Assembly: GCF_000230675.1 (NCBI RefSeq)
Contig: NZ_AGIK01000001.1
Location: 1,116,001-1,180,000, forward strand
From: Synechococcus sp. WH 8016
GTDB lineage: Bacteria > Cyanobacteriota > Cyanobacteriia > PCC-6307 > Cyanobiaceae
Direction of reading: 5' to 3'
DNA: 64,000 nt
Shown: positions 1 to 64,000 of the stretch, in pieces
How the letters are laid out: every line of letters begins with the position of its first letter
Numbering within the stretch: the first letter of the stretch is position 1
The notes under the pieces: model-generated
What the model was told of the DNA's origin: nothing
Seen by the model: only the letters and a program-made list of their open reading frames with translations
Database searches by the model: none
Position numbers and translations under genes: made by a program

Positions 1-170
1 TGGGCCACCTGCTCAGCCGTTTCTGGCAACACCGCAAGCTTCGGCATGTGCCGGTCCATGGTGAGACCGTCACAGTCGTAAGACAACAATTCCTGGCGCC
101 TTGCGACGACTGATTTCGACGGAAGGAACCCTCTCAATTCCCGCTCAAGCGCTGGCCAGTCGTAATTCAC
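1..170 (-). CDS. glcD: Glycolate oxidase/dehydrogenase FAD subunit GlcD, N-terminal part (runs off window)
   Basis: The minus strand reads openly from the window edge to a GTG at 168-170, giving about 56 residues that begin MNYDWPALERELRGFLP and include RRQELLSYDCDGLT and LAVLPETAEQV. This matches the start of FAD-linked glycolate oxidase subunit GlcD, where the segment precedes the PCMH-type FAD domain. GlcD oxidises photorespiratory glycolate to glyoxylate. The frame could start further upstream at a TTG near 197, but the GTG gives the usual length. The gene is divergent from hemL, so 171-306 should hold both promoters. Only the N-terminus is visible; the assignment rests on these residues. 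Confidence 0.72.
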   Translation of the reverse strand, partial: MNYDWPALERELRGFLPSKSVVARRQELLSYDCDGLTMDRHMPKLAVLPETAEQVA

Positions 171-306
171 GGATGACGTGCCGAACTTCAGCAACCTAGG
201 CAGTTTTGTCAGCAATTCTTAGGCTTCAACTACATAAAAAACACATCGGGCCGTTCTTGGGTCAAGATGTTGCACGGTTTGCAATTGCCCATTGGCTCCC
301 GTCCCC

Positions 307-1608
307 GTGACTGCTTCCACTCTGAACACCAGCCACTCCCAGGCCATTTTCAGTGCTGCCAAGGCTCTGATGCCTGGTGGCGTGAGCTCTCCGGTGCGCG
401 CCTTCAAGTCGGTCGGCGGGCAGCCCATCGTGTTCGATCGGGTCAAAGGCCCTTACGCCTGGGATGTCGATGGCAATAAATATGTGGATTACATCGGCAG
501 CTGGGGGCCAGCCATCTGCGGTCATGCCCATCCAGAGGTCATTAGTGCTCTTCAAGAGGCCATTGAGAAAGGCACCAGTTTTGGTGCTCCCTGCGCCTTA
601 GAAAACACCCTGGCGGAGATGGTGATTGAAGCCGTCCCCAGCGTGGAAATGGTGCGCTTTGTGAACAGCGGCACCGAGGCCTGCATGTCCATGCTGCGCC
701 TGATTCGCGCATTCACTGGGCGCGACAAGATCATCAAGTTCGAGGGCTGTTACCACGGCCATGCGGACATGTTCCTCGTCAAGGCTGGTTCCGGTGTGGC
801 AACGCTCGGCCTACCCGATTCCCCCGGAGTACCACGGAGCACCACAGCCAACACGCTGACCGCTCCCTACAACGATTTGGAATCGGTCAAACAGCTCTTC
901 GCTGAGAACCCCGACGCCATTGCCGGCGTCATTCTTGAGCCAATTGTTGGCAATGCTGGGTTCATCCAACCTGAGCCAGGATTTTTGGAGGGGTTGCGAG
1001 AACTCACCAAAGAAAACGGCGCACTTCTGGTCTTCGATGAAGTGATGACTGGTTTCCGCATCAGCTACGGAGGAGCTCAAGCTCATTTTGGAGTGACTCC
1101 AGATCTCACGACGATGGGGAAAGTGATTGGTGGAGGTTTGCCCGTTGGGGCCTATGGCGGTCGCAAAGACATCATGGAGATGGTGGCCCCAGCTGGTCCT
1201 ATGTATCAAGCAGGGACGCTGAGCGGCAATCCATTGGCGATGACGGCTGGGATCAAAACACTCGAGTTGCTCAAGCAGCCAGGAAGTTACGAGAAACTGA
1301 CTGCCACAACGGAACGCTTGATTCAAGGAATCCTCGATGCGGGCCGTGAGGCAGGGCTTCCGATCACCGGGGGCAGCGTTGGCGCCATGTTTGGTTTCTT
1401 CCTCTGTGAAGGTCCAGTTCGCAATTTCGAAGAAGCGAAAACAACCGATTCCGTTCGGTTTGGACAGCTGCATAGAGCGATGCTGGAACGCGGTGTTTAC
1501 CTTGCACCGTCGGCGTTTGAAGCGGGCTTCACGTCGCTTGCCCACTCCGATGAAGACATCGACGCGACCATCAAGGCATTCCGAGAAAGCTTCGCTGCAA
1601 TCGCCTGA
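307..1608 (+). CDS. hemL: Glutamate-1-semialdehyde 2,1-aminomutase
   Basis: This PLP enzyme moves the amino group of glutamate-1-semialdehyde to give 5-aminolevulinate, the committed precursor of chlorophyll, heme and bilins (C5 pathway). The 433-residue product has the class-III aminotransferase fold. It shows [13 protein letters not shown] (cofactor phosphate region), the GCYHGH motif, FDEVMTGFR, and [10 protein letters not shown], in which Lys272 is the expected Schiff-base lysine. I chose GTG 307 ([12 protein letters not shown]) because cyanobacterial homologues start there; a TTG at 292 in the same frame would add five residues. It runs alone on the plus strand, five bases before the porin gene that follows. 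Nothing is missing. Confidence 0.97.
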
Positions 1609-1613
1609 ATCAA

Positions 1614-2846
1614 GTGAAGATCACGGCTCTAAGTATCGCGAATGCGATGCTGAGCTTTGGTCTTTTGATGACTGAAGCACAGGCAAACGAAACGGAAACA
1701 TCTCAACCACCACCTGCTTGGGTTGATTTAACTCTGGATTTCACGGCCCAACCGGTGGTGGGAATTGCAGGAGGACTGGAACCATCAGCCAGCAGTTGGA
1801 TGCAACAAGTTGCGGCAGGACTCACCCTCGGCACTGGCCTGAACAAAAATCGCAGCAACTGGACAGGCTTCGATCACTGGCAAATACAGCTGGAACTGAA
1901 TCAGTTCACAGGTAATCCAAAACTCAATGAACAGCTAGGGACGGACTATCCGCTTCAAAGCTTGGTCAATCCAACTGGAACCTGGATCACACAAGCATCC
2001 TTGGAACGAATAGAGGGCGGAAACAAAATCGGCTGGAGCATGAATGCTGGAGTGATTTCGATCGAAAACAATGTAATGGAGATACCAGCTCTTGATTACT
2101 ACACAAATTACACCTTAAACACACCTTACAACGCATCGATCATTGGCCTTCCAATCACTCCACTTGTCGCCTTAGGAGCACAAATAGGATGGCATCATGA
2201 ACAGCTTGGGAGCTTCGATTACGCGTACTACAACTTAAATAAGACACATCAGATTGCTGCTTCACTAGGCGTTAAGCCGTTAACGCCGAAGCTCCAAGGT
2301 GATCTTCAAATCTTCCAATGGTCGATGAATCCATGGATCAATTCTCAACAGACAAACACGGAAGAATCAGAACAAAACCTGCCAGACCCACTCATTCAAC
2401 TAGGCGGTTATTCAGCAACAACCGACCTAGACATAACGCAAAGCACAAACTTAGGCGATGGCAGCAATCATGGCATTTACGGAACGATCACATGGCCATT
2501 CTCCCTACCCATTGGAAACGAGAACCGAATCTGGATCTCTAGCAGTCTCAGCTTGAACCCAAACAACAACCCCTTAATCAGCTATCTAGCCGGGGGACTG
2601 CTCAGCCAAGGGATCCTCCCTGGCAGGCCCTTGGATGTGCTGGCCCTAGGCGTGAACAGAAACGGATTCAGCCAAAGCATTACTCCCAACCAAAGTTATG
2701 AAGGAGTGATTGAACTCAACTACAAGATTCAAATCTCTGATCGCCTGCAAATACAGCCACTCATGCAGTGGATCATCAACCCTTCTGGGATAGGATCTCT
2801 GCCAACGATATGGGCAACAGGAGCTCAAATCAACTTCTCTATTTAA
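1614..2846 (+). CDS. OprB-type carbohydrate-selective porin family protein
   Basis: The 410-residue protein has a short signal-like N-terminus (MKITALSIANAMLSFGLLMTE) followed by an Asn/Gln/Ser-rich sequence of alternating hydrophobic residues ending in a phenylalanine-containing terminal strand (GAQINFSI), as expected of an outer-membrane beta-barrel. Phrases such as WTGFDHWQIQLELNQF and LGGYSATTDLD resemble OprB-family porins. It lacks an obvious SLH domain, so it is unlike the large cyanobacterial SomA/B porins. The GTG start at 1614 lies five bases after the hemL stop. A DUF481-type barrel protein follows six bases later, so the two probably form an outer-membrane pair. Substrate is unknown. 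Confidence 0.7.
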   Translation: MKITALSIANAMLSFGLLMTEAQANETETSQPPPAWVDLTLDFTAQPVVGIAGGLEPSASSWMQQVAAGLTLGTGLNKNRSNWTGFDHWQIQLELNQFTGNPKLNEQLGTDYPLQSLVNPTGTWITQASLERIEGGNKIGWSMNAGVISIENNVMEIPALDYYTNYTLNTPYNASIIGLPITPLVALGAQIGWHHEQLGSFDYAYYNLNKTHQIAASLGVKPLTPKLQGDLQIFQWSMNPWINSQQTNTEESEQNLPDPLIQLGGYSATTDLDITQSTNLGDGSNHGIYGTITWPFSLPIGNENRIWISSSLSLNPNNNPLISYLAGGLLSQGILPGRPLDVLALGVNRNGFSQSITPNQSYEGVIELNYKIQISDRLQIQPLMQWIINPSGIGSLPTIWATGAQINFSI

Positions 2847-2852
2847 GATCGG

Positions 2853-3809
2853 ATGAAAATACAACCAACAAGTCTTCTCCCTATATTAAAACGATTAGTA
2901 TGGCTCCCCATAGCCTTCAATGCAACCGCGTTGCTGCTGCTTGATAGCAGCACACGCAATGTCTTTGCAGAAACAATCACGCTAACCCTTAGCAATGGCG
3001 ACAAAATTCAAGGGACATTAGTGAAGAGTGAGAGCACTGATACCGTGACTGTGATTGACCATCCAAGTTTAGGCAAGCTTAAAATTAAATCGACAGCTTT
3101 GAAAGCCAAACCGAAAAAAAAGCACTGGACAGGAAGTCTTTCAGCTGGAATGACAGGCACAAATACAGATCGTGATTACGACCTCGACAGCACATTTCAA
3201 CTGATCACACAATATAAGGATGAAAGAAATCTTCTCTCCTTCAAAGCCAATACAGAGTACGGAATTACAAGAAGCGCTAATCAAAAGGAGGGCTCAACAG
3301 ACACCAACCAAGGGCAGGTGGACTTGCGTTATTCATATACTTTTTCAGGGAAACTGAGTGCTTATGCATCCAATACCTATGAGTACGACATGCTGAATCA
3401 GGTCGGCCAGAATAATCTCATTAATTCAGTTGGACTTGGATATGACCTGATCAAAACTGACACCACAACTCTCAATGTATCGGCAGGACCTTCGGCCCAG
3501 AGCCTTTGGGGGGGAAGATTCTGCACAGCTGACAAGAACTGCGGAAAAACTTACCCCGCAAGCAGTGCTCGAATCAGTTTCGACTGGCTTCCTAACAACT
3601 ACTTCAACCTCTCTCTCAGCAATCAATTCACGAATGCCTACGTCGATGAGTTTTCTCCGAGCAACAATTTCTCAGGAACCATCAAAATCTACCCCTTGGG
3701 GGACAAAAAACTATTTACATCTCTAAATGGACAACTTATCTACAATTCTCTCACGTCACCAAAAGTTGACAATAGCTTTTCATTGCAACTTGGAACCCAA
3801 CTCTTCTAA
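2853..3809 (+). CDS. DUF481 (YdiY-like) outer-membrane protein
   Basis: The 318-residue product has an N-terminal hydrophobic segment ending near residue 40 (VFAET, a plausible signal peptidase site). A small beta-rich stretch follows (LTLSNGDKIQGTLVKSES...), typical of the region preceding DUF481 barrels, then HWTGSLSAGMTGTNTDRDYDLDSTF, which matches the beginning of the YdiY/DUF481 fold. The protein ends SFSLQLGTQLF, a terminal-Phe outer-membrane signature. Two cysteines around residue 225-235 (FCTADKNCGK) could form a loop disulfide. It starts six bases after the porin stop, so co-transcription is likely. Function of the family is unknown. Confidence 0.72.
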   Translation: MKIQPTSLLPILKRLVWLPIAFNATALLLLDSSTRNVFAETITLTLSNGDKIQGTLVKSESTDTVTVIDHPSLGKLKIKSTALKAKPKKKHWTGSLSAGMTGTNTDRDYDLDSTFQLITQYKDERNLLSFKANTEYGITRSANQKEGSTDTNQGQVDLRYSYTFSGKLSAYASNTYEYDMLNQVGQNNLINSVGLGYDLIKTDTTTLNVSAGPSAQSLWGGRFCTADKNCGKTYPASSARISFDWLPNNYFNLSLSNQFTNAYVDEFSPSNNFSGTIKIYPLGDKKLFTSLNGQLIYNSLTSPKVDNSFSLQLGTQLF

Positions 3810-3904
3810 TGCTACTGAGTAACGAAAAGTCCCTTAAGACCTGCCAGCATCAATCACTAGTCATAAGACCTTCAACGGAAAGATCAAGACTAGGAACTTT
3901 CCAT

Positions 3905-4399
3905 TTAGCGGTAATTCTCAAATTGAAGCGGAACATCTAATTCTTCTTCCTTGCTTCTCACGAGTTGGATGGCTGCTTGAAGGTCGTCCTTGCTCTTACC
4001 AGTAATACGAAGACTTTCCCCTTGAATGGCAACCGTGACCTTCTTCAATTCATCACGAACCATTTTGCTCAGCTTTTTCGCCAACTCTTGACTCAGCCCT
4101 TTTCGCAATTGAATGACCTGCTTGACGCGATTCCCACCCACTGCTTCAGGAGTTTGGAAGTCAAAAATCTTTAAAGAAAGATCCCGTTTCGTCGCTTTAG
4201 TTCTCAAGATGTCCTCCACAGCCTGCAATGTCATATCACTGGCTGTTGTGATAACCACTTCCGTTTCAGCTAGATCAATCTCAGTACCCGAGTCCTTAAG
4301 GTCATAGCGATTTCCAACATCCCGGCGGACTTGATCCAGAGTATTGACCAGCTCCTGGCGGTCAAAATCAGAAACCACATCAAATGAATATGACGCCAT
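3905..4399 (-). CDS. yajQ: YajQ family nucleotide/cyclic-di-GMP-binding protein
   Basis: The product is 164 residues, the usual length of the YajQ (UPF0234) family. It opens with SYSFDVVSDFDRQELVNTLDQ, a family hallmark, and continues with RYDLKDSGTEIDLAE and KLVRDELKKVTVAIQGE-like segments that make up its two RRM-like domains. Some family members bind cyclic-di-GMP or nucleotides and act with regulators; whether this one does is not shown by the sequence. It is a single gene convergent with the DUF481 gene (95-base gap) and has no close partner upstream. Confidence 0.92.
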   Translation of the reverse strand: MASYSFDVVSDFDRQELVNTLDQVRRDVGNRYDLKDSGTEIDLAETEVVITTASDMTLQAVEDILRTKATKRDLSLKIFDFQTPEAVGGNRVKQVIQLRKGLSQELAKKLSKMVRDELKKVTVAIQGESLRITGKSKDDLQAAIQLVRSKEEELDVPLQFENYR

Positions 4400-4674
4400 A
4401 GTGCTGTGCTGCTGTTCCGAACAGGTCTTTGCTCAACTTACTCACGGTGAGCGATCGTGGCAGTCTGAACAAACAAACTCACAGCATCTCGGGTGCTTTT
4501 GGCGCTCAAAAGCAGAGTTGCAGGCCCAAAGGCCTAAAAACAGTCGGCAGGTCCAGGATCTACGGCGCACAAGCCCGTGGGCGATTCAACAATGAGCCTC
4601 AAGACATTGAGTCAATATTATTTTCAGCGAAGAATTAACAAAGAATTCACATCAAAGCCCAAGCGAGTCTAATT

Positions 4675-4680
4675 TATAAT
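4675..4680 (+). promoter_or_regulatory. Possible -10 element upstream of the 80-aa gene at 4716
   Basis: A TATAAT hexamer sits 36 bases before the ATG of the next gene in AT-rich DNA. No convincing -35 box is seen at the usual 16-18 base spacing, so this is a candidate only. Confidence 0.3.
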
Positions 4681-4715
4681 CAAAAAACTTACTCACGCAG
4701 GCTTTCAAACTCTCC

Positions 4716-4958
4716 ATGACAACACCACTTGATCAAGCGCTCTTCATCGCCAATGAGATGGAAAAACTTGCTGATCAACTGAAGCCTGCGGTGATTCGAG
4801 CCGCTCGTTCTGATGATGAGGGACGAAAAAATCTCGACCGTATTGAATATGCCCTTGGGACGATTGGGAAAGCTCTGATCCTTACTGACTACAGCGTGGA
4901 TGAACAAAAAGATCTCGATAAACTCGAAGAGTTCAGAGAACTCCATGGAAAGCATTGA
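4716..4958 (+). CDS. Conserved-type small hypothetical protein, 80 aa
   Basis: The frame encodes an 80-residue, charged, wholly soluble-looking protein (MTTPLDQALFIANEMEKLADQ...). The pattern suggests two amphipathic helices separated by a short polar link, and there is no signal or membrane segment. It is preceded by a TATAAT-like box and stands alone between yajQ (divergent) and a minus-strand small gene. Codon use looks like a real gene: balanced residues, no long runs of Arg or Ser. I do not recognise the family. Confidence 0.65.
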   Translation: MTTPLDQALFIANEMEKLADQLKPAVIRAARSDDEGRKNLDRIEYALGTIGKALILTDYSVDEQKDLDKLEEFRELHGKH

Positions 4959-5001
4959 GACCGAGGAGCCCTAAAGCTCACTGCTCAAGCAGGGATCAAA
5001 A

Positions 5002-5187
5002 TTAAGAAATGGGCTCATCGGATGCAGCTTGTTCTAAGTCTTTCCAGGTCAAGTCAATGAGGGGGAGCGCCTCATCAATTTCTCTTTTCACGCCAGAGGC
5101 TTCATCACTTAGCCCCTGCTCGATCAGCTGCTGGTATTTCTTGTATTGGTTGACCCAGATCAGGATCGTGGGGGTGCTGTTCGTCAT
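5002..5187 (-). CDS. Small hypothetical protein, 61 aa
   Basis: From the ATG at 5185-5187 the frame encodes MTNSTPTILIWVNQYKKYQQ and then an acidic helical stretch ending near ASDEPIS. A GTG-type extension upstream would add 12 residues that overlap the preceding frame, so I prefer the inner ATG. Only four bases separate it from the stop of the start-less open frame at 5192-5425, which suggests that the two once formed an operon. Family unknown. Confidence 0.55.
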   Translation of the reverse strand: MTNSTPTILIWVNQYKKYQQLIEQGLSDEASGVKREIDEALPLIDLTWKDLEQAASDEPIS

Positions 5188-5191
5188 GCTT

Positions 5192-5425
5192 CTAGGGTGG
5201 AGCGACATTCCAGGACATCCCATAGGCAGGGGATGTAAGGGAAGGGCCTTTGGGCATCAGATCAACCCCAAAGGTAATCGATTCATAGCCGAGGAAGGCC
5301 TGAATGCTCGAGAGCTCACATACCCAATAGCGAATAAAACTGCCATCGAGGGGTTGCGATGGCCATTTAAGTAAAAAAAGCGATGCCTCAGAGAAGCGAA
5401 CTAGCCAAAAAGTGTTCTCAAAGGG
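5192..5425 (-). pseudogene. Open, protein-like frame without a usable start codon (possible broken gene)
   Basis: Seventy-seven sense codons read through from a TGA at 5426-5428 to a TAG at 5192-5194. The translation looks genuine (PLDGSFIRYWVCELSSIQA, then LGYESITFGVDLMPKG) and ends four bases before the next gene. There is no ATG, GTG or TTG until nine codons past the Tyr-Glu-Ser segment, near the end. A short frame (MLSRCKLGFRVDPLRTLFG) in another register overlaps its 5' part, so a frameshift near 5405-5420 could have separated the start from the body. It may instead use a rare start such as ATT. No family recognised. Confidence 0.38.
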
Positions 5426-5531
5426 TCAACTCTGAACCCAAGCTTGCATCGAGACAACATATTTGAAGACGTTTAAAAAGCCTCATCCATCACACCTATA
5501 AATCAAAAGATGAAAAGCCTAAAGAAGTGAC

Positions 5532-5879
5532 CTAGAAGTCATGTTTTTCACCTTCAACCACCATCGCCACCAATAAGGGCCAGTAGCGATAGCTCGCCCG
5601 AATCAAAAGGGCCCAAATCAACCAGAGAAGCCAAAAATTGACGCTCTCATCAATGGCCTCACGACAGTTCTGTTGCAAGCGCGTTGCCTCAGGGGCTGAA
5701 ACTTGCTCTTGCAACGACCGATTCATGGCTGCACACACCCTTCCAGCTGGAAGGCGGAACAATTCTGCAGAAAGCCAGGCCGGAGCTAAAGCCACGGGAA
5801 TAGCAACCAACCATCTGCCGACAAATCGCTCTAACGAACGACTCGGCACGATGCGTCTCGGCTTGGGAGAAGGCATCAA
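5532..5879 (-). CDS. Small predicted membrane protein, 115 aa
   Basis: The frame starts MPSPKPRRIVPSRSLERF, a basic leader, followed by a hydrophobic segment (WLVAIPVALAPAWLSAEL, about residues 24-41) and a second one near residues 83-97 (NFWLLWLIWALLIRAS). Between them is a soluble loop with two cysteines (VCAAMNRS and QQNCREA) that could form a disulfide. An inner-membrane protein with two transmembrane helices and an external loop is the best reading. It stands alone on the minus strand. A second ATG one codon in may be the true start. Unrecognised family. Confidence 0.6.
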   Translation of the reverse strand: MMPSPKPRRIVPSRSLERFVGRWLVAIPVALAPAWLSAELFRLPAGRVCAAMNRSLQEQVSAPEATRLQQNCREAIDESVNFWLLWLIWALLIRASYRYWPLLVAMVVEGEKHDF

Positions 5880-6000
5880 ACGCCAATCCAGACGCTCACT
5901 GTCCTGAAATTAGAAACGGCTGGTCAACTAGACCAGCGCATTGACATCAAGCGAAAGCTTTTCTGTTGGGCACTGATTGACCAACCACGCGGTACACCGT

Positions 6001-6396
6001 TTACGAGCTCAGCATCACACAACTCGATTCAAGGAAGTCTGGATGATTGCGCCGGTAGGTTGAGGCATCCTCTGCCCAAAACTCACTCCAACCGGCAGTC
6101 CCAACGTAATTGGTGTACAGCCAAACGCCGCTGCGGCCAAAGTTCATCCAAGGACTCCCAGGCGTTTGACGGGTCGGGCTAAAAAATGTCATCGATCCAC
6201 CACTCAGTGTGCCTTGCCAACGTTGATTCCCATAAACAACGACCGCCTCTGTTGGATTTTCCGTGGAACGATGAACAATCACCTCACCAAGCGGTCCGCA
6301 GCGATACCTCACCGACTCCAAGGCGAGAGCAGGCCCTGGGAGAGCGCCTACAACCACAAGCAATGACCAACGGGCAATGTTGCGCCATGACGTCAT
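6001..6396 (-). CDS. Secreted hypothetical protein with one likely disulfide
   Basis: I start at the ATG that gives MTSWRNIARWSLLVVVGALP followed by GPALALES, a clear signal peptide with an Ala-Leu-Ala cleavage site; the frame is open 25 codons further upstream. The mature part (about 105 residues) is beta-rich, begins with VRYRCGPLGEVIVHRS and ends LESSCVMLSS, so the two cysteines probably pair. The arrangement of Tyr-Arg-Cys near the N-terminus and a closing Cys recalls MliC-like small barrels, but the similarity is too weak to name. Probably periplasmic. Confidence 0.6.
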   Translation of the reverse strand: MTSWRNIARWSLLVVVGALPGPALALESVRYRCGPLGEVIVHRSTENPTEAVVVYGNQRWQGTLSGGSMTFFSPTRQTPGSPWMNFGRSGVWLYTNYVGTAGWSEFWAEDASTYRRNHPDFLESSCVMLSS

Positions 6397-6659
6397 GGGG
6401 AATCGACCTGAAAAAGCCATTATCCCATTAACAAACGCGAGCAGATTGCTAACCAGCCAGCGAACAAACAATCAAAAAATAGGCTAAAAACAGTTGAATG
6501 CTCATCTGTCGGGAGCTCAAGAAGCGACTAAAATCAACGATTTAGCCTGATATTCTAAGCAAATTCAACGATTTTTAGGCGACGCGCTACCACACTCAAG
6601 CGCAAACATAAGCTCAATCAGATCATGGATGATTGAGCCAAATCAGATGCGAGTAATAA

Positions 6660-6896
6660 TCATGTTTGACGCTTAAATGTATAACAACCGCCGTGGTAGC
6701 CCGTGAATGGCTGCGCATAGGTAATCAATTCCCACCCCTGCTGTCCAAGCTCATTCATCAGTCCCACCAAAGTGACATCATGCTGTGGGTTCCTTCGGGA
6801 AATCAGCTGCTTTTCATCAAGCCAAAGCTCTTCAATTTCTCCAGTCCACGACTTTCCTTTCGGAACAAAACGCAATTGCGTGTATTCCCAAGTCAT
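6660..6896 (-). CDS. DUF4177-like small protein, 78 aa
   Basis: The product begins MTWEYTQLRFVPKGKSWTG and contains LVGLMNELGQQGWELITYAQ, the ELGQQGWEL core that characterises DUF4177-type proteins (start with a WEY strand, then a helix and a strand). It ends GGCYTFKRQT. No signal peptide or membrane helix. The family is a small alpha/beta fold of unknown role. It is a single gene, separated by about 190 bases from the next one on the same strand. Confidence 0.65.
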   Translation of the reverse strand: MTWEYTQLRFVPKGKSWTGEIEELWLDEKQLISRRNPQHDVTLVGLMNELGQQGWELITYAQPFTGYHGGCYTFKRQT

Positions 6897-7063
6897 GGAG
6901 GTCAGTCGTCATCGTGTTGACTGTAAAGCAAGGATCGAGCTGACTAACCCTAGAAAGCACAATCTCAATGCACTTCAACGATGACAGCGCAACTCAAGCG
7001 TGAGCAGCCACAGGCCGATGCCGCAAGGCTGCACAGGCAGGGGGAGCGAGCAGGCCTCTGCCC

Positions 7064-7156
7064 TCAGCCAACGACAAACACTGCCGTTATGAACACGGCA
7101 GAAATAGCCGCTAAAAAACTACCGATACCAGCAGCTTGAATCAAGTTTGGGCTCAT
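7064..7156 (-). CDS. 30-aa single-span membrane miniprotein
   Basis: This is below the usual length cut-off. The ATG at 7154-7156 is preceded at 7 bases by GAGGA, a good ribosome site. The product, MSPNLIQAAGIGSFLAAISA plus ten more hydrophobic residues ending VFVVG, is a single transmembrane helix with almost no loops, like the small subunits of photosynthetic complexes, but I cannot match it to PsaM, PsbX, PetN or other known ones. A 52-codon plus-strand frame (6981-7139) overlaps it antisense; the ribosome site and composition favour the minus frame. Confidence 0.45.
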   Translation of the reverse strand: MSPNLIQAAGIGSFLAAISAVFITAVFVVG

Positions 7157-8023
7157 CAAAAATCCTCGATGCCCTTGGTATGGCTCAAGCCAAGCTCTGA
7201 CATCAAGATTTGTCGTGAAACGGAAACGAAAAAGCAACCAGAAGCGGAGAGGCCGCCCCTCCCGGATGGAAGAGACGGCCTAGCTCGCTCGTTTATGCAT
7301 ATCGCTAACCAATATCCAGTGAACCTGTATCGGAGAAGTGTGAACCTCGAAACGACAACAGTGAACTGAAAGAGGAGTGCGAAGCGTCTGGCGTTCGGCG
7401 CCTGGGGCCTGGTTCCTAAGTGGTGAGTGTTTGAACTCCTTAGGGCACCTGGTTCGGTGCAGATGGAGTGTCGATCGACGTGGCGCTCAAGAGATTGCCT
7501 ACCGAAGGACGGAACTCGCCGTTGGGTGAAAAAACTGTTGGAGCAGGGGCCAAGTGGTCAGGCTGCTTCTGTGATCTGCTCAGGTGGAGTGTCGGCCGTC
7601 ATGGCTCCTCCGATTTCGATACACAAAGTGTGGCTTAGACGGGTGGATAGCGCATCGGTGCAATCGCGCATTGCCATCAGAAACAAAACCGACGAGATTG
7701 GAAGTGGCGTGTCTGCAGTGAAGATTTCAGCCATCATCGGGTTTTGATGGCTGCATGCCTCCAAGACTTGTCATCCACGATCCACTCACTCAAGCGGGAA
7801 GCAACTGGACAAAAGCTCATAAAGCCAGGTTCACTCTGCGTGTACGTAGAGAAGACTTCTGCTGTTGCTAAGCAACATTTGGGACCACAGGCAGGCGATC
7901 CATAACGAGGACAAATCATGGCTTCTCTCCGTTTTTTTTATCATCTCGCTCTCTGATGGTGCCAACTGAGCAAAGGATGAGATATCCACTAGAAAGCCAT
8001 GAATCATGCCCATGGCCAATCAC
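7157..8023. other. Gene-poor stretch with only doubtful small frames
   Basis: About 870 bases without a convincing gene. Three overlapping minus-strand frames of 62-68 codons occur (7558-7764, 7734-7919, 7831-8019). The first reads MMAEIFTADTPLPISSVLFL near its start and looks the most protein-like, but none has a clear ribosome site or known family, and the overlaps in different registers suggest decay or chance. A plus-strand frame at 7427-7747 is rich in Arg and Ser and is probably antisense noise. It could be the remains of one or two genes. Confidence 0.4.
7250..7281. repeat. Inverted repeat, 6-bp arms
   Basis: AGGCCG (7250-7255) and CGGCCT (7276-7281) enclose a 20-base C/G-rich loop in a gene-free stretch. 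There is no clear T-tract, so it is not a convincing terminator on either strand; it may be part of an untranslated RNA. Confidence 0.3.
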
Positions 8024-8230
8024 CTACTCGACCAAATCCAAGGCTTGAAGCACTTTCAAGCGAATTCCTCCGAGTTTGGCCCAAGCACGTAAGGCCTCAG
8101 CCTTCGAGGCATAGGGCCTCCAATCATCTTCAAGAATGCGACGCTGCATATGAATTGCTACGCGTTGAACAACAGCTCGATCACTAGGACGATCGAGATA
8201 GATCGTTGTCCCGTTGAGCTCAAAATTCAT
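8024..8230 (-). CDS. Small hypothetical protein, 68 aa
   Basis: The frame encodes MNFELNGTTIYLDRPSDRAV and then a basic helical part with RRILEDDWRPYASKAEALRAW. It looks soluble, with an N-terminal strand pair and C-terminal helices. There is no signal peptide. It is divergent from the 78-aa gene at 8426, with a 195-base gap that should hold both promoters. Balanced composition supports a real gene; family not recognised. Confidence 0.55.
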   Translation of the reverse strand: MNFELNGTTIYLDRPSDRAVVQRVAIHMQRRILEDDWRPYASKAEALRAWAKLGGIRLKVLQALDLVE

Positions 8231-8425
8231 ATCAGTCCGAGTCTCTTCGCAAGGTGCGGATGTTGTTGTCGTTGCTAACGACCCTAAGCCACCCTCTCAA
8301 CGTCGAAATCCACTTTGATGGTGAAGAGGCCGAAGCACCGTTGAAACAGGGAGGAGTGAAGCCTTCAAACCGTACCTCTAACCGAACAACCGATAAGGAA
8401 CAAAACCCAATAGATTTTTTAGAGA

Positions 8426-8662
8426 ATGATCGAGCCAATGACCAATCATCGCTTGTCGATTGAACAAAAGTTCCAGCTCGAAGCGGCTTTTAGAGAGATT
8501 GATGCTTGCGACGACATCGGCAAACTTCGTGAAATCACCAAAGCCATCATCACAGCCCAAGAAAATGAAAAGGCCTTCGCAAGAGAAGCTATTTCGCGAA
8601 TGCGTCAAGAGATAGAAGCTCAGACAAGTTCTCATTTTGGCTTTAATCGAGCGGCTGGGTAA
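8426..8662 (+). CDS. Small helical hypothetical protein, 78 aa
   Basis: The product starts MIEPMTNHRLSIEQKFQLEA (the fifth codon is also ATG and may be the true start) and is almost entirely helical and charged, with LREITKAIITAQENEKAF and AISRMRQEIEAQ. The helix-turn-helix hairpin shape and the LSIEQKFQLE opening loosely recall NblA-type adaptor proteins, which open with a similar phrase, but the rest does not match, so I do not name it. It stands alone. Confidence 0.58.
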   Translation: MIEPMTNHRLSIEQKFQLEAAFREIDACDDIGKLREITKAIITAQENEKAFAREAISRMRQEIEAQTSSHFGFNRAAG

Positions 8663-9029
8663 CCAGCAGTAAATGCTACTTCAATTCTTCAATCAATCTC
8701 TCTTTACCAATTAGCATCGCTACAACAATCTCTCCCAAATTCGCCTTGGTGTAGCGAAGCAAATCACCTAGGATCAATTATTTTCCTTTTCCTGATCAGC
8801 ATCCGCTGGTTTTTTTGATATACCACTTTTAACATAAATTCCCACCTTTAAACGTCTTGATTTACAAGACCTACAATACAATTAATTTGCATTTCATTTT
8901 AATGCATTGACCCGATTGGATTTGCTTAGCACCAGCGCTGAACATTAATGAGGTTCACGCCGGTTTGCGCAAAAAACATGACACCAAGCAAAGATTGGGG
9001 CATAAAGGGAAGACACAGCAGATGCAGAC
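8663..9029. other. AT-rich intergenic region
   Basis: 367 bases with low GC (notably 8780-8930) and no frame I can support. It probably carries the promoter of the 61-aa gene at 9030; the sequence TACAAT near 8873 could be a -10 element, but nothing decides it. Confidence 0.4.
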
Positions 9030-9215
9030 ATGCCATTACCCAAATGGGAAACGATGACTGACGAAAGCCAAGCGATGGTTAAGAAGACCGGTCTCGGGAT
9101 CGGTGCCGGGCTCTTGCTGGTTTGGGTGGCTTTGGGATTCATCAAAGCCATCCTTCCGATCATTTTCCTTGGCGGTGCCGGCTACTTAGGTTGGAAGGTC
9201 CTCAACACAAAGTAG
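9030..9215 (+). CDS. Small single-span membrane protein, 61 aa
   Basis: A short polar head (MPLPKWETMTDESQAMVKK) is followed by a glycine-rich hydrophobic stretch of about 37 residues (TGLGIGAGLLLVWVALGFIK, then AILPIIFLGGAGYLGWKVL), long enough for one bent or two short membrane helices. It ends NTK. The ninth codon is also ATG. It lies 34 bases before the next plus-strand frame. Proteins of this shape are common in marine picocyanobacteria; function unknown. Confidence 0.62.
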   Translation: MPLPKWETMTDESQAMVKKTGLGIGAGLLLVWVALGFIKAILPIIFLGGAGYLGWKVLNTK

Positions 9216-9249
9216 TGCTGGTTGGCGATCCAGCCATCGAGCTCCAACG

Positions 9250-9603
9250 TTGGCTGAGAGGGAGCGATCGCTACGATCTTCAAGAATCAATGCCTCTCCA
9301 TCTGAAGTGATATCAAAGGACTTCGACTATTCGGCCTCGATTTCATTGACGGACGTGAGGGAAAACTTACCTTTCATCGATCCCGAAAATCTCTCATCCC
9401 AAGATGTGCTGGAGGTGCTACTGCATCTCTTTCGGCAAAAGCCAGGATTTGTTGACCGCGGCCATGAAATCAACAACAAAGAAACGGCCTGGGTGAATGC
9501 GTTCCTCTTTCGACTCAATCCTGGCATCGATCACGACGGCATGGACGCATTCGTTGTTGAGATCATCGGCTCTAGCGTCGACCGGATGGCAAAGCTACGT
9601 TGA
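9250..9603 (+). CDS. Hypothetical protein, up to 117 aa
   Basis: The only starts are TTG 9250 or GTG 9307; the first gives 117 residues, the second 98. The clear protein-like part begins at about residue 25 (DYSASISLTDVRENLPFIDP) and includes SSQDVLEVLLHLFRQKPG and a segment NNKETAWVNAFLFRLNPGID. It appears soluble and acidic. The shorter form is more natural because the first 19 residues are rich in Ser and Arg. Family not recognised. Confidence 0.5.
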   Translation: MAERERSLRSSRINASPSEVISKDFDYSASISLTDVRENLPFIDPENLSSQDVLEVLLHLFRQKPGFVDRGHEINNKETAWVNAFLFRLNPGIDHDGMDAFVVEIIGSSVDRMAKLR

Positions 9604-9609
9604 TCGTGC

Positions 9610-9850
9610 TCAATCCAGAATCATTGCATTTAGCAAGCCGTATTGAGGCGAATCAGAAACGGCCCCATCCTGCACAATCAGCCAAACAGGCTTCATTCCC
9701 AAAGCCCTTCAGGGCATCCATCAATCTCTGATGTTCTGGCCATGCTTTCGAGCAAATTAGAGCTTCAGCTGGTGATCCAAACACACCTAGCGATCCAGCA
9801 TTCATTGATTCGAGGGCTCGGTATCTAGGAAGCACACGAATGCGAGCCAA
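9610..9850 (-). pseudogene. Possible frameshifted small gene
   Basis: Two overlapping minus-strand frames fit together as one protein. The upstream frame (from 9850) reads MNAGSLGVFGSPAEALICSK and then PEHQRLMDALKGFG. At about 9692-9697 the register changes, and the other frame carries MKPVWLIVQDGAVSDSPQYG and ends LLNAMILD at a TGA in 9610-9612. A one-base indel in GGGAATGAAG would join them into a protein of roughly 80 residues. Neither part alone looks complete. It could instead be two unrelated short frames. Confidence 0.33.
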
Positions 9851-9958
9851 GGGGCTTCAGGCATGGGGAATCAGATCTCAGCTTGTTTTCCCTGTTCCAT
9901 TCCCGAATGCTCTTCCCTCTCCAGTCAAAGTAGTGAACCAACAGGGAGTTTCGGCAGC

Positions 9959-10360
9959 ATGTTTCTCGCTCATACCTCCATCGCACAAGCCGAAGAACTT
10001 GCAGCCGCTGTTGTCGGTGCCATGCGACTCCCCAGTGGTTGGTGTTCAGCGTTCCAGCCCCACTTCCTGTCTTTGATCTTCCGTGAGCTTCTGGAAGTGG
10101 AGATCAACTTCGAACAAATCCGCGGCCTGAGCGTGGCAGAGGCCGGAGTGATTTTTCCAGACCCCCTACAGCGGCAAGAGCTGATCGAGCTGCTCGTCCT
10201 GACAGAAATGATGGTCAATCCCATCCCAGCCGAACTGGAGCGATCGTTGGAACACTGGGCAGAGCAACTCAACGTCCATGATCGATCCCTTGTCTTGGCC
10301 CGAGATGTAGCCACCCAAGCCAGGGCTCAAGCCCAGAGTGATTTTTATCGGCTGTTCTGA
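9959..10360 (+). CDS. TerB-like helical protein upstream of COQ4-like gene
   Basis: From ATG 9959 (MFLAHTSIAQAEELAAAVVG) the product is 133 residues and nearly all helical. A GGGAG ribosome site lies about ten bases upstream; the open frame extends 32 codons further but that part is Ser/Cys-rich and unlikely. The central ELIELLVLTEMMVNPIP and ERSLEHWAEQLNV resemble the TerB/DjlA-like helical fold, and the C-terminus ends in DFYRLF. It touches the next gene: the TGA at 10358-10360 is directly followed by its ATG. The fold assignment is by pattern only. Confidence 0.55.
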   Translation: MFLAHTSIAQAEELAAAVVGAMRLPSGWCSAFQPHFLSLIFRELLEVEINFEQIRGLSVAEAGVIFPDPLQRQELIELLVLTEMMVNPIPAELERSLEHWAEQLNVHDRSLVLARDVATQARAQAQSDFYRLF

Positions 10361-10915
10361 ATGGGAGAAGAGGACCTGCAAAAAGCCGAATTTGAAGGAC
10401 TACTCGAGAAGCATGGGTCGCAAGCATGGACCTTCACGGTGAAGGAAGATCCCGAGCTGGCCGCTCAATGGCGCTCCCTTGCCCAGCTGCCGGCAGGCAC
10501 GTTAGGAGCTGCTGTTTGGCAGCACTATCAGAGCCATGGCTTCACCACCCCTGGGGAGCTCGGCGGTGCCAATGCCGCCCTTGCGCATCACGATTGGCTT
10601 CACGTCCTGGGTGGATACAACGTGGATGTCATCGGAGAGGTAGAGAACGCCGCATTTGGAGCTGCCAGCAGCAGCGTCCCGGGCTCAACGCTCTGGTTTT
10701 TAGGCGTGATGGCGATGTACGAGGGAGGACTCTTTGACAGTGTCGTCGCCGGCAGCCATCCGCACCAAATCTCTAGCGCGGGCACGCCGGAGCGAGTCGC
10801 CCACGCCCTGCGGCGCGGACGGGAATGCAAGCAGGACTTACTCGCCATCGACTATTTCAGCGTTGCCAATCAACAGCTGGTGGACCTGCAAGAAACCTGG
10901 GGCCTCAAGGACTGA
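10361..10915 (+). CDS. COQ4-family-like protein with HDxxH-X11-E metal motif
   Basis: The 184-residue product contains LAQLPAGTLGAAVWQHYQSH and, at residues 77-93, His77-Asp78-x-x-His81 followed eleven residues later by Glu93. That is the zinc-binding motif of COQ4 proteins, and the preceding phrase (PAGTLG...) also fits that family. Eukaryotic COQ4 takes part in coenzyme Q biosynthesis, where it has been linked to ring C1 decarboxylation/hydroxylation. Cyanobacteria make plastoquinone, not ubiquinone, so the substrate here is unknown. It directly abuts the TerB-like gene (no gap) and is translationally coupled to it. There is no signal peptide. Confidence 0.7.
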   Translation: MGEEDLQKAEFEGLLEKHGSQAWTFTVKEDPELAAQWRSLAQLPAGTLGAAVWQHYQSHGFTTPGELGGANAALAHHDWLHVLGGYNVDVIGEVENAAFGAASSSVPGSTLWFLGVMAMYEGGLFDSVVAGSHPHQISSAGTPERVAHALRRGRECKQDLLAIDYFSVANQQLVDLQETWGLKD

Positions 10916-11158
10916 GCCTGACAGCATGAAAAAGAAGGGGATTCATCTCAACCTTGAGAAAAAGCAATAAAATTCCAAGAAAGAAGGCCTAAAGAGAAAA
11001 CTCTTCACACCTTTAATGACCGCCTCGTTTATTCATCTCCACAACGAATAACACCACTCAATTTGTCATCCGCTATTGCCAATAAAACCTAAAGCCAGAG
11101 TGAAGCCTCTTGCTTAAGAAAGGCATCCGCAAGGCCCTTACCATCAAAAACTCGTGAT
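10916..11158. other. Intergenic region without recognised feature
   Basis: 243 AT-rich bases between the convergent COQ4-like gene and the DUF3104 gene. I see no hairpin with a T-tract and no credible frame. Confidence 0.4.
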
Positions 11159-11458
11159 TTATGCCATCAGCTGCAGACCATCCAGTGATCGGACAATGTG
11201 CGTGACCTCATCACCGTTCACCCAATGAATCACGCCATCATCAACATCTGAAACTTGAAACATTGTGTTCACCATCGGATCCCTAGCTCCCCCCTCACAG
11301 AACACCACCTGTCCCATCCACCAATTGTCATCGACCTTTCGAGCCACCCGCCTCTCCGCCTGCACGATGACAAAGTCACCAGAACTAACGCTCAAAAATG
11401 CGGGAATATCCTGGCTCGCAAACGGACTCTTGCCCTGGAGAGGGTGATCAATACTCAC
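11159..11458 (-). CDS. DUF3104 domain protein
   Basis: The 99-residue product carries SGDFVIVQAERRVARKVDDN, then WWMGQVVFCEGGARDP, then FQVSDVDDGVIHWVNGDEVT. The WW-x-x-x-V-x-x-CEGGARDP segment followed by a VDxGVIxW(I/V)N segment is the signature of DUF3104, a small beta-barrel-like (SH3-like) domain largely limited to marine picocyanobacteria, in many copies per genome. The first 25 residues are a variable leader. Role unknown. Its presence supports a marine Synechococcus source. Confidence 0.78.
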   Translation of the reverse strand: MSIDHPLQGKSPFASQDIPAFLSVSSGDFVIVQAERRVARKVDDNWWMGQVVFCEGGARDPMVNTMFQVSDVDDGVIHWVNGDEVTHIVRSLDGLQLMA

Positions 11459-11567
11459 TAGTACGCCTGAACCACTGCTCGCGTTCTAGGGCATCTGAAT
11501 CGGTTGGTCAAGCCCTTCCCAAGCCCTGCCAGACCTTGGGTTTCTGCTGAGCAACGGGATCGTTACT

Positions 11568-11957
11568 TCAGAGAGGAATGGTGATTGACCACTTGTTGCG
11601 CCTAAAACCCCAACGCTTCCCTGAATCCTCGGCTTTAGGGACACTGTCAAAAAGAAAACCTTTGGGGTCATCAGGGCGTTGACCAATCTCCTTGGCTCCA
11701 TCCAGAGGGATCTCAGATCCAACGTAGTGATCGCCCTCCTTACGGCACAAGCGCACTGGAGACTGCGCGTAACTGGTCCAAATCCCTGTTCTCTTCACGG
11801 TGTATTGGCCGGCACTCTCCGCCCATTGACTGCAAGCCCTAAGCGCAGCCTCAGGCGACTCATAGCGATTGAGAGCCTGAATGAAACTGATGCAACTGGG
11901 CACTTGCGTAATAACCAGAGCCGCCAAAAGGAGATGTGTGATTCGACTAGAAGTCAT
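11568..11957 (-). CDS. Exported hypothetical protein, 129 aa
   Basis: It starts MTSSRITHLLLAALVITQVP followed by SCISF. The hydrophobic leader ends in a cysteine, so it may be a lipoprotein (VPSC is an imperfect lipobox) or an ordinary exported protein. The rest is soluble with four further cysteines' worth of possible pairing (LRACSQWAE, RLCRKEGD). It ends KWSITIPL. The gene is alone on the minus strand with about 100 bases to the DUF3104 gene. Family unknown. Confidence 0.58.
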   Translation of the reverse strand: MTSSRITHLLLAALVITQVPSCISFIQALNRYESPEAALRACSQWAESAGQYTVKRTGIWTSYAQSPVRLCRKEGDHYVGSEIPLDGAKEIGQRPDDPKGFLFDSVPKAEDSGKRWGFRRNKWSITIPL

Positions 11958-12114
11958 AAAAGCTCTTGGTTAGGCCACGCCTAAACCATATTGAATCTTT
12001 TTAGAGACAAGGGCAGACTCCCTAAAATTCCCAGCCAGCCCCATACCAATCCAACCGCTAGCAGATTTTGCAAAGGAAGCAGCACTCCATCAAAGAAATC
12101 AACTGCAATTACGA

Positions 12115-12684
12115 TTAGAAGCGAATGTTTGATCTATAAATGTCCAAACGCAGGACTGGGCCAAGCGTTTGCGAGGGCGGCAGGGAAGGAGATTCGGGAT
12201 AAAAACTTGCCGACCATTCGTAAACCCCCTGCCTAGGATTAATACTTGGGATCACAACGCTAATAATCTGACCAGGCTTAATGGAAGGACTGAAGATGAT
12301 CTCAGTGATTCCACTCTCATCATTGGACTGGAGACTTGCAAGACCCTTTTCTCCACGCTTACGCATATCATAAAAGCCAGAATAAACAGTGAGATCCTTA
12401 CCCCGCCATTTCCACTTCTCAGTGCCATTAATTTGCGACAAGGCAATTCTTTTGAGATTCGCCCCAGCATCTGCGGGTAGCTCTAATGAGATAACGGGAT
12501 AGGACCTCTGATAGGCATTGGAATATGAATTGTGGATCGAAATATTTCTGGGAGGACTTTGAAAAAACTCCTGACCGTATAACTCTGTCGCATGCGCGCT
12601 CAGCGGCTGAGCAAAAAGAAAAAGAAGGGGGAGCGCGGCAGCTTTATTCACGGATCCTTTTCTTTTGATTCTAGTAGGCAACAT
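12115..12684 (-). CDS. DUF2808 family exported protein
   Basis: The 189-residue product has a basic N-terminus and a hydrophobic stretch (AAALPLLFLFAQPLSAHATE) with an Ala-x-Ala cleavage site. The mature part shows SYPVISLELPADAGANLKRI, then a segment around KDLTVYSGFYDMRKRGEKG, and PGQIISVVIPSINPRQGVY. These match DUF2808, a cyanobacterial family of secreted beta-sandwich proteins of unknown role, in which the IPxxLxxxV-like and Y-P-G-x-x elements recur. A second, more divergent DUF2808 gene is at 29660. The start ATG at 12684 is the first of the frame. Confidence 0.68.
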   Translation of the reverse strand: MLPTRIKRKGSVNKAAALPLLFLFAQPLSAHATELYGQEFFQSPPRNISIHNSYSNAYQRSYPVISLELPADAGANLKRIALSQINGTEKWKWRGKDLTVYSGFYDMRKRGEKGLASLQSNDESGITEIIFSPSIKPGQIISVVIPSINPRQGVYEWSASFYPESPSLPPSQTLGPVLRLDIYRSNIRF

Positions 12685-12854
12685 CTTTCAGGAAGAAGAA
12701 TGCAGCCGCCATACAGTCGATCGCGAGCGAGTCAGCTCTGCCTTTTAGCTAGTTCTTACAGACGCTATTGAACGAATCGAATAAGGGGGTCTCGACAAAA
12801 AGAGAGCCCAGTCAAAGCGTGAAGCCATGAAGCCATTGGGGCTGCAGGGTGGTC

Positions 12855-12950
12855 TTAGTAACCACCGAAACGCAGCGCAAGCTCTAAGGCCCCATAACCA
12901 AAAAGGAACGTGCTTCCAAGCAGTGCCAACTCTTTTTTCGAACTTGCCAT
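12855..12950 (-). CDS. 31-aa miniprotein
   Basis: ATG at 12948-12950 to TAA at 12855-12857 encodes MASSKKELALLGSTFLFGYG plus eleven residues ending LRFGGY. It has a short basic head followed by a weakly hydrophobic helix that may lie in or on the membrane. No Shine-Dalgarno sequence is visible upstream (the sense strand there is pyrimidine-rich), which is common in cyanobacteria but weakens the case. It lies in the 450-base gap upstream of the DUF2808 gene on the same strand. Confidence 0.4.
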   Translation of the reverse strand: MASSKKELALLGSTFLFGYGALELALRFGGY

Positions 12951-13139
12951 AGAAAGGAGGGAGGAACCCACCAGCAACGCTCCAAAGAATCTAAAGGGAA
13001 TCTGAAGCTCCAATATTTAGAAAACTATCAATCTGGTCATTATGAGCGGCCTGTTTACTCAATTTCATGAAAAACGCTTAACAGTGAACATTTTTTGGCT
13101 CCAGCGCAATCTTTCTATTTATCTATAGCGAAATAAAAA

Positions 13140-13421
13140 TGGTTCAGCCTCCGTCGACACCCCGCAGGCTTCACGCCCCTCCACAGCGAGGCTTTTGCGG
13201 CGGAGAAAGCCTTGCTTTCTGGATTTCGCTTGGCAGACTAGGCCACCTAGCCGATTGTCCTCTTGTCAGTCGATCGCCATTTGAGAGCCGTCGCGGCCAC
13301 CTCCCCAGCAGATGCAGCGCATCTTCAACAGGAGGAGCGTCTCCGCACACCTGGCGTCATGAAAACCCTGGTGACACCGAGAGTCAATCTGGAGGAAGGG
13401 CTAAGGCAGGGCAGCCGCTGA
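13140..13421 (+). pseudogene. Protein-like frame interrupted by two in-frame TAG codons
   Basis: One register reads like protein over 94 codons except for TAG at 13239-13241 and TAG at 13248-13250. Before the stops it reads PAGFTPLHSEAFAAEKALLS and then GFRLAD. After them it reads DRHLRAVAATSPADAAHLQQ and continues to a TGA at 13419-13421. There is no ATG at the start (the register follows a TAA at 13134). It may be a fragment of a decayed gene, or the downstream 52 codons could be a small gene starting at TTG 13263. No family recognised. Confidence 0.33.
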
Positions 13422-13456
13422 ATGAAAGAAAGCCTGGACAAATCCCATCGCGATCT

Positions 13457-13921
13457 TCATGGGCCTGGGGAATCGCCCATTCTGAATGGAGAAGAAAAAC
13501 TCGAAGACAGGACTTCCCAGAGGCCTGGACGTTTAGCGAGCTCATTTTTCGCCTCCACAATCAGCTCGTTCTGGGTGTCTTGATCAAGGGCAAGAGTGTC
13601 ACAAAGACGGGTAAAAGCCTTTTGCTCTTCGGAGTTAACAGTGAATTGGTAAGCATCCCGAGAGGAGGCAATCACCATGTAGGACAATTTTGCCGTGAGA
13701 GCTCTACATTCTTCAGGGATTTCCTCCGCCAAAACCTCCAAATCATTGGGATGGCTGAAGGCTGCGGCCCAAGACGGAATGGCGGCTTCTTTGAGATAAC
13801 GCTTACCAAGAGATTCCAAGAGCTCCTGCTCCTCAGGTGCCATGTTCCCGTCCGACACAGCCATCAATTTAAGGATCTGGATAACAACTCCTGCCGTACG
13901 GAGATCCATAATTACATCCAT
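13457..13921 (-). CDS. TerB-like protein
   Basis: From the internal ATG giving MDVIMDLRTAGVVIQILKLM the product is 154 residues; up to 16 more codons are open upstream. The sequence MAVSDGNMAPEEQELLESLG is the acidic calcium-binding-like loop and helix typical of TerB domains (D-G-x-x-x-x-E-E), followed by helices with FTRLCDTLAL. TerB proteins occur in tellurite/stress systems, often near membrane complexes, with unclear roles. It ends in a Pro/Gly tail (FRMGDSPGP). It is the second TerB-like gene in this stretch and is not in an operon. A 269-codon plus-strand frame on the same bases is antisense noise. Confidence 0.68.
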   Translation of the reverse strand: MDVIMDLRTAGVVIQILKLMAVSDGNMAPEEQELLESLGKRYLKEAAIPSWAAAFSHPNDLEVLAEEIPEECRALTAKLSYMVIASSRDAYQFTVNSEEQKAFTRLCDTLALDQDTQNELIVEAKNELAKRPGLWEVLSSSFSSPFRMGDSPGP

Positions 13922-13969
13922 TTTAATTACCATAGCGTGGCAACTTAATATCAACAAAGTTTTTACCAC

Positions 13970-14297
13970 TTTTTAACAGTGCTTCGGCATTTCCTGTTCC
14001 TAAACAGCGGCTCAAAACGTGCCATTGGTTCCGGTGACTAAATGCCCGATCAGCTCAATTTCGATCGACGATTGGAGAACCTCAGGGACATTTTCGTTCC
14101 AGCTATGATCGTTAGCTGACACGCACATCTTTAAACGAGCAACCTTTGCAATAAAACAAGGGCTAAACGGAATAAAGAAGGAAATCAATAAGACGTTGGC
14201 TTTGTACGTGCCCTAGAGGCAAGCTGCACGCGCCAACTCTGTCCTGAAACAGCCCTGAGAATGATTGCTACATAGAGAAAGCTGTTGCTGCTCGTTG
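13970..14297. other. Intergenic region, divergent promoters
   Basis: About 330 bases between a minus-strand TerB-like gene and the plus-strand gene at 14298. A 25-codon frame (14042-14119, MPDQLNFDRRLENLRDIFVP...) is present but too short to support alone. No hairpin terminator is seen. Confidence 0.4.
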
Positions 14298-14807
14298 ATG
14301 GGAACCAAGACTGCGATCTTGGCAGCTGTGCTTTCTGCCATCGCTCCAATGCAAGTGGTGATGGCCAACGAGCCAGGGCTCAGTGCACAGGATGTTGTGC
14401 GCCGCTACAGCAAGACAGTGGCTTGCCAAATTCATGAGGAGAGCCCCAGCCAGTACGCCAAGGTCCAGTTGGAGCCTGGAATTCAAGATGGTTTTGGAGC
14501 TATCTGGCTGGTGGGTTGGACTGGCGACCTGGGTTGTATGGGAGGCAATGGCACCCAACGTGTGCAGATGACCCTGGTGATGCAGAACGGCTTTACAAGC
14601 CGTTCTGTCAGCCCAGTGGTCATTGATGCGGAACCGCTGCCGAAGCTTCTGATGGGAACGCTGTTGGAGCTGCATTTTCAAGACGACGTGCTGACAATCC
14701 GCGGCACCACTGGTCGCCAGAAATGGGGCACTCTCAAACAGGTCACAGAGCGCTATCTCTGGCTTGGTCCATGGGGTAACGGCCCACGTTTCAAGCGCCT
14801 GTCTTGA
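14298..14807 (+). CDS. Exported hypothetical protein, 169 aa
   Basis: I start at ATG 14298, which gives a classic signal peptide (MGTKTAILAAVLSAIAPMQV, then VMANEPG; cleavage after VMA). The open frame extends 11 codons further but that part is Cys/Ser-rich and follows no ribosome site. The mature protein has a paired set of cysteines (TVACQIHE and DLGCMGGNG) and beta-rich sequence with WLVGWTGDLG and LWLGPWGNGPRFKRL at the C-terminus. Likely periplasmic. Family unknown. Confidence 0.62.
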   Translation: MGTKTAILAAVLSAIAPMQVVMANEPGLSAQDVVRRYSKTVACQIHEESPSQYAKVQLEPGIQDGFGAIWLVGWTGDLGCMGGNGTQRVQMTLVMQNGFTSRSVSPVVIDAEPLPKLLMGTLLELHFQDDVLTIRGTTGRQKWGTLKQVTERYLWLGPWGNGPRFKRLS

Positions 14808-14907
14808 GACATAACCTTGACCATGCTCTGTGGAACCACAGTGGTGAAACACTGCAAGTCGTGATAATCACAAACCCCATCTTCACGGCCCGAGCCAAAC
14901 TGACGAA

Positions 14908-15033
14908 ATGAAACGTCTCCTACGGCTTCTTAAGCGACTGACAGGCAAAACGCAGAAGCCTCCGCTTCATACGCCTGAGGAGTTGGAGTGCTTTAAACGG
15001 GATGCCATTGAGAACCGGGGCAAGCACTACTAA
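14908..15033 (+). CDS. Small basic protein, 41 aa
   Basis: ATG 14908 to TAA 15031-15033 encodes MKRLLRLLKRLTGKTQKPPL and then HTPEELECFKRDAIENRGKH plus Y. A basic amphipathic N-terminal helix is followed by an acidic-basic helix. The stop codon overlaps the ATG of the next gene (TAATG), so the pair is translationally coupled. It is too short for normal gene calls but the coupling and codon use support it. Confidence 0.5.
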   Translation: MKRLLRLLKRLTGKTQKPPLHTPEELECFKRDAIENRGKHY

Positions 15034-15218
15034 TGCAGGGCGCAATTGCACTGGGGCTGGTGGCTGTCCTGTTTCTTGGCCTTCAGGTTTGGTGGCTCAG
15101 CAAGGTCTTTTTAAATCGTCCACGGCAGCCAAGACCCATGGGCGCTTTGAAATCAAGGGGAGCCAATTCACTCCAAAACGAACGTCATGCTCTGGAGAAG
15201 ATCTTTGGGAAATCCTGA
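15033..15218 (+). CDS. Small single-span membrane protein, 61 aa
   Basis: The ATG overlaps the previous stop by one base. The product has an N-terminal transmembrane helix (MQGAIALGLVAVLFLGLQVW) followed by a basic, Asn- and Gln-rich cytoplasmic tail (KVFLNRPRQPRPMGALKSRG...). By the positive-inside rule the tail faces the cytoplasm. It is coupled to the 41-aa gene upstream and probably works with it. Family not recognised. Confidence 0.58.
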   Translation: MQGAIALGLVAVLFLGLQVWWLSKVFLNRPRQPRPMGALKSRGANSLQNERHALEKIFGKS

Positions 15219-15286
15219 GAACCAATACAGCGCTTTCAAAGCACCCAGCCCCCACGCAGCCCCCAACTGATTCAGCGCAGATCTGC

Positions 15287-15580
15287 TTAGAAGTAGAGAA
15301 GACTGGATCGGCACAGATGCAGCGCCTTACGCGCCGAATCAACCGATGCCGTATTGGGTGTGGTCAATCCTTTTGGAACCACGAGTGCGTCATTGAGATC
15401 CAGACGAACCCGGGCAGAGAACCACGATCCACCACCAGGCAACGATGCACGGCAAACATGATTTTGTTCACGATCAACCTTGCGCTCAATCAACCAACCA
15501 TCAACGCGATCAATCGTTTGAAAATTCTGAGCCAGGGCTGATGTTCCCATCAGCGAAACAAGCAGCAAGAGGCATTTCAT
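15287..15580 (-). CDS. Exported hypothetical protein, 97 aa
   Basis: The ATG at 15578-15580 gives MKCLLLLVSLMGTSALAQNF, a textbook signal peptide with Ala-Leu-Ala cleavage, so I reject the 45 extra codons upstream, which overlap the 18-bp hairpin. The mature part reads VDGWLIERKVDREQNHVCRA, then PGGGSWFSARVRLDLNDALV and ends ARKALHLCRSSLLYF, with one likely disulfide. Periplasmic protein of unknown role. Confidence 0.58.
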   Translation of the reverse strand: MKCLLLLVSLMGTSALAQNFQTIDRVDGWLIERKVDREQNHVCRASLPGGGSWFSARVRLDLNDALVVPKGLTTPNTASVDSARKALHLCRSSLLYF

Positions 15581-15679
15581 ACAACAGAAGACACTCGCAT
15601 CGACATTGACATGGGTGAAAGGATGAAAAACAACGTGAGCAACATCACAGCAGAGCTTGATACCTGTCATCACAGAAGC

Positions 15680-15729
15680 CATGGATTCGAGAGATGGTGA
15701 ATCCATCGAACCCATCTCTCGAATCCATG
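15680..15729. repeat. Perfect 18-bp inverted repeat with 14-base loop
   Basis: CATGGATTCGAGAGATGG (15680-15697) is exactly reverse-complementary to 15712-15729, and the loop itself holds a partial copy (GAATCCAT). No T-tract follows on either strand, so this is not an ordinary intrinsic terminator. It lies about 100 bases upstream of the minus-strand exported protein gene. Confidence 0.9.
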
Positions 15730-16166
15730 AACTTCACTCTCCCTGGCTTCGAGTCCTGGAACTTCCAAATCGTGTTTTATGGAAGCATCCTGATTCTTGA
15801 AGCAATCCGTGATAGTGAAACGCTAAGCACCGTGCTTCAGCCAATGGACGACACACGCAAGGCCGCTCATGGATTGATCAACACGCCAAGCTGCACCCTG
15901 ATCGGACATTAAGGCTGAAGCCAAGCATCCTCTATATGATGCCAAACTCGTACTTTTTGAGTGCATTTGTTGAAGCAGAGATAGCTTTATGAATGGAAGC
16001 GTCTAAATGTCACTTCCATTCAGCTTTGCGGCCAAGACCAGATCGGCTTGCGCTAGGCCATCAACCTTGTGGGTGTCAATCAGCGCGTCCGCATGTGCCC
16101 AGCCCAGGGAAAACTCAACATGGAGTCCCCTCCTTCCGTAGCCTCAAGATCAAGAGACATTGACGC
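15730..16166. other. Weakly coding stretch and intergenic DNA
   Basis: A plus-strand frame (15694-15912) that starts inside the hairpin reads TLPGFESWNFQIVFYGSILI and ends INTPSCTLIGH; it could be a small gene or a remnant, but its start lies in the inverted repeat and it has no ribosome site. The remaining 250 bases hold nothing I recognise. Confidence 0.35.
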
Positions 16167-16310
16167 ATGGACGAAGACAGCAAAAAGGCCAGACGAACGA
16201 CTTTTGCCTGGGTCATCGGAGCCAACGTCGCAGCATGGGGTCTCTACTTCGTTCTAACGAAAGTTGTGGGGATCGATTTTGAGATGATTCGCCAGGCCAA
16301 CTACGGCTGA
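16167..16310 (+). CDS. Small single-span membrane protein, 47 aa
   Basis: ATG 16167 to TGA 16308-16310 encodes MDEDSKKARRTTFAWVIGAN followed by VAAWGLYFVLTKVVGIDFEM and a short end. A charged head precedes one transmembrane helix (about residues 13-34). The organisation resembles other picocyanobacterial one-helix small proteins. It ends about 100 bases before the cupin gene on the same strand. Not recognised by name. Confidence 0.52.
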   Translation: MDEDSKKARRTTFAWVIGANVAAWGLYFVLTKVVGIDFEMIRQANYG

Positions 16311-16414
16311 CCCAGGAAGAAGCGCTTGGCGGACTGCTTAGAACGTGCTTTTAGACACACAAATCCTTGGCGACGTCACAGAAGGTGCACAAGTAAGTAT
16401 TTATTTCTAGTTAG

Positions 16415-16849
16415 ATGTTTGCCCTCTTCAACAAAAAGCCTGAGGTTTGCAACGTGCTTGGTGATTCAATCACCCTTCGCCTAACGGCAGACCAGACCGA
16501 TGGCAAATACAGCGTTGCTGAGTTTGCGACACCTGGTGGCGTTGGACAGCCCCCTCACACCCACGACTGGAATGAAAACTATGTGGTTTTAGAGGGAGAA
16601 CTAAACCTCAATATTGGAGGGCACCCAACCATCGTTGCCACTGGCGAATCCTATTTAGTGAAAGCCGGTACGGTTCATGCGCCAACGCCTAAGGGCGATT
16701 TCTGCCGTTACGTCATGATCGGCCAACCTGGCGGGGTGGAGTCTGTCTTTAAGAGCCTCAAGGCCAATGAAAAGGAGCTTGATGACATGAACAAGGTCGT
16801 CGAGATTGTGACCAAGGAAGGCGTCAAGATCGCAGCGCCCCAAAGCTGA
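16415..16849 (+). CDS. Cupin-domain protein, 144 aa
   Basis: The product contains a cupin_2-type beta-barrel: motif 1 is PPHTHDWNENYVVLEGELNL (residues about 47-66), where two His and a Glu would bind a metal; motif 2 is TVHAPTPKGDFC with one His. A C-terminal helical tail follows (FKSLKANEKELDDMNKVVEI). Such small single-domain cupins can be dioxygenases, isomerases or ligand-binding proteins; the sequence does not decide. The start ATG follows an AT-rich leader. It is followed by a terminator-like hairpin that reads better for the tRNA on the other strand. Confidence 0.82.
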   Translation: MFALFNKKPEVCNVLGDSITLRLTADQTDGKYSVAEFATPGGVGQPPHTHDWNENYVVLEGELNLNIGGHPTIVATGESYLVKAGTVHAPTPKGDFCRYVMIGQPGGVESVFKSLKANEKELDDMNKVVEIVTKEGVKIAAPQS

Positions 16850-16916
16850 GCATCCTGTCGGCGGCAAGACTCGTAACAGCAGCCAGCCAAAGGAAAACGC
16901 TTCACACCGCGCTTGG

Positions 16917-16951
16917 GAATAAAAAAGGGGCTCAGCTTTTGCTGAATCCCC
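16917..16951 (-). terminator. Intrinsic terminator of tRNA-Arg
   Basis: On the minus strand downstream of the tRNA, GGGGATTCAGC, a four-base AAAA loop and GCTGAGCCCC are followed by TTTTTTATT. The stem is 10-11 bp with a mismatch, and the T-tract is on the correct side for leftward transcription. It could also weakly stop the rightward cupin transcript. Confidence 0.8.
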
Positions 16952-16962
16952 TCAAGCCATAA

Positions 16963-17036
16963 CGCCCCCTGGCGGATTCGAACCGACGACCGACTGCTTA
17001 GAAGGCAGTTGCTCTATCCAGCTGAGCTAAGGGAGC
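16963..17036 (-). tRNA. tRNA-Arg (anticodon TCT)
   Basis: The reverse strand folds as a 74-base tRNA: acceptor GCTCCCT/AGGGGGC (one T-G pair), D-arm TAGCTCAGCTGGATAGAGCA, anticodon stem ACTGC/GCAGT with loop CTTCTAA (anticodon TCT, reading AGA), and T-loop TTCGAAT. The T stem has one T-C mismatch at its second pair. CCA is not encoded. It marks the right edge of the gene-poor, hypothetical-rich stretch. Confidence 0.95.
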
Positions 17037-17102
17037 ATCAGGCCATTTTGACAGTTGGCGTCCACCACCCCGCTTAAGCTTGAAAACTGTGCGGTACAGA
17101 CG

Positions 17103-17879
17103 ATGGCCCCCAGCCGGCTTAACGACAGCCACAAGCAGGAAATTGTGGAGCGGTACCGCGCTGGAGAAACAAGCGCTCATATCGCGGCAGCCTTCGGATG
17201 CAGCGCAAACACGGTGAGTCGCACCGTTCGGTCTTTGTTGAGCGCTGATGAATACGCCGAGCTCAAAATCCAGCGTGCTGCCAAAGGGACGGCTTTAGAG
17301 AGCTCTGCTTCAGAAAGCAGCGTGCCTAACTCAGCACCAAGCACCAACGCGGAGGGCAGCAAAGAGAGCGTGGGGAGTGAAGCTGATGGCGATGCTGTTG
17401 AAGATGAAGATGGTGATGGTGATGGCCAAATCCTCGCGCTCGATGATGCCGAAGATTTCGGTGGCGCCGATCTCGACGACAACGAAACCTTCAACACGGA
17501 CGATGAAAATGTTTTCCATGAGATAGCCGTGCTCCCGGTGGACCTCCCACAGGTCACCACCCAAGAAGTGATTTGCCGGCCCTTCGCCTCTGAACTTTTG
17601 CCAGACAGCGTCTACATGCTTGTCGACAAAACGGTGGAGCTGGACCCACGGCCGCTCAGTGAGTTCCCTGAATTGGGCCTGAGTGACCCCTCAGAGCAGC
17701 AACGCCAGGCTTTATGCCTCTATGCAAGTCCACGTGCTGCCAAACGCCAATGCGGCCGCAGTCAGCGGGTGATCAAAGTGCCAGACACCCAAGTCTTTGA
17801 GCAAACATCGTCCTACCTGCTTGCCCGTGGCATCACGCATTTAGTGGTTGAAGGATCCCTCTTTTCACTCAAGTCATGA
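17103..17879 (+). CDS. HTH-domain protein with a long acidic linker
   Basis: From ATG 17103 (MAPSRLNDSHKQEIVERYRA) the product is 258 residues; a TTG start 16 codons upstream is open but overlaps the tRNA flank. Residues 1-50 form a helix-turn-helix (HKQEIVERYRAGETSAHIAA, then FGCSANTVSRTVRSLL) like those of Hin/transposase-type recognition domains. Residues about 75-145 are low-complexity and strongly acidic (EDEDGDGDGQ...). The C-terminal about 100 residues are a conserved-looking domain (FASELLPDSVYMLVDKTVEL). Probably a DNA-binding regulator; its targets are unknown. Confidence 0.72.
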   Translation: MAPSRLNDSHKQEIVERYRAGETSAHIAAAFGCSANTVSRTVRSLLSADEYAELKIQRAAKGTALESSASESSVPNSAPSTNAEGSKESVGSEADGDAVEDEDGDGDGQILALDDAEDFGGADLDDNETFNTDDENVFHEIAVLPVDLPQVTTQEVICRPFASELLPDSVYMLVDKTVELDPRPLSEFPELGLSDPSEQQRQALCLYASPRAAKRQCGRSQRVIKVPDTQVFEQTSSYLLARGITHLVVEGSLFSLKS

Positions 17880-17880
17880 T

Positions 17881-18120
17881 TCAGCGGTCTGGGTCTGAAT
17901 CAGGCGCTGGCGCCAACACCGCAGCCACACTGCCACCGCTGATGATTCCGAGCACCAAGCTGACGCCAACAATGAAGCCGGAGGGAAGGGGGGCAGACCG
18001 ACCAACGCCAAGGTTGAGGCGATAGCGATCATTCAGATTTTGTGCACCAAGGCAGAGCACTAACAGCAGCGTTAGCCCACTCCCCAAACTCAACAGCAGC
18101 AGTCGTAGCCGGATCAGCAT
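17881..18120 (-). CDS. Small membrane protein, two TM helices, 79 aa
   Basis: Two hydrophobic segments (residues about 4-26, LRLLLLSLGSGLTLLLVLCL, and about 48-69, GFIVGVSLVLGIISGGSVAA) flank a polar loop (AQNLNDRYRLNLGVGRSAPL). The arrangement resembles LapA/DUF1049-type cyanobacterial proteins: TM, NxxxVxLNLG-like beta element, TM. The match is too loose to name. It sits 20 bases downstream of rsmI on the same strand and convergent with the HTH gene. Confidence 0.6.
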   Translation of the reverse strand: MLIRLRLLLLSLGSGLTLLLVLCLGAQNLNDRYRLNLGVGRSAPLPSGFIVGVSLVLGIISGGSVAAVLAPAPDSDPDR

Positions 18121-18140
18121 CGCAATCGCTTTTGACTTGA

Positions 18141-19007
18141 TCAGTCTGACGGTTCGCTCACAGCGTGAAGTAACGCATAAAGCTCCCGTTTCGAACGTCC
18201 AATCCGACTGGACAACAGCTTGGCCGCATCCTTGGCACTCATCCCCTCGGCGGTGAGTGCCAACAACTGCTCACAACACTGCGTGTCGCTTAAGGCTTCG
18301 ATCTCGAGGGGTGGGGCTCCTCCCAACACCACAGTGCATTCCCCTTGGGGGGGGTGCTCTTGAAAATGCATCCGCGCCGCGCCAACGGTTGGCCCCACCT
18401 GTTGCTCATGCCGCTTCGTGAGTTCTCGAGCCACTTGTAACGATCGCTCCTCACCGCAAAGCTCAAACAACTCCTCCAGCAGTTGGCACAAACGATGAGG
18501 GGCCTCATAAATCACACTGGTGCGCTGCTCCATTGCGATGAGGGCCAGTCGGTCCCGGCGTTCTCTGCCTTTGGACGGAAGAAACCCCTCGAAACAAAAC
18601 CGGTCGGTAGGAAGCCCGCTGCTCACCAGCGCCGTCGTCGCCGCGCAAGGGCCAGGAATAGAAATCACCTCACAGCCAGACGCACGCGCAGCAGCGACCA
18701 AGTCCTGCCCAGGATCACTAATCCCTGGCAAACCGGCATCACTGATCACCGCCACGCTGCGGCCCTCTTCCAATTCCAGCAACAACTGGGGAATCCGCGT
18801 GCGGGTGTTGTGCTGATGGAAGGAACACCGTCGAGCCTCTGAACCGATACGGCTCAGCAGCTGTCCGCTGTGCCGCGTGTCCTCGCAAGCAATGGTGTCC
18901 ACAGCGATCAACAGATCACGCGCACGAGGCGACAGGTCACCGAGATGGCCAATCGGAGTCCCTACGACATAAAGCACGCCAGCCTCAGGTTCAGCGCGTT
19001 GCTTCAC
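18141..19007 (-). CDS. rsmI: 16S rRNA (cytidine1402-2'-O)-methyltransferase
   Basis: RsmI methylates the 2'-hydroxyl of C1402 in the ribosomal decoding centre with SAM. The 288-residue product shows the tetrapyrrole-methylase-type fold: VVGTPIGHLGDLSPRARDLL near the N-terminus, CEDTRHSGQLL, and AVISDAGLPGISDPGQDLV in the middle, with YEAPHRL later. Length and motif order are normal. Followed by the small membrane gene at 17881. It is divergent from cysQ, with only 23 bases between them. Confidence 0.96.
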   Translation of the reverse strand: MKQRAEPEAGVLYVVGTPIGHLGDLSPRARDLLIAVDTIACEDTRHSGQLLSRIGSEARRCSFHQHNTRTRIPQLLLELEEGRSVAVISDAGLPGISDPGQDLVAAARASGCEVISIPGPCAATTALVSSGLPTDRFCFEGFLPSKGRERRDRLALIAMEQRTSVIYEAPHRLCQLLEELFELCGEERSLQVARELTKRHEQQVGPTVGAARMHFQEHPPQGECTVVLGGAPPLEIEALSDTQCCEQLLALTAEGMSAKDAAKLLSSRIGRSKRELYALLHAVSEPSD

Positions 19008-19030
19008 AATGGCTCAGCCCAGATCAAACC

Positions 19031-19948
19031 ATGATGCCGAGCTCGCCGACCCTTCTTGCCGGTATCAACCTGGAAGATGTTTTAAAGGTTCTTCGCCCCC
19101 TCAGCTGGGGGGCTGCCGACATCCTGCGCGCCTATGCCCGTGGAGAACAACCACCCCACGGTTTTTCGAAAGCCCTGAGCGTTGACAACGGCGGAGAAGG
19201 TCCTGTTTCCGCTGCTGATCTTGCCGTCAATCAATGGCTGCTGGATGGCTTAAAACAATCCTTCCCAAGCGCCGCTTGGACCCTTCTCAGTGAGGAAACA
19301 GCCAAAGAAAAACTGACGGAGGGGCAACCCTTGGCGGCGGATTGGCTATGGATTTTGGACCCACTCGATGGGACCAAGGATTTCCTCCAAGGCACAGGCG
19401 AATACGCCGTGCATCTGGCCTTGGTGCATCAGCAGCGGCCAGTCCTTGGGGTGGTGCTGCTCCCCGAGGCGGAAGAGCTTTGGATTGGGGTCGTGGGTGA
19501 GGGGACATGGTGCGAAAACCGCTCCGGAGAACGAGCGCCAGTTCGTTTCAGTGAGCGAACGGTCACCCATGAGCTGATCTTGGTGGCAAGCCGCAGTCAC
19601 AGAGATCAGCGACTTGAGCAGTTGATTACCGCCCTGGAACTTGGCGACTCCAAGGCCGTGGGCAGTGTTGGCTGCAAAGTGGCCACCATCCTTCGCGGCG
19701 AAACCGATTTATACATTTCCCTCTCTGGGAAAAGTGCTCCGAAAGATTGGGATATGGCCGCTCCAGAAGCGGTGCTACTCGCAGCTGGAGGTGCCTTCAC
19801 CCATGCAGACGGCAGAGAGCTCACCTACAACACCGGCGATGTTCGCCAGGCAGGCTGTTTGATCGCTAGCCATGGAAAAGCCCATGCCACTTTGTGTAAG
19901 AAAGGGGCACAGGCCATGGAAGTGATTGATCCCGGTTTTCAGGTCTGA
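19031..19948 (+). CDS. cysQ: 3'(2'),5'-bisphosphate nucleotidase (CysQ family)
   Basis: CysQ dephosphorylates 3'-phosphoadenosine-5'-phosphate, a toxic by-product of sulfate assimilation. The 305-residue product is an inositol-monophosphatase-fold enzyme: SEET in the first metal site, WILDPLDGTKDFLQGTGEYA (motif 1, metal-binding Asp residues) and APKDWDMAAPEAVLLAAGGA (motif 2). Related family members can act on fructose-1,6-bisphosphate or inositol phosphates, so substrate choice is by family. A small hairpin after its stop overlaps the end of pnp and may serve both convergent genes. Confidence 0.9.
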   Translation: MMPSSPTLLAGINLEDVLKVLRPLSWGAADILRAYARGEQPPHGFSKALSVDNGGEGPVSAADLAVNQWLLDGLKQSFPSAAWTLLSEETAKEKLTEGQPLAADWLWILDPLDGTKDFLQGTGEYAVHLALVHQQRPVLGVVLLPEAEELWIGVVGEGTWCENRSGERAPVRFSERTVTHELILVASRSHRDQRLEQLITALELGDSKAVGSVGCKVATILRGETDLYISLSGKSAPKDWDMAAPEAVLLAAGGAFTHADGRELTYNTGDVRQAGCLIASHGKAHATLCKKGAQAMEVIDPGFQV

Positions 19949-19965
19949 GCCTGGGCGGGCGCCTC

Positions 19966-22131
19966 TCAGGAGAGGGGCGCTACGGGTGTCGGAGCAGGTT
20001 GTGAGTCAGGAGACTCGCCGTTCTGAGGAACGCCACGCAGGGTGAGGTTGATACGGCCGCGATTGTCAATTTCACGCACGCGCACCGTGACTTCATCTCC
20101 CACCTTCACAACATCTTCAACTTTTTCGACCCGTGCCTCAGAAAGCTGTGAGATGTGAATCATGCCTTCTTTGCCGGGAAGAATTTCCACAAAGGCTCCG
20201 ATCGGAATGATGCGGGTAATGGAGCCCGTGAACACTTCGCCCTCATTCACCTTGCGGGTGAGGCCTTCAATGATCTTCTGAGCTTCCTCTGCCGCGGCAC
20301 CGTCATGGGAGGCAATGGTGACAATGCCACTGTCTTCGATGTCGATCTTGGTGTTGGTTCGCTCCGTGATGTTCTTGATGGTGCGACCACCAGGGCCGAT
20401 CACAGTACCGATCAACTCAGGATCAATGCGGAAACTCAGCAAACGAGGGGCGTGAGGAGAGAGACCCTCCCGTGGGCTTTCAATCGCCTCCATCATCTTT
20501 TCGAGGATGTGAAGACGCGCAGGGCGAGCCTGATTCACCGCATCAGCCACGGTGCTCACAGGGAGACCCGTGATCTTCATATCCATCTGCAGAGCAGTAA
20601 TCCCCTTATCAGTACCCGCCACTTTGAAGTCCATGTCGCCAAGGAAGTCTTCAATGCCTTGGATATCAGTGAGGATTTTGACCTCATCACCCTCCTTAAT
20701 CAGGCCCATGGCCGCACCACTCACAGGAGCCTTCAGAGGAACGCCGGCATCCATCAGAGCCAATGTGCTTCCACAGACGGAACCCATCGAAGTGGAGCCA
20801 TTGGAGCTCAACACTTCGCTGACAACACGCACCACGTAGGGGAAGGTGTCTTTCGCAGGAAGAACGGGCACGATGGCGCGCTCAGCCAAGGCACCGTGAC
20901 CAATCTCGCGGCGTCCAGGAGAGCGCATGGGACGGGTCTCACCGACGGAGTAAGCCGGGAAGTTGTAGTGGTGAAGGTAGGTTTTTTCGTTGCTTGGATT
21001 GAGGTCATCCATCTCCTGGGCATCACTTGGGGTGCCGAGGGTTGCGGTCGACAGCACCTGGGTAAGACCGCGTTGAAATAAACCTGAGCCATGCACGCGC
21101 TTCGGAAGCACTCCCGCAGCGGCGCTGATCGGACGCACCTGATCAAGGTTGCGACCATCCACCCGTTTGCCGTCCTTAAGGATCTGCTGGCGCATCAAGG
21201 TTTTGGTGAGCGCTTTGAAACTGTTCGGTAGGGCCTTGCCGTTGGCACTCACCGCGACGCGGACGGGATCAGAGTCCTTGAGACCCTGAATCGTTTCCGC
21301 CGTTGTGCTGCGAATGGCATCCAGCTTTTCGTCACGCTCAGCCTTGGTCTGCTCGAACTGGCCGAGCACCTCACCAATCGCCTTGCTGCAAGCTTTCTCT
21401 AAATAAACCGGCAGCGTTTTGTCTTGCTCAGGAGCCTCTGGAATCACTTGCTCGATCCCAGCCTCTTTCAGGATGGATTGCTGAGCTTTGATCAACTCAG
21501 AGACGGCTTCATAACCAAAGTCGATCGCTTCAATCACATCTCCCTCTGGGAGCTGATTCGCGCCGGCTTCCACCATCACCACACCTTGAGGAGTGCCAGC
21601 GACAACGAGGTCTAAATCGCCTCGCTCAATCTCCCGATAACTGGGATTAAGGACAAAATCATCACCGAGCAGACCGACGCGAACAGCGGCCATCGGCCCA
21701 TAGAAGGGGATCTTTGCCAGCAGGGTGGCCATGGAGGCACCCGTCACCGCGAGGACATCAGCTGGAACCCGCTCATCCAGAGACATGCAGGTTGCAACGA
21801 TCTGCAAATCGTCCCGCAGCCAACTTGGAAACAACGGACGCATCGGCCGATCGATGAGTCGGCAAATCAACGTGGCTCGCTCAGGGGGGCGACTCTCACG
21901 CCGCATAAAACTTCCAGGAATCCTGCCTGCTGCGTAGAGACGCTCTTCGTAATCACAGATCAGCGGAAGAAAATCAATTCCGTCTCGACCTGTGGAGCGT
22001 GTAGCCGTGACCAATACGGAGGTATCCCCGCACTCAATCATCACCGAGCCACCGGCTTGAGGGGCATACCGCCCAGTGGTCAGCCGTATCTCCCGACCGT
22101 CAAAGGAGATCGACTGCGTCTGACCTTGCAC
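19966..22131 (-). CDS. pnp: Polyribonucleotide nucleotidyltransferase
   Basis: PNPase degrades RNA from the 3' end with phosphate (and can add tails). The 721-residue product has two RNase PH domains (the second holds [20 protein letters not shown], where the Asp residues form the catalytic site), a KH domain (about residues 565-625, [20 protein letters not shown]) and an S1 domain (about 630-700, [20 protein letters not shown]). The C-terminal tail is short and Pro-rich. Upstream of it on the minus strand lies rpsN, separated by a terminator, so pnp has its own promoter. Confidence 0.98.
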
Positions 22132-22243
22132 GTTGGTTTATGTCTTTCTGTCAATTCTGATTCTTACATTTGAGCGGAACCCACTGCTGGGGTTACCCGG
22201 TTAGATCCACAAAATCCAACAGATCCGTCGCCATAAAAAAGGT

Positions 22244-22272
22244 CAAAAAAAAGAGGTGATGACTCACCTCTT
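22244..22272 (-). terminator. Intrinsic terminator after rpsN
   Basis: On the minus strand, AAGAGGTGA, a four-base loop and TCACCTCTT form a perfect 9-bp stem followed by seven or eight T residues. It stops rpsN before pnp. Confidence 0.9.
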
Positions 22273-22304
22273 CGTCGAATCAATTGGGAGAGAGTGAACT
22301 CCAA

Positions 22305-22607
22305 TCACCAGCTGGACTTCACAACACCGGGAAGTTCACCCTTGTGTGCACGCTCACGGAGCTGGTTACGGCACAGGCCAAAATCGCGATACACGCCACG
22401 GGGCTTGCCAGTGGCCCAGCAGCGATTGCGCACACGGTTGGGGGCGCTGTTACGAGGTAACCCTTGGATCTTGCGGTGGATCTCAAGACGCTCCATAGGA
22501 TCCTTAGCCGCATGAAACGCAGCCATCAGGGCTGCGCGCCTTTCCGAAAAGCGCTCAACTATCTTTTTCCGCTTCACATCGCGGGCAATCATCGACTTCT
22601 TGGCCAT
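22305..22607 (-). CDS. rpsN: 30S ribosomal protein S14
   Basis: The 100-residue protein ([20 protein letters not shown]...) is the long, zinc-free S14 form: no CxxC pair is present, only single cysteines ([18 protein letters not shown]). It ends GVVKSSW. It contacts 16S rRNA in the 3' domain of the small subunit. It is encoded apart from the main ribosomal operon, as usual in cyanobacteria, with a strong terminator behind it. Confidence 0.97.
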
Positions 22608-22651
22608 GCAGCGAGTTCAGATCGGACGTCTTGATCTCTCACTCTATCTGT

Positions 22652-23734
22652 TCATTGACCAAGCAAGCGCTGAACAACCGTGAGTTGACTGGTATCGCGC
22701 ACGATCAAAAGCACACTCAGGCCAACCACGAGCAAAAAGCTGGATTGCATCACAATCAGCTGAAAGCGCTCTGGGATAGGCCGTCCGCGCACTCCCTCCA
22801 AAAGGATGAACACCAACTGCCCTCCATCAAGAAGGGGCAATGGGAGGGCATTGAGCACTGCGAGGTTGATCGAAATCAACGCCATGAACAGGGCGAGACC
22901 ACTTCCGCCCTGACTGGAGAGTTGGGCGCCCATCTCCACGATCTTGACCGGCCCACTCACCTGCTGAGCTGTCGTTCCAAAATCAGTGAACAAGGCTCCA
23001 TATCCGGACACCGTGCGTTGCAACAGTCCAGAGAACTGCTCTGATCCACTTGCGATCGCTTCACCCACGCCATGGACAGCGCGCGTGGATCCACTGAAGT
23101 TGGCCTGGAGCTGGGCACCGATGCGTCCTTGGCCTTGATGGTCCTCCGGAGTGAGCGCAATCACTCGAAGCGATCCATTTCGCTGCACCTCAAGTGAAAG
23201 GGCTCGAGAGGGGTTGTCGCGAACGGGCGTCACGGCGTCTTTCACGGCCTTCTCGCCACGACCCAGGGACAATCCCTCGATGCTCAAAATTTGATCACCG
23301 GGTTGCAAGCCTGCTTTCTCAGCGGGTTCACCCGGCTGAACAGCCATCACCATCACCCCAGGGTCAGGATCACCGGGCACTCCTGCCAGAGCGGTATGGC
23401 CGACGAGAACCAGCCAAGCGAGCAACAAATTGGCCAGCACCCCTGCACTAATGACCAGGGCTCTCTGTGGGATCGGGCGGTTGCGAAGAAGGTCAGGGTC
23501 ATCCGCAGGGATGGGACTGTCTTCCTCGTCGTCGGGGAAGGACACGAAGCCACCAAGAGGAAGGGCGCGCAAGGCATAGGTCACACCTCCACGCTCGAGT
23601 TTCCATAGGGCAGGTCCAAATCCAATCGAAAATCCATTCACGCGGATGCCCTGAAATCTGGCCGCAAGAAAGTGACCAGCCTCATGGATCACGATCAGCA
23701 GCCCCAGAACCAACAGTGCTGCCAGAACGTTCAT
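22652..23734 (-). CDS. rseP: RIP metalloprotease RseP (site-2 protease family)
   Basis: An intramembrane zinc protease that cleaves anti-sigma factors and leftover signal peptides. The 360-residue product begins MNVLAALLVLGLLIVIHEAG, with the catalytic HEAGH at residues 17-21, has a PDZ domain (PGEPAEKAGLQPGDQILSIE, about residues 130-170), and the second motif ALPLPLLDGGQLVFILLEG near the C-terminus. A last transmembrane segment follows. The gene lies downstream of serS on the same strand with a 20-base gap. Confidence 0.95.
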   Translation of the reverse strand: MNVLAALLVLGLLIVIHEAGHFLAARFQGIRVNGFSIGFGPALWKLERGGVTYALRALPLGGFVSFPDDEEDSPIPADDPDLLRNRPIPQRALVISAGVLANLLLAWLVLVGHTALAGVPGDPDPGVMVMAVQPGEPAEKAGLQPGDQILSIEGLSLGRGEKAVKDAVTPVRDNPSRALSLEVQRNGSLRVIALTPEDHQGQGRIGAQLQANFSGSTRAVHGVGEAIASGSEQFSGLLQRTVSGYGALFTDFGTTAQQVSGPVKIVEMGAQLSSQGGSGLALFMALISINLAVLNALPLPLLDGGQLVFILLEGVRGRPIPERFQLIVMQSSFLLVVGLSVLLIVRDTSQLTVVQRLLGQ

Positions 23735-23753
23735 ATCGGATCCATTAATCGAT

Positions 23754-25031
23754 TCATTCTGGCTGGAGACGATCGCAACCGAAGTACGGAACCAAAGCCT
23801 GGGGAAGCTTCACGCTCCCGTCTGGCTGTTGCCCGTTCTCAAGCAGAGCCGCCATGGTGCGGCCAATCGCGAGGCCACTGCCATTGAGCGTGTGAACCAA
23901 CCGTGTGGTCTTGCCGTCTTTCGTGCGGATAGAGGAGCGACGAGCCTGGAAATCGGAACAGACACTGCAGCTGGAGATTTCCCGAAACGCACCTGCACCT
24001 GCCAACCAAACTTCGAGGTCATAGGTGCGGGCGGCGGAGAAACCCAGATCCCCCGTACAGAGCTCAAGCACGCGATAGGGCAGGTCCAGGGCCTGAAGCA
24101 CGGCTTCGGCGTCGGCGGTGATTTGGGCGTGCGCTTCTTCAGAGCGCTCGGGATGGACGAACCAATACAGCTCAACTTTGTTGAACTGATGCAAGCGAAT
24201 CAGCCCCCGCGTGTCCCGTCCATAGCTACCGGCTTCCCTGCGAAAGCAGGGGCTATAGGCCACGTAGCGCAGGGGCAATTGATCCGAAGGAATAATTTCG
24301 TCGCGATGCAGCGAGGTGAGCGGAACCTCTGCGGTGGGTGTCAACCAGAGGTCATCCTCCGCGCAACGGAAGCTTTCTTCAGCAAATTTGGGCAGTTGAC
24401 CTGATCCCATCAGGCTGGCGCTGTTGACCAAAACCGGAGGAAGCACTTCGCGGTAGCCCTTCCCCGTGTGCAGGTCCAGCATGAAGTTGATGAGCGCTCG
24501 CTCCAGCCGAGCGCCTTGCCCAAACAAGGTCACAAAGCGACTTTGGGCAATTCGGACGGACCGCTCCGTATCGAGCAAAGACAGCTGCTCGGCGATTTGC
24601 CAATGCTCAATCAGTCCGTCTTCAACCCTGGGATCACCCCAGCGACGAACCTCTTTGTTGTCGTCCTCGCTGCGACCGTCTGGACAAGCCTCTGACGGCA
24701 GATTCGGGTAGCTAAGGAGTTCCTCACGCAACCGTGCCGTGAGTTGCTTCTCCTCATCCTCGATCACGGCAACCTTCTGCTTGATTTGGTTGCCCTGCAG
24801 GCGAAGTTCAGCAACTTCAGTCCCTTTTGGATCGGCCCCGGCTTGAATGCGCTGACCAACCTGTTTGCCAATGCGGTTGCCCTCGGCTTGAAGGCTGCTG
24901 CGACGCTCCTCGAGATCGCGTTGCTGCTGTGCAATCAGCTGAAGACCTGTGAGATCAACATCCATCCCCCTCCGTCCCAACTCACGGGAAATCAGTTCGG
25001 GGTTGTCACGCACCAGGCGCTGGTCAAGCAC
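23754..25031 (-). CDS. serS: Seryl-tRNA synthetase
   Basis: This class II synthetase charges tRNA-Ser. The 425-residue product has an N-terminal antiparallel coiled coil (residues about 35-105, rich in Glu/Arg/Gln) that recognises the tRNA, and a catalytic domain with [18 protein letters not shown], motif 2 ([20 protein letters not shown]) and motif 3 ([20 protein letters not shown]). Length and motif order are normal. Co-directional with rseP. Confidence 0.97.
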
Positions 25032-25095
25032 GGAAGTTCTGAAGAGGGCAGGCTGAAAAGCCTACGTCTCGGTTCAGATCAAATGATCAACGTTC

Positions 25096-25257
25096 CTAGA
25101 GAACCTGTCCAACCATCACCGCGGCAACAGCCGAGAACAAGGTGATGCCGAGGGCTGTAATCGGATTCTGCCCCTGAGCAACCGCAACGGTTGTAATCAC
25201 ACCGGCACCAAGACAGGCAGCAGCGAGTTGGGTGGTGAGATCCGAAAAACGATTCAC
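25096..25257 (-). CDS. Small membrane protein, 53 aa
   Basis: From GTG 25255-25257 the product is MNRFSDLTTQLAAACLGAGV followed by VAQGQNPITALGITLFSAVA and AVMVGQVL. Two short hydrophobic helices (residues about 10-25 and 32-52) are separated by a polar turn. A TTG start 14 codons upstream is possible but gives an unlikely Cys-containing leader. It lies between serS and the AAA gene on the same strand. Family not recognised. Confidence 0.55.
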   Translation of the reverse strand: MNRFSDLTTQLAAACLGAGVITTVAVAQGQNPITALGITLFSAVAAVMVGQVL

Positions 25258-25328
25258 GGACAAAGGGGCGCTATTGACGAAACATACGGAGGTCGCCAAA
25301 CCTTGTCTGGGCCCATGCCCCTGGTTCG

Positions 25329-26828
25329 TTACGCCCTGTCAGGGTTCGTTACCAGTCGCAATGAAGCTGGACGCGCCCGGCCGCTACTCGCCCATTGCTT
25401 CAGGCCTTCCAATTGTTCTTTGGCGGTACGCGACAGAGGAACCAATTGAGCCGCAGCTTGAATCAAATCGGACTCCGCCAATTCACGGCCCTCAGCAAAG
25501 GCCAGGTGCATGGCTTCAATCACCGTTTGCTCGAGCTCTGCTCCGGAGTACCCCTCCGTCCGGTCGACGACGGTTTCAACGGGAAGGCGCAGCCCTGGCC
25601 GTCTGCGACCGATGTGCAATTCCATGATGCTCTGACGTTCAGAGCGAGCGGGCATATCGAGGAGAAAAATCTCATCGAAGCGGCCCTTTCTGAGCAGTTC
25701 AGCGGGCAGCCGATCCACTCCATTGGCGGTGGCCACCACAAACACTGGAGATGTTTTCTCCGCCATCCAGGTCAGAACGGTGGCCAAGACCCGCTGACTG
25801 GTTCCGCCATCGCTGCGGCCGTCACTGCCAAATCCTTTGTCGATTTCATCAATCCAAAGCACACAGGGAGCCATCGCTTCAGCCCTTTGAATCATTTCGC
25901 GCGTGCGTGCTTCGCTCGCGCCAACGAGTCCGGCAAAAAGCCGACCCACATCCAAACGCAGGAGGGGCATGGACCAGCTGTGGGCGATCACTCGCGCCGT
26001 AAGCGACTTACCCGTTCCCTGCGGCCCTACCAAGAGCACACCCCGAGGGAGGGGCAAGCCAAAGCGCCTGGCCTCATCACTGAAGGCACGGTGGCGCTGC
26101 TCGAGCCACTGCTTGAGAGCTTCCAGCCCACCAATATCGGCGGGGGTGGCGTCGGTAGGACAGAACTCCAGCACTTCGCTACGCGCCAGGGCGAGACGCT
26201 TCTCCTCCAGCACATCAGCAAGGTCCTGGCGGCCGAGCTCGCCGCGCTGAGCCAACGCCTTCGCCGCCACGTGACGCACCCGTGATTCACTCAATCCACA
26301 GCAGGCATGGGTGAGCTCCTCAAGCACCTCGCTATTGAGGGGCGATCCTGTTGCCTTCGAAATATTGCCAAGCAGGGTCATCAACTCCTGTTCTTGGGGA
26401 AGGGGCAGGTCGAGCAGGGTGAGGGCTTCTTCTAAATCTGGGGGCGGAGTCCAGCTGCCACAACCGAGCACAAGGGTATGAGGGCGTCCACGCAACAAAC
26501 TCGTGAGATTGCGCAGCATGCGGGCGATCCCCGGGTCATCGCAAAAGCGATGCACATCCTTGAGCAGAAACAGCGTGGGACTGTTGCCATCGAGATCCTG
26601 CAACCACTGCAGAACAACCATCGGCTGACGAGCTCCGAGTCCCTCGCTGCCAAGGACACCTGAAAGGCCACTCACAAAGTCCCATGACGCCAGTCGCCGG
26701 CCTGGCAAGCGTTCGGCCGCTTGACTCAAAAGAGATTCAACGCGCTCCTCCTCGTGGCTGCGAATCCAGATCAGAGGAGTGCCGGCGCGAATGAGCAGAT
26801 CGAGTTCTTGGGCCCACTGTTCAGTCAC
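25329..26828 (-). CDS. Ycf46-like AAA ATPase
   Basis: The 499-residue product (from GTG 26828, which overlaps the yceD stop by 8 bases) has an N-terminal domain of unknown type that carries a degenerate P-loop-like region, and a C-terminal AAA module: Walker A GPQGTGKSLTARVIA, Walker B CVLWIDEIDKGF, then sensor VVATANGVDRLPAELLRKGR (arginine finger region) and a SpoVK/Ycf46-type end. Ycf46 is encoded in red-algal plastids and all cyanobacteria and is linked to carbon acquisition in Synechocystis; the molecular target is not known. Overlap with yceD suggests co-translation. Confidence 0.86.
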   Translation of the reverse strand: MTEQWAQELDLLIRAGTPLIWIRSHEEERVESLLSQAAERLPGRRLASWDFVSGLSGVLGSEGLGARQPMVVLQWLQDLDGNSPTLFLLKDVHRFCDDPGIARMLRNLTSLLRGRPHTLVLGCGSWTPPPDLEEALTLLDLPLPQEQELMTLLGNISKATGSPLNSEVLEELTHACCGLSESRVRHVAAKALAQRGELGRQDLADVLEEKRLALARSEVLEFCPTDATPADIGGLEALKQWLEQRHRAFSDEARRFGLPLPRGVLLVGPQGTGKSLTARVIAHSWSMPLLRLDVGRLFAGLVGASEARTREMIQRAEAMAPCVLWIDEIDKGFGSDGRSDGGTSQRVLATVLTWMAEKTSPVFVVATANGVDRLPAELLRKGRFDEIFLLDMPARSERQSIMELHIGRRRPGLRLPVETVVDRTEGYSGAELEQTVIEAMHLAFAEGRELAESDLIQAAAQLVPLSRTAKEQLEGLKQWASSGRARPASLRLVTNPDRA

Positions 26829-27372
26829 GGGATACCTCCGACTCCTCGCCGACATCAGCGCGCAGGTTCAACAGTGCCTGCCAACGCGGATCGGCCGCGG
26901 CCGACAGCGAAGCAGGGGGCTCTTGGTTGGCCGCTTGAGGCATGCCTGAACAGTCATCACCGCAAAAATTGACGGCTGGAATTTGAAGACTCAATTGCTC
27001 GAACACCCATCGCTCTGGTTCAAAGCTGCCCCTTGGATCAAGACTTTCCACAAGTCCATCCACTGAAGACGCATCGAGGCCCTGCTCAGCCATCGCCTCT
27101 GCAGCTTCAGGATCGCCAAGCCAGATCAGCTCATTCACCTGCGTGGACAACTTGCGGTTGAACTGCTTCAGACAGCGATCGCAGCAAAGGCAAACGATGG
27201 TCTGAGCTGAGCCGGAAACCTCGAGAATATTGACGCGGTGCTCGGCCTGGAGATTGCCGCGAACGGGGGTTAGGGAGGGAAGCTCATCCAGTTGGCCCTC
27301 GAATTCCCAATCACGAACAGACCCAAGAGCTTGCAGCTCGCGAAGGGGAACGGGCTCGAGCCCAGGAATCAT
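26821..27372 (-). CDS. yceD: YceD family (DUF177) protein
   Basis: The 183-residue product has the DUF177 pattern of two metal-site cysteine pairs: [16 protein letters not shown] in the middle and CGDDCSGMP toward the end, with an acidic helical region between. In other bacteria and in chloroplasts YceD-type proteins help 23S rRNA accumulation. Here the gene overlaps yidC by four bases (ATGA) at its 5' end and the AAA gene by eight at its 3' end, so it is the middle of a tightly coupled set. Confidence 0.87.
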
Positions 27373-28517
27373 TTGTTTCCGCCTTTGGGCTCGAAGGGCA
27401 TCCGACCAGAGCTGGATCCACCACCCGCAGAGGCCGCTGCAGGCTGGGAATTCTTCAGCCTTTGATCATCAAGGATCGACTGAAGGTTGTCAGGCAGAGC
27501 CTCACGCGTGAGCAGGAACGTTTGCAGGGCTTGGAAAATATTGGCGATCACCATGTAGAGCAAAACACCAGCAGGGAGTGGGAAGAACAGGAACATCCCC
27601 GTGATCATCACTGGAGTGATCTTGTTAGCCGTGGACTGCTGGGGGTTGGCGGGCATCCCCATGCCAGAGAGAAGCTGTGACGCGAACAGGCTGAGACCGA
27701 AGGCACCAATCAGGATGGCGATGTCCCAATTGATCGCCCCCTCGGTGTAAAAACCAACCTGACCGAGGGCCTTGATGAACAAGAAGCCGCTGCGGGCGGC
27801 CAAACCTGTGATTTTTCCTTCAACCGTTGCATCGCCGGTCGTGAGAGCCGTAATCGTTCCCGTCTCACTCACGCTGACAACGCCCTCTCCCTTGGTGACC
27901 GTCCAATTGGGAAGGAATCTTTGGCCGTTATCAACACCCGAAATCACATCGCGGAAACTCTCTCCACTGCGCGTCTCGAGCTGAATCGTGGCGGAGTCTC
28001 CAGCCCCGATCTTGGTGCCGCCGGGAAGGCTCGCGATGATGGGGACGTGATTCGTTTCCGTAATGAAGATCGAATGGCTGGCGCTGGTGAAAGGCTTGGG
28101 CTCAACAGCGGCAATCTGATCAGCGGGAAGCACCTTGAGATTGAGGGTGTATGGCACATCCGCGAAGGGTGATCCCCGCAACGTCGCAAACAGCGCAAAC
28201 AAAATGGGCATCTGAACGAGCAGTGGCAAGCAGCCCGCCAGAGGACTGCCGAACTCCTTCATCAACTTTCCGAGTTCGGCTTGTTGCTTTTGGGGATCGC
28301 TTGCGTAGCGGGCCTTGATCTCAGCCTGACGCTTCTGCATCACAGGCTGGGCGATGCGCATGCGCCGGGCGCTACGAATCGAGCCTGCGCTGAGAGGAAA
28401 CAAAGCCAGGCGAATCACCACCGTGAGGGCCACGATCGCCAAGCCATAGCTTGGAACCAATCCGTAGAAAAAATCCAGGATTGGCAGCAACAGATTGTCG
28501 GAGATGTACCCGATCAC
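27369..28517 (-). CDS. yidC: Membrane protein insertase YidC/Oxa1
   Basis: This protein inserts and folds membrane proteins in plasma and thylakoid membranes. The 382-residue product begins [20 protein letters not shown] and shows the conserved first helix [20 protein letters not shown], the cytoplasmic loop [20 protein letters not shown], and later [21 protein letters not shown] long periplasmic insert follows (about residues 120-250), then helices ending [19 protein letters not shown]. As usual for the gene, it follows rpmH, rnpA and the PH-domain gene. Confidence 0.95.
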
Positions 28518-28607
28518 AATGGCGTTCCGAGTGATTGATGAATGTTGTTGCCAGTGTGCAACAGCACAAGGGCTTCTGTGGAAATTCGCTTGAGGCGAAC
28601 ACCTAAC

Positions 28608-29024
28608 TCAGGCCGCGAAGCCCTTGTTGTCTTCCTCTTTCGCACTCGCATTTTCACGTCGGGCACGGATGCGCTCTTCGATGAAAGCCTCGAGCTCCCG
28701 GAACCGTGGGACGGAGCGCAGCTCCAGACGTGATCCATCTGTCAAGACAAGAACCATGTCTCCCCAGGCGCCAAAGCCGCGGGACACGCTGCGGACTTCA
28801 CGCACCTGACTGAAGACCACCTGACTGCGATCCCGTCCCATCCAGCCGCCAGTGACCGAAATTCGACGGGTGGTGATGTTGAAACGCAACCAAACCGCGC
28901 GAACAATCGCTCCAACCGCAAAGGGCAGACCGATCAGTGTCAGCCCAAGCAACAGATTAAAAATCAAGTCGCCGCGAGCTGGACCCCCTTCGTAGAAGGT
29001 CTCTTCTTGGATGGACGTTGGCAT
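28608..29024 (-). CDS. PH-domain (bPH/YdbT-like) membrane protein
   Basis: From the inner ATG (MPTSIQEETFYEGGPARGDL) the product is 138 residues; the two helices LIFNLLLGLTLIGLPFAVGA are followed by a PH-like beta-sandwich (RFNITTRRISVTGGWMGRDR, SQVVFSQVREVRSVSRG), then an acidic-basic helix and tail. The DUF304-type bacterial PH domain of unknown ligand. It begins two bases after the rnpA stop, within the rpmH-rnpA-yidC set. Confidence 0.86.
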   Translation of the reverse strand: MPTSIQEETFYEGGPARGDLIFNLLLGLTLIGLPFAVGAIVRAVWLRFNITTRRISVTGGWMGRDRSQVVFSQVREVRSVSRGFGAWGDMVLVLTDGSRLELRSVPRFRELEAFIEERIRARRENASAKEEDNKGFAA

Positions 29025-29026
29025 GG

Positions 29027-29416
29027 CTAATACCCCGCTTGTTGGAGCAATCTGTCGCATTCTTCCAGGACAGGGGCATCTTTGGCCTCTGCGCCGGGTT
29101 TAAGACTGATCAAAACCCAGGTGTTGGCGTGCTTAAACGACTGCTCAAAATGTTCACGCAAGTGGTCATGCAGCAGGCGTCTGAGCCGATTGCGGACGAC
29201 GGCCCGTTTGCTGACCTTGCTACTGACGACCACAGCGCATCGACACACCGCCGTTGCTCCCTTCTCCTCGACAGGGCGACAATTCCTACGTAGAAGTCTC
29301 GGCATCGCTGAGGCTTTACGCAGGGTCATCAACGTGCCGTGGAAGCGCTGACCCCTGCGATGCAGATGATCGAAACAGCGGTGACCGCGCAATCGCATGG
29401 ACGTCGGAAGCACCAT
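29027..29416 (-). CDS. rnpA: Ribonuclease P protein component
   Basis: The small basic subunit of RNase P, which removes 5' leaders from tRNA precursors. The 129-residue product begins MVLPTSMRLRGHRCFDHLHR and contains the family signature SKRAVVRNRLRRLLHDHLRE (residues about 70-90, RNR loop). Long for the family only because of a hydrophilic N-terminal insertion. It lies downstream of rpmH with 51 bases between. Confidence 0.93.
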   Translation of the reverse strand: MVLPTSMRLRGHRCFDHLHRRGQRFHGTLMTLRKASAMPRLLRRNCRPVEEKGATAVCRCAVVVSSKVSKRAVVRNRLRRLLHDHLREHFEQSFKHANTWVLISLKPGAEAKDAPVLEECDRLLQQAGY

Positions 29417-29467
29417 CGAATTCGTTCAAACGTCACCCCTCAAGGGGTTAAGCGTTGCTGATCAAGC

Positions 29468-29605
29468 TCAAGCAGCCAAGCGTGAACGTCCACGCTTGCG
29501 ACGGGTCCGAATCACGCGACGGCCAGTGTGAGAGCGCATGCGAACACGGAAACCGGAAACGCGTTTCCGCTTACGGCTGGTGCCACCAAAAGTTCGTTTG
29601 GTCAT
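29468..29605 (-). CDS. rpmH: 50S ribosomal protein L34
   Basis: ATG 29603-29605 to TGA 29468-29470 encodes a 45-residue, highly basic protein: [20 protein letters not shown], then [20 protein letters not shown] plus RLAA. The sequence is unmistakable L34. It is shorter than the usual 60-codon cut-off but is certain. It is the first gene of the rpmH-rnpA-PH-yidC-yceD-AAA set on the minus strand. Confidence 0.98.
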
Positions 29606-29659
29606 GGATTCACTCTGGCGCCCAGCCCTTCATCAGTAGAAGAGCTTATCAGCCAATGC

Positions 29660-30280
29660 TTAGTCGATACTGAAGTTCCAGCTCCCCAAATAGCCGGCCA
29701 CGGGGACATCCCCAGGCGCCTGGGCCAGAGCATTGAGCTGAAACATTCCAGCTTTATTGGGATTAAAGATCGTCATGGACACGGCGTAGGTGTCTTCGGT
29801 TGGGATGGGAGTTTCGGGGAAAACCTCAATGGCAGTTTGGTTCTCACTGACCTCGAAAACGGCTGGAATGGTCTCTTCGCAACGGCTTCTGCTGAGCATG
29901 CCGCCCTTCTTCATCTTGCAGAGCTTCAACTTGTTGGGGCGGATCTTTGCGTTGAAGTAATCAGGAATCGTGATGGTGAGCTTCAGGATCGCGGTTTTGC
30001 GATCTTTCGGCCGAAGCATCAGGTAGTAATCCGAGCGCTCGCGCGTGCGGGTGCTGGTTTGGACGTAGTACAACTTGCGATAGTTGTTATCGCTTTCCCA
30101 GCGAAACTCCATCAAAGAAGGAGTGTTCTGAGCTTGAACAGCAACGGGTTGGAGCATCTCGACCACAGAAGCGGAAGCAACAACTCCGCAACCGATCACC
30201 CCCGCAATCACAGCGAGGCGGCGGGTCTGGGTCGTGGGCAGAAAGTCCATTCGTTCACCTGGTGAAAACAACCACCGCAA
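29660..30280 (-). CDS. DUF2808 family exported protein
   Basis: The 206-residue product has a signal-like segment after an 18-residue basic leader (RRLAVIAGVIGCGVVASASV; cleavage near QAQNT). The ATG at codon 11 (MDFLPTTQTRRLAVIAGVIG) is a better start. The mature part has KLYYVQTSTRTRERSDYYLM, a basic-rich core with two cysteines (KLKLCKMKKGG and SRSRCEETIPA) and ENQTAIEVFPETPIPTEDTY, consistent with the cyanobacterial DUF2808 family. The C-terminus (GYLGSWNFSID) resembles that of the 12115 gene's relatives only loosely. Function unknown. Confidence 0.72.
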   Translation of the reverse strand: MRWLFSPGERMDFLPTTQTRRLAVIAGVIGCGVVASASVVEMLQPVAVQAQNTPSLMEFRWESDNNYRKLYYVQTSTRTRERSDYYLMLRPKDRKTAILKLTITIPDYFNAKIRPNKLKLCKMKKGGMLSRSRCEETIPAVFEVSENQTAIEVFPETPIPTEDTYAVSMTIFNPNKAGMFQLNALAQAPGDVPVAGYLGSWNFSID

Positions 30281-30349
30281 TGGTTAGATCCCATGATTGT
30301 CCTAAGGACAGGCAGCGGCAAGGGGTTCGAAGGGCCGGCGCGGCATCTG

Positions 30350-30751
30350 TCAGTTGTGACTGGATCTATCTGGCCTGAGGCGGCTGGCTTCCCCTAGGTA
30401 GGCGTGGCGAAGCTCCTGATCTTCTGGCATCCAGGTGTGGGCCAAAAGACGAATGCACCTGGCCAGGTCCCCCTCAACAGCCATCTGTTGACAGTCAATC
30501 AGTGCCACCCCATCCCAACCTTCACGGCGGCGTGCGATGGCCGCTGGGAAACAGGCATCCAGATCGGTTGTCACCGAAAAGGTGATCGAAACGATGCATT
30601 CCGGCTTCAGAGCGTTGTGTTCGACCAGGGCATCCATCAGCTCAGAGACCGCCTGCTCGATCGCAACAACTGTGTTGGCACTGCAGGTGGTCGCACCTCG
30701 CAGACCGCGCAATGCCAAGCCGCTCCCCAAGGTCATGGCCGAAACAACCAC
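30350..30751 (-). CDS. aroH: Chorismate mutase, AroH type
   Basis: AroH rearranges chorismate to prephenate for phenylalanine and tyrosine synthesis. The 133-residue product shows the AroH pattern: LALRGLRGATTCSANTVVAI near the N-terminus, the active-site arginine/glutamate region (ECIVSITFSVTTDLDACFPA), and RRREGWDGVALIDCQQMAVE, LARCIRLLAHTW. It is trimeric in known cases. An internal ATG at residue 6 is likely the start. It overlaps the end of sppA by 19 bases, so they are co-transcribed. Confidence 0.9.
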   Translation of the reverse strand: MVVSAMTLGSGLALRGLRGATTCSANTVVAIEQAVSELMDALVEHNALKPECIVSITFSVTTDLDACFPAAIARRREGWDGVALIDCQQMAVEGDLARCIRLLAHTWMPEDQELRHAYLGEASRLRPDRSSHN

Positions 30752-31554
30752 AAAGGTTGACCGCTGAGCTCCATTTCAACCGTAACGAGCTCCTGTATGC
30801 GTGCAAGCAAATGGGACCCTGACAACCCTTGCAGCAAGGGCTTGCGGGGTTTTCCAAGGGTCACCACGCGGCAGCGCTCCTCATCCAGATCAGCCAACTG
30901 TGCCGCAAGCACCCTTGCGCGCTCCTCGTCCCCCAATTCATCCACAAGCCCAAGATCTTTGGCCTGCGCACCGCTGAACACCCGACCGTCAGCAAACTCG
31001 CGGACACGGCTTGGATCCAGCTTTCGTCCTTCGGCGACGGCCGCCACAAATTGCTCGTAGCTGCTGTCAATCAAGGCTTGCAGGAGCTCACGTTCTTCTG
31101 CGCCAAGGGCACGATCCGGAGAAAGGATGTCTTTGAAAGCACCGCTCTTCACCGTTTCAAATTTGACACCAACACGATCCAGCAATTTGGACAGGTTGTT
31201 GCCGCGAAGAATCACACCGATGGAACCGGTGATCGTGCCTGGATTGGAGACGATCGTTTCTGCAGCAACACCCACATAAACCCCACCAGAAGCAGAGATA
31301 TTCCCGAAGCTGGCAACAACGTGACAGCCTTTTTCCCGCAGCCTGAGCAAGGCAGCATGAATCTCCTGACTGTCGCCAACAGTCCCTCCAGGACTATCAA
31401 TTCGCAGCAAGAGTGCAGGGAATTCCCGCTCCTGAACCTCCTTCAGGGCTTTAAGAACGCGACGGCGTGTGGAGCCAGTGATCGCCCCCTCAATGGCGAT
31501 CCTCGCCATCGTTCGCCGGGACTTGCGGCGCCAGGGCCAGATCATGACGATCAA
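30733..31554 (-). CDS. sppA: Signal peptide peptidase SppA (protease IV family)
   Basis: This serine protease degrades signal peptides in the membrane. The 273-residue product is the short, single-domain type. It has ALLLRIDSPGGTVGDSQEIH, the nucleophile motif SFGNISASGGVYVGVAAETI and the general-base region ETVKSGAFKDILSPDRALG. The basic N-terminus (WPWRRKSRRTMARIAIEGAI) has no obvious transmembrane helix, so it may be attached at the membrane face. Followed, with overlap, by aroH. Confidence 0.93.
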   Translation of the reverse strand: MIVMIWPWRRKSRRTMARIAIEGAITGSTRRRVLKALKEVQEREFPALLLRIDSPGGTVGDSQEIHAALLRLREKGCHVVASFGNISASGGVYVGVAAETIVSNPGTITGSIGVILRGNNLSKLLDRVGVKFETVKSGAFKDILSPDRALGAEERELLQALIDSSYEQFVAAVAEGRKLDPSRVREFADGRVFSGAQAKDLGLVDELGDEERARVLAAQLADLDEERCRVVTLGKPRKPLLQGLSGSHLLARIQELVTVEMELSGQPLWLFRP

Positions 31555-31599
31555 TCAAACACATTTAGATCTTAAAAAGGAGCCTGTTCGCAGCACCCC

Positions 31600-32562
31600 A
31601 TGGGATCTCTCCGCCGAGGGCTGCTGATGGTCCTTCCGTTCGCCCTCTGGGGAACGGCCATGACAGCCATGGCTCCTCTGGTCAGCACGGGAGGGCCGAT
31701 TCTGGTCTCCTGCTTGAGGCTGCTGCCGGCTGGAATCGTTGTGATCGCCTTTCTTCCGCTCCTCGGGCGTTCCCTAGCGATTGATCCTGGGGATCGGGGT
31801 TGGTTTCTCCTGTTCACCCTGGTTGATGCCCTGCTCTTTCAGATCTGTCTTGCCCGCGGACTCGAAGGCACGGGCGCTGGCCTCGGTTCCGTGCTGATTG
31901 ATTCTCAGCCCTTGATGGTTGCCCTGCTTGCCCGCTGGCTTTTTGCCGAAACGATCAATCCCATCGGTTGGATGGGCTTGGTTCTCGGCCTGATGGGAAT
32001 TGTCTGTCTAGGGGTCCCCCAACCGCTACTGCAGCACTGGTGGCTCTTGGGTGAGGGGGTGTCCTTTCAATCCGGTTGGCAGGCTGGAACTGGTTGGATG
32101 TTGGCGGCTGCCATTGCGATGGCTGTCGGCACCGTTCTGAGTCGATTCGCCTGCCGAAACAGTGATCCTGTAGCCGTTACGGGATGGCACATGCTGCTGG
32201 GGGGACTCCCCTTGCTGGTTTGGCATGGCCTCGACGGAGCGTTCCCCTTAATTCCTCCTTGGTCCGCGTTGGCTTGGACGCAGATGGCCTATGCATCGCT
32301 GATGGGGAGTGCCGTGGCCTACGCACTATTTTTCTGGTTCGCCAATCGTGAGGACCTCACAGGGTTCACCACATTGGGATTTCTTACACCCGTGTTTGCG
32401 CTGGCGTCTGGGGGCCTGCTGTTGCAAGAACGACTCAACACCCTGCAATGGTTAGCGGTGGTTTTGGTCCTGATTTCAGTCGTGCTGGTGAGCCAACGCA
32501 AACGACTCTGGGAGCCGGTTGCTCTCGTGAATAACCCCCAGCAAAGCGATCTCGGCGCATGA
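31600..32562 (+). CDS. EamA/DMT-family transporter
   Basis: The 320-residue product has ten predicted transmembrane segments in two EamA repeats: GLLMVLPFALWGTAMTAMAP and LIDSQPLMVALLARWLFAET in the first, and ATVLSRFACRNSDP and FLTPVFALASGGLLLQERLN in the second. The family exports metabolites such as amino acids or nucleotide sugars; the substrate cannot be told from sequence. Its TGA shares bases with the ATG of the next glycosyltransferase gene (ATGA overlap), so the genes are coupled. Confidence 0.88.
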   Translation: MGSLRRGLLMVLPFALWGTAMTAMAPLVSTGGPILVSCLRLLPAGIVVIAFLPLLGRSLAIDPGDRGWFLLFTLVDALLFQICLARGLEGTGAGLGSVLIDSQPLMVALLARWLFAETINPIGWMGLVLGLMGIVCLGVPQPLLQHWWLLGEGVSFQSGWQAGTGWMLAAAIAMAVGTVLSRFACRNSDPVAVTGWHMLLGGLPLLVWHGLDGAFPLIPPWSALAWTQMAYASLMGSAVAYALFFWFANREDLTGFTTLGFLTPVFALASGGLLLQERLNTLQWLAVVLVLISVVLVSQRKRLWEPVALVNNPQQSDLGA

Positions 32563-33671
32563 GCACCCCTCCCCTTGATTTAGTTCTTGTCAGCACACCC
32601 ATCGGTCACTTGGGCAGTGGACGCGGCGGCGGTGTGGAACTGACGCTCACCTCGTTGCTGCGCGGTCTTGCCGCAAGGGGGCATCGGATCACCCTGGTCG
32701 CCCCGGAGGGGTCGGTTGCACCTGACGACTGCCCTGGACTCCTCCTGCACACCGCAGGGGGCAACGACCAACCCAGCTGGCAACATGCCCAAAGAGCTGC
32801 TTCCGTTCAAATTCCATGCGATGGCGTGCTTCCCCATCTATGGGACCTGGCGTTGTCCTTAGGCGAAGACGCCGATGCGGTCATCAACTTCAGCTACGAC
32901 TGGTTACCGCTCTGGCTCACTCCCCATGCGAAGTCCTCGTTATTTCATCTCGTGAGCATGGGTTCTGTCTCGCGGGCGATGGATGAGGTCATCTCGCAAC
33001 TCGCCCGCTGGGACCAGAGGCGAATGTCCTTCCATACCCAGCGGCAGGCGAGTGATTTTTCCCTGACCAGTCCACCCTCCATCGTGGGCAATGGCTTTGA
33101 CCTCACCCGTTACCAGTTGCAGTTGAACCTCCATGGCCCACTGGGTTGGGCCGGTCGCATCGCACCTGAAAAAGGTCTCGAAGATGCCGCAGCTGTTGCC
33201 GCAGCTCTTGGAGAAACGCTTCTGGTGTGGGGCTTGGTCGAAGATGCTGGCTATGCGCAATCGGTCGAAGCAGCCGTGCCTCCCGGAACCCTTGATTGGC
33301 GTGGTTTTCAGCCAACACACCGCCTTCAGCAGGAGCTTGGATGCTGCCGCGCTCTCCTGAATACGCCCAAGTGGAATGAGGCCTACGGCAACGTGGTGGT
33401 TGAGGCCATGGCCTGCGGAGTCCCTGTTGTGGCCTATGACCGCGGCGGTCCTGGCGAGCTGATTCAAGACGGCGTCACGGGATGGTTGGTGCCACCGGAT
33501 GATCTCGAGGCCCTCACAATGGCCAGCCGCAAGGTCGATCAAATCGATCGACAAGCCTGTCGCCGTTGGGTGGAGCAAAACGCCAGCCACACAGTGTTTG
33601 CGCAACGCGTAGAGGCTTGGATCAGGCAGGGCCTCTCTGCAGGAAATGGCACGCTCGCCCCATGTCGATAA
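32559..33671 (+). CDS. Glycosyltransferase, GT4 family
   Basis: This 370-residue GT-B enzyme has an N-terminal Rossmann half beginning LDLVLVSTPIGHLGSGRGGG and a C-terminal half with GPLGWAGRIAPEKGLEDAAA and MEACGVPVVAYDRGGPGELI (donor-binding region, EX7E type). It presumably adds a sugar to a cell-surface glycan or glycolipid. It overlaps the EamA gene upstream and the GT39 gene downstream by a few bases, which points to one pathway. Donor and acceptor are unknown. Confidence 0.87.
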   Translation: MSTPPLDLVLVSTPIGHLGSGRGGGVELTLTSLLRGLAARGHRITLVAPEGSVAPDDCPGLLLHTAGGNDQPSWQHAQRAASVQIPCDGVLPHLWDLALSLGEDADAVINFSYDWLPLWLTPHAKSSLFHLVSMGSVSRAMDEVISQLARWDQRRMSFHTQRQASDFSLTSPPSIVGNGFDLTRYQLQLNLHGPLGWAGRIAPEKGLEDAAAVAAALGETLLVWGLVEDAGYAQSVEAAVPPGTLDWRGFQPTHRLQQELGCCRALLNTPKWNEAYGNVVVEAMACGVPVVAYDRGGPGELIQDGVTGWLVPPDDLEALTMASRKVDQIDRQACRRWVEQNASHTVFAQRVEAWIRQGLSAGNGTLAPCR

Positions 33672-35515
33672 TCAACGCCACTACCGACGCACGGATCTCG
33701 CCACGACAGCGCAGCCGAGGGCTGCTGCTGATCTTGGCGCTTGGCCTTGCCTTGGGCTGTTGGCAACTGGGGGCCACCGGTCTTGTCGATGAGACCCCGC
33801 CGCTGTTTGCAGCCGCGGGTCGTGCCATGGCACGCACGGGGGACTGGTTAACGCCTCGGGTCAATGGATTACCCCGATTCGACAAACCGCCCCTGGTGTA
33901 TTGGCTCATGGGTCTGGGGTACTCGCTCCCCGCCAATGAGCTCTGGGATCCACTCGGCACCTGGGCCGGCAGGCTTCCCTCTGCCCTCGCGAGTGTGGCC
34001 ACCATGCTGATGCTTGGGGACACCTTGATGGTGCACCCAAGTGCAGAGGACAGCCATCCACGCCGCACTGCGGTTGCAGCAGCACTGGCCTTTGCGCTCT
34101 CTCCCTTGGTGCAGCTATGGAGTCGTACCGCCGTCAGTGATGCCCTACTCAGCGGCACCCTCGCCCTCAGCCTGCTTTGCCAGTGGCGTTGTTACGCCAG
34201 TGGCCACTCGCGGCGATGGTGGATTGCCTGGGTTCTGCTCGCCACAGCCGTTCTCACAAAAGGGCCTGTCGCCGTCGTCCTCAGTGGCATGACCCTGGCA
34301 CTTTTTGCGCTGATGCGCCGAGACCTCAAGGGCCTATGGCGCTGCATCAAACCGATCCGCGGCCTCGCGATCACCGCGTTGATCAGCCTCCCTTGGTACG
34401 TCGCAGAACTGCTGGTCGAAGGCCAACCTTTTTGGGACAGTTTTTTTGGCTATCACAACCTTCAACGCTTCACGTCAGTCGTGAATAGCCACCTTCAACC
34501 CTGGTGGTTCTTTGGGGTGATTTTGGTTGTGGCATCCCTGCCCTTCACCCCCCTGTTGCTGCTTGGGCTGGCGCAAACCCTGCATCCTTCCAATCTCAAG
34601 CGGGCGTTTTCATCCAGCCAACCCACCGCAACACTGTCTCTGCAGAGTTTTGCCAGCTGCTGGCTTCTCTCCATCCTTCTGCTGTTCACCACAGCGGCAA
34701 CGAAGCTGCCGAGCTACTGGTTACCGGCCACACCGGCTGCTGCCATTCTCATCGCCCTCGCAGCAAGGTCCTCGGGACAACAAATCCGCCGCCCTTTGGA
34801 TTGGGCCTGGGGCGCCACCATCTTGCTCACGTTTGTTTTGGCGGTGGGGTTCTGGAGTTCCTCGATCTGGGTTCCCCTCATCGATGATCCCGAGATGCCC
34901 ACGCTGCCTGCCGAACTGCTCGCAAGCCGCTTGGTGCTCAGGACAGCGGTGTGCTTCTCGGTCGCTTTCGTTTTGGGGCTCTGGATGATCAGGCGGAAGG
35001 CCTCCGGTCGCCTCCTTGCCGTTCAGGGACCGCTGGTGGTGTTCCAGCTCATTGCCCTCATCCCCATGATTGGCTTAGGCGATCGCGTGCGTCAGCTTCC
35101 AATCCGTGATGTAGCCGCAACTGTGTTGCACCATCAACGACCTGATGAACCCATCGCGATGGTTGGGGTGATGAAACCGTCTTTGCACTTCTACACAGAT
35201 CAGGTTGTGGTTTACGAAGGAACATCTACAAACGCCTTCATCAACCTTGCAGATCGCTTCAGCAAGGAGAAAAGACAGGGATGGCAAGGGGTCCCAATCA
35301 GCAAGAAAGGAAGTTCGCCGTCGGCACTAATTGTTATCGATTCACAAACAATGAAAAAGAAACATTGGAGGGGCCTCAATCCAGAGCCCCTCGGACAATT
35401 TGGAATTTATCAAGTTCTTCGATTCGACAGGAGGACATTGGATAAAAGAGCTTTAAAGCTCCATGCCAAAGGGACTCATCCAACATGGGAACAGCCTCGT
35501 CCTGAACGTTACTGA
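33662..35515 (+). CDS. ArnT-like (GT39/GT83) membrane glycosyltransferase
   Basis: Start at ATG 33662 (MSIINATTDARISPRQRSRG), which overlaps the GT4 stop by ten bases; 33 upstream codons of open frame are ignored. The 617-residue product begins, after the first helix, with LVDETPPLFAAAGRAMARTG, the DET/E-P-x-x-x-x-A motif of PMT/ArnT-type enzymes with the catalytic acidic residue. Around 11 further hydrophobic segments follow and a soluble C-terminus. Such enzymes use lipid-linked sugars to glycosylate lipid A or proteins. The final 90 residues are more lysine-rich and AT-rich than the rest. Confidence 0.85.
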   Translation: MSIINATTDARISPRQRSRGLLLILALGLALGCWQLGATGLVDETPPLFAAAGRAMARTGDWLTPRVNGLPRFDKPPLVYWLMGLGYSLPANELWDPLGTWAGRLPSALASVATMLMLGDTLMVHPSAEDSHPRRTAVAAALAFALSPLVQLWSRTAVSDALLSGTLALSLLCQWRCYASGHSRRWWIAWVLLATAVLTKGPVAVVLSGMTLALFALMRRDLKGLWRCIKPIRGLAITALISLPWYVAELLVEGQPFWDSFFGYHNLQRFTSVVNSHLQPWWFFGVILVVASLPFTPLLLLGLAQTLHPSNLKRAFSSSQPTATLSLQSFASCWLLSILLLFTTAATKLPSYWLPATPAAAILIALAARSSGQQIRRPLDWAWGATILLTFVLAVGFWSSSIWVPLIDDPEMPTLPAELLASRLVLRTAVCFSVAFVLGLWMIRRKASGRLLAVQGPLVVFQLIALIPMIGLGDRVRQLPIRDVAATVLHHQRPDEPIAMVGVMKPSLHFYTDQVVVYEGTSTNAFINLADRFSKEKRQGWQGVPISKKGSSPSALIVIDSQTMKKKHWRGLNPEPLGQFGIYQVLRFDRRTLDKRALKLHAKGTHPTWEQPRPERY

Positions 35516-36048
35516 CCGCTGACGAGCGACTCTGACAACTTCAATCGTCGACAAAATCCGCAGTGACCCCAGAGCGCCATCTCTCCTGCAGGGGCTGGGC
35601 TTTGGCAGCAAGGGCATGAATCCATTCCATGCACATCAATCCGACTTGGATGGCGAGCCCAAACACTCTCCTCGCTCTCTAAATCTGCCGCAGGAGAGGG
35701 ATGGTGTTGCTGGATCCTCAGATCACGCACGGCATGGCCAGCACTGCGCACGGCCGCCAAAAGTTGAGGCTTGCTGTACTGCAGAGCCTGCCGCCATTGC
35801 GGGTGGCGAGCTCCCACCGTGAGAACCCCATGGCTCAAATTCAAAGGCCTGCAGTGATCGGCCAGGGGACGCCCCGCCAATTGGGGCCAGTCCTGCCAAA
35901 GCGCGGCCAGCGACCCCTCCCGTCTCCAGGTGCTGCGTAGAGAGTCGAGGCACTCCACAAGGGGCTGAACCGGCGGCGGTGGCGGCGGCACCAACACCTC
36001 TCCCCGACCAAATCGGCGCCGTTGGGATCGAGGTGCTCGTCCCATCAC
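35509..36048 (-). CDS. DciA-like protein (DUF721) with C-terminal cysteine cluster
   Basis: The 179-residue product contains a DUF721 core (LAALWQDWPQLAGRPLADHC, LNLSHGVLTVGARHPQWRQA), the fold of DciA, the replicative-helicase operator of bacteria without DnaC. The C-terminus carries CPCCQSP, then a CGFCRR pair, spaced like a zinc ribbon. A proline string (VPPPPPPPVQP) precedes the core. The gene ends seven bases after, and antisense to, the GT39 stop. DciA function is inferred from the family. Confidence 0.78.
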   Translation of the reverse strand: MMGRAPRSQRRRFGRGEVLVPPPPPPVQPLVECLDSLRSTWRREGSLAALWQDWPQLAGRPLADHCRPLNLSHGVLTVGARHPQWRQALQYSKPQLLAAVRSAGHAVRDLRIQQHHPSPAADLESEESVWARHPSRIDVHGMDSCPCCQSPAPAGEMALWGHCGFCRRLKLSESLVSGQ

Positions 36049-36124
36049 GTCATCCCAAGAAATTGGACCTTAGTGGGGGAAGGTGCTTCAGCTCGCTAAT
36101 CTCTGGCACTGCTCGCACCGATTC

Positions 36125-36892
36125 ATGGGTTTCTTCGACCGGCTTAGCCGTCTGCTGCGCGCCAACCTCAATGATCTCGTTAGCAAAGCGGAGGATCCCG
36201 TCAAGATCCTCGATCAAGCCGTCTCCGACATGCAAGACGACCTGGTCAAGCTCCGACAGGCTGTTGCCATGGCGATCGCCAGTCAAAAGCGGCTCAAAAA
36301 CCAAGCAGAGCAGGCCGAGTCTCAAGCCCGTACCTGGTATGAGCGCGCCGAACTTGCCCTCAAGAAAAACGAGGATGACCTGGCGCGCGAAGCCCTGACA
36401 CGTCGCAAAACCTTCCAAGAAACGGCCACATCTCTTGGCAGCCAAGTGCAGGCCCAAGGGGCTCAAGTGGAAACCCTCAAAAAAAGCTTGGTCGCTCTAG
36501 AGGGAAAGATTGCCGAGGCTCGAACCAAGAAAGACATGCTCAAAGCCCGGGCTCAAGCCGCCCAGGCCCAACAGCAGCTCCAGAGCGCTGTTGGCAGCAT
36601 GGGAACGAATTCAGCCATGGCGGCCTTCGAGCGCATGGAAGACAAGGTTCAATCTCTGGAAGCCAGCAGCCAAGCGGCCGCTGAACTCGCCGGCGCGGAC
36701 CTTGATAGCCAGTTCGCGGCGCTTGAAGGTGGCGACGATGTGGACGACGAACTTGCCGCTCTGAGAAAGCAGGTGGAGGGAGGCGCAGAGGCTGCCGCTC
36801 TGCCCGCAGCCGACTCAGAGGTGAAACCCGTGAAGGTGGAAGAGGTGGATGCCGATCTGGAGGAGCTGCGGCGATCTATCGACAAACTGTGA
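36125..36892 (+). CDS. vipp1: VIPP1/PspA (IM30) membrane-remodelling protein
   Basis: From ATG 36125 (MGFFDRLSRLLRANLNDLVS) the product is 255 residues. The amphipathic first helix binds membranes; then a long, Ala/Gln/Lys-rich coiled coil (residues about 25-190) forms the ESCRT-III-like fold. The C-terminal part is acidic and ends in a short helix (DADLEELRRSIDKL), the extension that separates VIPP1 from PspA. In cyanobacteria VIPP1 maintains thylakoids. A further 14 upstream codons are open but unlikely. trxA follows 57 bases on. Confidence 0.93.
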   Translation: MGFFDRLSRLLRANLNDLVSKAEDPVKILDQAVSDMQDDLVKLRQAVAMAIASQKRLKNQAEQAESQARTWYERAELALKKNEDDLAREALTRRKTFQETATSLGSQVQAQGAQVETLKKSLVALEGKIAEARTKKDMLKARAQAAQAQQQLQSAVGSMGTNSAMAAFERMEDKVQSLEASSQAAAELAGADLDSQFAALEGGDDVDDELAALRKQVEGGAEAAALPAADSEVKPVKVEEVDADLEELRRSIDKL

Positions 36893-36949
36893 TGAATCAA
36901 CGCCTTCAGCGGCGGAGTCCATAGGATTCATTCAGTTCCAAAATCGCCC

Positions 36950-37276
36950 GTGTCTTCAGCTGTTTCCGACTTCACAGATGCAGCGTTCGAGCAGGAGGTG
37001 TTGGCTGCATCCACGACCGTTTTGGTTGACTTCTGGGCCCCATGGTGTGGCCCCTGCCGGTTGATGGCACCGTTGATGGACTGGGCTGCTGAGACCTACG
37101 CCGAACGCCTTTTGGTTGGAAAACTAGAAGTGGATGGCAATCCGATCACCCGCGATGGCTTCAAGGTTCAAGGCATTCCAACCCTGATCCTGTTCCGCAA
37201 CGGCCAGGAGATCGCGCGACACGAAGGGGCCATTGCCCGTCCTCAGCTGCAAGCCTTCCTGGATGCTCACCTCTAA
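36950..37276 (+). CDS. trxA: Thioredoxin
   Basis: The 108-residue product has LVDFWAPWCGPCRLMAPLMD with the redox cysteines Cys33 and Cys36, and the cis-proline segment VQGIPTLILFRNGQEIARHE. It starts at GTG 36950. Its C-terminus overlaps the next gene by 14 bases. It is a general disulfide reductase; its specific partners here are unknown. Confidence 0.95.
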   Translation: MSSAVSDFTDAAFEQEVLAASTTVLVDFWAPWCGPCRLMAPLMDWAAETYAERLLVGKLEVDGNPITRDGFKVQGIPTLILFRNGQEIARHEGAIARPQLQAFLDAHL

Positions 37277-38456
37277 GCGTCTGGCCCGGCTCGGCAGCGG
37301 CGTGTTTGATCGCAACGATCAGCGCAAGCGCTTGTACCAGCTCGGGGACGCCCAACAACAGCAACCGCTGATCGACCTTTCCCTGGGATGCACCGATCTG
37401 CTTCCCCCTCCGGCCGCCGTCCAGGCCATGGGGGACCTTCTCCAGGAGCCCAGAAGCGCGGCGTACTGTTTGCACGCGGCAACGGCCTCGTTTCGAGAGG
37501 CCGCAGCGGCCTGGTGTGAGCAGCGTCTGGGTGTGGCGGTGGATCCTGAGCGAGAGGTTCTTCTCCTGGTTGGATCTCAAGAGGGAACCGCCCATTTACC
37601 CCTGACGGTGTTGGATCCAGGGGATCAAGCCCTGATTCTTGATCCGTCTTACCCCTCCCATCGCGGAGGCCTTGAATTAGCCGATGCCTCGATCCAGACC
37701 CTGCCCCTCACGCCGGAGCGAGGTTGGGCACCGGACTTCAAAGCGATTACAGAGAGTCAGTGGGATCAACTGCGTTTATTGATTCTGGGTTTTCCCCATA
37801 ACCCCACAGCCTGCGTTGGCGAACAATCCTGGCTTGATGAAGCGATGCATCAGGGCCAACACCATGATCTAGTCATCGCCCACGACAATCCCTATCTAGA
37901 CCTAACGCTTGAGGGAGAAGCACCGTCCCTTTTGCGTTGTCCCCACTGGCGCGAACGCGGGATCGAATTCTTTTCGCTGTCCAAGGGATGGTGCTTGGGG
38001 GGGTTTCGTCTGGCATTCGCCATCGGAGCCGAACCCCTGATTACGGCCTTGAGGCAGGCCAAAAGCGTGATCGATTTCAATCAATGTCAGGCGCTGCAGC
38101 AAGGAGCTGTTGTGGCCCTCTCAGAGCACGCTGATTGGCCAGCCAATCTCCTTCCCATCTATCGAGAACGGCGCGATCGCACGCGCGCTGCACTGGCCGC
38201 TCTTGGATGGTCGATCCCATTGCCATCCATGGCCCTTTATCTCTGGATGCCCCTCCCGGCCTGGGCCCGCTCAAAAGGATGGGGAGACGAGCAGATGGCC
38301 ACTCAACTTCTGGAACATTGCGGGGTTGTGGTCACACCTGGCTCCGGGTTTGGAGAAGCCGGGCGTGATTGGCTACGCCTTGCCTTGGTCCGTCCAGCTG
38401 ACGAACTTGAAGCGGCCGTAGCACGACTCGCTCCTTGGTGGCAGCAGCAGTGCTGA
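37263..38456 (+). CDS. Class I/II PLP-dependent aminotransferase
   Basis: From ATG 37263 (MLTSKRLARLGSGVFDRNDQ) the product is 397 residues. It shows LILDPSYPSHRGG and ILGFPHNPTACVG (Asn-Pro binding region), AHDNPYLDLT, and FFSLSKGWCLGGFRLAFAIG, where Lys is the Schiff-base residue; R near the end (GRDWLRLALV) binds the carboxylate. Its look is closest to LL-diaminopimelate or succinyl-diaminopimelate aminotransferases, but I cannot settle the substrate. It overlaps trxA and birA. Confidence 0.85.
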   Translation: MLTSKRLARLGSGVFDRNDQRKRLYQLGDAQQQQPLIDLSLGCTDLLPPPAAVQAMGDLLQEPRSAAYCLHAATASFREAAAAWCEQRLGVAVDPEREVLLLVGSQEGTAHLPLTVLDPGDQALILDPSYPSHRGGLELADASIQTLPLTPERGWAPDFKAITESQWDQLRLLILGFPHNPTACVGEQSWLDEAMHQGQHHDLVIAHDNPYLDLTLEGEAPSLLRCPHWRERGIEFFSLSKGWCLGGFRLAFAIGAEPLITALRQAKSVIDFNQCQALQQGAVVALSEHADWPANLLPIYRERRDRTRAALAALGWSIPLPSMALYLWMPLPAWARSKGWGDEQMATQLLEHCGVVVTPGSGFGEAGRDWLRLALVRPADELEAAVARLAPWWQQQC

Positions 38457-39238
38457 ACCATCAGCTGCGTGCCGGAGGAGGATTACTCCATCGCCTTCGC
38501 AGACATCAAGCTGCGGCTTGGAGGCTCCAATGCAAACCAGTTTGTGCCAGCACCGAATTGGAGTTGAACCACTGGCTTCAAGCGGTGCCCTGGCGCGGAG
38601 AATGGCCTCGAGCTGTTCTGGCCGATCATCAAACCAGAGGGCAGGGGCAGCGCGGCCGGCGCTGGGAGGCAGCCCGTGGAGGGGTCTGGATCAGTGCCGC
38701 CCTTCCCTGGGATGCAAGCGGCGGCCATGCCGACATGCTCGGGCTGATCGTGGCGCTGGCCTTAGCTGAACGCCTGGAGCAAGAGGGGCTCCCGGTGCGA
38801 ATCAAGTGGCCCAACGATCTCCTCATCGATTCGCGCAAACTGGCTGGATTGCTTCCTCGACTGGTGTTTCGTGGAGGCCGCTTGCGCATGGTGCGCATCG
38901 GCATCGGCTTGAATGTGGCCAATCCCAGTCCCATGGGGGCGGTTGCCCTGCGCGAGCTCCTGCCGCATGGTCGCGCACGACGCGATTTTTGGACGGTGGA
39001 GGTATTAAGAGCGTTGGGCCGCGTCCAGACCCTGGCAAACCGTCCAGAGGTTGTGCGCCTTGGCATCGAAAACCGCCTTTGGGCCCATCAGGTTCAGGAT
39101 CCTCAGAGCGGGGAGACCTGGGACATTCAAGGATTGGCCTCGAATGGAGCACTGCAACTTTGCCAAGGAACCCGCACCGCCAGCTGGACCCGCTGGCCTG
39201 ATGGCACCCTTGACAATCTCTACAATCTCGCAAGATAA
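38435..39238 (+). CDS. birA: Biotin--[acetyl-CoA-carboxylase] ligase
   Basis: BirA attaches biotin to BCCP of acetyl-CoA carboxylase. The 267-residue product has LADHQTRGQGQRGRRWEAAR (the GRGRxGR-type biotinyl-AMP loop), GGVWISAALPW and VRIKWPNDLLIDSRKLAGLL, and VRIGIGLNVANPSP. There is no HTH domain at the N-terminus, so it is the non-regulatory (group I) type. It overlaps the aminotransferase by 22 bases; TTG 38435 or GTG 38438 may start it. Confidence 0.93.
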   Translation: MVAAAVLNHQLRAGGGLLHRLRRHQAAAWRLQCKPVCASTELELNHWLQAVPWRGEWPRAVLADHQTRGQGQRGRRWEAARGGVWISAALPWDASGGHADMLGLIVALALAERLEQEGLPVRIKWPNDLLIDSRKLAGLLPRLVFRGGRLRMVRIGIGLNVANPSPMGAVALRELLPHGRARRDFWTVEVLRALGRVQTLANRPEVVRLGIENRLWAHQVQDPQSGETWDIQGLASNGALQLCQGTRTASWTRWPDGTLDNLYNLAR

Positions 39239-39253
39239 GACGTTTGAAACGAA

Positions 39254-40201
39254 GTGGTTCTGCGCTGGCTTACTGCTCCCTTGCTGCTAACCCTGCCCTC
39301 TGCTCCTCAGACCCCTCAAGCCCTTCCAGTACCACAAGCGCCCCTCCTTCCTCCCGCTGAACTTCGCGTCAAGCCACCCCAACGCTTTGATCGCTCGCTG
39401 GAGTCCCTCGAACGCAACCAAATCATTACGCCCCAGGAGCGGCGAACCCTGGAGAGAGGGGCCGTCGCCAAGCCCATCGATGTGCCGCGCTTTCAGCAAG
39501 CCTGTCGTAGTGGCGCTCTGTCCAAGCGTGAATGCGCCACTGGCGTCGCCTTTCGCGGGCGTTCCAATCGCGCAACCTTCAGCCAAACGAAACGGCGCCT
39601 CGCGCCCATCGCCGTGCCGGTTTCTGCGCTTCTTGCAGGAGCCGGACATGGCTTTCGCTTGGAATCCGTCTTCTCCGTTTCGCCCAGACCTCTTGCAATC
39701 GCTGGCAATGGTGATCAGCGCCTGCTCTTTCCCATCATCGGCTCTGCCATCACCACAAGTGAATTCGGAATGCGCCAGCATCCCGTGATCGGCCAATGGT
39801 TGATGCATGCAGGAAAAGACCTGGCCGCCCCAGAAGGCACTCCTGTGATTGCGGCCCTCTCAGGCACGGTGATGAGTAGCGGACTCGCCGGGGGGTATGG
39901 CATTGCTGTGGAACTGGAGCACACGTCCCCCACACGACGCACGCTCTACGGGCATCTTTCAGAGATATATGTGAAATCCGGGCAAAAGGTCCAACAAGGT
40001 GAGGTGATTGGAAGGGTCGGAAGCACCGGCCTCAGCACAGGACCTCATCTTCATTTCGAACTGAGAATGAAACAAGGGAATGGCTGGGTAGCCAAAGATC
40101 CCGGCGAACTCGATCTCAACCCAATCGCAGCGTCTGGCACTGATGCTGTTTCCTTGCTCGTGGGGCAACTGATGAACAGTCTCGAAAGGAATAAAGCCTG
40201 A
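39254..40201 (+). CDS. M23-family peptidase
   Basis: The 315-residue product has a signal-like N-terminus (MVLRWLTAPLLLTLPSAPQT), a Pro-rich stretch, and a LytM/M23 domain: FGMRQHPVIGQWLMHAGKDL (HxxxD zinc motif) and STGPHLHFELRM (HxH motif). The residues around 45-95 (SLERNQIITPQERRTLERGA) form a helical spacer. It probably cuts or binds peptidoglycan cross-links in the periplasm. It is convergent with the response regulator, six bases apart. Confidence 0.9.
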   Translation: MVLRWLTAPLLLTLPSAPQTPQALPVPQAPLLPPAELRVKPPQRFDRSLESLERNQIITPQERRTLERGAVAKPIDVPRFQQACRSGALSKRECATGVAFRGRSNRATFSQTKRRLAPIAVPVSALLAGAGHGFRLESVFSVSPRPLAIAGNGDQRLLFPIIGSAITTSEFGMRQHPVIGQWLMHAGKDLAAPEGTPVIAALSGTVMSSGLAGGYGIAVELEHTSPTRRTLYGHLSEIYVKSGQKVQQGEVIGRVGSTGLSTGPHLHFELRMKQGNGWVAKDPGELDLNPIAASGTDAVSLLVGQLMNSLERNKA

Positions 40202-40207
40202 GGTTTC

Positions 40208-40966
40208 TTAGGCGTCTGAAGAATGGCTTTCGTCTCTTAAAATGAATCCAACACCGCGGACCGTGTGAATCAAAACCGGAAGGTCCTTGCTTTCTACTTT
40301 TTGCCTTAAGTAACGTATATAAACGTCTAGTAAGTTGTCATCTCCATAAAAATCATCTCCCCAAACACCCTTCATAATTTCAGATCTTTCCAACACCTTT
40401 CCACTACCACGCATCAGAAAACAAAGCAACTCATATTCTTTCACCGAAAGCTGAATCCTTTGCCCAGAACGATGCACATCCCTTGTCTGGGTATTCAGCG
40501 TCAAACCTCCAACAGACAAGAATGTGGACTCGGCATCTCTGCCTTGTCCGGATCCTGAAAAGCCTTGCGCTCTGCGCGTCATCGCTCTCAAGCGAGCCAT
40601 CAATTCTTCTATTGAAAAAGGTTTTACCAAATAGTCATCAACGCCAGCATCCAGGGCTTTAACGCGATCAGAAATATCATCGTGCCCCGTCAACATCAAG
40701 ATTGGAGTCGTTACTCCACTGCTGCGAATTCGCTGGCAAATATCTACGCCTGAAAAATCTGGAAGATTCCAATCCAGAACAATGAGATCAGGCTCGGGTT
40801 GACTTCTGGCTTTGATCAATCCGGTCGCACCATCAGCTGCGACCTCAACCTCATACCCTTCAACGTCCAACTCCAATCGCAACAACTCCGTCAAGCGGAC
40901 TTCGTCATCCACAAGCAGAATTCGAATCGTTTGATCAGAGGGTTCTGGCAACTGGGCCATTATCAA
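40208..40966 (-). CDS. OmpR-family response regulator
   Basis: The 252-residue product has a receiver domain (IRILLVDDEVRLTELLRLEL; phosphorylatable Asp65 in VLDWNLP; Lys115 in YLVKPFS) and a winged-helix DNA-binding domain (SVKEYELLCFLMRGSGKVLE, LDVYIRYLRQKVESK, TVRGVGFILRD). It starts at ATG 40966 or the third codon, MAQLPEPSD. There is no kinase gene beside it. It lies just downstream of the ABC ATPase gene on the same strand (11-base gap), so it may be read from the ndhB side. Homologue identity among cyanobacterial regulators is not settled. Confidence 0.9.
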   Translation of the reverse strand: MIMAQLPEPSDQTIRILLVDDEVRLTELLRLELDVEGYEVEVAADGATGLIKARSQPEPDLIVLDWNLPDFSGVDICQRIRSSGVTTPILMLTGHDDISDRVKALDAGVDDYLVKPFSIEELMARLRAMTRRAQGFSGSGQGRDAESTFLSVGGLTLNTQTRDVHRSGQRIQLSVKEYELLCFLMRGSGKVLERSEIMKGVWGDDFYGDDNLLDVYIRYLRQKVESKDLPVLIHTVRGVGFILRDESHSSDA

Positions 40967-40977
40967 GCTTTATCAAT

Positions 40978-41745
40978 TTACTGAGGGGAAGGCGTTTGAA
41001 GGCCTGGGTTAACGCGGTTTTCTGCCACGCGCTCGACCTTACCGTCGCGAAAGTGAATCACGGTCTGAGCACGCGCTGCCACATCGTCTTCATGGGTGAC
41101 GAGAACGATCGTGATGCCTTGAGCGTGCAACTCATCAAACAAGTTCAAAACGTCGTTCGTCGTGCGTGAATCCAAGGCCCCGGTGGGTTCATCAGCGAGG
41201 AGGAGCGCTGGCTTGTTGATGATTGCTCTGGCGATAGCCACCCGCTGCTGCTGACCACCCGACAGTTGGTTGGGGCGATTCTCCATCCTTTGCCCAAGGC
41301 CAACCTGTTGCAGGGCTGCCCTAGCCCTTTTCTCCCGCTCCAATGAAGGGAGGCCGGCATAGATCATTGGCAGCATCACATTCTCCAGTGCTGTCGCATG
41401 GGGGAGGAGATGGAACTGCTGAAAGACAAAACCCAGTTCCTTATTGCGCAGATCGGCCAACGCATCGTCATCAAGCCGCTCCACAGCACTGCCATTGAGG
41501 CAATAGGAGCCACTGGTGGGTCGGTCAAGGCAGCCCAGAACATTCATCGCCGTGCTCTTGCCCGATCCACTCGCACCCATCACGGCCAAGTAATCACCCC
41601 GCAGCACATCCAGATCAAGCCCATTGAGGGCTTTGACCTCCGTTTCTCCAGATCCATAGACCTTGCTGACATCTCGAAGCTGAGCCACCGATGGACGGGC
41701 TTCATCCAAGAGATCAGCCAAGGGACGCTCCCGAGGAGTTAGCAA
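40978..41745 (-). CDS. ABC transporter ATP-binding protein (MacB/LolD type)
   Basis: The 255-residue product has Walker A ([20 protein letters not shown]), signature [20 protein letters not shown], Walker [13 protein letters not shown] and switch [11 protein letters not shown]. Its start is uncertain because the first part overlaps the end of ndhB by up to 32 bases; TTG 41745 is the longest form, and a start near 41715 (at [20 protein letters not shown]) is also possible. The partner permease is not in the window, so the exported substrate is unknown. Confidence 0.88.
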
Positions 41746-43285
41746 TCGCCTGCTGCAACAAAGGGGTGCCAGCCACCGTGCTGCTAGCCCATTCGAACAG
41801 AGGATTGGACAAGATTCCGCCCACTGCTGTCACCACGACACAGAGCACGAGCGCCACCCTCAACGGTGGAAGTCCGATCGTGCTCCAGTTAATCGGTGGA
41901 TAGGCCTTCACAACGTCTGAAGCCTCTTGAGGCTCCTTCACCACCATCATCTTGATGACGCCGATGTAGTAGTAGATCGAAATCACCGAAGTCACGAGGC
42001 CGACCACAACCAAGACGTACTGGTGGTCCGCCCAGCCCGCAAAAAACAAATAAATCTTCCCGAAGAAACCAAGCATTGGTGGAATGCCACCAAGGGAAAG
42101 GAGGCAGAGACTCAGGCCAAGCGTGATTAAGGGATCTTTCTGGTACAGACCGGCATAGTCAGAAATTCGGTCGCTTCCCGTTCTGATCGAGAACAGGATG
42201 ATGCAAGCGAATGCTCCAAGGTTCATGAACAGATAGGTGGCCATGTAAAGCACCATGGCGGCGAAGCCGTCTTCCGTGCCGCACACCAGACCGATCATCA
42301 CGAATCCGGCTTGCCCAATCGAGCTGTACGCCAGCATCCTCTTCATGGAGGTCTGGGCTAGGGCCACCACGTTGCCCAGCGTCATGCTGAGGATCGCCAA
42401 AACCGTGAAGAGGAGTTTCCATTGCGTGTCGAAACTTCCAAAACAGCCAACGAGAAGTCGCAGGGCTAGCGCAAAACCTGCAGCCTTCGACCCCACGGAC
42501 AAGAAGGCCACAACCGGGGTGGGTGATCCCTCGTAAACATCAGGCGTCCACTGGTGGAAAGGAACAGCTGCAATCTTGAAAGCCACCGTGGCGAGAACAA
42601 ACACCAGCGCAAGAGCGGCCAATGGGGTGGGACTGGTCACCAGAGCCGTACCGATCACTTCCAAGCTGGTTGAGCCACTCAGGCCGTACAGCAGCGATGC
42701 TCCGTAAAGGAACACAGCCGCCGCCGCTGAACCCACCAGGAGATATTTGAGCGCCGCTTCAGAACTTCGCGCATCACGCTTCATGTACCCGGACAACAGG
42801 TAACTGGCCACGGACAGCGTCTCGAGAGACACGAAAACGCTCACCAGATCTGTGGCACCGCAAAGGAACATTCCGCCCAAGGTGGCGGCCAGCAGGATGG
42901 CGGCATATTCCCCAACGGGCGTGCCACTTTGCTCGGCGTATCGCCAGCTGATCAGAAGCGACAGCAGGGTGGAGAGGGCAACAACAGCCCGGAACGCAAT
43001 CGCGAGGTGGTCGGAAAGAAACGCCCCTAAAAACGAAGGTTCAAGGGGTTGATTCCACTGCAGGGCCAGCAGAACCAAAGCCGTCCCCAACCCCGCGTAG
43101 CAAATGGGTGGAACCCAGCGAACTGAAACTTTTTCCCCCGCTAGATCCACCAACAACGTGGCGATCATGGCCACCAAAACAGCGGCCTCAGGCCCCACCG
43201 TGCCGGCATGCAAAGCGAGATTGAGCAGCTCTCCAGGAGCTGCCACGGCCTGGGTGGAGAGAAGCAGAGCACCCAACTCGGGCAT
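41714..43285 (-). CDS. ndhB: NAD(P)H-quinone oxidoreductase subunit 2 (NdhB)
   Basis: NdhB is a membrane-arm subunit of the cyanobacterial NDH-1 complex, which passes electrons from ferredoxin to plastoquinone and pumps protons. From ATG 43285 ([20 protein letters not shown]) the product is 523 residues; 149 upstream open codons antisense to topA's start are not genuine. It has about 14 hydrophobic segments and the family motif [20 protein letters not shown]. Normal length. The stop overlaps the ABC gene. Confidence 0.96.
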
Positions 43286-43411
43286 GGCGAGTCTGGTAAA
43301 ACCAATTGGAGGGACTGTAGCTGCGCTCCTGCTCTTCCCTGAGTGAATTCGCTGATTTCGCTGCAGAAAGCTCGGCGGTGCGATAAAGAAGGGGACGGTT
43401 ACCGACCCCCC

Positions 43412-46129
43412 GTGGCGAACACCCTGGTCATCGTTGAAAGCCCCACAAAGGCGCGCACCATCCGTGGATTCCTCCCCAAGGGCTATCGGGTGGAAGCTTC
43501 GATGGGCCATGTGCGGGATCTGCCGAACAACGCAAGTGAGATCCCCGCAGCTCAAAAAGGTCAGAAGTGGGCCAACCTCGGAGTCAACACAGAGGCGAAC
43601 TTTGAACCTCTTTATGTGGTCCCGAAGGACAAGAAAAAAATTGTGCGCGAGCTCAAAGACGCCCTGAAGGGCGTTGATGAACTGCTGCTGGCAACGGACG
43701 AAGATCGCGAAGGTGAAAGCATCAGTTGGCACCTGCTCCAGCTGTTGTCACCCAAGGTCCCCGTGAAACGAATGGTGTTTCACGAGATCACGAAAGAAGC
43801 GATTTCCAGGGCACTCGATGACACCCGTGAGCTCGATATGGAGCTGGTGCATGCCCAAGAAACCAGAAGAATTCTCGACCGATTGGTGGGGTACACCCTC
43901 TCGCCCCTGTTGTGGAAGAAAGTTGCTTGGGGGCTTTCGGCCGGACGTGTTCAATCCGTCGCTGTCCGACTGCTCGTGCAGCGAGAGCGAGCAAGACGCG
44001 CCTTTCGCAGTGGCAGCTACTGGGATCTGAAAGCTGCGCTCGAGCAGCAGAGCCTCCGCTTTGATGCCAAGCTCACCCACCTCGGCGGGACGAAAGTCGC
44101 CACCGGCACTGACTTTGATGAAAGCACCGGCGGCCTCAAACAGGGCAGCAAGGTGCGCCTCCTGAGCGAAGACGACGCTCGCTCCCTGTCGCTTGCCCTG
44201 AAATCGTCGGACTGGACCGTCTCCTCGGTCGAGGAAAAGCCCACGGTGCGCAGGCCCGTTCCGCCGTTCACAACCAGCACCCTGCAGCAGGAATCGAATC
44301 GCAAATTGCGTCTCTCCGCGCGAGAGACGATGCGCTGCGCTCAGGGCCTCTACGAACGCGGTTTCATCACCTACATGCGCACCGATTCGGTGCATCTCTC
44401 CGATCAAGCCATTACGGCGGCGCGCAGCTGTGTGGAATCGCGCTACGGCAAGGAGTATCTGAGCAAGGGGCCCAGGCAGTTCAGCACCAAGTCACGCAAT
44501 GCCCAGGAAGCCCATGAGGCGATCCGACCTTCTGGTGAGAGCTTCCGCGCTCCGTCCGAAACAGGCCTCGAAGGGCGTGATCTGTCGTTGTATGAGCTGA
44601 TTTGGAAGCGCACAGTCGCTAGCCAAATGGCCGAAGCCCGGCTCACCATGCTCGCGGTGGACCTCACCGTGGGAGAAGCCGTGTTCCGCTCCAGTGGAAA
44701 ACGCATTGATTTCCCTGGCTTTTTCCGCGCCTACGTCGAGGGCAGCGACGATCCTGATGCGGCGTTGGAAGGCCAGGAAGTGTTGTTGCCGGCCCTGAAC
44801 GTTGGGGACTCACCCAAGGTTCATGACGTCGAAGCGCTCGGACACCAAACCCAGCCGCCTGCTCGTTTCAGCGAGGCCTCCCTGGTGAAAATGCTGGAGA
44901 AAGAGGGGATCGGTCGTCCCTCCACCTACGCCAGCATCATCGGCACGATCGTGGATCGAGGCTATTCCTCGCTCAACAACAATTCGCTCACCCCAAGTTT
45001 CACAGCCTTTGCCGTAACCGCTCTGCTGGAAGAGCATTTTCCTGATCTGGTGGATACCGGGTTTACGGCCCGCATGGAAACCACGCTGGATGAAATCTCT
45101 ACCGGGAAAGTGCAATGGCTGCCCTACTTGGATGGTTTTTTCAAAGGCGACGAAGGACTGGAGTCCTTGGTCCAAAAACGCGAGGGAGACATCGACCCGG
45201 GAGCATCACGCACGATCGACCTCGAAGGCTTGCCTTGCGTGGTCAGGATCGGGCGATACGGCGCTTATCTCGAATCCAAACGCGTTGGTGACGACGGAGA
45301 AGAGGAGCTGATCAAGGCGAACCTGCCTCAGGACGTGACCCCAGGAGAACTCGATCACGAACAAGCAGAGCTGATCCTGAAGCACAAAGCCGATGGTCCA
45401 GAAGCACTTGGCGAGGATCCAGAAACGGGCGATCTGGTTTACCTGCTCTTCGGCCAATACGGGCCTTACGTGCAGAAAGGTCAGGTCAGCGATGAGAATC
45501 CCAAGCCGAAACGGGCCTCCTTGCCGAAAGGGGTGAAGCCCGAAGATCTGAAGCTGGATGATGCGCTCGGACTCCTGCGCTTGCCCCGTCTCCTGGGCGA
45601 ACATCCAGAGAGCGGGAAGGTTCAGGCTGGCTTGGGTCGCTTTGGCCCCTACGTGGTTTGGGACAAGGGGAAAGGCGAAAAGGACTATCGCTCCCTCAAG
45701 GGCGAAGACGACGTGCTCGCCGTTGGGCTGAGCCGAGCCCTGGAACTGCTCGCCATGCCAAAACGTGGACGCGGGGGAAGGACGGCGCTCAAGGATCTTG
45801 GAAAACCGGAGGGAAGCGAAGAGACCGTGCAGGTCTTTGATGGCCCCTACGGCCTTTACGTGAAGCAGGGAAAAGTGAATGCGTCATTGCCGGAAGGCAA
45901 AGGCGCCGACGACATCACCTTGAAAGAGGCCATCGAACTCCTCGACGCCAAAGCCGCTACCAAAAAAACGTCACGACGCAAAACGTCAACGGCCAAAACC
46001 ACCACCAAGGCCAAAAGCACCGCCAAGGCCAAGACCGCCAAACCTGCTGCCCGTAAAGCGCCGGCGACGACCAAAACCGGGCGTCTTCGCGCCAGTGCCG
46101 TGCGCGTCATCCGTCCTGGTGACGCTTAA
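43412..46129 (+). CDS. topA: DNA topoisomerase I
   Basis: TopA relaxes negative supercoils. From GTG 43412 ([20 protein letters not shown]) the product is 905 residues. The Toprim domain has [20 protein letters not shown], the active-site Tyr321 is in [11 protein letters not shown], and [12 protein letters not shown] follows. The C-terminal half has repeated zinc-free topo C-terminal modules (GPYVQKGQ..., [22 protein letters not shown]) and a very Lys/Ala/Thr-rich tail for DNA binding. Twenty-three open upstream codons were rejected. Divergent from ndhB. Confidence 0.97.
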
Positions 46130-46650
46130 TGCACGCGCGGTGGTTGCTGATGCCGCTGCTGCTTGCCTTGCAGGCCTGCTCAGGTACCACCTTTGGGGAG
46201 AGGCTTGCCGATAGCTTCGATTCACCAGGCGCACCCGCCGCGGCCGAGGAGACAGCAAGTTCCAAGGTGGAGCAGGAAGCAAACTCTGCAGTAAAGGAAC
46301 CGGAGAGAGCTGAAGACCAGCCCGTCAAAAACAAGGCGACCGCTGCGAAAACATCTAAAGCGCAAACATCCGAAGCGAAAACAACTGAGCAGGAAGACGA
46401 GGAGACAGATCCTTCGGAAGCGAAGACTCCGCAGGAAAAGACCAACGTCCAACCCAACCCGATACCCGCCGAGCCTCGGCCCTATCGCATCACGATTCGA
46501 TTGGCTGCCGCTGATCCTGCAGCACCAGCGGAAAGTGTCACGGATGCCTTACGCCGCGCCGGAATTGGCTTCGAAGTCGAAACGATTGAGAAAATCCCTT
46601 CGCTTCAAACCTCAAAAAAAGCCGCTAGCGACAGCCCAGGACAGCCTTAA
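46129..46650 (+). CDS. Low-complexity lipoprotein
   Basis: The ATG overlaps the topA stop by one base (TAATG). The leader [20 protein letters not shown] has a lipobox (LALQ-C, Cys17), so it is probably a lipoprotein. Residues about 30-115 are low complexity (Ala, Glu, Lys, Thr), followed by a more ordered segment PYRITIRLAAADPAAPAESV, then TDALRRAGIGFEVETIEKIP. That ordered part may be the functional domain. Function unknown. Confidence 0.62.
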   Translation: MHARWLLMPLLLALQACSGTTFGERLADSFDSPGAPAAAEETASSKVEQEANSAVKEPERAEDQPVKNKATAAKTSKAQTSEAKTTEQEDEETDPSEAKTPQEKTNVQPNPIPAEPRPYRITIRLAAADPAAPAESVTDALRRAGIGFEVETIEKIPSLQTSKKAASDSPGQP

Positions 46651-46652
46651 AC

Positions 46653-47300
46653 GTGATGGAACCGCAACTCAGCCGTCGACAGGCTCTACGCATGATGGAG
46701 GCCTCTTACCTCGCGGCGGCGGCAGCCTTGATTTGGCTGGCTCTGTATTACCTGCCGATCGGTGGAGCCCTGTTCCGTCTTGCCCTCCCTCTGCCCCTGG
46801 CGCTGCTGCTCGTGCGTCGGGGCAGTCGAGCTGGGCTTGAGGGCGTCGTTGTCGCGATTCTGCTCTTGGTGGTGCTGATGGGTCCTCTGCGTGGGCCCCT
46901 GATGCTGTTTCCCTACGGAATGCTGTCGCTCTGGCTCGGGTGGTGCTGGCAGAGAAAGGTGAGCTGGTGGATCAGCTGGGGGCTTGGTGTCGTCATTGGA
47001 GCTGCTGGATTTCTCGTGAGGGTGGTCGCGCTGTCCCTGATGGTGGGCGAGAACCTTTGGGTGGTGATCACCAGAGCCGGAGCCGGACTGCTCGATCGTG
47101 TCCTCGAGTTGCTGCAGCTGCCCCTCGCCCCTGATCTGCTGTTGGTGCAAGCCATGGCCATCACGCTCGTTGTGGTGCAGCAACTGGTTTATGTGCTGGC
47201 TCTCCACGCTTTGGCCTACTGGATCTTTCCCCGTCTCCAAGCTCCGATTCCTGAACCTCCTCCCCTGCTCCATGGCCTGGTCGCCCTCGACCCTCTTTGA
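46653..47300 (+). CDS. DUF2232 membrane protein
   Basis: The 215-residue product has about six hydrophobic segments, with RQALRMMEASYLAAAAALIW at the N-terminus and a pattern of short loops (LVVLMGPLRGPLMLFPYGML, WWISWGLGVVIGAAGFLVRV). This fits DUF2232/YybS-like integral membrane proteins. GTG 46653 or ATG 46656 starts it. Its end overlaps the CobT-like gene by 29 bases, so they are probably translationally coupled. Confidence 0.8.
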   Translation: MMEPQLSRRQALRMMEASYLAAAAALIWLALYYLPIGGALFRLALPLPLALLLVRRGSRAGLEGVVVAILLLVVLMGPLRGPLMLFPYGMLSLWLGWCWQRKVSWWISWGLGVVIGAAGFLVRVVALSLMVGENLWVVITRAGAGLLDRVLELLQLPLAPDLLLVQAMAITLVVVQQLVYVLALHALAYWIFPRLQAPIPEPPPLLHGLVALDPL

Positions 47301-48489
47301 GCACCCGGCGGGATGCACCCGCCTTTCCGGTCCAGCATCCGAGTTTTGGTCGGGTGCTATCCACCGCTTTTGGTCTGATCCTGAATCCGGTCCCGATCTT
47401 TTACTCCTGCTGTCCTCCACGTTGACCGCAGAGGTGGAGGGCATCTCTGCCGCGGGTGCCACCTCGGAATCACGCCGCTACACCGCGATTGCTGACGCTG
47501 AGTTGCTGCTTTATGGGCCCTCACATCGGCCTCGCTGGCCATTGCCTCCCCTTCCCGCCGGCGTCTCACCAGCGTTGATCAGTTGGGTGGCTGCGGAGGC
47601 GGTCAAGATTCAGCCCTGGGTGGGTTCGATCGGACTGTCCAAGATGCCTCCCTTCGCGCATCTGCGCTTTGAGAGTCCTGAGCTTGGTCCAGCCGAATGC
47701 ATCAGCAGCGGGCACGCCATGACACCTCAGAGAGTTCTGCAGCTGATCAACCAAGGCCAACGGTTCGGTGAACGTTTGCGCCACCCGCTCGTGCTTGCTG
47801 AATGTGTCCCCGGAGGGACCACCACAGCGTTAGCTGTGCTTTGCGGTCTTGGCGTTCCCGCCCATGACCTGATAAGCGGGAGTGCCATCCATCCACCAAT
47901 GGCCTTAAAACGAGACCTGGTGCGTCAGGGGCTGCAATCGGCACAGTTCAGCGCCACGCCTTCCGCTCAGGAGCTCTTAGCTGCCGTAGGAGATCCTTTT
48001 CAGGCCTTTGCGACCGGGTTACTGATCGGATCGCTCAAGAGCCGTCAACCCCTCCTCTTGGCTGGGGGCAGTCAGATGGCGGCCGTGATGGCACTCGCCC
48101 TCAACATGGTGTCGACCAAACAGCGCCGCTTGCTTTCCAAGCAAGTGCTGATTGGCACAACGGCCTGGTTGGCTGGGGAAGTGCTCACGCCCAGCGGGAG
48201 CAAACGCGCATCCCTGGTCGAGCTGCTGGCATTACTGGAAAATCATTTCGATGTTTCCATCTGTGCGTTGGCGAGTGGCCTGCGCTTTCAGGGGAGTCGA
48301 CACCTCGCGCTGCGTGATTACGAGCTCGGACACGTGAAAGAGGGCGTGGGTGCCGGAGGTCTCGCCTTGCTTGCGCAGCTGCGTGGACTGTCCTTGGAGC
48401 GCATCAGCCAGGCGTGCGACAACGCCATGGATCAATTGCTCGAATCCAAGCGCAAACAGCAGGAATCGCCAAGGGATCCCGCCCCGTAA
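47272..48489 (+). CDS. CobT-like nicotinate-nucleotide phosphoribosyltransferase family protein
   Basis: From ATG 47272 (MAWSPSTLFEHPAGCTRLSG) the product is 405 residues. It resembles the TIGR00303-type group of CobT relatives: RHPLVLAECVPGGTTTALAV, LLAGGSQMAAVMALALNMVS, and DYELGHVKEGVGAGGLALLA. The classic CobT links nicotinate mononucleotide to a lower base in cobamide synthesis. Marine Synechococcus make pseudocobalamin with adenine, so the role here could differ. It overlaps the DUF2232 gene. Confidence 0.78.
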   Translation: MAWSPSTLFEHPAGCTRLSGPASEFWSGAIHRFWSDPESGPDLLLLLSSTLTAEVEGISAAGATSESRRYTAIADAELLLYGPSHRPRWPLPPLPAGVSPALISWVAAEAVKIQPWVGSIGLSKMPPFAHLRFESPELGPAECISSGHAMTPQRVLQLINQGQRFGERLRHPLVLAECVPGGTTTALAVLCGLGVPAHDLISGSAIHPPMALKRDLVRQGLQSAQFSATPSAQELLAAVGDPFQAFATGLLIGSLKSRQPLLLAGGSQMAAVMALALNMVSTKQRRLLSKQVLIGTTAWLAGEVLTPSGSKRASLVELLALLENHFDVSICALASGLRFQGSRHLALRDYELGHVKEGVGAGGLALLAQLRGLSLERISQACDNAMDQLLESKRKQQESPRDPAP

Positions 48490-48498
48490 GGTTTGAGA

Positions 48499-49509
48499 AT
48501 GATCGGCCCATCTGCTCAGCCCGTTTCCTTTCGCCGGCGACAGCTGCTTCAGACCGGCTTGATTGCCGGACTCTCCTGGCTCACAGGCTGTGCGCGGTCG
48601 AATGATTCGCCCCTCTTGCGGGCCCCGAAGAAGAGCCTGCCTGCCCTGTGGCAAAAGCAACTCAAGGCGCCCTGGCGCATTGCAGAGCTGGAAGCGATCA
48701 ACAGCTCCGACCCCCCGTGGCTGTCGTCCACCGATCTGCTCACCATTGGGGATGGTTGGTTATCGCGTCTAGATCCTGGATCGTTTCAAGCCATTGATGC
48801 CGCCCCTCTTCAAGCGCAATTAGGTCCGGCATCAGAGCGGTTTCTGTCTGAATTACCGAGCGACTGGAAAGGCAAAATTTTTCCCGTGGGCGTCAGCCCC
48901 TGGGTGATGCTGTTTCGAGGAGAGCCAGCCCTCAAAGGCCAAGCAGCCAACAGCTGGGATGTTCTGCTCCAGCCTGAACTGAAAGGCAACGTTCTGTTGC
49001 CGTCGAGCCCGCGGCTGGTGATGTCGCTGGCAGAGCACATGCAGGGCCCTGATGCGCTGCGAAGCCTCAAACAGGCAGCGATCAGTTTTGATGATCGCCA
49101 TGCCCTCAACTGGTTGCTGCAAGGCGATGCACAAGTGGCCGTGCTGCCTCTCCAACGCTGCATGGCAGCACTGCTTCGGGATCAAAGGCTGCATGCAGTG
49201 CTGCCTGCGCAGGGTGCGCCCCTGAACTGGACCGTGATGCTGCGCCCTCGTTCAAGCAAAGAGCCCCTCCCTCAGGACTGGGTCAAGAAGGCCTGGGAAG
49301 AGCCACTGCTGAGTCGGATGCTCTCGGCAGGCTGGGTTCCTCCCCTGGCTCGTTCCCAACTCAGCACTGCCATGTCACGGGTGCCAAAACGGCTTCGCTC
49401 CCTGGTTCTTCCCTCCGAGGAGATCTGGCAACGCTGCTGGAATCTTGCCCCTCTGGATCCGTCAGAGCAGGAGGCGTTGAAAGCCAAGTGGCAGGCCTTA
49501 CCCCCATAG
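48499..49509 (+). CDS. Twin-arginine-type lipoprotein, periplasmic solute-binding fold
   Basis: From ATG 48499 (MIGPSAQPVSFRRRQLLQTG) the product is 336 residues. The leader has RRRQLLQ, a twin-arginine-like motif, then LSWLTGC with the lipobox Cys near residue 32. The mature part resembles a PotD/spermidine-type binding protein (SWDVLLQPELKGNVLLPSSP, KQAAISFDDRHALNWLLQGD, AQVAVLPLQRCMAALLRDQR). There are no transporter genes nearby. It is ten bases after the CobT-like gene. Ligand unknown. Confidence 0.7.
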   Translation: MIGPSAQPVSFRRRQLLQTGLIAGLSWLTGCARSNDSPLLRAPKKSLPALWQKQLKAPWRIAELEAINSSDPPWLSSTDLLTIGDGWLSRLDPGSFQAIDAAPLQAQLGPASERFLSELPSDWKGKIFPVGVSPWVMLFRGEPALKGQAANSWDVLLQPELKGNVLLPSSPRLVMSLAEHMQGPDALRSLKQAAISFDDRHALNWLLQGDAQVAVLPLQRCMAALLRDQRLHAVLPAQGAPLNWTVMLRPRSSKEPLPQDWVKKAWEEPLLSRMLSAGWVPPLARSQLSTAMSRVPKRLRSLVLPSEEIWQRCWNLAPLDPSEQEALKAKWQALPP

Positions 49510-50655
49510 ACGTCGTCGAGGGGCCGCGGCCAAGAGCTGATGGGTCTCCGCCAAGAGATCAGGAATCGCCAGTTGATGGGGACAACGGGGCAGGCAATCC
49601 CCGCAGGTCTCACAGCCTTCGGCGTTGACTTCCTCCCACCAGTGGCCAGCGCGCCCAATCAAGTTGTAACGCTCTTCTGTGAACTCCTGCAGGTCGTGAG
49701 CAAGTCGGAGGTTGCGCAGTCGCAACAACTCGGGAATGGGCACCTCCTTCGGACAGGGGAGACAGGCACGGCATTGATGGCAAAGCGTGTCTCCAAGCCG
49801 CTGCTGCCGCAACTGTTCGAGACGAATCACAGCCGTCTGCTCTGCAGGGGTGAGCGCCCCATCACTGCTGGCCATGGAGGCGGCCAGGTTGAGATCGCTC
49901 GGGCGGCTGGCCCCAACCGTCAGGGTGCTAATTCCAGCCGCTAAGAGGTAGCGGTAAGCAAGAGCAAGGGGGTCCCAAGGCTGGCAATCGGCCTTCAGCC
50001 GTGAGCTTGGTGCCTGCAAACGGCCCCCCTTATCGGCGGGGGAGATCGCCATCACTCCCATCCCTGCATCCAGCGCTTCCAACGCCAAGGGAAGCCGGGC
50101 TGGATCCAAAAGATGGAGATGCAGGCTGCAAAACCGAAACCTCCCCGTTGAGATCGCACGAGCGATCAGTGCATTGGAGCCATGGCTGCTGAAGCCAACT
50201 TGACCCACAAGCCCTGATCTCAACGCCCAGTCCAAGAGCCTTGCTCCCTCTCCTTCCACCGCCCAATGCAGGTGTTCCTCTCGATTCAGGCCATGAACTG
50301 CCAAGCCATGCAGAAAGGGGCGTCCCAACCGTTCAAGGCACGCAGATAAGGCGCGTTTTCCTTGTTCCAAAGACAGGCCTGGAAGGAGTTTGCTGGTGAT
50401 TAACCACCCCCCTTCAGGAACGATCCCTTCCTGAGCCAGCTGATCCAAAGCCTGCCCCAAAAAGGTTTCAGCAGGGCCATAGGCGGGTGCCGTCTCCAAG
50501 TGATTGATCCCAGCGGCATGGGCTGCCCGCAAGACGGCAACCATTTGGGCACGATCTTGCAAAGCACGCATCGTCCCCAGGGTGAACAAGCTCACCGCTG
50601 GACCCGTACCAAACGCACGACGAACCCCAGCACCATCCAAAGGCTCTGTGGTCAT
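49498..50655 (-). CDS. Aldo/keto reductase with two [4Fe-4S] clusters
   Basis: The N-terminal about 280 residues are an AKR TIM barrel (VSLFTLGTMRALQDRAQMVA, NHLETAPAYGPAETFLGQAL with the catalytic Asp/Tyr-like region and VGFSSHGSNALIAR). The C-terminal part has two ferredoxin-like cysteine sets: Cys292, Cys295, Cys298, Cys301 followed by Pro, and Cys348, Cys351, Cys354, Cys358 with Pro. Such fusions may pass electrons to or from the reductase site. It overlaps the PBP gene by 12 bases tail-to-tail and the DUF151 gene by four bases. Confidence 0.88.
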   Translation of the reverse strand: MTTEPLDGAGVRRAFGTGPAVSLFTLGTMRALQDRAQMVAVLRAAHAAGINHLETAPAYGPAETFLGQALDQLAQEGIVPEGGWLITSKLLPGLSLEQGKRALSACLERLGRPFLHGLAVHGLNREEHLHWAVEGEGARLLDWALRSGLVGQVGFSSHGSNALIARAISTGRFRFCSLHLHLLDPARLPLALEALDAGMGVMAISPADKGGRLQAPSSRLKADCQPWDPLALAYRYLLAAGISTLTVGASRPSDLNLAASMASSDGALTPAEQTAVIRLEQLRQQRLGDTLCHQCRACLPCPKEVPIPELLRLRNLRLAHDLQEFTEERYNLIGRAGHWWEEVNAEGCETCGDCLPRCPHQLAIPDLLAETHQLLAAAPRRRLWG

Positions 50656-51260
50656 TCCAGAGGAGTGTCGTCGGTCGTTTCCTCGTCCTTGGGTTGTCTG
50701 GACTGAAGGTGGCGGACCATGGCGGCAGGGCTGACCTGATCTATAAATCGACGAAACTCGTTTCGATCCTCTGCATCCGCTTCCGCATCCACAGCGATCG
50801 AGGCTTCAGCAACGACTTCCTCCAACATCCAAATGCTGCTGCCAGTGCGGATGGCAAGCGCAATGGCATCACTGGGCCTGGCATCGATACTCAGGAGATC
50901 GTCCCCTGTCTGCTGCTCCTCGATCGGCTCACAGTCTGCGGAATCTTCGCTGGAGTCTTCTATCTCATCGAATGGTGCGTCGTGGCTGAGTTTCAACACA
51001 GCGCGAAAGGTGCTGTCTTCAATCGCATGGATGATGACCCGTTCGAGGTGCAGCTCACCCGCAGCCAACAAGCTCACCATCAAGTCATGGCTTAAGGGGC
51101 GAGGTGAGGGCTCTCCATTCAATCCAGCCATGATGTTGTGGGCCTGGGCCTGATCGATCCAGATCGGCACTTGGCGCAGTCGAGATGGATCGCGAAGCAG
51201 AACGATCGGACTTCGACTGGCGGCATCTAGCGCAATGCCGATCACGCTCATTTCCACCAT
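50652..51260 (-). CDS. DUF151 bifunctional-nuclease-like protein
   Basis: From the ATG that gives MVEMSVIGIALDAASRSPIV the product is 202 residues; 44 open upstream codons are not supported. The DUF151 core runs to about residue 145: VLLRDPSRLRQVPIWIDQAQ, PLSHDLMVSLLAAGELHLER, and LLSIDARPSDAIALAIRTGS. A variable Asp/Glu-rich C-terminus follows. Plant BFN1-type and Thermotoga homologues suggest nuclease activity, unproven here. The stop overlaps the AKR start by four bases, so the two are coupled. Confidence 0.86.
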   Translation of the reverse strand: MVEMSVIGIALDAASRSPIVLLRDPSRLRQVPIWIDQAQAHNIMAGLNGEPSPRPLSHDLMVSLLAAGELHLERVIIHAIEDSTFRAVLKLSHDAPFDEIEDSSEDSADCEPIEEQQTGDDLLSIDARPSDAIALAIRTGSSIWMLEEVVAEASIAVDAEADAEDRNEFRRFIDQVSPAAMVRHLQSRQPKDEETTDDTPLE

Positions 51261-51318
51261 CGACGGCTCTCCCCCCCTTCCTCGATTATGACCAGTGAAC
51301 ACACGCTGAAGGCGCAGC

Positions 51319-51981
51319 ATGTTCACGGGTCTGGTGCAAGCTGTTGGTCGAATTGAGCGCCGCGGCAGTGGCCTCGTCGTGAGTGGCTGCACTCCATTCG
51401 CGCCCCTTCAGCTTGGGGACAGCGTGGCCGTTGATGGCGTCTGTCTCACGGTGGCGGCACTGGTGGGCGATGGGTTCATTGCCAATGTCAGCGAGGAAAC
51501 GCTGCAACGAAGCACACTCGGACGCAAGGCCTCAACAGGCGGGTCGGTCAATCTGGAACCAGCCCTACGCCTGTCCGATCGCCTTGGCGGGCATCTGGTG
51601 AGTGGTCATGTCGACAGCATCGGTGAGGTGCTGGCCATCGAAGCCCTCAGCCAATCCTGGAATCTCGAATTGCGCTGGAGAGATGCCGCCTATGGCCGCT
51701 ACATCTGTGAAAAAGCCAGTGTGGCCGTGAATGGCATCAGCCTCACGGTTGCAGGATGTTCGGATGCTGGCGCACGATTTTGGATCGCCGTGATTCCTCA
51801 CACCTGGATGGCAACAGCCTTGCGCGATCTCGCACCCGGGGATGAGGTGAATTTAGAAATCGATCTGCTTGCTCGCTACACGGAACGTCTGCTCGACCAC
51901 TCGCGAGAAGGAGCTCCATCCGCCGGGGGCAATCACAGTTCTATGAGCGCTGAGTGGCTCGCCTCCCACGGTTGGAGCTGA
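51319..51981 (+). CDS. ribE: Riboflavin synthase alpha subunit
   Basis: RibE dismutates two lumazine molecules to riboflavin. The 220-residue product has the tandem lumazine-binding barrels: MFTGLVQAVGRIERRGSGLV and AVDGVCLTVAALV in the first, SGHVDSIGEVLAIEALSQSW and VAVNGISLTVAGCSD in the second, with the catalytic His/Ser pair region. Normal length. It starts 58 bases after, and divergent to, the DUF151 gene. Confidence 0.95.
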   Translation: MFTGLVQAVGRIERRGSGLVVSGCTPFAPLQLGDSVAVDGVCLTVAALVGDGFIANVSEETLQRSTLGRKASTGGSVNLEPALRLSDRLGGHLVSGHVDSIGEVLAIEALSQSWNLELRWRDAAYGRYICEKASVAVNGISLTVAGCSDAGARFWIAVIPHTWMATALRDLAPGDEVNLEIDLLARYTERLLDHSREGAPSAGGNHSSMSAEWLASHGWS

Positions 51982-52073
51982 GGGCTAAGGCTTGAAGCTG
52001 AGGGAACATCACAAAAACCGGTCAGATCCTCGGGGAATCAATACCTTTCGTGGGTGTCTCTTTTTCAACGTTC

Positions 52074-52664
52074 ATGACCGCTGACGATCGTCCCGATTCC
52101 CTTGGGACTTTTAAAGCTTTCGCCATCGCTGAAGGCATTCTGCTGATCATCTTGGGTGTCCTCGCCCTGGTCTTTCCAGTGCTTGCATCCGTATGGGTCA
52201 CCGGAGTGATCGCCGTTGTCTTTCTCGTTGGAGGCGTCGTGGGGTGGATCAGCAATCTGGCCCGTTCCAAACGCATGGGCCGCTGGATTTGCTTCTGGCG
52301 TTTAGTTGTCTCCACCCTGTTCATCGTTGCGGGTGCATCGATGATCAGCAATTTCCGAAGTCCGGCAGACGCGGCGGAACAGGTCGCAACGCTGTCTCTC
52401 GCCATCGGCATCGTCTTTCTTGTCGAGGGCGTTGTGGCCTTTTTTAACGGCCTTTCTCACAGCAACCGTCCTGGAGCGGGCTGGGCCGTTGCCAACGGCG
52501 TGATCACCTTCATCCTTGGCTTGCTGATCGTGACCCTGAAGTTCTGGGGCTTGCTTTGGGTGCTGGGCGTCCTTGTGGGCATCAGCTTCCTGTTCAGCGG
52601 CATCGATCTGATTGCCTTGAGCTCCACCATTCACAACGATCAAGATCCACCAGCTGCTGCGTGA
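52074..52664 (+). CDS. HdeD-family membrane protein
   Basis: From ATG 52074 (MTADDRPDSLGTFKAFAIAE) the product is 196 residues; a GTG eight codons upstream is also possible. It has six hydrophobic segments typical of HdeD/DUF308 proteins (GILLIILGVLALVFPVLASV, GVIAVVFLVGGVVGWISNLA, FLVEGVVAFFNGLSHSNRPG). In Escherichia coli HdeD is linked to acid resistance; here the role is unknown. A terminator follows at 52703. Confidence 0.82.
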   Translation: MTADDRPDSLGTFKAFAIAEGILLIILGVLALVFPVLASVWVTGVIAVVFLVGGVVGWISNLARSKRMGRWICFWRLVVSTLFIVAGASMISNFRSPADAAEQVATLSLAIGIVFLVEGVVAFFNGLSHSNRPGAGWAVANGVITFILGLLIVTLKFWGLLWVLGVLVGISFLFSGIDLIALSSTIHNDQDPPAAA

Positions 52665-52702
52665 TCACCACGCAGCCAGGCTCTTTAGACCAGTGAGCGA
52701 AA

Positions 52703-52736
52703 GGGCCCGGGTTTGATCAACCTGGGTCTTTTTTTG
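52703..52736 (+). terminator. Intrinsic terminator after the HdeD-family gene
   Basis: GGGCCCGGGTT (52703-52713), a short loop TGATC and AACCTGGGTCTTTTTTT form a roughly 10-bp stem with one mismatch and a seven-T tract. It overlaps the end of the convergent AbrB gene by about 20 bases. Confidence 0.82.
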
Positions 52737-53124
52737 CAGCTTGATCAGCACTAACCTCTGCAACCTTGAGCTCCTCGTTGTTCATTGGCAGAAGCCAGAT
52801 GGAACGGGAGTCTTGACGCAATTCAATCCGAAACTCTTGGCCGGGTTCTAGGCCAAGGCGACGGGTGTAGGCATGACCGATCAGCAGATTTCCATTGCCG
52901 TGAACCCGGGTCTTGAATTCGGCTTGGCGACCTCTCGTTCCACCCCCACCACCAGAACTGGAGGAGGGAAGCTTGTAGCCCTTCGCTTCCACTAGGGCTT
53001 TGTAAAAGCCCTTGCGTAGAACGCGACCACTGGGGCCGACATACCCGCATCCACGGGCAATTTCGTCTTCAGAGCGATTGCTGAGTGACCGGGCCCTGTT
53101 CAGCAATTCCTGGCCAGTGAGCAT
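52717..53124 (-). CDS. AbrB-family transcriptional regulator (cyAbrB type)
   Basis: The 135-residue product starts MLTGQELLNRARSLSNRSED, contains the cyanobacterial-type element GYVGPSGRVLRKGFYKALVE and a C-terminal AbrB-like DNA-binding swapped hairpin (RVHGNGNLLIGHAYTRRLGL, EPGQEFRIELRQDSRSIWLL). CyAbrB proteins regulate nitrogen and carbon genes in cyanobacteria and are highly expressed. It lies immediately downstream of the ctaCDE set but on the same strand with a 97-base gap, so it may be read separately. Confidence 0.9.
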   Translation of the reverse strand: MLTGQELLNRARSLSNRSEDEIARGCGYVGPSGRVLRKGFYKALVEAKGYKLPSSSSGGGGGTRGRQAEFKTRVHGNGNLLIGHAYTRRLGLEPGQEFRIELRQDSRSIWLLPMNNEELKVAEVSADQAAKKDPG

Positions 53125-53220
53125 CTAACTCAAGAAATTTGATTTAATTCTGACCATAACGCTCATACCAAGCAACAAAAGTATCGAAATAACATGAGAG
53201 GCAAGAGCGACCAAGCTGGC

Positions 53221-53823
53221 TCAGATGAGATAGAGAATCACAAATAAGACCACCCAGATGCCGTCAACGAAGTGCCAATAGAGCTCTGCGGCTTCCAAGG
53301 GGAAGTGATTATCAGCGCTGACGCGTCCCTCAGGAGTCCGACATTGCCACCACACGATCAAAATCATCAGTGCGCCCAGGGTCACATGCAACCCATGGAA
53401 GCCAGTGAGAGCGTAGAAAGTGCTGGCATACAGGTTGTCAGTCAAGCCAAATGGCAAGGTGAAATACTCCACCATCTGACTCACCAAAAAGGCCAAGCCC
53501 AGAGCTGCCGTCAGCAGTAACCAGCTTCTGCAACGTTGCATCTCACTTCGGCGCAGATTGACACCAGCTCGATGGAAGGTGGCGCTACTGACAAGCAGGA
53601 GAATGGTGTTCAGGGTTGGAAGCGGAAGTTCCAACTCATAGACAGCACCAGGCAGGAGAGGATTAACAGCCTTAAACGTGAGATAGGCAGCGAAAAAGCC
53701 TGCAAATGTCATCGCGTCAGCCACCAAGAAGGTGGCTAGGCCAAACATGCGGTGGTCGGGATGGCTTTCTTCGTGATGCTCCTGAATCTCAACAACTTGG
53801 TCTTGGGGGGAAAGGGAAGTCAT
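53221..53823 (-). CDS. ctaE: Cytochrome c oxidase subunit III
   Basis: From ATG 53823 (MTSLSPQDQVVEIQEHHEES), which overlaps the ctaD stop by four bases, the product is 200 residues; five upstream codons are also open. It has five hydrophobic segments: MFGLATFLVADAMTFAGFFA, and later FYALTGFHGLHVTLGALMIL, YWHFVDGIWVVLFVILYLI. This is the short, five-helix form with a charged N-terminus. It belongs to the aa3-type terminal oxidase and is transcribed after ctaC and ctaD. Confidence 0.95.
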   Translation of the reverse strand: MTSLSPQDQVVEIQEHHEESHPDHRMFGLATFLVADAMTFAGFFAAYLTFKAVNPLLPGAVYELELPLPTLNTILLLVSSATFHRAGVNLRRSEMQRCRSWLLLTAALGLAFLVSQMVEYFTLPFGLTDNLYASTFYALTGFHGLHVTLGALMILIVWWQCRTPEGRVSADNHFPLEAAELYWHFVDGIWVVLFVILYLI

Positions 53824-55484
53824 CGGCCGCTGCTCCATAAATCACTGCCACTGGCGTCTTTCAAGTCGATCTTGTCCGCTGGGATTCCATATCCATAGGG
53901 GTGAGTGACCAAAGGAGGCTCACCTTTCCAGTTCTCTATAGGAGGCGGAGAGCTGGTCAACCATTCAGGGGTCAAGGCCCGCCAAGGGTTGTCTCCAGCA
54001 ATTTGACCTGATCGTGCACTCACGAACACGTTCCAGAGGAAGGGCAAGGTGCTGAGGGCCATCAGCAGGGCGCCAACACTGCTGATCTGATTCACAAACG
54101 CAAATTGGGGGTCGTATTCAGCAACACGCCTGGGCATGCCGTTGAGGCCCAGCCAATGCTGGGGAGCAAAGCAAAGATTGAATCCAATAAACGTCAACAA
54201 GAAATGAAAACGTCCGAGGTTTTCATCCAGCATCCTCCCCGTGACTTTTGGAAACCAGTGATACACAGACGCGAAGATCACAAAAACCGAACCCCCATAC
54301 ACGATGTAGTGGAAGTGAGCGACCACGAAATAGGTGTCATGAACATGAACGTCAAAAGGCACTTGCGCAAGCGCTACACCAGTAATCCCGCCTAACACAA
54401 AGTTGATAATAAAACCGCAAGAGAAAAGAACAGCGCTATTAAGACTGATTTTTCCTCCCCACAAAGTGGCTAACCAGTTAAAGAATTTAATTCCAGTGGG
54501 AACGGCAATAAAGGCCGTGGCAATGGTGAAAAACAGGCGCATCCATGGAGGCGTGCCGCTGGTAAACATGTGATGGGCCCAAACAACAAGCCCAAGAACC
54601 ACGATTGCCATAATCGAATACACCATCGTTGTGTACCCAAAAAGAGGCTTCCGGCAATGAATCGGAAGGATTTCACTCACCAAACCAAAGGCAGGCAACA
54701 CCATGATGTAGACGGCTGGATGCGAGTAAAACCAGAAGAGGTGTTGATAAACAACCACGTTTCCACCCATGCCTGGATTAAAGAATCCCGTATGAGCAAC
54801 GATATCGAAGCTCAGAAGAATCAAGGTACCTGCGAGAACGGGCGTGGATAAAACAACGAGAATGCTCGTTCCAAGCATGGCCCAGCAGTACATCGGCAAT
54901 TGCATCAGCTTTAATCCAGGCCGACGCAATTTCAGAATGGTGGCAATGAAATTAATTCCGCCAAAGATGGAACTTCCCCCAAGCAATAGAACGCTCAGGA
55001 TCCAAATAATCTGGCCACTCGCAGGAGTCGTCAGACTAAGGGGTGGATAGGCTGTCCAGCCTGACTGTGCTGCACCGGTAATAAAATAACTGGTGATCAG
55101 AAGTAGACCAGCAGGGGGAATCAACCAAAAAGCAACAGCATTCAGCCTTGGGAAAGCCATGTCCCTGGCCCCCACATAGAACGGAATCAGATAATTGCCA
55201 AACGCACCATTCACCACCGGGACGATCCAGAGAAAGATCATCACAGTGCCGTGCAGGGTAAGGACCTGGTTGTAAACATCCCGGGGCATAAAATCGGCTA
55301 CCGGGCTTGTCAGCTCTGTGCGAATAGCGCCAGCCAGGGCACCACCAATCAGGTAAAAAGCAAAGCCACACACCAAATATTGAAGCCCGATCACTTTGTG
55401 ATCGACGCTAAAACTGAGGTAGCGAAGCCACCCAGTTGGTTGCAAGGAGGGGGGTTTGCTTTGCTGGGGAAGAGTAAGTGTCAT
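53820..55484 (-). CDS. ctaD: Cytochrome c oxidase subunit I (A2-type)
   Basis: The 554-residue product carries heme and CuB ligands: VLTLHGTVMIFLWIVPVVNG (low-spin heme His), FWFYSHPAVYIMVLPAFGLV (CuB His and cross-linked Tyr), WAHHMFTSGTP (two CuB His) and VHDTYFVVAHFHYIVYGGSV (heme His pair). It carries YSHPAVY rather than HPEVY, so the D-channel glutamate is absent and it is of the A2 type, as in other cyanobacteria. It overlaps ctaC by four bases. It is the catalytic core of the respiratory oxidase. Confidence 0.97.
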   Translation of the reverse strand: MTLTLPQQSKPPSLQPTGWLRYLSFSVDHKVIGLQYLVCGFAFYLIGGALAGAIRTELTSPVADFMPRDVYNQVLTLHGTVMIFLWIVPVVNGAFGNYLIPFYVGARDMAFPRLNAVAFWLIPPAGLLLITSYFITGAAQSGWTAYPPLSLTTPASGQIIWILSVLLLGGSSIFGGINFIATILKLRRPGLKLMQLPMYCWAMLGTSILVVLSTPVLAGTLILLSFDIVAHTGFFNPGMGGNVVVYQHLFWFYSHPAVYIMVLPAFGLVSEILPIHCRKPLFGYTTMVYSIMAIVVLGLVVWAHHMFTSGTPPWMRLFFTIATAFIAVPTGIKFFNWLATLWGGKISLNSAVLFSCGFIINFVLGGITGVALAQVPFDVHVHDTYFVVAHFHYIVYGGSVFVIFASVYHWFPKVTGRMLDENLGRFHFLLTFIGFNLCFAPQHWLGLNGMPRRVAEYDPQFAFVNQISSVGALLMALSTLPFLWNVFVSARSGQIAGDNPWRALTPEWLTSSPPPIENWKGEPPLVTHPYGYGIPADKIDLKDASGSDLWSSGR

Positions 55485-56305
55485 GCCTCAGATACAGGGA
55501 GCTTGCGATTGGCTTGGAACCAGGCGTCGTAGTCGTCGGCCGACTCAACCACCACTGTGGAGCGCATTCCACCGTGATAAGGGCCGCAAAGTTCTGCGCA
55601 AACCACTGGGTAACGCCCTGGACGGGTGGGAGTGAAATTGAGCAAGGTTGGCTGGCCTGGAATGATGTCCTGCTTGAGCCTGAATTCTGGAACCCAGAAT
55701 GCATGGATCACATCTTTAGCCTCCATTTTCAATGAAATAGGTCGTCCTGATGGAACATGCAATTCTCCAGAAATAATGTCGCCTTCGGGATAGTGGAAGA
55801 GGAAGGCAAATTGCATCGCCGTGACCTCAACAGGAAGAGGGGCTCCTGCCATTTCAGAACCCGCTTGCATCGCCCCTGCTGTGCCAATTCCTCCCCAAAC
55901 CCTTTCTTCTGCGACTTGAGAGTCACCGTGGCCCCCATGACCAAGGGGAACCATTCCCCCCATTCGTTCGTAGATGTCGTAGCTGAATAAACCCACGAAC
56001 AGGACAACGATGGCTGGGACAGCCGTCCAAAAAATCTCCAGCGGCAAATTGCCTTCCAGTGCAATCCCGTCACCAATCTGTCCAGCTTTGCGGCGGAAAC
56101 GAACAAGGCTGAATACCACCAGCCCAACGATTCCTACAAACAAAATCGTACCGATGCTGAACAGAACACGAAACAGTTCGTCGTAAATGGGTGCATTGAC
56201 GCTGGCATCAACAGGAAGAAGGTTGATGTTTTGGCCAATCCACAATCCACCCAGCACAAGGATCATTCCCAGCACAAGAGTGAGAATCGCCGAGGGGATA
56301 GGCAC
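55481..56305 (-). CDS. ctaC: Cytochrome c oxidase subunit II
   Basis: Subunit II receives electrons from cytochrome c6/plastocyanin at the binuclear CuA centre. The 274-residue product has a signal/first helix (PSAILTLVLGMILVLGGLWI), a second helix (FSIGTILFVGIVGLVVFSLV) and the CuA ligands Cys236, Glu238, Cys240, His244 and Met247 in CAELCGPYHGGM. The insert around residues 120-140 is Gly- and His-rich (PLGHGGHGDS). GTG 56305 starts it. It is the first gene of ctaCDE and is divergent from ctaA. Confidence 0.97.
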   Translation of the reverse strand: MPIPSAILTLVLGMILVLGGLWIGQNINLLPVDASVNAPIYDELFRVLFSIGTILFVGIVGLVVFSLVRFRRKAGQIGDGIALEGNLPLEIFWTAVPAIVVLFVGLFSYDIYERMGGMVPLGHGGHGDSQVAEERVWGGIGTAGAMQAGSEMAGAPLPVEVTAMQFAFLFHYPEGDIISGELHVPSGRPISLKMEAKDVIHAFWVPEFRLKQDIIPGQPTLLNFTPTRPGRYPVVCAELCGPYHGGMRSTVVVESADDYDAWFQANRKLPVSEA

Positions 56306-56534
56306 GAAACTCCTGGTACATGTCTCTTAAGACTATGGAGATCCCGAGCCTTCTTCATGCCGTGATTGTTAAAGCAGCCTGTAGTTCCTGCTAACAGAGC
56401 TGTTTCAGGGCGTTGTTGTCAGCAAAGGGAGATGTTGGCGCCCATAAAAATGTCGGAGACCTGTAAATAGCGTGCCGCTTCAGATCAGATCGCTAGTTTC
56501 CAAAAATAAACCGCGTGATTAGGAGGGACAGTCG
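56306..56534. promoter_or_regulatory. Divergent promoter region between ctaCDE and ctaA-ctaB
   Basis: The 229-base gap separates the oxidase structural genes from the heme A genes. It must contain both promoters. I see no clear box that would identify a regulator. Confidence 0.55.
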
Positions 56535-57467
56535 TTGACTTCATCGGCAACAGTTCCGATTCGTTTGCGCCTGGCGCAACTCGCTGCTCACCTGGTCGTA
56601 GCTCTGATTGCCCTGGTGGTGATTGGAGGAGCAACCCGTGTCATGGAGGCCGGGCTGGCCTGTCCTGATTGGCCTCTCTGTTACGGGAGCCTTCTGCCTG
56701 GACGCCAGATGAACCTCAAGGTGTTCTTGGAGTGGTTCCACCGCCTAGATGCCTTTGTTGTAGGCGTCGCCCTGCTCGTCCAGCTCGGTGCCGCCTGGTT
56801 CTGGAGGAAGGAATTGCCGCGTTGGTTCCTGCCTCTGTCCTTCCTTTTGGTCCTGTTAGTGGTTCTTCAGGGAGGCCTCGGGGCCCTAACCGTGCTTCAA
56901 CTGCTTCCCTCAGCGGTGGTGACAGCCCATCTCGTTCTGGCGTTGACCCTGGTCATAGTGATGAGCGGACTCACCCAAAGGCTGCTGCACACCGGATCCA
57001 AAGATGCTGCCGCCCCTCGTTGGTGGCCCTTTCTTGGCGGAATCAGCCTGGCAGCCGTTTCAGGCCAATGCCTGCTCGGAGGGCGGATGGCCAGCTCATG
57101 GGCGGCCCAACGTTGCTTGCAGGAAGGTCAGTCCTGCCAATGGCTTCATTGGCATCGCAGTGCCGCAACCCCAGCAGCGATTTGCGTCCTGCTGTTCGTT
57201 GCAACAGCTCTGATCGCCGGCGGCTGGGCTCGTCAGCAATGGCCCCTCCTGATCACAGCCACTCTGCTGGTCTCAACCCAAATCGGTTTGGGAGTTCTCA
57301 CCTTGCGGCTTGGTCTGAGCCAACCAGCGGTGACGGTGGGTCATCAACTCGTTGCCTGTCTGCTCGTGGCCGTCCTCGCAGCTCTCACATGGAGACGCCC
57401 GTCAGCACCCGACTCCCCTCTCACGATCGCTCGCGATTCTTCAACCCTGGAGCCCTGTCATGGCTAG
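56535..57467 (+). CDS. ctaA: Heme A synthase (CtaA/COX15)
   Basis: CtaA oxidises heme O to heme A for the oxidase. The 310-residue product has eight hydrophobic segments in two four-helix repeats: [40 protein letters not shown] (the conserved Cys pair loop), [20 protein letters not shown] (heme His), and in the second half [23 protein letters not shown] 56535 starts it. It overlaps ctaB by eight bases. Confidence 0.94.
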
Positions 57468-58470
57468 TTCAGCTTCCGTTGCTCCAATGCCCCCATCCCT
57501 CACCAGGGATGAGGTGGTGCCATCTCGCAAGAGAATCAAACTTCCCCCCTGGCTTGAGGTTGCCAAACCGAGGCTGATCCCACTCCTGCTCGCCACCACC
57601 TTGGGAGGAATGGCTCTCACCGAAGGCTGGCCCCTCTCATCACCACGGCTGGCCTGCACCCTTGGTGGTGGTGCATTGGCCGCTGCCGCCGCTGGCGTTC
57701 TCAACTGTTTGTGGGAGCAGGAGCTGGATGGACGCATGCTGCGCACGAGCGGCCGAGCCCTTCCCTCTGGGCGGTTGTCTCCATCCGCGGCGTTTGTTGG
57801 TGCGGTGTCCTGCACGCTTGCTGCAGCGGCGCTTCTCGTCAGTGGCGTGAACTGTCTTGCAGCTGGACTGTCTCTCCTAGGACTCTGCAGCTATGTCTTG
57901 CTTTACACCGCGCTTCTGAAGCCCCGCACCACACAAAACATTGTGGTTGGCGGTGTTGCTGGTGCCATCCCACCCCTGGTCGGAGCGGCTGCAGCAACAG
58001 GCCACATAGGCCTGAGCGGATGGTGGCTATTCGCGCTTGTGATGGTGTGGACTCCAGCCCATTTCTGGGCACTTGCCCTGCTTTTGCATGACGACTATCG
58101 AGCCGTCGGCATTCCCATGCTCCCTGTCGTCAAGGGGCCATTGGTCACCACGAGGGCGATTCGACGCTATGGATGGGCCACCATCTTGCTCAGCTTTTTG
58201 GGCATTTGGGCCCTACCGGAAGGTGGTGCCTTGTATGGGCTCTTGATCCTTCCCTTCAACGGTCGCCTTCTGCAGATGGTGGAGCGCCTGGCTGCGGAAC
58301 CCAACAACAGAGATCGCGCCAAGGGATTGTTTCGTTGGTCAATCCTTTATCTGTTCGGAATCTGTTTGTTGCTTGTCATGAGCCGAATGTCTGGTTCCGC
58401 TCAGTTTGATCTGCAAGTCAGGACCGTCGTTGACATCCTCGCGGGCGGATTTCTTCCTGTCGCTTCCTAG
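57460..58470 (+). CDS. ctaB: Protoheme IX farnesyltransferase (heme O synthase)
   Basis: CtaB adds a farnesyl tail to heme b. From ATG 57460 ([20 protein letters not shown]) the product is 336 residues; 36 upstream open codons overlap ctaA. It has the UbiA-family first motif around residue 90 ([21 protein letters not shown]-x-x-x-x-x-x-D-x-x-M-x-R-T) and the second motif [20 protein letters not shown]. Nine hydrophobic segments follow. It works with CtaA. Confidence 0.96.
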
Positions 58471-58499
58471 ATTCTTAACTCTCGCTTTTGGACGGTTCC

Positions 58500-59513
58500 A
58501 TGTCCCTGATCGTGCTCGATCACCTGGAAAAGTCTTACGGGACGATTCCAGCGCTCAGGGACTTGAGCTTGCAAGTCCCTGAAGGATGTCTGTATGGGCT
58601 GCTCGGACCCAATGGTGCTGGCAAAACCACAACCCTGAGAATTCTTGCCACTCTTCTGGCTCCAGATCTTGGCGATGTCCGCATTGCTGGCCTCGATGGC
58701 TTGAAAGACCAACGCGAGATTCGACGGCTGATTGGATATGTCGCTCAAGAGGTGGCGATTGACAAAATCCTCACGGGGCGGGAGCTGCTTGCCCTTCAAG
58801 GCGACCTCTACCACTTACGACCCAAACAGAGGAACCAACGAATCGACGAACTGATCGAGATGTTGGGTATGGATCCCTGGATCGACCGGCGATGCGGCAC
58901 CTATTCAGGGGGCATGCGTCGTCGCCTTGATCTTGCGGCAGGTCTCTTGCATCGCCCCCAACTGCTCATTCTCGATGAACCCACGGTCGGACTTGACATC
59001 GAAAGTCGAGCCGTGATCTGGAACGTGCTCCGGGACCTAAGAGATCAGGGAACAACGGTCTTGCTGAGCACCCATTACCTCGAAGAAGTGGAAGCACTCG
59101 CCGATCGAATGGCCATCATTGATGCCGGAACGGTGATCGCTGAAGGCACACCAAACGATCTCAAGAAACGTCTGGGAGGAGATCGCGTCACCTTGCGGGT
59201 GCGTGAGTTCAGCAACGAGCAGGAAGCAGAGACGATTCGTGACCTCCTCGAACCCCTTGATGGCATTCAGAACATTGTGATTAATCGCTCGCAGGGCCAC
59301 TCCCTCAACCTTGTGGTGGATGGGGAACAGGTTCTTCCTCGCCTTCGCCTTTGTTTGGAAGAAGCAGGGCTTCCCGTCTTTGCCCTTGCCCAAAGCAGAC
59401 CCAGTCTTGACGACGTTTACCTTCAGGCCACAGGACGCACCCTGATGGACGCCGAGCTGGCCATTGCTGGGCAGCGTGATCCCAAGCAAGAACGCAAGCA
59501 AGCCATGCGCTAA
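58500..59513 (+). CDS. ABC-2 exporter ATP-binding protein
   Basis: From ATG 58500 (MSLIVLDHLEKSYGTIPALR) the product is 337 residues. It has GLLGPNGAGKTTTLRILATL (Walker A), signature YSGGMRRRLDLAAGLLHRPQ, Walker B ILDEPTVGLD and STHYLEEVEALADRMAIIDA. The C-terminal about 100 residues form the DrrA-type regulatory tail. It pairs with the permease downstream. Location after ctaB suggests no direct functional link. Substrate unknown. Confidence 0.92.
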   Translation: MSLIVLDHLEKSYGTIPALRDLSLQVPEGCLYGLLGPNGAGKTTTLRILATLLAPDLGDVRIAGLDGLKDQREIRRLIGYVAQEVAIDKILTGRELLALQGDLYHLRPKQRNQRIDELIEMLGMDPWIDRRCGTYSGGMRRRLDLAAGLLHRPQLLILDEPTVGLDIESRAVIWNVLRDLRDQGTTVLLSTHYLEEVEALADRMAIIDAGTVIAEGTPNDLKKRLGGDRVTLRVREFSNEQEAETIRDLLEPLDGIQNIVINRSQGHSLNLVVDGEQVLPRLRLCLEEAGLPVFALAQSRPSLDDVYLQATGRTLMDAELAIAGQRDPKQERKQAMR

Positions 59514-59552
59514 CCGCCTGCTTCCACCTCCAGATTTCCATCAGTGCTCCCC

Positions 59553-60410
59553 ATGACCACTCCCCATCTGCAGATTGATGCCAATCAAGCGTCCTCCCGA
59601 GGAGCTTTGACAGAGCTGATCCAGGAAACGTCGGCTTTGACGCGTCGCCTGTTCGTGCAGCTCAAACGGCGTCCCTCCACGCTGATTGCCGGTGTTCTGC
59701 AGCCACTGATCTGGTTGATTTTATTTGGGGCTTTGTTCTCTAAGGCCCCCGAGGGGCTGCTACCCGGCGGCATGAGCTACGGGCGTTTTCTCGGGGCTGG
59801 AGTGATTGTTTTCACAGCGTTTAGCGGTGCACTCAATGCCGGACTTCCGGTCATGTTTGACCGCGAATTTGGATTTCTCAACCGACTTCTTGTGGCGCCA
59901 TTAAGAAGTCGAAGCTCCATTGTTTTCGCTTCGGTGATTTACATCACCACATTGAGCCTCGTGCAGAGTTTGGCGATCATGCTCACAGCGGCCTTACTCG
60001 GCTATGGATGGCCTGGAGCTGGTGGGCTCCTGCTTGTTCTGTTCACCCTGCTGCTGTTGGTTTTTGCCGTAACGGCCTTAAGTCTCGGTTTGGCTTTTGC
60101 CTTGCCTGGTCACATTGAGTTGATTGCGGTGATTTTTGTCGCCAATCTGCCGCTGCTATTTGCAAGCACCGCATTGGCACCTCTGAGCTTTATGCCTGTG
60201 TGGATGGGCTGGCTAGCGGCCCTAAATCCCCTTACCTTCGCGATAGAACCCATTCGAGCCGCCTATGCAGGCCCTCTCGATCTTTCGGTGGTTCTTTTGG
60301 ACGCACCCTATGGACCCGTCACTGGACAGACCTGCCTGTTGGTCCTGACCGTGCTCACCGTGGGGCTGTTTCTTCTCATCCGCCCACTGCTCAATCGCAA
60401 ACTCTCTTGA
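59553..60410 (+). CDS. ABC-2 exporter permease
   Basis: From ATG 59553 (MTTPHLQIDANQASSRGALT) the product is 285 residues; GTG 59544 is a second option. Six hydrophobic segments, with LIAGVLQPLIWLILFGALFS first and AGVIVFTAFSGALNAGLPVM next, fit the DrrB/ABC2 membrane family. It contains LASTALAPLSFMPVWMGWLA, the conserved ABC-2 permease segment. It lies 40 bases after the ATPase and forms one exporter. Confidence 0.9.
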   Translation: MTTPHLQIDANQASSRGALTELIQETSALTRRLFVQLKRRPSTLIAGVLQPLIWLILFGALFSKAPEGLLPGGMSYGRFLGAGVIVFTAFSGALNAGLPVMFDREFGFLNRLLVAPLRSRSSIVFASVIYITTLSLVQSLAIMLTAALLGYGWPGAGGLLLVLFTLLLLVFAVTALSLGLAFALPGHIELIAVIFVANLPLLFASTALAPLSFMPVWMGWLAALNPLTFAIEPIRAAYAGPLDLSVVLLDAPYGPVTGQTCLLVLTVLTVGLFLLIRPLLNRKLS

Positions 60411-60414
60411 TTCC

Positions 60415-60876
60415 GTGTCTGTTTCTTCGTTTCAGCCCCTGAACCCCCGCCAACTAGACCTGCAACGTCGCTTGCTGGTCGCCAATGAATTAAGAGAAGC
60501 CTCCCTTATCGCGCAATTGGAACTGCAGTGGGTGCACCGCTATGGGGTGACCTCTCTTCCCAAACGGTCGGATGAAGCCTCCCTGGAGGCTCTCCCCTCA
60601 GCTCAGAGTCCAGAGGTGGAAGTAGAGGAGGAGCCAAAGATCCAAGGCCTCTCTCTCGTGAGCGATCAAACGGTCGAAACAGAAACACCAGCTCTGCACG
60701 TCGCACCCCTTCCGAGTCCCTCGCAAGCTGACGAGGCTGAGGGGATGGAAGACCTGGCTGATCGTTCTTCCAATCCGCCCCTTGCCATTGCGCCTCCTCC
60801 GTTTGCCCGCGGTGCGCAGCGCTTTCGTCGCTGGATGGTGGCATCCTCAGCAGTCCAAGATCTGCAGGCATCCTGA
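60415..60876 (+). CDS. Hypothetical protein, 153 aa, acidic
   Basis: GTG 60415 starts MSVSSFQPLNPRQLDLQRRL, followed by LVANELREASLIAQLELQWV, which looks like a conserved helical domain; the next about 100 residues are acidic, Pro/Glu-rich and poorly ordered (EVEVEEEPKIQGLSL), ending in FRRWMVASSAVQDLQAS. It lies four bases after the ABC permease stop and five bases before nanE, so it is probably in an operon with them. No family recognised. Confidence 0.62.
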   Translation: MSVSSFQPLNPRQLDLQRRLLVANELREASLIAQLELQWVHRYGVTSLPKRSDEASLEALPSAQSPEVEVEEEPKIQGLSLVSDQTVETETPALHVAPLPSPSQADEAEGMEDLADRSSNPPLAIAPPPFARGAQRFRRWMVASSAVQDLQAS

Positions 60877-60881
60877 GGACG

Positions 60882-61583
60882 ATGTCCATCCCATCCCGCG
60901 CCCAACTGAAGGGTGGCCTGATCGTGTCCGTTCAGGCTCCGGAAGGATCACCCATGCGGCATCCCGATGTGATTGCGGCCATGGCTGAAGCCAGTCTTCG
61001 CAACGGAGCCACTGGGGTTCGCCTGGAGAGCCCAGAGCACATCGGAGCTGTACGCAACCGCTGTCCTAACGCTTTGATCATTGGCTTATGGAAGCGAACG
61101 CTCCCGCAGAGCTCCGTCTACATCACGCCTCGTTGGCAGGACATTCAAGCGGTCTGGGCAGCCGGTGCCGACGTCATCGCCCTTGATGCCACAGCGCGCC
61201 AAAGGCCAGAGCAGGAGGACCTCGCCGAGCTCATTCAACGATCGAAGAATGAATTAGGAGCTCCTCTCATGGCCGATGTGGACTCCATCGAAAACGGATT
61301 GATCGCAGCATCCCTGGGATGCAAATGGGTGGGCACCACTCTGTATGGATACACGGAGCAAACAGCACAACAAACTCCTCCGGGTTTCGGCTTGATCTCT
61401 CCTCTAAGGGATCAGCTTCCCGAGCAGGTGACGTTGATTTGCGAGGGGGGCATTAAGTCGCCTGATTCAGCGCTCAAATCGCTTGAACATGGAGCCGATC
61501 TTGTGGTCGTTGGCACGGCGATTACGGGCGTCGACCTTCAAGTGGCCGATTACTACAGGACCCTGAAAAGGCAGAATGAGTGA
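60882..61583 (+). CDS. nanE: N-acetylmannosamine-6-phosphate 2-epimerase (NanE)
   Basis: NanE interconverts ManNAc-6-P and GlcNAc-6-P. The 233-residue product is a TIM barrel with the family elements PSRAQLKGGLIVSVQAPEGS, NALIIGLWKRTLP (catalytic Lys region), VIALDATARQRPEQEDLAEL and MADVDSIENGLIAASLGCKW, then VVVGTAITGVDLQVADYY. No other sialic-acid catabolic gene is near. ATG 60882 follows the acidic protein gene by five bases. Confidence 0.9.
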   Translation: MSIPSRAQLKGGLIVSVQAPEGSPMRHPDVIAAMAEASLRNGATGVRLESPEHIGAVRNRCPNALIIGLWKRTLPQSSVYITPRWQDIQAVWAAGADVIALDATARQRPEQEDLAELIQRSKNELGAPLMADVDSIENGLIAASLGCKWVGTTLYGYTEQTAQQTPPGFGLISPLRDQLPEQVTLICEGGIKSPDSALKSLEHGADLVVVGTAITGVDLQVADYYRTLKRQNE

Positions 61584-61601
61584 GTCTCACAAGACTCAGG
61601 C

Positions 61602-61784
61602 ATGTTGCTGAAAGTTGCTTTTCCTGTCGTCCTCAGCGGAGCCTTCTTCGGTCTGCCCATCGCAGGGTTGCCGATGACAGAACTACAAGCTCTCAATCGA
61701 GAGCTGGGGAGACTGTGCAGCCATCCACCCCGGGAAGCCTTATCCGTGTGTCGCATCCACGCAAGGTTAGTGGGATCCCTCTAA
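61602..61784 (+). CDS. Small exported hypothetical protein, 60 aa
   Basis: The ATG at 61602 gives MLLKVAFPVVLSGAFFGLPI, a signal-like hydrophobic stretch, then PMTELQALNRELGRLCSHPP with two cysteines (LCSHPP, SVCRIHA) that could pair. The stop codon lies in the loop of the hairpin at 61768-61797. Probably a small periplasmic protein. Unrecognised. Confidence 0.5.
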   Translation: MLLKVAFPVVLSGAFFGLPIAGLPMTELQALNRELGRLCSHPPREALSVCRIHARLVGSL

Positions 61785-61797
61785 GGGGATCCCACTA
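61768..61797. terminator. Hairpin between convergent genes
   Basis: TAGTGGGATCCC (61768-61779) and GGGATCCCACTA (61786-61797) are a perfect 12-bp inverted repeat; a second, weaker repeat follows at about 61801-61817 (GGATTCCAC/GTGGGAATT). It separates the 60-aa gene and groEL and probably ends both transcripts, though T-tracts are short. The first stem contains the stop of the 60-aa gene in its loop. Confidence 0.7.
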
Positions 61798-61817
61798 AAG
61801 GGATTCCACGGTGGGAA

Positions 61818-63479
61818 TTACATCATTCCCATGCCGCCCATGCCGCCCATGGGATCCATGCCACCCATGCCGCCCATGGGGTCGCCACCGCCACCTGCAG
61901 GTGCAGGAGGCTCAGGCTTGTCTGCCACCACGACTTCAGTGGTCACCACCAGTGATGCAATCGAGACCGCGTCCTGCAGCGCAAGACGAACCACTTTGGA
62001 TGCATCCAGAATCCCGGCACTCATCAGGTCTTCAAAGTTTCCGGTGAGAGCATTGAATCCCTGTCCGCTGTTGCGGACACGATCCACCACAACGTCACCG
62101 TTAGAACCTGCATTTTCAGCGATCTGACGCAGGGGAGCGCTCAGGGCACGCTGAACGATTTCGACCCCGGTCTTTTGATCACCCTCCAATCCTGAGGTCA
62201 GAGCATCGAGTTCTGCAGAGATATGCAGAAGGGTTGATCCACCTCCAGCAACAATGCCTTCCTCGACCGCTGCACGGGTGGCATTCAAAGCATCCTCAAT
62301 GCGTAGCTTGCGGTTCTTGAGCTCCGTTTCTGTCGGGGCACCGACCTTAATGACGGCGACTCCTCCAGCGAGCTTGGCGATGCGCTCGTTGAGTTTCTCC
62401 TGGTCGTATTCCGAATCCGTGTTGTCGAGCTCACGCTTGATGGAGGCAACACGGGCGCTGACGGCATCTTTGCTGTCATCGCTCGCCACGATCGTGGTGC
62501 TGTCCTTGCTGATCGTGATCCGGCGTGCGCGGCCCAGGTCGTCCATCGTCACCTTGTCGAGGGTCATCGCCCTGTCTTCGCTGATCACTTGACCGCCGGT
62601 CAGCACAGCAATGTCAGCAAGCGCAGCCTTCCGGCGCTCGCCAAAGGATGGAGCACGCACTGCCGCCACCTGCAGCACCCCTCTGTTCTTGTTCACTACC
62701 AAGGTGGCAAGAGCTTCCCCATCCACTTCTTCGGCCAAGATCACCAGCGGTGAGCCCGATTTCTGAACCGTTTCCAACACGGGAACTAAATCGGTCACCG
62801 AGCTGATCTTGCGATCGGTGAGGAGCAGTAGCGCATTCTCAAATTCACAGATCTGGCGGTCACCATCGGTGACGAAATAGGGAGAGCTGTAGCCACGATC
62901 GAAGGCCATGCCCTCTGTGACTTCGAGCTCAGTGGCCAAAGACTTGGATTCCTCCACGGTGATCACACCGTCAAAGCTCACCCTGTCCATGGCCTCGGCA
63001 ACCATGCGCCCCACCTCCTCATCACCGCCTGAGCTAACCGTGGCAACCTGGCGAATCGCATCGCCGCTCACGGACTGACTGCGCTGATTCAGGCTGGCGA
63101 CCACCGCCGCCACAGCTTTTTCCATGCCTCGGCGAAGTTCGATCGGGCTGGCACCTGCGGCGGTGTTGCGAAGCCCCTCCTCAACCATCGCCTGGGCGAG
63201 CACGGTGGCAGTGGTGGTGCCATCGCCAGCTTTGTCCTTGGTCTTGGACGCCACCTGCTGGATCAGCTTGGCTCCGATGTTTTCGAACGGATCAGCAAGT
63301 TCGATTTCTTTGGCAATCGTGTCACCGTCATTGACGATGTCAGGTGCGCCGTAGGACTTCTCGAGCACCACGTTGCGGCCACGAGGTCCGATGGTGACCC
63401 GAACGGCATCGGCAAGGGCATTCATGCCTCTCTCGAGGGACTCACGTGATTCGTTCGAGAAGCTGAGAAGTTTGGCCAT
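61818..63479 (-). CDS. groEL2: Chaperonin GroEL (stand-alone copy, GroEL2-type)
   Basis: The 553-residue product begins [20 protein letters not shown] and has [40 protein letters not shown] (nucleotide site) and a Gly-Met-rich tail ([18 protein letters not shown]). The usual bacterial start is close but the MDDAKLIKF-like opening is varied ([13 protein letters not shown]). No groES lies upstream, and no CIRCE inverted repeat is present in 63480-63600, so this is the stand-alone second chaperonin common in cyanobacteria. Heat regulation, if any, uses something else. Confidence 0.95.
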
Positions 63480-63597
63480 AGTGTCAGGAACCCGAGGGTC
63501 AATCCCTTCCAGCGTCTACGACCAACCGCTCCTCTCGGAAGTGGGGAAAGCCGAATCCATGGACCAACGGCGCAAAAGGTCTGGTTAAGGTTTGGAC

Positions 63598-63774
63598 ATG
63601 AAGGATTCCGGAGCGCTGTTCTTCGTTTTCATGGCTGCCATGGCGGCAACCATGACGTTGGTCTACGTGCCGCTTCGGATTTATCTCACGGCAACGGACC
63701 GCAGTCGCAGATTGAAGTTGCTTCAGCGCATTCGTCGCTTGAGAGAGGAGCTTGGGCAGCCCCTCCAAAGCTGA
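63598..63774 (+). CDS. Small one-helix membrane protein, 58 aa
   Basis: From ATG 63598 (MKDSGALFFVFMAAMAATMT; a TTG two codons earlier is also open) the product is 58 residues. A transmembrane helix (about residues 5-27) is followed by a basic cytoplasmic helix (RSRRLKLLQRIRRLREELGQ). It is divergent from groEL and convergent with fabG, with a three-base gap to the fabG stop. Family not recognised. Confidence 0.6.
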   Translation: MKDSGALFFVFMAAMAATMTLVYVPLRIYLTATDRSRRLKLLQRIRRLREELGQPLQS

Positions 63775-63777
63775 TCC

Positions 63778-64000
<223 letters not shown>

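Follow-up and report, generated by a model that had tools for sequence, protein, structure and literature searches.

A TerB–COQ4 fusion gene interrupted by a stop codon in Synechococcus sp. WH 8016

COQ4 of animals is a Zn-dependent decarboxylase acting on quinone ring carbon C1, its substrate being a prenylated ring of the 4-hydroxybenzoate type, and mutants of its metal motif are inactive; in bacteria, C1 decarboxylation is performed by UbiD with UbiX (PMC7615680). The cyanobacterial COQ4 protein Alr8543 (PDB 6E12) carries Mg at the equivalent motif and holds oleate in the crystal (PMC9774615). A single prochlorosin cluster of Synechococcus is also recorded as containing a COQ4 (PMC10783134). 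The literature searched contained no description of a protein that joins a TerB domain to COQ4. Here we describe such a gene in a 64,000-nucleotide stretch of the genome of Synechococcus sp. WH 8016, hereafter the window. An earlier, sequence-only reading of the window had proposed a TerB-like gene translationally coupled to a COQ4-like gene, possibly acting in plastoquinone ring formation. With high confidence, we explain the locus as one fusion gene cut by a private stop codon, the intact protein being a COQ4-like accessory protein.

One reading frame with a premature stop

Two open reading frames (ORFs) were present on the plus strand, touching without a gap as the sequence-only reading had stated: ORF 1 (9959–10360, 133 codons, ATG at 9959, TGA at 10358–10360) and ORF 2 (10361–10915, 184 codons). 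They are in the same frame (10361 − 9959 = 402 = 3 × 134), and they touch because a lone in-frame TGA separates them, not a gene boundary. Positions 9959–10915 are thus one gene encoding a 318-aa fusion of a TerB-like and a COQ4-like domain, interrupted at codon 134 by a stop private to the window's genome. A Shine-Dalgarno-like AGGGAG was located at 9943–9948 (plus strand), upstream of the start codon at 9959. A start at 9863, giving a 165-aa ORF, was rejected, since the 5' extension is out of frame in genome G013, and both the Shine-Dalgarno site and a conserved MFL start belong to 9959.

In G013, the closest of the genomes available, TGG (Trp) stands at codon 134, and the frame stays open over 361 codons, counted from the last upstream stop. 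The encoded protein was 99% identical to that of the window, with 100% identity in the COQ4 half. TGG was likewise found in G007 and G020, and each of the 11 cyanobacterial sequences of the window's clade in alignment A2 kept Trp134; the premature TGA (10358–10360, plus strand) therefore replaces a residue conserved in the clade. Besides G013, single open frames were present in G007, G020/SP2, G019, Cyanobium sp. Morenito 9A2, Synechococcus sp. CS-1325 and two betaproteobacterial contigs. In a survey of 300 genomes of the family, with carriers of the gene type defined by a match with E up to 1e-30, a stop lay within the match in one of 29 carriers, the window's own genome; the 28 stop-free carriers include G500, which has a partial match only. 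Two coupled genes, as in the earlier reading, would be expected to lie side by side in relatives; none of the other 28 carriers showed such a split within the match. A frameshift as the cause of the junction was rejected, as codon 134 carries a substitution and the length change relative to G013 sits upstream of the start at 9959.

The stop is probably a real nonsense change, and a sequencing error is less likely. If the TGA were an error of sequencing or assembly, the strain would carry an intact fusion gene; we regard this as possible but doubtful. The difference is a single base, the stop is unique among the 29 genomes, and neither half has an excess of nonsynonymous change (window versus G013: five synonymous and three nonsynonymous codon differences in the first 133 codons, four and none in the last 184), all of which agree with an error. 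However, the window aligned cleanly with G013 over 16 kb at 96.2% identity, with no other clear break in any window gene, which makes a poor assembly unlikely, and a substitution in non-repetitive sequence would be an atypical assembly fault. The sole other large gene difference across this alignment concerned an OprB-like porin gene (410 aa, 1614–2846, plus strand), which is intact in the window and frameshifted into two ORFs in G013 (L043:1632–2856).

The COQ4 half showed no sign of relaxed selection, having no nonsynonymous change relative to G013. Such conservation would be expected if the stop arose very recently, if it is an error, or if the half is still in use. In a working split, translation would end at the TGA and restart at the adjoining ATG, and the two subunits would reassemble. 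TGAATG has a favourable restart geometry, and the COQ4 half keeps every amino acid of the G013 version; a merely recent stop, however, would leave that half equally unchanged. The split was absent from all 28 other carrier genomes surveyed, no Shine-Dalgarno site was found before the internal ATG at 10361, and the Trp lost to the stop is conserved in the clade and lies where a long helix ends, at about residue 133 of the structure model. We consider a working split very improbable. Restart at the ATG directly after the TGA could yield some COQ4 half, from a site with no Shine-Dalgarno sequence and with the domains unjoined. Most probably, the window's copy of the fusion gene is an allele that was silenced recently.

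The two domains of the fusion protein

The C-terminal half (codons 135–318; 10361–10912, plus strand) is a COQ4 relative that falls narrowly outside the curated PF05019 family, and we call it COQ4-like rather than a curated member. The 184-aa ORF did match PF05019, at 22.3 bits (E 9.2e-5), although 0.6 bits under the gathering score of 22.9; the whole G013 protein scored 19.3 bits, also under that threshold. A profile of 22 fusion proteins (A2) searched against the PDB retrieved 6E12 (Alr8543; E 5.5e-10) and 3MSQ (E 8.3e-10), and hhalign against plain COQ4 proteins gave 98.5% (E 3.1e-15). L038, an intact homologue, was modelled with AlphaFold2 from a shallow alignment (mean pLDDT 72). In a fold search of the PDB with this model, 6E12 and 3MSQ alone were significant (probability 1.00), although their TM-scores, about 0.5 by target, were modest. 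The metal motif reported earlier was present in intact form as HDWLH-X11-E (10589–10639, plus strand). Its residues His77, Asp78, His81 and Glu93 of the 184-aa ORF correspond to His211, Asp212, His215 and Glu227 of the full protein, and all four were invariant in 22 of 22 fusion proteins from five clades. Profile, fold search and motif thus all support the COQ4-like identity proposed from the sequence; neither a missing COQ4 match, nor a different fold, nor an unconserved motif was found.

The N-terminal half (codons 1–133; 9959–10357, plus strand) had no direct match in Pfam or the PDB. A fold search with a model of this domain (pLDDT 85) gave nothing significant, the best hits being bromodomains matched by chance (E 0.8), and PF05099 was found weakly in L018 (19.5 bits, cut-off 24.4). 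Profile–profile comparison with hhalign linked the domain to TerB. The N-domains of the window's clade (A4) aligned end to end with those of the other fusion clades (A9; 98.0%, E 1.8e-13), and A9 matched the N-domains of cyanobacterial TerB–Mo-nitro_C proteins (98.7%, E 4.7e-16), which in turn match Pfam TerB at 38–40 bits and also PDB 2OU3. Compared directly with the TerB–Mo-nitro_C N-domains, A4 gave a weak match (82%, E 1.1e-5), and the kinship of the window's clade with TerB runs through intermediates (A4–A9–A5–TerB). Judged from these profiles, the N-terminal half appears to be rightly called TerB-like by descent, in a divergent form. The TerB-like partner of the earlier reading thus persists as the N-terminal half of a fusion, not as a separate protein, and by way of the profile chain, not of a direct Pfam match.

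The Asp-Gly signatures of TerB were absent from the window's clade, which has NPIP where TerB has DG and RLPSGW where it has ADG; metal binding by the N-terminal half is therefore unlikely. The cyanobacterial TerB–Mo-nitro_C proteins (L066, L067, L068 and L070) have their N-domain in common with the TerB–COQ4 fusions. The window also encodes a stand-alone TerB-like protein of 170 aa (13457–13969, minus strand; PF05099 22.9 bits, cut-off 24.4), which was 96% identical in G013.

Family, distribution and proposed function

In a phylogenetic tree, the fusion proteins formed five clades (A–E) with long branches and an unsure deeper order. Clade A comprised the window's protein, a second cyanobacterial group (about 42%) and Betaproteobacteria. 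The window's genome carries clades A (the broken copy), B, C and D, in addition to three plain COQ4 genes, one of which (L002; G000:C3:155091-155531) has an in-frame TAA near its 3' end. Its three intact TerB–COQ4 paralogues (G000:C1:510149, 592738 and 1100981) encode 343–353 aa and offer material for functional tests. Other members of the family have decayed: a clade-D copy in G024 (L035:954-1797) contained a tandem repeat coding for (EMKV)n, a frameshift and stops, and G013 holds another family copy with three stops. Downstream of a betaproteobacterial TerB–COQ4 gene, at a distance of 80 bases, lies a gene for a protein combining ferritin-like, Fer4_19 and CDGSH domains (both genes within L041:5563-8663); this arrangement was not kept in L042.

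Of the family's 197 good genomes, 24 carried the gene type, and it was missing from the majority of complete relatives, which have to synthesise plastoquinone. PF05019 was found in 35 of 49 good relatives. No conserved partner genes were found outside close relatives, and a search for plasmid or phage carriage gave no match. Because of this distribution, the lack of shared neighbours beyond close relatives and the decay of other members, we class the fusion gene as accessory, with gains and losses among picocyanobacteria, and its product not as a core plastoquinone enzyme. The suggestion that the fusion replaces a poorly assigned step of cyanobacterial plastoquinone ring formation draws on the C1 decarboxylase activity of animal COQ4 (PMC7615680) and the intact metal motif, but is most implausible given a gene restricted to those 24 genomes, UbiD in all 49 good genomes searched, a finished genome (G033) that has UbiD and no COQ4 match, and no quinone genes among the conserved neighbours examined.

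By kinship with COQ4, a metal is a probable ligand of the intact protein, together with a lipid or a prenylated aromatic compound. We picture a COQ4-like enzyme or lipid-binding protein that depends on a metal and is either soluble or peripheral to the membrane. In its C-terminal helices, His211, Asp212, His215 and Glu227 may coordinate a divalent metal, and these helices may take up a lipid of the prenyl or acyl kind, as Alr8543 (6E12) does, while the divergent TerB-like N-terminal domain might serve assembly or membrane contact, not metal binding. Tentatively, the TerB–COQ4 fusions could form an undescribed family of metal-dependent proteins processing lipids or prenylated aromatics, with at least five picocyanobacterial clades and exchange with freshwater Betaproteobacteria, that acts on a specialised metabolite or a membrane lipid and not on plastoquinone.

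Our result is mainly a correction: the apparent gene pair, with its hint of a quinone metabolon, proves to be one fusion gene broken by a stop codon, which gene finders will annotate as two proteins. Picocyanobacterial COQ4-like proteins include several accessory, easily lost versions, which argues against the view that every cyanobacterial COQ4 homologue is a plastoquinone enzyme.

Comparison with COQ4 and TerB proteins

The TerB–COQ4 fusion is a little-known, scattered relative of a coenzyme-Q enzyme. It resembles the COQ4 proteins of human and yeast, Alr8543 (6E12) and Npun02000094 (3MSQ) in the fold of its C-terminal half, in the HDxxH-X11-E motif, in the conserved Leu-Gly stretch preceding it and in the terminal helices. 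It differs from them in its fused N-terminal TerB-like domain, an identity of about 20%, a score below the PF05019 gathering threshold and an accessory distribution. The three paralogues in the same genome share the two-domain architecture and the motif with the window's protein, but belong to separate clades (B, C and D) and are about 20–22% identical to the window's clade. With TerB (PF05099; 2OU3, 2JXU), as it occurs in the TerB–Mo-nitro_C proteins, the N-terminal half shares a co-linear helical domain, linked by profiles through related fusions; unlike TerB, the window's clade has lost the Asp-Gly signatures, and it gave no direct match to Pfam or the PDB.
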